Source: a virus. From it: a stretch of 23,805 nucleotides of DNA. Below the pieces are notes generated by a model that was not told the DNA's origin, did no database searches, and saw only the letters and a program-made list of their open reading frames with translations. A program made the translations under genes and the position numbers. Shown piece after piece: positions 1 to 23,805 of the stretch. The stretch spans positions 1 through 23,805 of IMG/VR virus record IMGVR_UViG_3300010885_043251. The stretch is one strand, 5' to 3'. Numbering within the stretch: position 1 is the stretch's first letter; each line of letters begins with the position of its first letter.

Positions 1-100
1 CGCTGGATTTTACGCCGGGCAAAACAAACACATGATTCATGGGATCTGCTTGCTCTGGAGGCAGAGTTGCTTGTTCTGTGATAAACTCTCGAGCTCTCAT
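1..100 (-). CDS. Partial protein with N-terminal MRAREFITE motif (runs off left edge)
   Basis: The ATG lies at 98-100 and overlaps the TGA of the upstream gene (ATGA), and the frame stays open to the window edge. Only about 33 residues are visible. They start MRAREFITEQ and continue through a Pro-rich stretch to VLPGVKS. The mRNA reads AAGGG six bases before the ATG, a good ribosome binding site. The first nine residues nearly repeat the start of the neighbouring 122-aa protein (MRAQEFVTE), also at DNA level. The motif resembles the capsid-targeting peptide of T4 internal head proteins, with an I-x-E site that the prohead protease could cut. That role is inferred from the N terminus only, and the rest of the gene is outside the window. 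Confidence 0.7.
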   Translation of the reverse strand, partial: MRAREFITEQATLPPEQADPMNHVFVLPGVKSS

Positions 101-468
101 CAGTAGCCCTTGAACGCTTCAATAGGACTTGTGGTGTTCACAGCAGGATGTTCTTCTGAATCAAGATCGCCTTTGTTTAGATCTTCGTAATCTGCGCCGG
201 CTGCCTTGTAGGCTTGTTTGAGCATGTTCTGTTCAACTTCGGTATAAGGGCTTGCTGTGCGATTTTTTCCTGCCCAGCTCTTGGCATCCATCTTGATCGG
301 AGCGCCAGATCCGTCAGCCATGGCCACTGCCATCATCACACGATTCAGAGTATAGTCACTGTTGGCTTTTTCACTGTCATGAAACACATTCAGGCCCACC
401 GTGGCGCTTTGATTACGGGTACTTAATTTTCCCTGTGTCATCTCAGTAACAAACTCTTGAGCTCGCAT
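100..468 (-). CDS. Unidentified 122-aa phage protein with MRAQEFVTE N terminus
   Basis: I cannot assign a function. The protein starts MRAQEFVTEM and is followed by a hydrophilic, soluble-looking sequence with no membrane segment. The central part (roughly residues 22-90) contains TVGLNVFHDSEKANSDYTLN and an acidic C-terminal third. From memory, similar sequences occur in other aquatic T4-like phages, sometimes as part of longer proteins, but I could not check this. The start codon overlaps the stop of the upstream 109-aa gene (TAATG), and its own TGA overlaps the next ATG, so the three genes are probably translationally coupled. The V-T-E after the N-terminal motif is close to the T4 prohead protease consensus (L/I)-x-E, so it may be an internal head protein. 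Confidence 0.8.
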   Translation of the reverse strand: MRAQEFVTEMTQGKLSTRNQSATVGLNVFHDSEKANSDYTLNRVMMAVAMADGSGAPIKMDAKSWAGKNRTASPYTEVEQNMLKQAYKAAGADYEDLNKGDLDSEEHPAVNTTSPIEAFKGY

Positions 469-797
469 TAGCCGTTGCCTATGCCGTTGCTGGCTGCGGT
501 AGCAGAGCTGCGTGTGCCAAGTTCTTGAATAGTAACATTGCCGCCCACTACTGTGAGCTTGTTGCCCACGCCAACATAGATGTCTTGACGACTGTTTGAC
601 GGAACAGACACAGCATTGCTGTAGATGTTGCCCACTGCTGTGCCGGCGTTGGCCCAGTTGCCTGTGGCCGGATTCTGATAGGTCAATTGTACTGCTTCAA
701 CCTGGAAAGTCACTGTGTTGCTGCCAGTGCTGATGCGAGCTTTGTCTGTGAACCAGGCCTGTGCTGATGCACTTGTGTATACATTTGCTTGAGGCAT
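468..797 (-). CDS. Unidentified 109-aa beta-rich protein, possible minor virion protein
   Basis: No family is recognised. The sequence is rich in Ser, Thr, Ala, Asn, Gly and Val with alternating hydrophobic residues (for example TVTFQVEAVQLTY and NKLTVVGGNVTIQEL). This is typical of small beta-sandwich decoration or fibre-associated proteins. There is no signal peptide, no cysteine and no transmembrane helix, and the end is a flexible Gly/Ser/Asn tail. The ATG overlaps the stop of the 60-aa gene before it (TAATG), and the TAA overlaps the next start, so it sits in a tightly coupled minus-strand operon. A virion role is inferred from composition and context only. Confidence 0.7.
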   Translation of the reverse strand: MPQANVYTSASAQAWFTDKARISTGSNTVTFQVEAVQLTYQNPATGNWANAGTAVGNIYSNAVSVPSNSRQDIYVGVGNKLTVVGGNVTIQELGTRSSATAASNGIGNG

Positions 798-979
798 TAT
801 TTGCTACCTTCTGGTGGTTGAATTACCACAGGCTGATACAGGTGTGCTGCTTGATACATCACACCGGGAATTTCCACAGGTGTTTGCTTGACCGTGGCAG
901 GTGTAAACGGTGGTGGTACAAAACCACTGGCCTGATTACGTGCCAGGTCAGCTTGAATCTGTTCGTATGATTTCATCAT
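797..979 (-). CDS. Unidentified 60-aa Pro-rich protein
   Basis: This short gene is supported by operon packing rather than homology. A clear AAGGAT lies six bases before the ATG at 977-979, its stop overlaps the next start, and it begins five bases after the end of the 857-aa gene. It starts with two Met codons. The first 15 residues are polar and helical in character (MMKSYEQIQADLARN). The rest is Pro- and Val-rich (VPPPFTPATV, QPVVIQPPEG), suggesting an extended, unstructured tail. MKSYEQI loosely recalls the T4 internal-protein start MKTYQEF, but no (L/I)-x-E cleavage site follows. Function is unknown. Confidence 0.6.
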   Translation of the reverse strand: MMKSYEQIQADLARNQASGFVPPPFTPATVKQTPVEIPGVMYQAAHLYQPVVIQPPEGSK

Positions 980-983
980 GATA

Positions 984-3557
984 TTATCCTTTGTATGCTT
1001 TCCACTGATTGGTCAATGTAAAAATGCTTTCTCGAACTTTTTCCATGTCACCGTCGCCGTCAAGGTCAGCTTGTGTTTTTCCAGCCTCTTTGGCTTTGAG
1101 CACATTGTGAGCAAAAAAATTGCCTTCATCCGTTTTTTCTTCGTCAACTGCTTTTTTGTCAAGGCCAGCAATCTCTCGCATGCGTTGAATGCTTTCACTG
1201 AACTCAGTGTCTGCTTCATCTACCTTGGTTTTTTTGTCGTCAACTGCTTTTTTCATTGGCTCGTCTTTGTCGCCGTCTTTGTCCATGTCCAGGAAGTCAG
1301 GTTTGGCCTTGGCTTCTCTGATGCCGGACATTTCCATCATGCGATGCAAGGCATCTTGTTCTGATTCGGCATAAGAATCAGTACGGTCATGTTGACCAGC
1401 AATCACAGGAATTGTGGTTTGGCCAGTTGACTTGGGTTTGTTCAGGCCACCTGAATATTCAAAGTTGTCTTGTGCTGTTTCGGTGTTGGTTGGATAATCA
1501 GGTGTGTTTTGACTCACCTCATCGTCACCATAGCTTTCGTCCATGGTGTTGCAACCACAGTCGGAGCCACCACACACACTGCATGTTCCCTGTGAACCAG
1601 AGTCACCGCCAAGGCCTGCACTCTTCAGCAACTGAGCCAAGCGCGTGGCATCTTCATCTGTTGCTGTGACTGTTAGGCTGCGTGTAGGGCCATTGCCATC
1701 GTTGTTCATGCTCATGTTCATGCTCATGCTTTCAGCAATCATGCCTTCAAGTTCGCGATTCAGACTGTCGTAAATGCCTTTGCCGAATGTGAACCCACCG
1801 GATCCTTTGGCAGCCTTGGGTGCTGCTGTAGCCACTGAGCCACTAGTGGTTGATTCTTCAACATCTTTTTCTTTGGTTTTCTTGGCTGCTTTTTCTGGCA
1901 GGCCCTTGTGTTTGGTGCTGGCAAAATCTTCTGCGTCACCTTTTTTCATTGTCTTGGCCACCTTGGCAACTTCTTTTGACGCAGGCTTTTCGCCTTTCTT
2001 GGCAGCACTGACCATGCCCATGAAGCGTTGTTGCTTTTTGCTCACTGCTTTTTCAGCAATGGGTTCTTGTTCATCGTCCATGTCGTCTGCTTGATTCTGC
2101 ATGTAGTCATCCACAGCAGTCATCATGCTTTCAATCTTGGCCAACTTGGATTGTACCCATTCTGGCAGGTTGTCATTGTCGCCCAGTATTTTTTCCAGAG
2201 CCTGTGCATGACGCACCACGGTCTTGATAGTGTCCTTGGCCATGTCGCCTTCTTGATCGTATTCGCCTTGATCTTCAGGATCTAGATCATCTTCACCTAC
2301 CATCTTGTGCTTGGTAATTTTTCCAGCAAATGGTTTCAATTTGACATTCTTTTCAAATGCACTGAAGTCTGGCTTCATGACTTCGCCTGTGTCCACTGAT
2401 GCACCTTTCTTGGGGCGACCACGACCACGTGAGCCTTGTCCAGCATCCGCTGCGGCCTGTTTCTTTGTGCGAATTGCCTTAGCATCTTCTTTGTCGCCAT
2501 CATATTCAGTGCCATATGTGCCTTTGTGAACAAAGCTGGTGGGCTTTTGTTTTTCAGGTTGTTTGAAATTTTTGTAGTCAAACGCATTACCAGTGCTGGC
2601 TTCGTCAAATTGAACACTGTCGCCTGCTGAAAATTGTATGCCAGCCAGGCGTTTTGGTAACTTGCCCTTGGCAATAATAAAATCTAGTTCTCTATCAGTT
2701 GGGCCAGCTTGTTCAAGATCATTAGCTAGGTCCTGCATGGCATCATTTTCCCACATGTCATCACCGTACAATGCAGCAATAGCCTCTAGCACTTTATCGT
2801 AATCAATTGAACCTGAGGCTTCGTCCATTTCTTGCTCACGACCACGGCCGCCGCCCAGTGCCTTTTTCATGGCTTCAGCAGCAACGTCGCCCAGCATTTC
2901 GTCAACTTCTTTCTTGGCGCCAGCAATTTTATCAGCAAAAGTAATTTTGTCTTTGGGAGGTGCCAGTGCAGCAAAACTCTTGGCCTTGCCTGGTGACATT
3001 TTTTCTTTGACAGGCTGTCGTGCTCCGCTGGACTTTTGTAAACGGTCTAACAATTCTTCATCGCCAGGTGCCACAAAATCAGCTGCTTTTTTCACACCAC
3101 GAGCCATGCGATCCATGACACCGGGCTTTTGGCCTGTCTTGGCAAAGTCTGGATTCAGTTCCATAGCATGTTGAGTATGTGCGCCTTCGTCTACTTCTGT
3201 GTTGTCATACTTGTCGTACTTGGCACGTACAGGATCAAGAGCCTTGCCCTCACGTCCGGCCTTGGCCAAGGCTTCCATGCCTTGTTTGCCGTATTTTTCG
3301 TAGCCCTTGGCCGCGCGACTCATGCCTTCTTCTTCCAGCTTGCCGGACCGGGCCATCTTGGCATGCACAGCACCTGCCACACGTTCGCCTGCTGCCTTGC
3401 TGCCATATTCTTTGGCAGCTTTGTCAGCCAAGGCTTTGAAACCTGTGGTGGCATTGTTGTGTTTGCCTTCGTCACGCTCGTTCAATTGTTTGTGTGTGAC
3501 TTCAGGTGTGGCACGAATGCTGTCTAGTTTTTTGTTTAGGTCGTAAAAGAAACTCAT
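984..3557 (-). CDS. 857-aa charged low-complexity protein with AT-hook, Cys cluster and D-rich loops; candidate internal head protein
   Basis: Function is unknown. The protein is dominated by Lys, Ala, Glu and Asp and is probably largely disordered. Visible pieces in order: an N-terminal Lys/Gly/Ala-rich section; a more ordered block at about 250-330; an AT-hook-like RGRGRPKK near 376-383; an Asp/Glu-rich helix near 420-490; a module near 504-556 (SKKQQRFMGM to KHKGLPEK) resembling the small DUF3008 family; a block near 606-650 (SLTVTATDEDATRLAQLLK); a Cys cluster CSVCGGSDCGC near 657-669; and two Asp-rich calcium-loop-like motifs, DMDKDGDKDE (about 756) and DLDGDGDMEK (about 830). The short phrases MEMSGIREA and MREIAGL look like a repeated motif. 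The AGAGGAT before the ATG fits the start. Placed after gp4 and gp16, a DNA-associated internal head or scaffold role is plausible but inferred. Confidence 0.8.
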   Translation of the reverse strand: MSFFYDLNKKLDSIRATPEVTHKQLNERDEGKHNNATTGFKALADKAAKEYGSKAAGERVAGAVHAKMARSGKLEEEGMSRAAKGYEKYGKQGMEALAKAGREGKALDPVRAKYDKYDNTEVDEGAHTQHAMELNPDFAKTGQKPGVMDRMARGVKKAADFVAPGDEELLDRLQKSSGARQPVKEKMSPGKAKSFAALAPPKDKITFADKIAGAKKEVDEMLGDVAAEAMKKALGGGRGREQEMDEASGSIDYDKVLEAIAALYGDDMWENDAMQDLANDLEQAGPTDRELDFIIAKGKLPKRLAGIQFSAGDSVQFDEASTGNAFDYKNFKQPEKQKPTSFVHKGTYGTEYDGDKEDAKAIRTKKQAAADAGQGSRGRGRPKKGASVDTGEVMKPDFSAFEKNVKLKPFAGKITKHKMVGEDDLDPEDQGEYDQEGDMAKDTIKTVVRHAQALEKILGDNDNLPEWVQSKLAKIESMMTAVDDYMQNQADDMDDEQEPIAEKAVSKKQQRFMGMVSAAKKGEKPASKEVAKVAKTMKKGDAEDFASTKHKGLPEKAAKKTKEKDVEESTTSGSVATAAPKAAKGSGGFTFGKGIYDSLNRELEGMIAESMSMNMSMNNDGNGPTRSLTVTATDEDATRLAQLLKSAGLGGDSGSQGTCSVCGGSDCGCNTMDESYGDDEVSQNTPDYPTNTETAQDNFEYSGGLNKPKSTGQTTIPVIAGQHDRTDSYAESEQDALHRMMEMSGIREAKAKPDFLDMDKDGDKDEPMKKAVDDKKTKVDEADTEFSESIQRMREIAGLDKKAVDEEKTDEGNFFAHNVLKAKEAGKTQADLDGDGDMEKVRESIFTLTNQWKAYKG

Positions 3558-3562
3558 TTTTG

Positions 3563-4174
3563 TTATCCTCTTGGGTTGGCGCCAGTGGCTGGCTTGGGTT
3601 GACGCTTGATGTTGGTCATTGGGCTTTTGACACCCTGTGCTAATTCGTTTGTGGTTTTTGCTGGTGGTGTTTTTCCTCCAGCCACAGTAAAGTTGCTACG
3701 GTAAGCATTCTTTAACACCACATGATCGTATGGGTCAGCGCCGTAGTCTTTCTTTTGCGCACGTTGATGTGCATCATCTGCAGGATATGTGGGGTCGTCT
3801 AGCAGGTCTTTGTTTTGACTATCAATCTTGGCTGCTTCTTCATCCATGCCTTGTTCATAAGGTGTGGTCATCATGACAATTCTGTTGGGATCCATGCCCA
3901 GCAATTGTGCCAGTTGTTTGATCTGTGGTTCAATAGCTGGGTATCGAAACTCCACATCAACCAGACTCATGGGCTGATTGGGAAAAGCCGGAAAGTCCGG
4001 AACTGCTCGGCGTACTGGTGCAGTTTTGGCGTCAGACATTTTGACAATGTCAAACTGGTTGCACTTGTCTTTGAGCTGTTTAAAAAAGCCTGCGGGCACG
4101 TCGCCTACCACCTTGATACGGTAGTTGTAGGTGCGTTCGCTTTCGGCTAGGTATCTTGCAAATGGTTTTTTCAT
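3563..4174 (-). CDS. Unidentified 203-aa phage protein with MKKPFARYLAE N terminus
   Basis: I do not recognise a named family. The N terminus MKKPFARYLAES resembles the T4 capsid-targeting peptide, with L-A-E as a possible prohead-protease site. Residues about 15-110 look like a small alpha/beta domain (YNYRIKVVGDVP, then LVDVEFRYPAIEPQIKQLAQLLG and RIVMMTTP). The last 90 residues are polar and probably flexible, ending in KRQPKPATGANPRG. An AGGAT lies seven bases before the ATG. An AATAAATA late-promoter-like octamer lies 18 bases before the ATG, overlapping the end of gp16. The next gene starts five bases after its stop, so the two are probably co-expressed late. Confidence 0.75.
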   Translation of the reverse strand: MKKPFARYLAESERTYNYRIKVVGDVPAGFFKQLKDKCNQFDIVKMSDAKTAPVRRAVPDFPAFPNQPMSLVDVEFRYPAIEPQIKQLAQLLGMDPNRIVMMTTPYEQGMDEEAAKIDSQNKDLLDDPTYPADDAHQRAQKKDYGADPYDHVVLKNAYRSNFTVAGGKTPPAKTTNELAQGVKSPMTNIKRQPKPATGANPRG

Positions 4175-4192
4175 ATTCGGTATCCTGTTGTA

Positions 4193-4200
4193 TATTTATT
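4193..4200 (-). promoter_or_regulatory. Late-promoter-like element for the 203-aa gene
   Basis: The minus strand reads AATAAATA, one mismatch from the consensus, overlapping the end of gp16. It lies 18 bases before the ATG of the 203-aa gene, with AGGAT in the leader, the same layout as at 13286. Confidence 0.5.
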
Positions 4201-4705
4201 CTTTTTCAGCAATTTGGTCTTTACCAAGAATGCGATTCAGCAAATCGTTACGGCTCAAAACCATGCCCTCAGCAGTTTGTGTAGGCGCTGCGCCCGACTC
4301 TATGACCTTGGCATCCAGTGCTTGTTGTTGTTGATCCAGCCGCATTTTTTTCATCTGCAGATCAATCATCCGGAGTTTTTTGTCTAGCTTGGCTGTTTTT
4401 GCTGTGATAGCATGTCCCAGCATGTTGCTGGCTACCCCAAAGATTTCGCTGGCAAAGCGGCTGTCCACCTGCATGCCAAGATCCATTAGATCTTTGTAGC
4501 TGCCCTTGGCCATGTCACTCAGCTCATCCATTTCAGCGTCTGTAGCATCTAGCCCGCGCACTGCTGGAAGGGCATTGTCAACCTTGTCAATGGTGAGATC
4601 AAGTTCTGCTAGTAGTGCTTGGTTGACTGTGATGGCAGGAACTTCAGCGTCTATTTCTGCCGCAGATGGTGGGAGATCAAAGAGCTCTTCAAGTTTTCTT
4701 GTCAT
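4196..4705 (-). CDS. 16: Small terminase subunit, gp16-like
   Basis: In T4, gp16 is the small terminase subunit. It forms a ring that regulates the gp17 packaging motor and helps start DNA packaging. This 169-aa protein matches gp16 in length (T4 gp16 is 164 aa) and layout: an acidic N-terminal tail, two long helices predicted to form a coiled-coil hairpin (about residues 64-130, including SYKDLMDLGMQVDSRFAS and KLRMIDLQMKKMRLDQQQQ), and a polar C-terminal tail. The match is by pattern and memory, not a computed alignment. It follows gp4 by 29 bases. No good ribosome binding site is seen; instead ACTAAATA lies four bases before the ATG. The large terminase gp17, normally adjacent in T4, is absent from this window. 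Confidence 0.72.
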   Translation of the reverse strand: MTRKLEELFDLPPSAAEIDAEVPAITVNQALLAELDLTIDKVDNALPAVRGLDATDAEMDELSDMAKGSYKDLMDLGMQVDSRFASEIFGVASNMLGHAITAKTAKLDKKLRMIDLQMKKMRLDQQQQALDAKVIESGAAPTQTAEGMVLSRNDLLNRILGKDQIAEKE

Positions 4706-4709
4706 ACCC

Positions 4710-4717
4710 TATTTAGT
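4710..4717 (-). promoter_or_regulatory. Possible late promoter for gp16, 4 nt from ATG
   Basis: The minus strand reads ACTAAATA followed by GGGT and the gp16 ATG. It has two mismatches from consensus, so it is weak by itself. It has the same four-base distance to ATG as the exact late box at 10970, and no properly spaced ribosome binding site lies before gp16. Confidence 0.35.
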
Positions 4718-4734
4718 GGCTTCACAGCCGGGCA

Positions 4735-5169
4735 TTATCGTTTGCTGCCTTGATGAAAGATGTCGTTTTCTGTGATTACTCTAAAGGTCAGCCCTTGTGT
4801 TTTGCACCAGGCGGTGGCCGCAGCCCATTTGGCATAGTTGATTGCTACCACAGTACGATCACGACTGTTCATTTTGCTTTCAATCACACTTTGATTTTTG
4901 GGTTTGATTTCAATCAGTTCAGCTCGCATGGTATTTTCCCTGGTGCGGTAAGTGATCAAAAAGTCCGGAAAGTATCTGTGCATTTTGCCGTCAAGTGGAT
5001 GACGATACGGAATTGCCACGCACTCTGAACCCAATTGCAGCACATTGTCGTTGTTGTCTAGGAATGTCATGAACACCTGTTCCCAGCTGCTGCGCCAGGT
5101 TGGGGGCTTGTTACCTACATATTTTTTTGCATTTCTCACTTGAAAAATGCCTTTTGAAAAGTTAGCCAT
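4735..5169 (-). CDS. 4: Head completion protein gp4 (nuclease-like fold)
   Basis: T4 gp4 (also called gp50/4) completes DNA-filled heads before tail joining. The family has a TnsA/restriction-endonuclease-like core. This 144-aa protein (T4 about 150 aa) has the family layout: a basic N terminus (KGIFQVRNAKKYVGNKP), WRSSWEQVFMTFLDNN, then IPYRHPLDGKMHRYFPDFLI, followed by a strand with ELIEIKPKNQ. The E in SWE, the D in YFPDF and the E-x-K in EIKPK form the PD-(D/E)xK-like set. The rest is helix plus a final strand (WCKTQGLTFRVITE). The ATG at 5167-5169 has TTAGG five bases upstream. It lies between a 119-aa structural-type gene and gp16. This is one of the surest assignments here. Confidence 0.9.
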   Translation of the reverse strand: MANFSKGIFQVRNAKKYVGNKPPTWRSSWEQVFMTFLDNNDNVLQLGSECVAIPYRHPLDGKMHRYFPDFLITYRTRENTMRAELIEIKPKNQSVIESKMNSRDRTVVAINYAKWAAATAWCKTQGLTFRVITENDIFHQGSKR

Positions 5170-5182
5170 ACATGCCTAACCT

Positions 5183-5542
5183 TTATTGAACCACATTTCT
5201 AGCAGCGTAAAAGTTTGCAGTCACAGGCACACCCACACCCAGCAAGGTAGCACGGTTTCTGATAGTGTTCAAGTAATAGGCCATGCTGACATTGAGATTC
5301 ATTCCGGATACACCTTCAAATGCCTGCAACAGGGTCAAGGCCGGAATTTTTGTGTCTTGTGCCACCTTGAACAGACTCACAGTAAAATTGTCTGCTGCCA
5401 GTCGTGTGGTCATGGTTGATTTGAAGAAGCTGTTGACCACATCATATTCAGCCGCAGGAACGTCTACATCGTATTCATAAAATGCATCAAACACACGTAC
5501 TGTTTGATCTAGATTGGTGTTTTCGTAATTGATACTGGCCAT
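5183..5542 (-). CDS. Conserved 119-aa T4-like phage protein, probable virion or tail-assembly protein
   Basis: No named function is recognised. It is a compact soluble protein, mostly helical, with phrases such as RVFDAFYEYDVDVP, EYDVVNSFFKST and MAYYLNTIRNRATLLG, and no membrane segment or cysteines. From memory, similar small proteins lie directly after the tube-like structural protein in aquatic T4-like phages, which is the arrangement here. The start is two bases after the TAA of the 380-aa gene (TAATTATG), with only a weak AAGA upstream, so translation is probably coupled to that gene. A structural or assembly role is inferred from gene order. Confidence 0.75.
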   Translation of the reverse strand: MASINYENTNLDQTVRVFDAFYEYDVDVPAAEYDVVNSFFKSTMTTRLAADNFTVSLFKVAQDTKIPALTLLQAFEGVSGMNLNVSMAYYLNTIRNRATLLGVGVPVTANFYAARNVVQ

Positions 5543-5544
5543 AA

Positions 5545-6687
5545 TTATCTTGTGTTGGTTGGTGGAGTTTGTGGTGTTGGGAAGAACATACCAGTTGGGC
5601 GGCCCGGTACAGATCTCACTGCGCCTGGCAATGACCCTCGAATGGCATTTTTGCCCAGGGCAGTTGCTTCATTCACAGCCAAGCTGGCAATATTCTTGCC
5701 CTTGAATGTGTTGTAGGCCGTGCCGGCTTTTTGTGCTGCACCAATAAGTCCCAGTACGCCACCGCTAGACAAATCTTCCAGGATGCCGCCTCCTGCATCC
5801 AGCAAGCCGCCTTGGCCAAACACAGTGGCTCGAGACCCTGGACGACTGATTGGGCTCAAAGTTTGATCGTAGTGAGCAGGATCAGCAAAGCCTTGCACAT
5901 TGGCGTCAGGGCGCTGATTACCTATAGCACCTGAATAATATTTCACAGTTTCGTACGCTATGGTCATGCTGTTCTGCATAACACCACTGCCTTCGCTGTA
6001 GTTGTATTGGTCGTGACTCCAGTTAGTGATAAGTGGATTGATCAACACATATTCGGCTGTCTTGTGTTGATCCATGCCGTAAATTCTGATGTCTTTGAAA
6101 AAAGGTGGCTTGCCTGACGCCGAGCTTGTGCCATCATTGTAGCTTTCGCCTATATAACCCCAGTCGTTGACATCGCCAATTCTGGTGTCGTTATAGATGT
6201 CTCTGTTGTTGTATCCAAATCCTTTTTGCAAGTTAGCACTGTTACCTGCGCTGCCGTTTTGACTATTGGGTGCTAGATAATCTTGGCTGGGATCTTTGTA
6301 GTAGTAACTGTAGTAGTTGTACCACAGGTTGCGCGAGTTATCGCCGCCGTCGTCGTGAAATGTTAGTGTAACTGGATCATAATTGATCTTGGTCTGTACC
6401 ACTCGTTTGCGATTATACTGATTGAGTGTTTCGGCCGCCACAGTGTATTTTGGAAGATCCACGGTCTTCACAAGATAACTGAGACTGGTAATTTCATTTA
6501 CCCCTGCCAACTGACTCAGCGCAGGTATTTCAGCTGTGTTCAACGTGAAGCTCACGTGAAAGAGGAACTTGAACCTGGGTTTAAGTTCGTATGCGTTGGT
6601 AGTAAAGGTTTTGCTTGCGTGAGTATAATCACGCAAGCTATCCGCTGCGGTGAATCCTTTCCAGAATTCTTGGCCAAATGTTGGCAT
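5545..6687 (-). CDS. Tail-tube-like virion structural protein (gp19/gp48/gp54-type)
   Basis: This 380-aa protein carries a tail-tube-type core. FKFLFHVSF (about residue 40) starts the tube fold. It is followed by LVKTVDLPKYTVAAETLNQY, the sequence NRKRVVQTKINYDPVTLTFH, and later SLINPLITNWSHD-type strands (about 210-260). The Tyr-rich segment LWYNYYSYYYKD lies at about 122-133. The last third (about 280-380) is Gly/Ala-rich and may be flexible. In T4, proteins with this fold beyond gp19 are gp48 and gp54, which start the tube on the baseplate; which one this matches cannot be decided here. It starts next to the gp19 stop (GCATAATAATG), suggesting coupled expression with the tube protein. Confidence 0.8.
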   Translation of the reverse strand: MPTFGQEFWKGFTAADSLRDYTHASKTFTTNAYELKPRFKFLFHVSFTLNTAEIPALSQLAGVNEITSLSYLVKTVDLPKYTVAAETLNQYNRKRVVQTKINYDPVTLTFHDDGGDNSRNLWYNYYSYYYKDPSQDYLAPNSQNGSAGNSANLQKGFGYNNRDIYNDTRIGDVNDWGYIGESYNDGTSSASGKPPFFKDIRIYGMDQHKTAEYVLINPLITNWSHDQYNYSEGSGVMQNSMTIAYETVKYYSGAIGNQRPDANVQGFADPAHYDQTLSPISRPGSRATVFGQGGLLDAGGGILEDLSSGGVLGLIGAAQKAGTAYNTFKGKNIASLAVNEATALGKNAIRGSLPGAVRSVPGRPTGMFFPTPQTPPTNTR

Positions 6688-6689
6688 TA

Positions 6690-7334
6690 TTATGCCCCGG
6701 TGCCAGCACCAGTCACAACGTCGCCAATGGTTCTACCAATCACGCCACCGATACCGCTGGTGTCTAGACTGTTAGGTCCAAGCTGTGCAGCATTATCATA
6801 AGCAATAGTCATATTGACCGTTACACCTTCATTGGTACCATAATTCAATTCGCCGTAGTCAGCGCCTTTCAAGTAGCAACCGTACAATTCCCAGGCTTCA
6901 AGTACCACAGGTGTTGCAGCGCCGTTACCACCGTCTAGTATTTCAATCTTGGTCAGGAACTTGTAGTCGATACCCGAAGCAGCACTGGCCATTTCCAAAA
7001 AGTCCATTTGCTTTTGCATTTGTTCGCCAATCAGTTTGGAAACACTGTTTGATGCATCGTCGCGCACTGAACAAGCAACGTCTGCCCATGAATGACGACC
7101 AGCTAACTTTAGTGTCGAGTTGTAGATCGGCAATGTGATTTCTTCGAATGTCAAGTTGGGTCTAGCAATGCTGACCACTTGTTTGGTTAATTCTGTTGTG
7201 GGTTTTGAAACGCCGAAGTTTTCAAACATCACTCTAAAGCGATATTTGAGTTTGGGCATCAACAGGCCCTGTGCGCTTGCGCTTTGATCGCTAGCTAGTG
7301 GTACTGTCATGCGCTGTAATGATGAAACTGCCAT
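6690..7334 (-). CDS. 19: Tail tube protein gp19
   Basis: gp19 hexamers stack to form the inner tail tube through which DNA passes. This 214-aa protein (T4 163 aa, aquatic relatives somewhat longer) has the expected pattern. The core starts at LKYRFRVMFENFG (about 29-41), followed by TKQVVSIARPNLTFEEITLPIYNS, a loop with the AGRHSW segment, a long helix (ASNSVSKLIGEQMQKQMDFLEMA) and a final sheet with EAWELYGCYLKGADYG and VTVNMTIAYDNA. The ATG has AGGAG seven bases upstream. A late-promoter-like GGTAAATA lies 19 bases upstream, and an intrinsic terminator separates it from gp18. gp19 therefore appears to have its own late promoter. Confidence 0.92.
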   Translation of the reverse strand: MAVSSLQRMTVPLASDQSASAQGLLMPKLKYRFRVMFENFGVSKPTTELTKQVVSIARPNLTFEEITLPIYNSTLKLAGRHSWADVACSVRDDASNSVSKLIGEQMQKQMDFLEMASAASGIDYKFLTKIEILDGGNGAATPVVLEAWELYGCYLKGADYGELNYGTNEGVTVNMTIAYDNAAQLGPNSLDTSGIGGVIGRTIGDVVTGAGTGA

Positions 7335-7353
7335 TTGTAATCTCCTATATGTT

Positions 7354-7361
7354 TATTTACC
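7354..7361 (-). promoter_or_regulatory. Late-promoter-like element for gp19
   Basis: The minus strand reads GGTAAATA, matching the TAAATA core with two mismatches at the front. It lies 19 bases before the gp19 ATG and just after the gp18 terminator, an arrangement that gives gp19 its own promoter. Confidence 0.45.
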
Positions 7362-7363
7362 TG

Positions 7364-7391
7364 AAAAGGTGACTGAAAAAATCAGTCACCT
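7364..7391 (-). terminator. Intrinsic terminator after gp18
   Basis: On the minus strand a perfect 10-bp stem (7367-7376 with 7382-7391, AGGTGACTGA pairing with TCAGTCACCT) with a five-base loop is followed by TTT. It lies between the gp18 stop and the gp19 promoter. The T-tract is short, so read-through is likely. Confidence 0.75.
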
Positions 7392-7400
7392 GTTTCATTA

Positions 7401-10400
7401 TTATACGCCTGCTCCGCCAGCAATTTCGCCGGTGTTCTTGATGCGCAATGGAATGTAAATAAATTCAATTGCCTTGACAGGTTCGATAGCAATATCAACC
7501 CACAGTTCGTTTCTGTCGATTCGAGCAGGAGTATTGTTGCTGCCGTCGCAAACTACCAAGTAGTCATAGATAGCTCGTTTGGCAATCAAGTCAATCATCA
7601 AACTGTTGCAAGTATTAGTGATCTCATTGCGTGTGATTTGATCATTTGGCTCAAACAAGTACAATTTACCAATCTCTTCCAGGCGTCCACGCAAGAAGCA
7701 AATCAGGCGTGCTACATTGATACGATCAAGTGCCGTAGTTGTAGTGGTACTAGTTTTGTTACCAAAGTTGGTGATACCAATACCAGGAATAAACGTAATT
7801 GGGTTGATGTTGCGTTCATACAAGATATCGCGAACACTTTGACTTACGCCAATTTGTTCAAACTCACCTGTCGCAGCATTGATATAACCAATTGCGCTGG
7901 CATTGTCAATCACACCGCGGCGTGTACCAGCTGGTGCAAACCATGGATAGCTGGCAGCGTCACTGCGCAGAATTGTACGAACCATCATGTGGCTTGGTGG
8001 TTGAACAACTGAGTTGCCACCAAGGTCTGTGGTGCGGCAAGACGGATAGAACACACCGCAATAGTTGCTGGTAGCTGAGTTGCCATCTTCTGTGACCAGG
8101 CCAAGTCCAAGATTGTTGGTGGCAAACGCCACCAAGCTGTTGCCATCAGGTCCAAGTCTCATTGGAGTATCACCAACCACAAACAAGGTGTTGTTGCGCT
8201 CGTTGCTGAGTGCAATCATGTTGGGTGTCAGTTCAGGATACGCAGGTGTTGAAATCAAGTTGAATTGATTTTGTTCTTCACGTGCTGCTGTGCTGGTGTC
8301 AATGCCTGCTTTGAGTGCTTGCACAATCAACTGGCGTTGTGCCAGGCGGCCTGACCACATGCTGCCATTGGTTTTGTTACCGCTGGCTGTGAGCCAAGTG
8401 TTGGTGTTCAACAAGTCCCAGTATGTGCCATTGGTTGGTGCAATACCGGCAGTGGTATTTAGAACACAAACATACACAGCATTGTTGTAGTTTACAAAAT
8501 CATTGTACAAGTATGCTGTGGTAGCAGAGTACGCATCGATTGCAAATGCAGTAGATGTAGCATTGAAGTAGTTGTTCTGGAAGCTCTTGACATTGTAACC
8601 TGAACGGCGTGTGTTGAACAACAACATACCTTGTGGATACAGTGCAGGATCTGGAGCATCAACGTCAAGATAGTTGCTGGTCAACAGGCTCACAATGCTT
8701 GGGAACGAGTCTGCCACACAATCTGTGGTACCGTTTGGTGCCCAACGAGCATCTGCAAACAAGATACCGCTTTGTGATACCTGGTCAGTGGTGTCAACTT
8801 CTACCCATTGGTCAGTTCCGCTGACTGCTTGCCAACGATACAGTTTGGGATAGTTTTCAAGATCACTGGTGTCAATCCACAAGTCACCATAGGCCAAGGG
8901 TGATTCTGCTGTGTCAGTTTGTGTGACAGGAGCAGAAGCACTTATGATTGGGCCAGCTGCATTGCACAATGTCAAGTCATAGCCGCGAACATCATTGGTT
9001 ACAAGTTGATAGCCTTGCCAGATTCCATTGTCCTGAATCATGATATCAGCATCACTTACTGAGCTGTAGTACCATAGACGACCAGTTGTAGGATTTTGAT
9101 CTGGCGCTGTATCGCTGGATGTGTATGTGAACAATGGTGTGGTTACAAAATTACTCAATGATATTACATTTGCAGTACTAGAATTCTGTCTTACCTTAGG
9201 TGTGGTTAAATTAAATCCAGCAGCGGTCAGCGGGGTTCCTACAACATTAATTGCTGCAATTGATCCACCTTGACTGTGCGTAAACACAATGTTGCCAGCA
9301 GTGTTGACACTGGCTGACACATAAGGTACATTGGCTGCTGAAACAGCAGCAATGAAGTTAGCCACAGTTCCTGTGCCGCCAATTGTAACAAGACCAGTAT
9401 TGGTAGCCGTTGTACCAGCTTCAGTTGCTATAATATTAAAACTATTGCCTACTGTAAATGCTAGTCCTGTGGGTGTTGTGGTTCCTGTAACTTCTAGCGC
9501 ACCAGTTGCATATCTTTCAAGCAAGTTGAAAGAGAATGTGCTAAGTGGTGTGGTGGAGTAGAGATTTGAATCATACACCGCATATGTGGTGCCGACTGGA
9601 ATGTTTCGGCCGCCACCTGATGGATCTAGACCATAGAGAGCAGTACTATCACCTGCATATACTGGGCAATTTTGTGATACCCAAGCAGCAAGAGCGGTGC
9701 TGTATGATTTGACACTCAGATTCATGCCGTTGTTGGCGCTGCTGATATTTTGCCATACAGAACCTGTAGGGCGTCCGCCATCAGTGTCAGTGGTTCTCCA
9801 ACGTGGTTGTTGATAACTGTATCCAGGCATGTAGTCAGGTGCTGCATATTGACCAGTGGTGATTCCCAGAGCTGTTAACAATGCTGCACCGCTGGTAGGA
9901 CCAGCATCAACTGTGATCAGACCATTGTTGCTGAGGGTTGAGCCATCATTTGCAGCAGTAGAATCAGCATACAAGTACAACTGATTTGACACGTTACGGG
10001 CCGTGACGCCTGTGATAGCAGCTTGATTAATTACTGTTACAAGTCCTGCCACAGTGTTAGTAGCACCAACAGTAATCAAGTTGTCATTGATATACATGGT
10101 TGCACCAATTGTTAGGCTAGTAGGAGCATTGGCGCCTACCAGTGTGGGCCAGGCAGTTTTCCAGCCATTGCTACCAATTTGTACCCAGACGTTTTGATAA
10201 GTTTTGTAGTAACCATAAACATACGGATCAATTGCCACAACTACATAGTCACCAATACTACCATATGATGCCACAGGTGTATTGTCAGCAATAGGATTGG
10301 TGCCGTTGCCGCCTACTACATCTGCAGTGCTGGTGATCACTGTGGGAATGTAATTGGTAAATGTTGCTGTAGTTTGATTCCACTCAAAAATACCCCAGGT

Positions 10401-10826
10401 ACTGATCCCAGAATCCAACCAGAATGTACCATTGGCTGCGTCACCTGTGGGGCGAGTCAAGCTGGCTGTGAGGGCAGTTAAATCAACGTCAGCACGTTGA
10501 ATATACGCACGATTGGTAACACCCAGAGCCGAGTAAGCTGCCAGCAGACCATATTCGTTGAGTTCGTAGCCATTGATTGGAGTGCCTGTTGTGGTGTTGT
10601 AAAAGAACGGTACACCAAATGTGGCAGCCAGATCACGCTGACTAGTAATTAGATACGTTTTGTTGGCGTTGGCTGCAAGGGTACCTGCTGCTACAGTGAC
10701 GCCGTCACTGGATACTTTGTTCTGTGCTGTGGCAATTACAAAGTACGGAACTGTATTGACCGCTGATGGGATATACTGACTCTCGTCAATAACTGTTACT
10801 TCTACGCCGGGGCTAACTAGGGCCAT
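7401..10826 (-). CDS. 18: Tail sheath protein gp18 (enlarged)
   Basis: gp18 forms the contractile sheath around the tail tube. The C-terminal 300 residues are clearly sheath: NNTLFVVGDTPMRLG, then WFAPAGTRRGVIDNA, RDILYERNINPITFIPGIG, ALDRINVARLICFLRGRLEE, and AIEPVKAIEFIYIPLRI near the end. The N terminus MALVSPGVEVTVIDESQY is also typical. I start it at 10826, not at an in-frame ATG 57 bases upstream, because AGGAG (10834-10838) is correctly spaced here and the family starts with this sequence. At 1141 aa it is far longer than T4 gp18 (659). The extra length lies in the middle: two possible flagellin/hook-like inserts (about 232-324 and 457-537) and a carbohydrate-binding-like segment (about 762-811). 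A late promoter lies at 10899-10906 and a terminator follows the gene. Confidence 0.93.
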   Translation of the reverse strand: MALVSPGVEVTVIDESQYIPSAVNTVPYFVIATAQNKVSSDGVTVAAGTLAANANKTYLITSQRDLAATFGVPFFYNTTTGTPINGYELNEYGLLAAYSALGVTNRAYIQRADVDLTALTASLTRPTGDAANGTFWLDSGISTWGIFEWNQTTATFTNYIPTVITSTADVVGGNGTNPIADNTPVASYGSIGDYVVVAIDPYVYGYYKTYQNVWVQIGSNGWKTAWPTLVGANAPTSLTIGATMYINDNLITVGATNTVAGLVTVINQAAITGVTARNVSNQLYLYADSTAANDGSTLSNNGLITVDAGPTSGAALLTALGITTGQYAAPDYMPGYSYQQPRWRTTDTDGGRPTGSVWQNISSANNGMNLSVKSYSTALAAWVSQNCPVYAGDSTALYGLDPSGGGRNIPVGTTYAVYDSNLYSTTPLSTFSFNLLERYATGALEVTGTTTPTGLAFTVGNSFNIIATEAGTTATNTGLVTIGGTGTVANFIAAVSAANVPYVSASVNTAGNIVFTHSQGGSIAAINVVGTPLTAAGFNLTTPKVRQNSSTANVISLSNFVTTPLFTYTSSDTAPDQNPTTGRLWYYSSVSDADIMIQDNGIWQGYQLVTNDVRGYDLTLCNAAGPIISASAPVTQTDTAESPLAYGDLWIDTSDLENYPKLYRWQAVSGTDQWVEVDTTDQVSQSGILFADARWAPNGTTDCVADSFPSIVSLLTSNYLDVDAPDPALYPQGMLLFNTRRSGYNVKSFQNNYFNATSTAFAIDAYSATTAYLYNDFVNYNNAVYVCVLNTTAGIAPTNGTYWDLLNTNTWLTASGNKTNGSMWSGRLAQRQLIVQALKAGIDTSTAAREEQNQFNLISTPAYPELTPNMIALSNERNNTLFVVGDTPMRLGPDGNSLVAFATNNLGLGLVTEDGNSATSNYCGVFYPSCRTTDLGGNSVVQPPSHMMVRTILRSDAASYPWFAPAGTRRGVIDNASAIGYINAATGEFEQIGVSQSVRDILYERNINPITFIPGIGITNFGNKTSTTTTTALDRINVARLICFLRGRLEEIGKLYLFEPNDQITRNEITNTCNSLMIDLIAKRAIYDYLVVCDGSNNTPARIDRNELWVDIAIEPVKAIEFIYIPLRIKNTGEIAGGAGV

Positions 10827-10898
10827 TGTTATTCTCCTAAAATTTTTATCATCTATTTGCTTGCAGATACCTGATGTACCCATGCAATCGCATACTGA

Positions 10899-10906
10899 TA
10901 TTTATA
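10899..10906 (-). promoter_or_regulatory. T4-type late promoter for gp18
   Basis: The minus strand reads TATAAATA here, the exact T4 late consensus. It lies 73 bases before the gp18 ATG. It is paired divergently with the plus-strand late promoter at 10970-10977. The late sigma factor that would read it is not in this window. Confidence 0.7.
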
Positions 10907-10969
10907 GGTATATTCAAAAAAGTGGCATCTACAGCAACCTTTAGCAAAGGTCCACTGGAAAAGATTCAG

Positions 10970-10977
10970 TATAAATA
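10970..10977 (+). promoter_or_regulatory. T4-type late promoter for HNH-like gene, 4 nt from ATG
   Basis: TATAAATA, the exact late consensus, is followed by four bases (TCCA) and the ATG at 10982. In T4 the start of transcription is about six bases after this box, which would be within or at the ATG, so the mRNA would have no leader and no ribosome binding site. Confidence 0.7.
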
Positions 10978-10981
10978 TCCA

Positions 10982-11329
10982 ATGCAAAGACCCATATGCA
11001 AAGCATGCGACCAACGACCTTGTGCTGTCAACTATTATCGTGACGGTGCAGCCCACTATCGAACAAGATGTGAGACCTGTGCTAGAAAACAAAGAGGAAT
11101 CAAAAGCAGAAAGCCACGTTGGGAAACAGCAGGCTACAAGAAAAAACCCGCATGTGACAAATGCGGGTTCAAGGCCAAACACTCAAGTCAATTATTGGTA
11201 CTGCATGCTGATGGTAATCTCAACAATACTGAACTTCGTAACTTGAAAACTGTTTGCTTGAATTGCGCTGCGGATCTAAGGCGCACGGATTCTATTTGGC
11301 GTCCAGGTGATCTTGAACCAGATGTGTGA
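10982..11329 (+). CDS. Cys-rich HNH-like zinc protein
   Basis: This 115-aa basic protein has two metal-binding units. The first uses CxxC pairs C6/C9 and C30/C33. The second is HNH-like, with C58/C61, then LVLHADGNLNN (H75, D77, N79), NLKTVC and C92/C95. The usual final His of the HNH motif is replaced by Ala-Ala after C95, so nuclease activity is uncertain and it may only bind nucleic acid. Similar proteins occur in aquatic T4-like phages, from memory. I start it at ATG 10982, not at 10874, because a perfect TATAAATA late promoter lies at 10970-10977 and the upstream region holds the gp18 promoter. It lies alone on the plus strand, and its 3' end overlaps the gp1 gene by 38 bases. Confidence 0.8.
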   Translation: MQRPICKACDQRPCAVNYYRDGAAHYRTRCETCARKQRGIKSRKPRWETAGYKKKPACDKCGFKAKHSSQLLVLHADGNLNNTELRNLKTVCLNCAADLRRTDSIWRPGDLEPDV

Positions 11330-11942
11330 CCTGTTCATACAGGTGATCTAGTGTGGAATTGTTGTCCAGCACAGCATCAAACTTTGTGCCTGCCCAGGCA
11401 TATTCGCTGGCATGAATTTTACTACGTTCCAGTTTGCCTTTGCTAATGCTCCAGTTAGAGTTGCCGTCGGGTCCGTGATTTACACTGACTGCTGCATCAT
11501 ACCACACAGGTTCTGGTCCACGGGTCACACGCACCACAATGCCGCCTGCTGCCTTGATTGACTTGATTTCGTTGGGAAACCTGCAGTCACTGATCACAAT
11601 GTCGTCTGTAGAGTTACGCAGTTTGTTTTCCAAGCTGGCAATCCAGATATCATCGTGAAATCCTTGTCTACAAACTTCTGTGCCCCAGTACTGCAACACC
11701 CAGCGTGGTGTTAGTTTGGGCAGTTTCAAACGTTCTGCCCACCATGGATCCACTTGTTCACGCCATTCGCGGGCTTGTTTTGTGCGGCCTTCCAGCAGTT
11801 CTCTGTTCCACCCAAACACATGGCTCACAGCGTCCTTGAGTGTGTTAGCAAAACTTTCTCTACGGAATTGATGTATGTTCACAAGATAGTCTGCAATGGT
11901 GTCTTTGCCACTTGAAATAAATCCCACAACTCCAATGATCAT
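11292..11942 (-). CDS. 1: Deoxynucleoside monophosphate kinase, gp1-like
   Basis: T4 gp1 phosphorylates dNMPs to dNDPs in phage DNA precursor synthesis. This 216-aa protein starts MIIGVVGFISSGKDT, a P-loop (G7 to T15) of the family form GxxxxGKDT. It continues with a fold typical of this kinase group: HQFRRESFANTLKDAVSHVFGW, then VLQYWGTEVCRQGF, DDIVISDCRFPNEIKSIKAAG and VVRVTRG. The SDCRFPNE segment is the conserved Asp/Arg region. Its ATG overlaps the exonuclease TGA (ATGA), with AAAGGA seven bases upstream, so the two are coupled. Its C-terminal codons overlap the convergent HNH-like gene. The base that each enzyme prefers cannot be told from sequence. Confidence 0.85.
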   Translation of the reverse strand: MIIGVVGFISSGKDTIADYLVNIHQFRRESFANTLKDAVSHVFGWNRELLEGRTKQAREWREQVDPWWAERLKLPKLTPRWVLQYWGTEVCRQGFHDDIWIASLENKLRNSTDDIVISDCRFPNEIKSIKAAGGIVVRVTRGPEPVWYDAAVSVNHGPDGNSNWSISKGKLERSKIHASEYAWAGTKFDAVLDNNSTLDHLYEQVTHLVQDHLDAK

Positions 11943-12463
11943 TTTAGTTCCTTTACGTTGAGATGTTTTAGTGTGGCTTGCAGCATGTCAATCTGACGGC
12001 GACAATCCTCTAGTGCATGATGACTAGTAGCAGGACGGGGCAGCTCAGGCCACAAACTATATATGGTACGACTGTCACGAACCACGTAAAACTGCCATGG
12101 AATAGGCTTGTTGTAGCTCTTGTAGGCATGCTCAATTATGTTCATGTCATAGGTGGGACCATTGGCCCAGATCAATCGGCTTTGCCAGATAAACTTGGCC
12201 AATTCATCCAAGGCCTGATCTAAAGGAATACGGTCTTGTTCGTTGAACGCTTCGTCCCGGGCTGCTGCTGGTTGGGTAGCCCACCAGTCTATGGTACCTT
12301 GCTGGATGCTACGAGCCTCTTGACTTTCTAGATCAATTCTAGCATAGTAATGCCGTTCATGATAGCCTGTGCCCAGCGGGTCAAAGCTCTGGGCTGCAAT
12401 AGTCAAAATAGTTGTATCGGGGCCTGTTCCTAGTCCTTCGATGTCGATCATTAAATCTGCCAT
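11939..12463 (-). CDS. dexA: DEDDh 3'-5' exonuclease, DexA-like
   Basis: T4 DexA is a 3'-5' exonuclease acting on single-stranded DNA. This 174-aa protein has the DEDDh set: D7 and E9 in LMIDIEGLG, D106 in ANGPTYDMN, and H148 with D153 in SHHALED. The GTIDWWATQPAAARDEAF segment (about 56-73) matches the DexA STIEWW block. T4 DexA is longer (227 aa). I start it at 12463 (MADLMIDIEG), giving the catalytic Asp at residue 7. An in-frame start at 12493 would add ten residues that fit no family and would place the start inside a likely promoter. Related domains include the Rv2179c-type exoribonucleases, so RNA as substrate is possible. It overlaps gp1 by four bases. Confidence 0.82.
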   Translation of the reverse strand: MADLMIDIEGLGTGPDTTILTIAAQSFDPLGTGYHERHYYARIDLESQEARSIQQGTIDWWATQPAAARDEAFNEQDRIPLDQALDELAKFIWQSRLIWANGPTYDMNIIEHAYKSYNKPIPWQFYVVRDSRTIYSLWPELPRPATSHHALEDCRRQIDMLQATLKHLNVKELK

Positions 12464-12469
12464 ATGCTC

Positions 12470-12498
12470 AGTATAACACAGAGCACAGTACACAGCAA
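12470..12498 (-). promoter_or_regulatory. Possible sigma70-like promoter for exonuclease/gp1 genes
   Basis: The minus strand reads TTGCTG (12493-12498), a 17-base spacer, and TATACT (12470-12475). The -10 has one mismatch, the -35 three. Six bases separate the -10 from the exonuclease ATG, so transcription could start at the ATG itself. The -35 is weak. Confidence 0.45.
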
Positions 12499-12506
12499 GA
12501 GATTAG

Positions 12507-13268
12507 TTAGCCAATAACCCAGGTAATTGGCTGTGAACCATCTACGTAATTTGTCAATTCCAGTATCTTGGCATCCATTTGAATCTGCGCTTCTGATTTC
12601 ATGGCTGCGCCGTTCAAGCTGCCGCCGCCCTGTGGTCCGGCAATTGTGGCAAATTTTTCACGGGCTTCACCAATGATCATTTTGCAAACAGCAGTCATAT
12701 AGTCTTTGATCCATTGTTGGATTTGATAATCTTGCAGCAGGTTTACTTCAGGCTTGAGTTGGTATACCCATATCAGCACATTCTCACCAGAGCCTTTGGG
12801 ATCTCTAACCAGTTGTATTTTTTTGGTCACTGGGTTCCAGGTGTAGTTCATGTAGCCGCCAAACATACGTGCGGCCAGTTCCACATACTGTGTGTAAAAG
12901 TCATAGGTGGCCAGGCCACCACTGACATTGAAGTTCATCAAGTACACATTCATGCTGGCCTGCGAAAACGGATCAAAGTTTGATGCAAACGGTCCGCTGG
13001 AATCACCAAATGTTCGACGAAATATCTGACGCACACTCACAACTTCTTGCGGCAAGGTGTAGATGTTCATGTCCCGAATCAGTTCCATGAAAATGTACGC
13101 TTCTTCATAGGCATAGTTGGCTCGTTGACGATACACGCCAATGGTGCGTTGATATGCTGCTTCGTAGTGAGCAGGGTCAAGCTCAAGATCAATGATCTGA
13201 TCGCCCAGCATCAGTTTGCAATAATCTATTAGATTTTGTTTTAGCTCGGGCAGGGTATTTTCTGACAT
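12507..13268 (-). CDS. 13: Neck protein, gp13-like
   Basis: T4 gp13 is a neck protein that with gp14 joins the head to the tail. This 253-aa protein (T4 309 aa) follows the gp13 layout: an N-terminal helix pair (LPELKQNLIDYCKLMLGD, then ELDPAHYEAAYQRTIGVY), a central region with FMELIRDMNIYTLPQEVVSV and QYVELAARMFGGYMN, then QQWIKDYMTAVCKMIIGE and a conserved C terminus ending TWVIG (T4 ends ILVG). The IKDYMTAV-to-AGPQGGGSLNG block aligns with the T4 VKDYATAL block. The match is by eye. I start at 13268, where GGAG (13275-13278) lies six bases away, and not at 13358. An AATAAATA late-like octamer lies at 13286-13293. Confidence 0.75.
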   Translation of the reverse strand: MSENTLPELKQNLIDYCKLMLGDQIIDLELDPAHYEAAYQRTIGVYRQRANYAYEEAYIFMELIRDMNIYTLPQEVVSVRQIFRRTFGDSSGPFASNFDPFSQASMNVYLMNFNVSGGLATYDFYTQYVELAARMFGGYMNYTWNPVTKKIQLVRDPKGSGENVLIWVYQLKPEVNLLQDYQIQQWIKDYMTAVCKMIIGEAREKFATIAGPQGGGSLNGAAMKSEAQIQMDAKILELTNYVDGSQPITWVIG

Positions 13269-13285
13269 AAGGAACTCCAGTGGAG

Positions 13286-13293
13286 TATTTATT
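13286..13293 (-). promoter_or_regulatory. Late-promoter-like element for gp13-like gene
   Basis: The minus strand reads AATAAATA, one mismatch from TATAAATA. It lies 17 bases before the ATG, with GGAG in the leader. Expression of gp13 at late times from this box would separate it from the early-type unit upstream. Confidence 0.5.
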
Positions 13294-14182
13294 TGATTGT
13301 GCCTTTGCGTACCGGAGAGATTGCAAAGGTTTTCTTGATTACTGGGCAAAACTTGCACTGTGCAATTGGATTGTCTAGATTTGCCAGAAATTCTTCATGA
13401 TATTCACTAAAGTTATCTACTGACAAGGGCCGGTAAGAATTCAATAGTAGTCGATCCTGATCACTGATATCCAGGTGGTGTTGTTGATCAAACTCGGGTA
13501 GCAGGGCCGCAGGGCCGCACTTGTACAATTTTCCCCGTATAAAATGATAGGATTTGTACAGTACAAACGTGCAGGCATTGTGTGCCAGTTGCGGATCATT
13601 ATCAAACAAGGTGTAACGCCCTGATGCGGATGTTTGCACAGTTGATGTGTCAAACCGATTTTGATAGTAGACATTTATGAACACACCATTGTGATCAGAG
13701 TACTGATAATCTGTGCCCCATAAGTCGGGACGGTGGGTGTTTTGCTGCACCGGTCCGCTCAAAAACTCATGAATGTTTTGTTGCAGCATTTCTAGATCAT
13801 CTAGATTGTGCAGGCTTATGGCAATGCTATTCCTTATGCCATTTCTGGGACGAGCATGGGCAATGGCATCATATAGGCCTTTGACTTGATTTAGGCGGGT
13901 GCCATTGGTCAAAATTTGCACGGCGATCCCAAACGCATCATTGAGTCCGTGTACCCAAGACACAATGTCTGGATTCAACAAGGGCTCGCCACCTAGTATT
14001 GTGATTGCTTTTAGGTCAATCAGTTTGGCCCATTGCTGATACTGAGCCTCATGATCACTCCAGCGTTGCCAGCCTTTGAAATCAAAATTGTTGAATCGGT
14101 TGCATTGTTCACAAGTTAGATTGCAAACATTAGTGATGTAGACCTCTATTTTTTTAAACACAGGTCTATGGGGATTATTCAT
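13289..14182 (-). CDS. Radical SAM enzyme with C-terminal Cys-rich (SPASM-like) region
   Basis: This 297-aa protein has the radical SAM cluster motif CxxxCxxC (C20, C24, C27, in TNVCNLTCEQCN). It also has the GGEP motif at 64-67 and a TNGT strand at about 90-93. Four further cysteines at C204, C222, C276 and C279 (the last pair in CKFC) are spaced like an auxiliary cluster of SPASM or twitch type. Such enzymes mostly modify peptides or other proteins; the substrate here is unknown. It follows the 381-aa gene by seven bases, with no clear ribosome binding site, so it probably shares the sigma70-like promoter upstream. GGTAAATA lies four bases before the ATG, but this is partly formed by the previous stop codon. 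No obvious precursor peptide gene was seen nearby. Confidence 0.85.
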   Translation of the reverse strand: MNNPHRPVFKKIEVYITNVCNLTCEQCNRFNNFDFKGWQRWSDHEAQYQQWAKLIDLKAITILGGEPLLNPDIVSWVHGLNDAFGIAVQILTNGTRLNQVKGLYDAIAHARPRNGIRNSIAISLHNLDDLEMLQQNIHEFLSGPVQQNTHRPDLWGTDYQYSDHNGVFINVYYQNRFDTSTVQTSASGRYTLFDNDPQLAHNACTFVLYKSYHFIRGKLYKCGPAALLPEFDQQHHLDISDQDRLLLNSYRPLSVDNFSEYHEEFLANLDNPIAQCKFCPVIKKTFAISPVRKGTIK

Positions 14183-14189
14183 CCCATAT

Positions 14190-15335
14190 TTACCAGGCCT
14201 TTAGTACCACCAGGTTTTCAGTTCCACGTCCGTTGAATTGTGTCTCTGTAGTGGTCAGATCTTTGTAGATCTTTCTAGCAGCCGGTTTGCCTGCGGCCTG
14301 CATGGCCCGCACAATGTCAGCTGGTTTGCGCACAGTTTTCTGCATGCTTTCTGCTGTGCTGAAACCAATAATGCTGTTGCTCTTGACAGTAAACGTACCC
14401 ACATGCGAGTCCGCTACCACATGAATCAGCTTGCGTTTTTTGCTGTCATATAACCATGCTTCGCTTTTGTCCACTAGATTTGCAGGAGCAAGCCCTTTGA
14501 TTTTGAGGTCTACAATTTCTGCCTGGAACTTGAACTTGGCTGCACGTTTTTCTGGACTGATGGCCTTGGCCTTGCGGGGCTTGCGGTCAACCTTCTTGAT
14601 CTGCACGTATGCTCCGCAGTCATTGATCACTGCTTCACAAAACTTCACAATTCCTCGCATTTGAATCTTGGTAAAATTGCTGTAGCCTTCTGCCAGTTGG
14701 GCATCCTTGCCCCCAATCACAGTTTCAAATTCTACAAGTTTGCGTTTCCAATCTGATGCAATTTCGTTCACCATTTGTGGTGCTACATTTTTTCCACGTA
14801 TAATAGTGATGGGCTTGATGTCGGCACTCATCTTGGCACCGGACACAACAAAATCATCAAACAAGCCTTCTAGCTCGCCTGCACACTCCGTGAGTTTTTC
14901 TCGCAGTCGATCCTGGATGGTCTGGCGAGCAGGTGCTGTGTCTGTTTTTTCCACCTCTGCTTGTTGTTTGGTGCCCAGAGTTTCTGCCAGCATGTTGTCT
15001 AGTTGAATCTGTTCTGCTTCAGTCAAGTCCAGACCCACCTGGCTCATTCGGCACAACCAAGCTGTGGTTAGTCGTAGTGCAGAATCAGGAACACCTCGTA
15101 ACAGTCGCACATCGTTCTTGCGGCCATGTGTTTCCAAATAGCTCACTACCATGTCTCTGGCATCTTTTTTGCCATAAAAGTAATTGTACCAGCTAAACGC
15201 AGCAGTCAGCCGACTTACTCGATCATAAACGGGCTGTACACGCCAGGTGGGCTCATCGCCCATGAATTTGGTATCGGCGCTGCGTGGGTTTAACGGACGC
15301 ACAGTGGCGCGAGCTGTTTGAGCAGTGGTTTTCAT
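14190..15335 (-). CDS. Unidentified 381-aa protein under a sigma70-like promoter
   Basis: No function is recognised. I start at 15335 (MKTTAQTARATV), where AAGGAG lies four bases away, and not at an upstream ATG at 15404 that would sit inside the promoter. Visible features: a basic N terminus; YDRVSRLTAAFSWYNYFYG (about 37-55); helical region with LCRMSQVGLDLTEAEQIQLD; a charged region with DRLREKLTECAGELEGLFDD; a Lys/Arg-rich stretch RKPRKAKAISPEKR (about 250-265), which may bind nucleic acid; and a C-terminal block with LIHVVADSHVGTFTV. No transmembrane segment is seen. It is first in a unit with the radical SAM gene. From memory, similar proteins exist in aquatic T4-like phages without known function. 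Early-type expression is inferred from the promoter. Confidence 0.8.
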   Translation of the reverse strand: MKTTAQTARATVRPLNPRSADTKFMGDEPTWRVQPVYDRVSRLTAAFSWYNYFYGKKDARDMVVSYLETHGRKNDVRLLRGVPDSALRLTTAWLCRMSQVGLDLTEAEQIQLDNMLAETLGTKQQAEVEKTDTAPARQTIQDRLREKLTECAGELEGLFDDFVVSGAKMSADIKPITIIRGKNVAPQMVNEIASDWKRKLVEFETVIGGKDAQLAEGYSNFTKIQMRGIVKFCEAVINDCGAYVQIKKVDRKPRKAKAISPEKRAAKFKFQAEIVDLKIKGLAPANLVDKSEAWLYDSKKRKLIHVVADSHVGTFTVKSNSIIGFSTAESMQKTVRKPADIVRAMQAAGKPAARKIYKDLTTTETQFNGRGTENLVVLKAW

Positions 15336-15357
15336 GGTACTCCTTACTAATGCAGTA

Positions 15358-15386
15358 ATTATAACACAAACAGGATTATTGGTCAA
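15358..15386 (-). promoter_or_regulatory. Strong sigma70-like promoter for 381-aa and radical SAM genes
   Basis: The minus strand reads TTGACC (15381-15386), a 17-base spacer, and TATAAT (15358-15363): a perfect -10 and a five-of-six -35 at the best spacing. It lies about 20 bases before the ribosome binding site of the 381-aa gene. It is distinct from the late promoters and suggests host RNA polymerase, hence early-type expression. It is back-to-back with the late promoter at 15411. Confidence 0.82.
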
Positions 15387-15410
15387 CTGTTCGCGGGCAG
15401 GCAAATTTGC

Positions 15411-15418
15411 TATAAATA
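15411..15418 (+). promoter_or_regulatory. T4-type late promoter for neck-like/gp15/Nudix operon
   Basis: TATAAATA is followed by seven bases (CAACACT) and the ATG at 15426. Transcription would start about two to three bases before the ATG. No Shine-Dalgarno sequence lies between. It would drive the neck-like, gp15 and Nudix genes. Confidence 0.72.
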
Positions 15419-15425
15419 CAACACT

Positions 15426-16778
15426 ATGCCAAGACTTTCAATGTGGCGTCCAAATCGGACCCGAGATTACCAATACCTAGATAAAATAATATCCGAACGC
15501 TACACTGTGGGCGGCCTGGATATCTACGTGCATCGCTACATGGGTCCGCAAACCGGTGGTGAAGATTCGGCGTTTTCTGGCAACGGAGACGCTACTCAAC
15601 CCATCTACGACACACTGAATCCTTTGAATATTCAAGATCTCTTGCTGTTGGAAAATCGTGACAGAATATACGATCAGGACATCTATGTCATGCGTGGCGT
15701 CTACAACCATCAGGACGTGGACTTTGATCTAAGCCAATTTGGCCTGTTTCTAAACAATGATACCTTGTTCATTACCTTTCACTACAACGACATGATTGAT
15801 TCATTTGGGCGCAAGCTCATGAACGGTGACGTGCTGGAAGTGCCCAACCTCAAAGATTATCATCCGTTGAACAACGAGATTCCTCAGCCCTTGCCCAGAT
15901 ACTATGTGGTGCAAGATGCTGACTATGCCACAGAAGGCATGAGTCAAACCTGGTTGCCACACATATGGCGTGTGAAGGCAACGCCAATGACCAACAACCA
16001 AGAGTTCAAAGACATACTGAAAAAGCCAGTGGTCACAGAACAAATCTGGGACAACGGCAACTACTATCCCACTGGTAGTATTGTCAATGCAGGTGATGTG
16101 TATTACCAGGCCCGAATCAATGTACCAGCTGATGTGGCTATTACCAATGCCACCTACTGGCAAGTGTACACTCCACTCACACAGAGTGATGTGTTCAGTA
16201 CCAGAACCAAGGACAACGAGCTTAATGATGCAATCCTAGCACAAGCCGATGTTGAAGTACCGCTGTCAGGATATGACACCCAGAAGTTTTATATTCTTCC
16301 CACAGTTAATGGACAGCCTGCTAACCCAGTGGGCTTGAACACCGCAAGTGGAACCACAGTTGACGGCACACAAGGTGGTGCTGATGTTACTCCTGTGGCC
16401 AACGGATACACTGTGGGCTACCTTACCGGCGATGGCGTTCCGCCTAATGGATTGCCTGTCACATCTGGCGTTGCCTTTCCATCCGTGGCAGTAGATGGCG
16501 ATTATTGCTTGCGCTTGGATTATTTTCCCAATCGCTTGTTCCGCTACAGTGGTCGTCGTTGGATCAAGATTGAGGACAAAGTGCGAACAGATCTAAACAA
16601 TGGACCCACCAATGAAACTCAACGCTCAGGCTTTGTGAACAATACATACACTGTGCGCACAAACGACATTGGCAATATTCCAAGTCGACAGAGCTTGAGT
16701 GAAATACTCAAGCCACGTGCAGACAATGGCGACCAGGGCGGGTTCTTACCACCTAATCCGCCACCAATTGGAAGATAA
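15426..16778 (+). CDS. Virion structural protein, possibly gp14-like neck protein
   Basis: This 450-aa protein belongs to the virion set. It starts MPRLSMWRPNRTRDYQYLDK. Key segments are DLLLLENRDRIYDQDIYVMRG (about 78-98), then SQFGLFLNNDTLFITFHYNDM and KLMNGDVLEVPNLKDYHP, YYVVQDADYATEG, and TWLPHIWRVKATPM. The order of these resembles the T4 gp14 core (MRGVECYYVP, SKFGMQVQDEVTLSI, GDLIYFP, FEINWVEP), but the similarity is weak. A carbohydrate-binding-like segment (about 204-249) contains YYPTGSIVNAGDVYYQA and ATYWQVYT. The C-terminal part is Pro/Gly-rich. It lies directly before gp15, as gp14 does in T4. A perfect late promoter at 15411-15418 is only seven bases from the ATG. Confidence 0.8.
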   Translation: MPRLSMWRPNRTRDYQYLDKIISERYTVGGLDIYVHRYMGPQTGGEDSAFSGNGDATQPIYDTLNPLNIQDLLLLENRDRIYDQDIYVMRGVYNHQDVDFDLSQFGLFLNNDTLFITFHYNDMIDSFGRKLMNGDVLEVPNLKDYHPLNNEIPQPLPRYYVVQDADYATEGMSQTWLPHIWRVKATPMTNNQEFKDILKKPVVTEQIWDNGNYYPTGSIVNAGDVYYQARINVPADVAITNATYWQVYTPLTQSDVFSTRTKDNELNDAILAQADVEVPLSGYDTQKFYILPTVNGQPANPVGLNTASGTTVDGTQGGADVTPVANGYTVGYLTGDGVPPNGLPVTSGVAFPSVAVDGDYCLRLDYFPNRLFRYSGRRWIKIEDKVRTDLNNGPTNETQRSGFVNNTYTVRTNDIGNIPSRQSLSEILKPRADNGDQGGFLPPNPPPIGR

Positions 16779-16782
16779 GGGG
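16777..16782 (+). promoter_or_regulatory. Ribosome binding site supporting an ATT start for gp15
   Basis: AAGGGG begins inside the stop codon of the neck-like gene (TAA at 16776-16778). It lies seven bases before ATT 16790, and no ATG, GTG or TTG start lies at a useful distance in this frame. Confidence 0.6.
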
Positions 16783-16789
16783 AACAAAA

Positions 16790-18190
16790 ATTCAAAATTT
16801 TTTCTATGACGCACAAATCCGTAGATTTCTGTTGCAGTTTACACGCATGGTCAGCAATTTTCAAATTGAATATGGCAACGAAACTGATGGCGTAAACAAA
16901 GCAGCGTTAATTCGTGTGCCAGTTCGTTACGGCGATGCCAGTCGAAATGCACAGGTGATCCTGCAGGAGAATTCAAGAAATTCAATGCCAGCCAGTCCTT
17001 TGATGACTTTTTATATTTCAAGTCTCAACTACGATCGCCCCAGAATGCAGGATCCAACCTTTGTGAGCAAGATCAATGTGCGTCAACGCACCTACGACAC
17101 TGCCACAGAAAGCTACGAAACCACTCAAGGCAATGCTTTCTCAATTGAACGACTGATGCCAGTGCCATACAAGATGGGCATTAACCTGGACTTCTGGAGC
17201 AGCAACACCAATCAAAAGTTTCAGATGTTTGAACAAATCTCCACCTTGTTCAATCCCAGCTTGGAAATACAAAGCACGGACAACTACATTGACTGGACCA
17301 GCCTCACAGTAGTGGAACTGGAAGATATCATATTCACCTCAAGAAGCATACCAATGGGTGCAGACAATCCCATTGACATGATGACTTTCAAATTCAACAT
17401 ACCAATCTGGATTTCATCTCCGGCCAAGGTCAGAAAACTAGGTGTGGTAGAACGTATAATTGTCAGCATCTACGACGCACAAGGCGACTTGAACAATGCA
17501 GTAACCAACAACGACTTGTTGCTGGGCACTAGACAAGTGATCACACCGTTTAACTGGGCTGTGGTGTTGATTGGCAACAAAATACAATGTTTGCAACAAC
17601 TGAGCCTGCCACAGGAACCGGGCAACGATACTCTAACTCCGCCACAAATTGTAGCAGACAGTAACCTGTTATGGGCTGCTGTTATCGGCACCTACGGTGT
17701 GCTGCGCCCGGGCATTAGTCAACTTAGATTGCTGCAAGAAGATGGCACAGAAATAATTGGCACAATCGCACAAGATCCTAATGATGATCGCTTTGTAATT
17801 TTTGATGTGGATACCGATACTACTCCGCAGAACACACTTGAACCGATTGACGCTGTGATCAATCCCTTGGTAAGTGGACCACAAGACGGCCTAGATTCTG
17901 CCATGGACGGACAACGTTATTTGCTGACCGAAGCCACTGGCGATGAATACAATACTACTCCTGCTGTGGCCTGGGTAGGTGCCAACGGTAGACAACTGGT
18001 AGCAGAAGCCAATGACATCATTCAGTACTCCAACAACTACTGGCGTGTGGTGTTTAGAGCTGTGGGTGCTGCTGCTGGACAGTATGTTACCAACATAACC
18101 ACTGGCATACAGTACGAGTGGAATGGTGCGGCCTGGGTCAAGAGCTACCAGGGTGTTTATCCCGGTGGCACCTGGAGTCTTGTGCTTTGA
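16790..18190 (+). CDS. 15: Tail sheath stabiliser and completion protein gp15, ATT start proposed
   Basis: gp15 caps the tail tube and sheath at the end that joins the head. The frame from 16790 encodes NFFYDAQIRRFLLQFTRMVS, the gp15 N terminus (T4: YFYNSSFRRYATLMGDLFS). It continues with IRVPVRYGDASRN, the LNYDRPRMQ segment, MPVPYKMGINLDFWSSNTNQ, FEQISTLFNPSLEIQS and SRSIPMGADNPID. No ATG or GTG precedes this. The best start is ATT at 16790 with AAGGGG (16777-16782) seven bases before it; TTG at 16832 would delete the conserved N terminus. At 466 aa it is longer than T4 gp15 (272). The extra C-terminal part from about 240 ends with YVTNITTGIQYEWNGAAW, as in aquatic relatives from memory. Confidence 0.88.
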   Translation: MQNFFYDAQIRRFLLQFTRMVSNFQIEYGNETDGVNKAALIRVPVRYGDASRNAQVILQENSRNSMPASPLMTFYISSLNYDRPRMQDPTFVSKINVRQRTYDTATESYETTQGNAFSIERLMPVPYKMGINLDFWSSNTNQKFQMFEQISTLFNPSLEIQSTDNYIDWTSLTVVELEDIIFTSRSIPMGADNPIDMMTFKFNIPIWISSPAKVRKLGVVERIIVSIYDAQGDLNNAVTNNDLLLGTRQVITPFNWAVVLIGNKIQCLQQLSLPQEPGNDTLTPPQIVADSNLLWAAVIGTYGVLRPGISQLRLLQEDGTEIIGTIAQDPNDDRFVIFDVDTDTTPQNTLEPIDAVINPLVSGPQDGLDSAMDGQRYLLTEATGDEYNTTPAVAWVGANGRQLVAEANDIIQYSNNYWRVVFRAVGAAAGQYVTNITTGIQYEWNGAAWVKSYQGVYPGGTWSLVL

Positions 18191-18609
18191 AGGCAGTGGG
18201 TGTTTGGTTCCGTAGTCGAGACACAGGTAGATACCTATATCTCCTGCGGAATGATCTCAAGCATCCTGGAGCCTGGGGCTTGCCCGGAGGCAAAATTGAA
18301 ACTGGAGAAACACTGCTGGGTGGTATGGAGCGTGAGTGCATAGAGGAACTGGGATTCTTTCCCACCTACCTACGCTTGATGCCTTTGGAAAAGTTTACTT
18401 CTGCTGACCAGGCATTTGAATATCACACCTGGGTGTGTGTGATTGACACTGAGTTCACTCCCAGACTCAATCATGAACATCTTGGCTATGCCTGGCTAGA
18501 CGCTGGCACCTGGCCCAAACCCATGCATCCAGGACTCTGGAGCACTATCAATCTTGAAGCTGTACAAAGCAAAATCCTGCTGGTTGAGCAGGATCTTGTG
18601 ACACGTTAG
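18187..18609 (+). CDS. Nudix hydrolase
   Basis: Nudix enzymes hydrolyse nucleoside diphosphate derivatives or damaged nucleotides. The 140-aa protein has a complete Nudix box: G35, x5, E41, x7, R49-E50, then E53-E54 and G56 (GGKIETGETLLGGMERECIE region). The core follows with typical strands (YLYLLRN, EYHTWVCVIDTEF, HLGYAWLDA). The start is TTG at 18187, overlapping the gp15 stop TGA (18188-18190), with GGAG at 18174-18177 nine bases upstream. An in-frame ATG at 18118 lies inside gp15 and would add residues outside the family pattern. It is coupled to gp15 and so probably late-expressed. Its stop TAG overlaps the TAA of the convergent 1320-aa gene by three bases. The substrate is unknown. Confidence 0.9.
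   Translation: MKAVGVWFRSRDTGRYLYLLRNDLKHPGAWGLPGGKIETGETLLGGMERECIEELGFFPTYLRLMPLEKFTSADQAFEYHTWVCVIDTEFTPRLNHEHLGYAWLDAGTWPKPMHPGLWSTINLEAVQSKILLVEQDLVTR
18571..18594 (-). terminator. Possible intrinsic terminator after the 1320-aa gene
   Basis: A perfect 8-bp stem (18574-18581 with 18587-18594, ATCCTGCT/AGCAGGAT) with a five-base loop lies 12 bases beyond the 1320-aa stop. On the minus strand it is followed by TTT. It lies inside the Nudix coding sequence, and no T-tract follows on the plus strand. Confidence 0.5.
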
Positions 18610-21600
18610 GCTTGACTTTCCTGGAACTGTAGTTGAATCTCTCCAACTGGAGTCACGCTGGTTGACAGTGCAGTAATTTGCACCGCTAAGACCTCTGGTC
18701 CATTAGGGAAGGTTCCTGTTCCCGGAATACTACTGGTACCGATCTGTTTGACACTGCTCAAGTCCAACACACCCGAATTGGTTGTGGAGATTGGAATAGC
18801 AAACAATCTTTCGCCGCCATTCAATTCACTTGTGATAGCTGACACTGTCATAGCCAAATCGTTGGTAGTAGTCGACCCGCCAATTACATTGCCCAGAATC
18901 TTAATAGTGTCTCCTACTGCATAGCCTGAACCTGCTGTTTGCACAGTAATCTGTGTGGTAGTGGTACTATATGCTGTACCAGCGGCAGTTAATTGCACTG
19001 TAATTTTTGCATTTGCACCAGAGCTTGAAACATTCACTGGCGACAAGTTGGCATAAGTTTGTGCAGCACTAAACAATGGTTTAACACCCGAACGTGTCAT
19101 ACCACCTGTGGTATTATACGGTGCACTGGTCAATCCACCGGTTGTTTCTGACGAGTATCGAGGTGCCGTTGAGAACTGCGAGAAGCTGGGCTGGAAGCCG
19201 CCACCTAAGTTATTGAGTCCTTGCCAACTGGTGTTAGCCGAGTCAATGTTTGACGGATTTAGGATACCTTCAACCAAGTAACGTCCAGCAGTAACTTGAA
19301 TGTTCAAGTTGCTCAGAGTCAACGCAGCACGATTGATCAATTCACGCACACCTAGATCGCCAATAATACCATTTGACACCGAAGGAGCCAGTCGCATAGC
19401 AAAGGCTACTGCTTTATCACCAACCACAGCTGGTAAACCATAGTTCACACGACTGTAAGTAAATTGATAGCCTTCGTCACCGTTGAAGTTACCGTCCATG
19501 ATAACCGCAGAGCCCCAGTGGTTGACTAGTGGTGCGCAGGTGTTGGAAATTAATATAACACCAGTATTGCTAGCATGGCCAGCAGGTGCGCTGGATGTAA
19601 AGCTACGGCTTTGTCCTTCTACCCACTGTGTAAATGTTGCACCACGTGTACACCCAGTTAGATCGTTGCCTGCTTTGCCCGAGTACTTGATAATCTCGCT
19701 TTCAATCATCACAAACACAGGATATGTAACACTGGCACTAGGATAATCAGTTGCATCGGTAAGAGTGATTGTGGTCTGACTATTATCGATTGCAGAGGCC
19801 AGGCCTGTAACAGGAGTTTCATTAATGGCTTCGTAACGTGCAGGCAAGTTACCTGAACGCATGTATGCTTCGTTGTTCAAGTTGTTGTTGGGTCTGCGAT
19901 GTGCATGCAAGAAGCGGCCGTCTTGTCCGCGCAACATCCAGATAACAGTACCAGCACCGTACCATGAGTATTCCAACGCATACATCTGCATTTTGCTGGG
20001 AATTAAAGTAAATCCACTTGCACCAGTTCCGTCTATAGGGTCAATGTTGAAGTCTGCTTGGCGCACACGTATTTCGTTGCGTAGCGCCAATCTCACACGA
20101 TTTTCATTTACTACTCCGCGGAATGCAGGTACCACAGTCATTCTGTTGTTGTCAAGAATACTAGTAACAGTATGAGTCATACCTTTGATAACAATAACAT
20201 CTCCATTGTTGAGTTGGTCTTGGAATCTGCAATTGCCGTCGCCTGCTACCAGATTTGATCCTGCGCCTACACTGCATAGGCCTGCCAACTGGAATGTGCT
20301 AGAACGTTGCACTGCATTCACAGTGATACCATTGTTTTCCCAGAACAAGCCGTTTTGATCGTCAAAGATACCAGCACGAATACTGGATCCGTGCCACGAA
20401 GTAATGTTGAGTCTAGGTTGTTGACCTAGTTCAGGGGTTGTACTGCCCAGTGTTCCTTGGGCTTCGACTGTGAAGCTGGTATCGCTAACAATGCTGGTCA
20501 CAATATAACCAGTTGAGTCATAACCAGATGTGGTTACTCCGGCAATGGTTACACCGGCACCTGGATTGAGACCGTGTTCTACATCAGTAGTCACAGTGAT
20601 GTTGCTGGCTGCGGCTGTCCCATCTGCACTGAGTGCCGAAATATCAAATGTTGGTGCTAGCACTGTACCAGTGGAGAAAAAGATACCTTTACCTGACTGA
20701 TAACGAAAGTACTTTTTAGTAACACGAACTGCACTTGCACCACGTGTGGGTGTTCCGGGGCCAATCAACACACCACCATCAAACGGTCTTGGCAAGAATG
20801 CTGCGTTACTACGCACAAACACCAGTCCTGCAATACTACCTGATACTGCGGCGCCAGTTTTGGCCGTGTAGGTAAATGTGGTTGTGCTAGGCACACTGAT
20901 AATAAAGAAGCTGCCTTCTGCATAGGCAGCATTGGTTCCTGCACTGAGATTGACCAGTAATGGTGTACCGGGTACCAGTCCATGTGCGTATGTTGTTGTC
21001 ACCGTAATTGTGCTGGGGTTGGCTCCATCGCTGGTAATTGACACTACATCTAAGTCAGCACCGGTGTACGGGTATGCTTGACGAATAATAGTGTCAGTTT
21101 GATTTAACGGATAACCAGCTGCCAAACTAGGGCTCCGACGTGGATAGTAGAAGAAGTTATTGGTATTGGCTTGAAATACTAGGCCTACACCTTCAGCATT
21201 TGAGCTGGCTGTGTTTTGTGTACTCACATACTCGTTGGCGTCCAGGGGCGTGTCGCTTTGATTAACACCTACCTGTGGTATTGTGTTAGAGCCAGTGGCA
21301 TAAAACATACCAGTCATACGAATCATAGGAGAGCCTGCGCCAGCAGCAGTCAGGGCTGTTGTGTTGAATTGGCCACGTGTGATTGTTTGTGTACCATTAA
21401 CGGCTGGACTGATCACTGTGTGTTGTACCAGTTCAACGTTGGCGGATAGTTTTTGCAGCACTGATCCAGAAACAAAAGTATTGGCTGCTGGAATATTGTA
21501 CCAGCCGCGGTTCAATTGCAAAGTGGTTGAATCAGTCACTGATTGTACCTGTGCCACTTCCAGTGTGCTCACAGGATACACAGCGTTGCCAATTGAAATG

Positions 21601-22568
21601 TTTGCGCCTGCACCATTGGTGTTGTTGGTTTGTCGTATCACAGTAAGAGCATTGGCACTCACATTAGTAACTGCCATGACTTCGTACACATTGGCTGTGT
21701 TAGTTTGAACAATAATATAGCTGCCATCAACGATTAAGGGTGCTGCTGCCACGTTGGCACAGTTTACAGTGGTTGTTGCTGTGCTGACAATATCAGCCAC
21801 AGCCAAAGTAGTGCCGCCTGTGGTAGGACGACCAATGATCAACACTGTGTCACCTGCTGTGAATCCTGTTGTGCTAGCCATGGTAAATGTACGTTCAGCT
21901 GAGCTGTTGACATTGGCTGTGATGTAGTTTGATGTAAACGGAGTAACATTGCCTTGTGTTTGACTAACAATTAAAGCATAGTCGCTGGCTACCCAAGGCG
22001 GGGTACCAGGATTTTCCAACTTGATTGATGTGTCAACATTGCTGGTAATTACGTCATCGCCAGCCAACAAGCTCACATAGCCATTGGTATTGTACACAAT
22101 ATCTGCGCCAATATCTTCATAAAATGTGGGGATGTTGCTGACTGTTGATACATTTTCCCATTTGGTTTGTTGGAGCCCGTATTCAAAGTCAGCGTCAATC
22201 AAACTTTCTGGATTGCTCACACGTTCGCGACCAATGGCATCCATGCCAAAGTCCCAGGGCTGCACAGATAAGTTTTGATCTTCAATATAAATTGCCAGTT
22301 TGTCATTGGCACTCAGTGTCTGTGTGTCTAGGTCCAGAGTTATTGTGGTTACACCAGCATATGCTGTGGGGAATGTGGCTGTGACTCCTGCTACCCAAGA
22401 TGTTGTACCGCCAAGTGTGGTATCTGCAAAGTTGTAGATATTGGTGTTGGTTGTGGTATCATAGATGGCCAGGATGTCAGCTAAATTATAGCGATTAGGA
22501 ACCTTGACAGTACCTAGGCCAGCTGTGCCCGGTGTGAATGAATACTCATATAAACGTTTTCTTGCCAT
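18606..22568 (-). CDS. Large 1320-aa virion structural protein (baseplate/fibre-type)
   Basis: No T4 name can be given. It is beta-rich, with high Thr/Ser/Asn/Val content, few cysteines and no membrane segment. It starts MARKRLYEYSFTPG. A more conserved region near 107-150 contains DFGMDAIGRERVSNPESLID and FEYGLQQTKWENV. Two related modules lie at about 506-575 and 642-710, each with TVTT..xHGLxPG and a later TxFT/SFTV strand. A long stretch from about 715 contains AGIFDDQNGLFWENNG, YALEYSWYGAGTVIWMLRG and RSGNLPARYEA, as in aquatic T4-like phage structural proteins from memory. GGAG lies nine bases before the ATG. It follows the 130-aa gene by three bases. Possible roles are a baseplate or receptor-binding component. 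Confidence 0.82.
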   Translation of the reverse strand: MARKRLYEYSFTPGTAGLGTVKVPNRYNLADILAIYDTTTNTNIYNFADTTLGGTTSWVAGVTATFPTAYAGVTTITLDLDTQTLSANDKLAIYIEDQNLSVQPWDFGMDAIGRERVSNPESLIDADFEYGLQQTKWENVSTVSNIPTFYEDIGADIVYNTNGYVSLLAGDDVITSNVDTSIKLENPGTPPWVASDYALIVSQTQGNVTPFTSNYITANVNSSAERTFTMASTTGFTAGDTVLIIGRPTTGGTTLAVADIVSTATTTVNCANVAAAPLIVDGSYIIVQTNTANVYEVMAVTNVSANALTVIRQTNNTNGAGANISIGNAVYPVSTLEVAQVQSVTDSTTLQLNRGWYNIPAANTFVSGSVLQKLSANVELVQHTVISPAVNGTQTITRGQFNTTALTAAGAGSPMIRMTGMFYATGSNTIPQVGVNQSDTPLDANEYVSTQNTASSNAEGVGLVFQANTNNFFYYPRRSPSLAAGYPLNQTDTIIRQAYPYTGADLDVVSITSDGANPSTITVTTTYAHGLVPGTPLLVNLSAGTNAAYAEGSFFIISVPSTTTFTYTAKTGAAVSGSIAGLVFVRSNAAFLPRPFDGGVLIGPGTPTRGASAVRVTKKYFRYQSGKGIFFSTGTVLAPTFDISALSADGTAAASNITVTTDVEHGLNPGAGVTIAGVTTSGYDSTGYIVTSIVSDTSFTVEAQGTLGSTTPELGQQPRLNITSWHGSSIRAGIFDDQNGLFWENNGITVNAVQRSSTFQLAGLCSVGAGSNLVAGDGNCRFQDQLNNGDVIVIKGMTHTVTSILDNNRMTVVPAFRGVVNENRVRLALRNEIRVRQADFNIDPIDGTGASGFTLIPSKMQMYALEYSWYGAGTVIWMLRGQDGRFLHAHRRPNNNLNNEAYMRSGNLPARYEAINETPVTGLASAIDNSQTTITLTDATDYPSASVTYPVFVMIESEIIKYSGKAGNDLTGCTRGATFTQWVEGQSRSFTSSAPAGHASNTGVILISNTCAPLVNHWGSAVIMDGNFNGDEGYQFTYSRVNYGLPAVVGDKAVAFAMRLAPSVSNGIIGDLGVRELINRAALTLSNLNIQVTAGRYLVEGILNPSNIDSANTSWQGLNNLGGGFQPSFSQFSTAPRYSSETTGGLTSAPYNTTGGMTRSGVKPLFSAAQTYANLSPVNVSSSGANAKITVQLTAAGTAYSTTTTQITVQTAGSGYAVGDTIKILGNVIGGSTTTNDLAMTVSAITSELNGGERLFAIPISTTNSGVLDLSSVKQIGTSSIPGTGTFPNGPEVLAVQITALSTSVTPVGEIQLQFQESQA

Positions 22569-22571
22569 CTC

Positions 22572-22964
22572 TTAAACTCCAAAAATAATTTGACCTGCTG
22601 TCAATCGGGCCTGTGTGTCTTGACCAAACTTGTTGTAACTGATTGCACCATTTGCAATCTTTGAGTTGGTCACTGTGGCATCGCTAGGTGTGCCAGTATA
22701 TAGCGTATCTCCAAATATCAACGCAAAGAAAGGTGTGTTCAGCGCAGGTGCCACTGCAAAACTCATTGTTGCCCCAGTGATGCTAAAGTCCACACCAGGA
22801 TTTAGTGGAACGCCGTTCAGCACCACCAACATGGCAAACGCAGTTGGTGGATTAAATGCTGTGCCGCCCACAGTGATATTGAACAAGGTCTGGACACCGT
22901 TGAATGTCAACGAATCCATTTTTCGATACTGTCCAATTTGCGGTGTAAAACCTACATAAGCCAT
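22572..22964 (-). CDS. Fibre-associated 130-aa protein
   Basis: This small beta-rich protein contains FNGVQTLFNITVGGTAFNPP followed by AMLVVLNGVPLNPGVDFSI, TGATMSFAVAPALNTPFFALIFG and a C-terminal tail with ISYNKFG. The NGVQTLF to VVLNGVPLNPG order is the one seen in phage fibre head or collar domains that bind or tip fibres. AAGGAT lies five bases before the ATG. It is three bases from the start of the next gene and ten from the fibre gene before it, so the three are one operon. The role (tip, chaperone or collar) is not known. Confidence 0.75.
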   Translation of the reverse strand: MAYVGFTPQIGQYRKMDSLTFNGVQTLFNITVGGTAFNPPTAFAMLVVLNGVPLNPGVDFSITGATMSFAVAPALNTPFFALIFGDTLYTGTPSDATVTNSKIANGAISYNKFGQDTQARLTAGQIIFGV

Positions 22965-22973
22965 AGTTGATCC

Positions 22974-23805
22974 TTAAATTCTTCCCACCACAATTTCAAT
23001 TGTGCCGGTGTCGCCGTTGAAATCTTCAACAGCTTTGCCAATTACTGTGCCCATGGCAGGTGTAGCACAGGCCTGTGCATGACCGTTGCCTGCACTTACC
23101 ATCATGTCACCTTTGCGTACTGTGCCCACTACCAGAGCAGGTACTCGACCTGTCAGTGCCAGGGCTGTGACATTTTCAGCTTTGAGCATGCTGTTCATCA
23201 AGTGAGCAGGATGAGTAGATACTATGCCTGCCACTCTTGAATCTGCTGTTTCGGTTGCCAGTGTGACTTCGTGTGTGCCACCAAAACTCAACACAGTACC
23301 TGGTGCGTAGTCAGCATCGGCTGAATAATTTTCTGCCAAGTCAGCGTATTGTGCTGATGTTGCTTTAGCAAACACAGTGTTGAATGTTACTGTAGAAGTG
23401 CCAATATTGCCCACGCCAGTTGTGTTGTTGTTGTTGATGTTGCCACCACTGATGTTCCCAGTTGATACTGTCAAACTTGACCCAGTGATTGCTGCACCAG
23501 TGATTGCACCAGTAACACTGACTGTGGTACCTGTGAACAGTGTAGCATTGACATTGGCTCCGCCCAGTACATTGCCACCTGTGATGTTGCCTGTTACACT
23601 GACTGTGGTACCTGTGAATAGTGTGGCGTTGACATTGGCTCCGCCCAGTACATTGCCACCTGTGATGTTGCCTGTTACACTGACTGTGGTACCTGTGAAT
23701 AGTGTGGCGTTGACGTTGGCTCCGCCCAGTACATTGCCACCTGTGATGTTGCCTGTTACACTGACTGTGGTACCTGTGAATAGTGTGGCGTTGACGTTGG
23801 CTCCG
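22974..23805 (-). CDS. Tail fibre protein, C-terminal part (runs off right edge)
   Basis: The frame is open from the stop at 22974 to the window edge with no Met start, so the N terminus lies outside. The visible N-terminal side (about 110 residues) is a 27-residue tandem repeat (81 bp each) rich in Gly, Thr, Val, Asn: TVSVTG, GGNVLGGANVNA, TLFTG. Then comes STGNISGGNINNNN, and a C-terminal domain containing YADLAENYSADADYAPGTVL, GGTHEVTLATETADSRVAG and AGNGHAQAC. This last domain is typical of phage tail fibre or receptor-binding proteins. A TTG at 23472-23474 is not the true start, as the repeat frame continues above it. The host receptor is unknown. Confidence 0.82.
   Translation of the reverse strand, partial: GANVNATLFTGTTVSVTGNITGGNVLGGANVNATLFTGTTVSVTGNITGGNVLGGANVNATLFTGTTVSVTGNITGGNVLGGANVNATLFTGTTVSVTGAITGAAITGSSLTVSTGNISGGNINNNNTTGVGNIGTSTVTFNTVFAKATSAQYADLAENYSADADYAPGTVLSFGGTHEVTLATETADSRVAGIVSTHPAHLMNSMLKAENVTALALTGRVPALVVGTVRKGDMMVSAGNGHAQACATPAMGTVIGKAVEDFNGDTGTIEIVVGRI
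23500..23805. repeat. 81-bp in-frame tandem repeat in fibre gene (four visible copies, last cut)
   Basis: Copies start at 23500, 23581, 23662 and 23743, spaced exactly 81 bp, and the fourth is cut by the window edge. The first copy (23500-23580) is more divergent; the second and third are almost identical. Each encodes 27 residues (TVSVTGNITGGN- and VLGGANVNATLFTG-type). The repeat lies in the fibre gene frame, so it forms protein structure and is not a CRISPR array. Length change by recombination between copies is plausible. Confidence 0.95.

Follow-up and report, generated by a model that had tools for sequence, protein, structure and literature searches.

Capsid-targeting-like leader peptides on diverse proteins of a T4-related lake phage and its uncultured relatives

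Introduction

The internal proteins IPII and IPIII of bacteriophage T4 (translated from AF158101) both open with MKTYQEFIAEA, and for IPIII the first ten residues are enough for packaging into the head (PMC9026906). According to the available part of the same review, residues 4 and 7 of this leader serve targeting, residues 8 and 10 serve processing, and the prohead protease gp21 cleaves after L/I-x-E. The leader is also presented there as a possible evolutionary route by which T4-like phages take in various proteins. Enzymes recur in the virions of cultured cyanophages, and the authors of the S-CREM2 study, as far as its accessible text goes, left the true packaging of these enzymes open (PMC10665884).

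The stretch of DNA analysed here (the window) is a whole IMG/VR record of 23,805 bases with T4-like structural genes. An earlier note made from the sequence had pointed to three N termini in its left region that resemble the T4 peptide and suggested that, if the resemblance holds, the proteins encoded there are packed inside the head and possibly injected with the DNA.

Results

Gene organization of the window

The window phage is a T4-related lake phage with T4-like tail genes in the window; T4-type head genes were found in its close relatives. All three N termini were recovered at the genes named in the earlier note, on the minus strand, which is also the strand of all features given in this section. 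The gene at positions 2-100 encodes MRAREFITE (leader codons 74-100) followed by 24 residues; after 33 codons the contig edge cuts its reading frame, and in relatives the protein has about 129 amino acids. Its paralogue at 100-468 encodes a 122-amino acid protein that opens with MRAQEFVTE (leader codons 442-468). Between these leader genes and a gene for a modular protein of 857 amino acids (984-3557) lie two small proteins of 109 and 60 amino acids that do not carry a leader (468-979). The third N terminus, MKKPFARYLAE, is a T4-type leader and starts a protein of 203 amino acids (3563-4174, leader codons 4142-4174). Further along we found a 169-amino acid protein without leader (4196-4705), which belongs to phrog_16202 with no function assigned there, and a head closure protein (4735-5169; phrog_218, Pfam family of TnsA-like nuclease fold) in a T4-like context. 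Two tail-tube proteins and the tail sheath were assigned by PHROGs at 5545-10883.

Three other places of the window deserve mention. At 5545-7334 two neighbouring genes both have tail-tube family matches, and one of them encodes 380 amino acids. The protein encoded at 13289-14182, amid structural genes, has a CxxxxCxxC-type cysteine motif near its start and looks radical-SAM-like by eye. An open-ended gene at the right contig edge (22974-23804) contains near-identical tandem repeats (GANVNATLFTGTTVSVTGNITGGNVLG).

For the 122- and 203-amino acid proteins, neither Pfam nor PHROGs gave matches, and a tblastn search of a phage collection including the T4 record found none. Their structure models were set aside because the mean pLDDT was too low (55 and 57, respectively), and no solved relatives were found. 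Searches for RNA families and for tRNAs were also negative.

Comparison with the T4 leader

The claimed resemblance to the T4 peptide held for MKKPFARYLAE, which has the full T4 spacing, and was only partial for MRAxEF[IV]xE, which differs from the T4 leader itself. The aromatic residues at positions 4 and 7 of MKTYQEFIAE are matched in spacing by 98 of the 108 homologues of the 203-amino acid protein. The MRA leader falls short of the T4 leader by one residue and has no aromatic residue at T4 position 4, and the T4-type motif was present in none of the 117 homologues of the 122-amino acid protein, which counts against a head-targeting function. It shares with T4 the F at P4 and the E at P5, so that the stretch from P5 to P1 is EFIAE in T4, compared with EFVTE or EFITE in the window. 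Since the 203-amino acid protein's leader fits all four T4 positions for targeting and processing and the MRA leader fits three, we propose targeting to the scaffold core, cutting at [ILVM]xE and delivery for these proteins.

The ending in I/V/L-x-E, which the earlier note had stressed, is well kept. Counting sites that end at residues 8-13, we found [ILVMF]xE in 117/117 homologues of the 122-amino acid protein and in 105/108 homologues of the 203-amino acid protein. The search with the former gave 79 loci; for the latter, 497 candidate stretches were confirmed and 80 kept.

Leader boundary and internal cleavage-like sites

Conservation of the leader is at the protein level and ends sharply at E. 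In 30 of 30 aligned homologues of the 122-amino acid protein E9 is invariant, and the glutamate is kept even where the length or the residues of the leader are altered (MRASEFISAQLME in L065, MKINDIIVE in L077). At the DNA level, the two MRA leaders of the window had been described as nearly identical over about 27 bases; they share 21 of 27 (78%), which makes this wording slightly too strong. Outside the leader the identity falls to 3/27 for the next and 8/27 for the preceding 27 bases. When 56 pairs of adjacent leader genes from the window and its relatives were compared, the mean identity was 75% for the leader, 25% for the next 27 bases and 27% for the previous 27 bases.

Modules that follow a leader were also found inside other, longer proteins, right behind [ILVM]xE. 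For modules chosen by eye (NFADGK and close variants), the preceding residue was E in 31/31 distinct contexts. In a test with modules that had not been chosen, every protein lacking a leader was searched for matches to leader bodies; subjects with the join at most 20 residues from the start (56) or with leader-like sequence just upstream (13) were excluded, and the 58 of 127 subjects kept gave 55 distinct junctions in 22 groups. Here, E occupied P1 in 36 junctions (65%, background 6.9%), and the full [ILVMF]xE stood exactly at the join in 34 of the 55, its density in the same proteins being 2.0%. Hydrophobic residues peaked at P3 (62% vs 22%). The full site was present at one or more junctions in 13 of the 22 groups, and several others aligned 2-4 residues off the site.

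The 857-amino acid protein contains 23 [ILVMF]xE sites compared with 13.9 in shuffled sequences, and only 0.5% of the shuffles reached 23. In an alignment of the window protein with 39 homologues that have an intact start (of 67 hits), the glutamates of these sites were conserved to 75% and other glutamates to 45%; LNE27 and IAE609 were present in 39/39 homologues, VDE220 in 37/39 and MDE674 in 36/39. As the same site separates modules inside longer proteins, one precursor could yield several head peptides, and the site pattern suggests that the 857-amino acid gene is likely to encode such a precursor.

The leader might alternatively be an uncut docking peptide for the scaffold or the capsid, with [ILV]xE merely forming part of a binding helix. 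Targeting and cutting are indeed separable in T4 because an aspartate at position 10 stops processing and spares targeting, as stated in the available part of the review (PMC9026906). An uncut peptide accounts poorly for the exact end of conservation at E, for the persistence of E when the leader changes its length (L065) and for [ILVM]xE in front of internal modules that lack any leader, and we regard this explanation as unlikely.

Distribution of the leader and the proteins behind it

Aligning the N termini of neighbouring and related proteins, as the earlier note had recommended, uncovered a conserved leader class with the nine-residue consensus M[KR]AxEF[ILV]xE. In four large relatives of 300-353 kb (G003, G004, G005, G007), the strict pattern M[KR]Ax[ED]F[ILVM]xE begins 19 of the 1885 called genes, where residue frequencies predict 0.0007, and it was seen at none of the 8282 methionines inside proteins. 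Similarly, the first locus set contained 123 distinct carriers among 3538 distinct called proteins, and none of 12,343 methionines located more than 80 residues inside matched the leader. IMG/VR was scanned for the R form and for the K form by means of DNA patterns, and each scan gave at least 120 stretches; among the matches listed, those of the R form numbered 99 in 80 loci, 19 of which held two. In L398 and L437 the motif is no N terminus because it is preceded by an open frame longer than 350 codons. A second N-terminal class, MRDL[LI]N[LI]LDNxLxE[SA], was seen on proteins of 525-564 amino acids (G003:218089, G005:12686, G007:165251); it likewise closes with a hydrophobic-x-E site and is possibly a further leader.

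The leader is shared by unrelated bodies. When it was removed before comparison, 409 sampled carriers fell into about 56 BLAST groups, a grouping that may split remote homologues and in which two large groups account for 313 of the 409; one of the 99 R-type carriers was too short for clustering and was left out. Pfam recognized 12 families among 71 members, including an ADP-ribosyltransferase (L299, E 9.5e-13), Phage_lysozyme2 with LysM (L292), an iron/manganese superoxide dismutase (L327) and sigma-70 region 4 (L467). L245 encodes a leader protein with a match to a chitinase-class lysozyme family. From their sequences we read further bodies as kinase-like, acetyltransferase-like, metallopeptidase-like and ligase-like; PHROGs gave one match to a kinase among the 71 members, and DUF6267 was the sole match of the ligase-like bodies. 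PADLOC gave one match (MzaA) for the 71 leader proteins. Leader genes occur in runs, for instance eight within about 7 kb of L380 (4664-11752). In the lysozyme-like protein L245:2992-3612 and in the similar protein s77 of L275, a twin-arginine-like stretch (DRRGFL...) directly follows the leader. Pfam TAT_signal scores of L245-type proteins were only below the cut-off; if the leader were removed, an export signal might become N-terminal.

A duplication within the window, suggested in the earlier note, is supported because the 122-amino acid family and the neighbouring family of about 129 amino acids are paralogous over their length (profile comparison 97.7%, E 2e-12, a score to which the shared leader contributes). 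The paralogous gene pair and the gene runs would also suit the explanation that leaders are mere traces of duplication, or a copied translation-start cassette, with no role in packaging. Such copying is at odds with the synonymous codon variation (104 distinct 27-mers among 117 homologues of the 122-amino acid protein), with the unconserved bases before the start (27%) and with bodies that belong to 56 groups, so that we consider it very unlikely.

Virion proteins of cultured cyanophages

A comparison with virion proteins identified by mass spectrometry in cultured cyanophages turned out positive as far as the published lists are accessible: modules of the 857-amino acid protein and of leader carriers match virion proteins. 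In S-CREM2, ORF136 and ORF137 are located between the genes for the small and the large terminase subunit, and both were detected in virions according to the available Table 3 (PMC10665884). A module of ORF137 is common to nine leader carriers (75% identity over 96 residues), one of ORF160 is common to two, and residues 746-768 of the 857-amino acid protein match ORF111 (74% over 23 residues). ORF137, ORF160, ORF111 and ORF208 are all included in this table (PMC10665884). Carriers also match ORF208 as well as ORF87, ORF169 and ORF65, which are outside the table as available; of the six S-CREM2 proteins with a match to leader bodies, three were thus undetected in virions, and this counts against packaging.

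For S-SCSM1, matches to the 857-amino acid protein at E values up to 0.01 were confined to ORF93 and ORF92, and leader bodies matched ORF29 alone; all three are labelled as virion proteins in the record. The DUF3008-like module of the 857-amino acid protein (residues 504-563, window positions 1869-2048, minus strand; Pfam DUF3008 below the cut-off) is 69% identical over 61 residues to ORF93, a separate small virion protein. It starts just after IAE502, and the match in ORF93 begins at residue 3. The motif KPDFLDMDKDGDKDEPMKKA (residues 748-771, window positions 1245-1316, minus strand) is common to S-SCSM1 ORF92 and S-CREM2 ORF111, both virion-detected in the available lists.

We then asked how often virion proteins start with a T4-type leader (aromatic residues at P7 and P4, hydrophobic P3, E at P1). 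In S-CREM2, this motif was present in 4/28 detected proteins of non-structural or unknown type versus 1/167 undetected proteins (p 0.0016), judged by the available virion table; ORF85, which crossed a piece boundary, was left out. With all 51 detected proteins the p-value was 0.011, a relaxed motif gave 0.0065 and 0.056, and earlier, looser motifs gave 0.03 to 0.10. Because several motif versions were tried, the smallest p-value is to be discounted. The four detected leader proteins are a SAM hydrolase, a kinase, a cytidylyltransferase and ORF136; in the accessible text the authors considered that regulatory proteins of this sort might be abundant proteins that were carried over (PMC10665884). 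In S-SCSM1, the same test was non-significant (1/19 vs 1/246, p 0.14, the background being our own gene calls, which are distinct from those of the record). The sole hit among its virion proteins was an NMN adenylyltransferase starting with MKSFLQFLKE, which the available part of the paper lists as virion protein (PMC9602691). For this phage 47 virion-labelled features were used and ORF227 was left out (piece boundary); the accessible text of the paper gives 45 (PMC9602691).

S-SCSM1 ORF30 (MK867354:44215-44535) has a perfect T4-type leader, MKTFKQFMSE, and no virion label; it occupies the same slot between the terminase genes as ORF136/ORF137 of S-CREM2. The virion-detected S-CREM2 ORF12 (OR473000:7704-10313, minus strand), annotated as a Cas9-like nuclease, contains the leader-like sequence FASFMAE about 19 residues past its annotated start, and this start codon may be wrong.

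The leader could instead send its proteins to another address in the infected cell, such as a phage compartment or a host partner, and bodies like sigma-70 region 4 and superoxide dismutase would also make sense there. The close match to a T4 peptide that targets to the head and the detection of shared modules in virions, as the available lists give it, speak against such an address, which appears highly improbable to us. Chance similarity of short motifs, conceivable for the very short L/I-x-E, a loose form of which lies near the start of 30 of the 167 S-CREM2 proteins undetected in the accessible table, is refuted by the 19 full leaders at gene starts where 0.0007 were expected.

Protease and head genes in the relatives

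A gp21-type protease, for which the earlier note had asked to look in the rest of the genome, was not found within the 23.8-kb record (Pfam Peptidase_S77) and was present in 12 of 19 large relatives. In four genomes its gene is arranged with those for portal, scaffold and major capsid protein (gp23) in the order of T4. G004 has Portal_T4, Peptidase_S77, Gp23 and Terminase_6N, and its 203-amino acid, 857-amino acid-type and leader genes are located a short way upstream of the gene for the large terminase subunit. This genome was the positive control of the Pfam search for the portal, which replaced a tblastn search without positive control. Among leader contigs of at least 60 kb, Peptidase_S77 was found in 13 of 41 and gp23 in 14 of 41, and all 13 are among those 14. 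By size, the protease was present in 11/12 R-type contigs of at least 120 kb and in 2/5 of K type.

Peptidase_S77 was not found in 7 of the 19 relatives and 28 of the 41 leader contigs, most of which are fragments. Two observations count against the protease argument: G006 (343 kb) gave no match for protease, gp23 or portal, and 3 of 50 random contigs also carry Peptidase_S77. The enrichment in leader contigs (13/41, at least 60 kb) over random contigs (3/50, 9.6-127 kb) was dropped as proof because the two sets were not length-matched. A Pfam search for gp19 in the large contigs was not used; it gave no match anywhere, G004 included. In one 155-kb leader contig only a short piece of gp23 was seen (G051:68363-68452), and this gene may be interrupted or very divergent.

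Discussion

Taken together, the leader class, Peptidase_S77 in relatives and the modules matched to virion proteins in the available lists support the suggestion that proteins of the left region are packed in the head. We consider it very probable that the leaders represent T4-type capsid targeting, greatly expanded, with gp21-type cutting and head cargo. According to this model, the leader would draw its protein into the scaffold core during head assembly, and a gp21-type protease would cut after the E of [ILV]xE and free the body inside the head. By analogy with T4, the freed body would stay with the DNA and probably enter the next cell. The short variant M[KR]AxEF[ILV]xE would have been attached to a wide range of proteins, whose genes often lie side by side, and in longer proteins such as the 857-amino acid one the same site would split modules, giving several head peptides per precursor. 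Core targeting and cutting are strongly suggested by the leader and site sequences, and delivery with the DNA into the next cell is what the T4 analogy would predict. The binding to the core, the cleavage, the injection and the roles of the individual bodies are all inferred.

On a wider scale, we lean towards the reading that a large uncultured T4-like group uses the capsid-targeting peptide as a general loading code, by which dozens of interchangeable proteins and modules would be packed singly or as cleavable strings and delivered with the genome. Candidate cargo of this code comprises ADP-ribosyltransferase, superoxide dismutase, a sigma-factor domain, lysozymes, and kinase-like and metallopeptidase-like proteins. 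If this is true, a nine-letter peptide predicts the head cargo of many uncultured phages from sequence alone, unannotated proteins become a testable list of early-acting effectors, and new cargo tags for phage heads are at hand. T4-type packaging would then serve widely for delivery and would not be peculiar to a handful of T4 proteins, and it would offer an explanation for the enzymes recurrent in cyanophage virions.

The MRAxEF leader and cargo modules separated by [ILV]xE were not described in the literature searched, a body without preprints and with few subscription journals, and the available parts of the S-CREM2 and S-SCSM1 papers make no mention of the leaders (PMC10665884, PMC9602691). 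These two cyanophages resemble the window phage in that enzymes listed for their virions in the accessible tables carry T4-type leaders (MKNFSSFLTE, MKRFDAFLTE, MKDFDSFLEE, MKSFLQFLKE), and in modules that they share with the 857-amino acid protein and with leader proteins. In contrast, the MRAxEF form was not seen among the S-CREM2 virion proteins given in the available list. The ejection proteins and prohead protease of SPN3US and phiKZ offer a more distant parallel: according to the accessible part of the paper, many head proteins are ejected, cutting occurs after the E of a three-residue motif, and the first 15 residues of two paralogues are identical (PMC5694885). However, their motif is A-x-E and the propeptides are mostly far longer than those of T4 (PMC5694885). 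The closest system is that of T4 IPII and IPIII with gp21, which shares an N-terminal leader of about ten residues with an EF[ILV]xE end on several unrelated bodies and, in relatives of the window phage, a gp21-type protease and the T4 head gene order; the leader of the 203-amino acid protein also spaces its aromatic and hydrophobic residues as T4 does. Unlike the T4 leader, the MRA form lacks one residue and the aromatic at position 4. In T4 the leader is found on few proteins, whereas the MRA form heads about 56 sampled sequence groups in gene runs, and in the group of the window phage the site also separates modules inside proteins.

Follow-up and report, generated by a model that had tools for sequence, protein, structure and literature searches.

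In a T4-like phage fragment, the gene for a radical SAM enzyme lies directly behind the gene for a 381-aa protein (p381), and our analysis indicates that this enzyme is very probably an exchangeable cargo and not a partner of p381. A preliminary description of this DNA had paired the two proteins, with p381 as the partner or target of the enzyme. In relatives, each gene occurs independently of the other, in both directions, which is the observation that the description itself had named as contrary to its proposal. The obligate co-occurrence of a two-gene system of enzyme and p381 was not found, and we replace that system by a resident gene and an exchangeable enzyme slot.

Layout of the locus and its promoters

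The window, by which we mean the whole stretch of DNA analysed, is a 23.8-kb fragment (23,805 nucleotides) of an IMG/VR virus record. It shows the gene order of a T4-like contractile-tailed phage, including genes for the tail tube, sheath, head closure, neck, a gp15-like protein and large virion proteins. Among isolates, its sheath is closest to those of jumbo phages infecting Agrobacterium, Sinorhizobium and Pseudomonas (at about 41-44% identity). Related contigs are as long as 212-344 kb. Both open reading frames were found where they had been described, on the minus strand: p381 at 14190..15335 and the 297-aa enzyme at 13289..14182, 7 nt past the p381 stop codon. They lie between a divergent gp13-like structural gene (15426-16778) and the neck or head-tail adaptor gene (12507..13268, minus strand; phrog_211), just past which are a deoxynucleotide monophosphate kinase (PF21448) and an RNase-H-like exonuclease. 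Scans of the window for tRNA genes and Rfam families gave no hit.

The promoter of p381 (15358..15386, minus strand), located by motif scan and conservation, consists of TTGACC, a 17-nt spacer and TATAAT with the TG of an extended -10. With 11 of 12 matching positions it is the only sigma-70-like site of that quality in 12 kb; at the 9/12 level the region holds 25 sites, mildly above the 18.6 +/- 4.5 of shuffles. A site of at least 10/12 was present in 56 of the 70 distinct p381 upstream regions, compared with 3.1% of shuffles, and it was conserved with or without the enzyme gene downstream. The same scan upstream of the neck, gp13, sheath and gp15 genes, and of the enzyme gene itself, gave 0-3%. 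The p381 upstream regions are mutually related, so that these counts speak for conservation but cannot be taken as independent of one another; it is because of this conservation that we judge the promoter real, in agreement with the host-type promoter of the preliminary description. The motif TTGACY, spacer, TGnTATAATT occurred 13 times in five of seven related contigs (0 for a reversed-pattern control) and, away from p381, precedes an AAA ATPase gene and small unknown genes. An AAGGAG ribosome-binding site lies at 15340..15345 (minus strand), and we set the start of p381 at the ATG at 15335, because a start giving the longer, 404-aa frame would place the promoter inside the coding region. That the two genes and the promoter are present is practically certain.

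Late-type motifs mark both boundaries of the unit. Upstream, TATAAATA at 15411..15418 (plus strand) precedes the divergent gp13-like gene; downstream, AATAAATA at 13286..13293 (minus strand) precedes the neck gene and overlaps the stop codon of the cargo. Irrespective of cargo, 74 of 83 distinct loci have TAAATA close to the neck ATG, often overlapping the stop codon of the preceding gene. The view of an early-type unit embedded among late genes was thus supported as to layout, and the type of promoter makes early-type transcription of the unit likely.

Several other features of the window are worth recording. The exonuclease-kinase pair (11292-12463, minus strand) may be a second early-type unit: in relatives a sigma-70-like extended -10 site often lies upstream (62 of 79 at 9/12 or better), and the window itself has only an 8/12 site (TTGCTG-17-TATACT). 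A small HNH/zinc-finger-like gene (10874-11329) occupies the opposite, plus strand between sheath and kinase, a position kept in almost every relative; the TATAAATA motifs at 10970 (plus) and 10906 (minus) are divergent. The gp15-like gene shares 73 nt (18118-18190) with the NUDIX gene, which is read in a different frame, and in a related locus (L112) both matches fall inside one open reading frame (4565-6295). Tandem protein repeats (GANVNATLFTGTTVSVTGNITGGNVLG) were seen at about 23474-23805 (minus strand), at the end of a fibre-like open reading frame that leaves the window.

p381 and the slot behind it

p381 matched phrog_11903 over its full length (E 1.9e-54, residues 31-380 on 27-382 of 383), and relatives with 23-27% identity were found in 42 isolate records, among them those of Caulobacter phage Cr30, Sinorhizobium phages phiN3 and phiM12, Stenotrophomonas phage Moby, Pseudomonas phage PA5oct and Ochrobactrum phage OC. 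Searches of Pfam, NCBIfam, PADLOC and PDB sequences gave no match. The structural model of p381 has good local and poor global confidence (pLDDT 81, pTM 0.37), and its matches in BFVD were only other uncharacterised phage proteins; a KTSC-like match of the C-terminal part was rejected as faint (probability 0.23, E above 3).

Both in this group and in PA5oct, members of phrog_11903 precede the neck gene; those of phiN3, OC, Moby and Cr30 have genes of non-structural type around them (RNase H, DNA ligase, glycosyltransferase, glutaredoxin). The layout in PA5oct is that of the window, at about 26% identity of the p381 homologue (EST35_0192). Ahead of this gene stand a terminator-like repeat and a promoter, TTGACA...TACAAT; at its end, the stop codon overlaps the AAATAAATA that precedes the neck gene, which follows directly, and the interval holds no radical SAM gene. 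In the PA5oct record an ESI-MS/MS mark accompanies the neck protein, the structural protein after it and the sheath, but the p381 homologue carries none, which suggests that p381 is not a virion protein. Our best guess is that p381 is a non-virion accessory protein expressed early.

The closest comparisons show p381 without the enzyme. Proteins 97-98% identical to that of the window occur in three loci that lack it (L063, L064, L065). One of these, L065, is 90-91% identical to the window over 9.8 kb and is without only positions 13282..14190, the cargo unit; the two flanks of the missing segment, with alignments of 2756 and 7091 nt, are 90.9% and 90.0% identical, respectively. The preliminary description had called for a check of co-occurrence in related phages, and this spoke against the pairing: p381 was found without the enzyme in 54 contigs having both p381 and the neck gene, and the enzyme occurs without an adjoining p381 at a second site, next to IscU and IscA genes. 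Among isolate phages, a p381 relative is present in the 42 records mentioned and an enzyme relative in 2, with none in common.

The histories of the two genes differ as well. A tree built from 66 p381 sequences requires at least 11 changes in the presence of the enzyme, at least 6 of which are forced by well-supported branches. Enzyme and p381 divergence correlated with a Spearman coefficient of 0.28, compared with 0.80 for p381 and gp13; in the same pairwise identities the enzyme gave 0.05-0.18 with its other neighbours and p381 gave 0.53-0.81 with its own. Two loci carry two enzymes (L020, L048). In two others (L130:9131-9478 and L131:6002-6349) a truncated remnant of 115 aa abuts the late-type motif of the neck gene, a case of loss in progress. 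The kinase and exonuclease genes are present with or without the enzyme.

Adjacency in itself is regular. The enzyme starts 7-10 nt past p381 in most loci, and in searches from the window's enzyme p381 lay before the enzyme wherever upstream sequence was present; the enzyme prefers the slot behind p381 as its home, which is no sign of a partnership. A 47%-identical protein binned as part of a Legionella MAG (L142) was considered as a bacterial relative and rejected, as the fragment belongs to this phage group, with radical SAM enzyme, neck, exonuclease and kinase genes in order; being mis-binned, it is uninformative on the host.

At the second site, enzymes 49-52% identical to a member of the family in locus L047 lie immediately ahead of genes for phage IscU and IscA. 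The enzyme family has this home in 7 of the 74 IscU loci with enough upstream sequence, so IscU is not an obligate partner either. Related jumbo-phage contigs encode IscU (NifU_N) and mostly also IscA (Fe-S_biosyn), as observed across loci L275, L276, L278 and L279 and contigs G001-G004 and G008-G011. Two contigs (G008, G009) have the enzyme at the IscU/IscA site and p381 elsewhere with no enzyme beside it; two (G001, G002) have the enzyme behind p381 and an IscU site without it; two more (G003, G004) have no member of the enzyme family. In the four contigs that carry the enzyme, the two slots are mutually exclusive, which we take as a lead only.

Other genes accompany the enzyme in part of the family. 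Among 32 enzyme representatives, a GDSL-like hydrolase followed as companion in 10 and a glycosyltransferase-like protein in 6, and nothing followed in 15; the enzyme of the window has no companion. Companion labels changed 5 times on the enzyme tree against 18.5 times in shuffles, and because they cluster in this way we conclude that companions are inherited with the enzyme. The GDSL-like label rests on a best Pfam E of 2.6e-5, with other members below the cut-off; the glycosyltransferase-like companion has no Pfam match and takes its label from one local 28% match to a protein without a Pfam family, which belongs to a glycan-type cluster of a related contig. That cluster also encodes a carbamoyltransferase, a SPASM radical SAM protein and a DUF6071 protein. 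The glycan-type cluster at L238 (G001:14000-23000), from a related jumbo phage, comprises these three together with putative glycosyltransferases and an amidinotransferase-like protein.

Class and chemistry of the radical SAM enzyme

The enzyme matched the Pfam Radical_SAM family (PF04055) with 43.4 bits against a cut-off of 29.5. Its CX3CX2C motif, Cys20, Cys24 and Cys27 (14102..14125, minus strand), is invariant in the homologue alignment and is followed by GGEP at residues 64-67. Four further cysteines, C204, C222, C276 and C279, are conserved in at least 97% of 69 homologues. Values of dN/dS against the nearest relatives were 0.04-0.11, and therefore this is a real gene under purifying selection.

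The AlphaFold model of the enzyme (pLDDT 85, pTM 0.86) gave as its first four Foldseek matches chains of SpeY only, annotated 'Twitch Radical SAM Dehydrogenase' (E 9e-12, TM 0.64); the next match was MoaA at 9e-7, about five orders of magnitude behind, and ChlB, EpeE and SuiB were also among the matches. SpeY acts in spectinomycin biosynthesis, on an aminocyclitol or sugar substrate. It was also the best PDB match of the enzyme's sequence profile (1.3e-5), and its auxiliary stretch (CKLAHFWNSHTVYDGWLYRC) aligned with the Cys-X17-Cys of the enzyme family, an alignment block that is not significant alone. Since identity to SpeY is low (17-19%, about 4.5 A rmsd), the chemistry need not be common to both.

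The arrangement C204-X12-G-X4-C222 (13517..13573, minus strand), of the CX(9-15)GX4C type, together with C276-X2-C279 (13346..13357, minus strand), is conserved in the 69 sequences and fits the twitch domain, each motif supplying two candidate ligands of an auxiliary cluster. The SPASM family PF13186 did not match the enzyme, which has only four conserved C-terminal cysteines as against the seven-cysteine motif, and scores for the NCBIfam model NF033640 of twitch domain-containing radical SAM proteins (31 bits against 170) were below the cut-off. Viperin, QueE, MoaA and NrdG labels were likewise rejected on curated cut-offs. The enzyme is almost certainly a twitch radical SAM enzyme, with cluster binding predicted from its conserved cysteines. 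The extra cysteines that had been likened to those of peptide-modifying SPASM enzymes are therefore present, and they point to a one-cluster twitch domain, not to a full two-cluster SPASM domain. With its CNRFN motif, the sequence family is a new one, forming its own clade with two specific homes.

The auxiliary cluster of BtrN has four cysteine ligands and a low potential and is the proposed acceptor of the substrate electron, and its substrate is an aminocyclitol or sugar; that of MoaA has three cysteine ligands and an open iron (PMC9012708). Because its four conserved cysteines fit BtrN and not MoaA, we read the enzyme as an oxidoreductase, a chemistry that homology makes somewhat more probable than not. 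SpeY (PDB 7wzv/7wzx/7x0b) and BtrN share with it the one-cluster twitch architecture and CX3CX2C: SpeY is the best structural match over nearly the full length of the enzyme, with the auxiliary motif aligned, and BtrN, absent from the fold matches listed, has four auxiliary cysteines as the enzyme does (PMC9012708). Both, however, belong to aminocyclitol antibiotic pathways, whereas the enzyme is phage-borne with no antibiotic pathway, and the likeness is one of fold and motif only.

Possible substrates and role in infection

The twitch motif recurs in bacterial proteins of about 23% identity, from Planctomycetes, Gastranaerophilales and Clostridia. GT2 glycosyltransferases made up 18 of 102 close neighbours of such bacterial relatives, compared with 4 of 63 genes lying farther off in these or similar loci, a control under which the enrichment shrank; other close neighbours were epimerases, a GDP-mannose dehydratase, GT25, NeuB, TupA and sulfotransferases. 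We regard this surface-glycan context as a moderate enrichment. A distant relative of the enzyme in S-SCSM2R also sits among glycosyltransferases. Taken with the role of SpeY and with the companions of the enzyme, a sugar or glycan is a plausible, still tentative, substrate.

The reading that we prefer, also tentatively, is that of p381 as resident gene and of a cargo-slot twitch enzyme acting as an oxidoreductase on a surface-glycan sugar or its precursor. p381 is the resident gene under a host-type, predicted early promoter, set between divergent late structural genes; the cargo slot extends from its stop codon to the neck gene's own late promoter, and an enzyme in this slot would ride on the p381 transcript. 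The enzyme would likely work as SpeY and BtrN do, the CX3CX2C cluster cleaving SAM, the 5'-deoxyadenosyl radical taking a hydrogen from a hydroxyl-bearing carbon and the four-cysteine auxiliary cluster accepting the second electron, which would yield a ketone (or an epimer, given a hydrogen donor). With a surface-glycan sugar or nucleotide-sugar precursor as the likely substrate, the envelope of the infected cell or a phage-made glycan may be altered early, for example masking receptors from competing phages. Such a purpose, the alteration of the cell surface or of a phage glycan, is a doubtful part of the reading. More speculative still is that, in large T4-like phages, a phage-specific family of twitch enzymes forms a movable module, placed in either slot (behind p381 or ahead of IscU/IscA) with exchangeable hydrolase or glycosyltransferase-like companions, as an oxidative glycan-tailoring system that would be fed by the phage's Fe-S assembly proteins and would act early on the cell surface or on a phage glycan.

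Other substrates would imply other roles. The enzyme might modify a nucleotide, RNA or a phage DNA base (a queuosine-like change or hypermodification, for instance), helped by the kinase and exonuclease just past the neck gene. QueE-type models match its core weakly and the GTP cyclase MoaA comes second among the fold matches, yet the scores are far below the curated cut-offs (QueE 35.7 of 260, MoaA 36.4 of 284), the two neighbouring genes are present regardless of the enzyme, and four auxiliary cysteines are conserved here against three in MoaA (PMC9012708); we consider this improbable. A modified protein or peptide, whether p381 itself, a virion protein encoded nearby or one of the host, is slightly less probable again. 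C-terminal cysteines beyond the core are common to SPASM peptide maturases, ChlB, EpeE and SuiB appear among the fold matches, and the gene follows p381 closely; against this stand the single auxiliary cluster, scores far below the cut-offs of peptide-maturase models, p381 up to 98% identical without the enzyme, the enzyme without an adjoining p381, their weak co-variation, and the PA5oct homologue that adjoins the neck gene directly. About equally improbable is that the enzyme is a selfish or neutral passenger kept by hot-spot recombination, with no stable function for these phages: its repeated gain and loss, the decayed copy in two loci and its exchangeable neighbours would accord with this, but purifying selection is strong and all catalytic cysteines are conserved. 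A viperin-like enzyme making chain-terminating nucleotides, as a phage-carried defence against competitors, is very improbable, as the prokaryotic viperin model, despite giving the best curated NCBIfam E-value (6e-10), and the PADLOC pVip match (3e-12) cover only residues about 11-99, a core common to many radical SAM enzymes, with 38.7 bits against the NF038283 cut-off of 180, and as the four auxiliary cysteines are conserved and viperin lies far behind SpeY in fold. The defence role put forward in the preliminary description gained no positive evidence, the only PADLOC match being this one to viperin over the shared core (residues 12-99).

Our preferred reading, of a resident p381 and a slot for a sugar-directed twitch enzyme, has precedents in its mobile part. 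Close relatives among the T4-like pelagimyophages differ by gain or loss of a radical SAM cassette (PMC7029224), and in one T4-like environmental viral genome an A-type Fe-S carrier is encoded alongside as many as 12 radical SAM genes (PMC5332604). Gain and loss of such cassettes in T4-like phages is thus already known, and the enzyme adds a further member; in contrast to those cassettes, which belong to a host-recognition cluster, its slot has an early-type gene on one side and the neck gene on the other. The site also resembles the promoter-early stem-loop (PeSL) cassettes of T4-type phages (Arbiol 2010 and Comeau 2014), as far as these are described where cited in PMC4503421, in having an early promoter among late genes at a place of gene exchange; it differs from that description in that the exchanged gene lies downstream of p381 and not between two such elements. 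Of 45 distinct relatives bearing the promoter, 10 have a stem-loop directly upstream of it, as has PA5oct; in the window no stem-loop precedes the promoter.

In summary, the distinction between a resident gene and the slot behind it matters for the annotation of such loci from adjacency alone. p381, an early-type gene conserved in T4-like phages whose hosts range from Pseudomonas to Caulobacter, becomes a separate target for studies of host takeover. If the sugar reading is true, these phages would carry an oxidative step on glycans with an iron-sulfur supply of their own.
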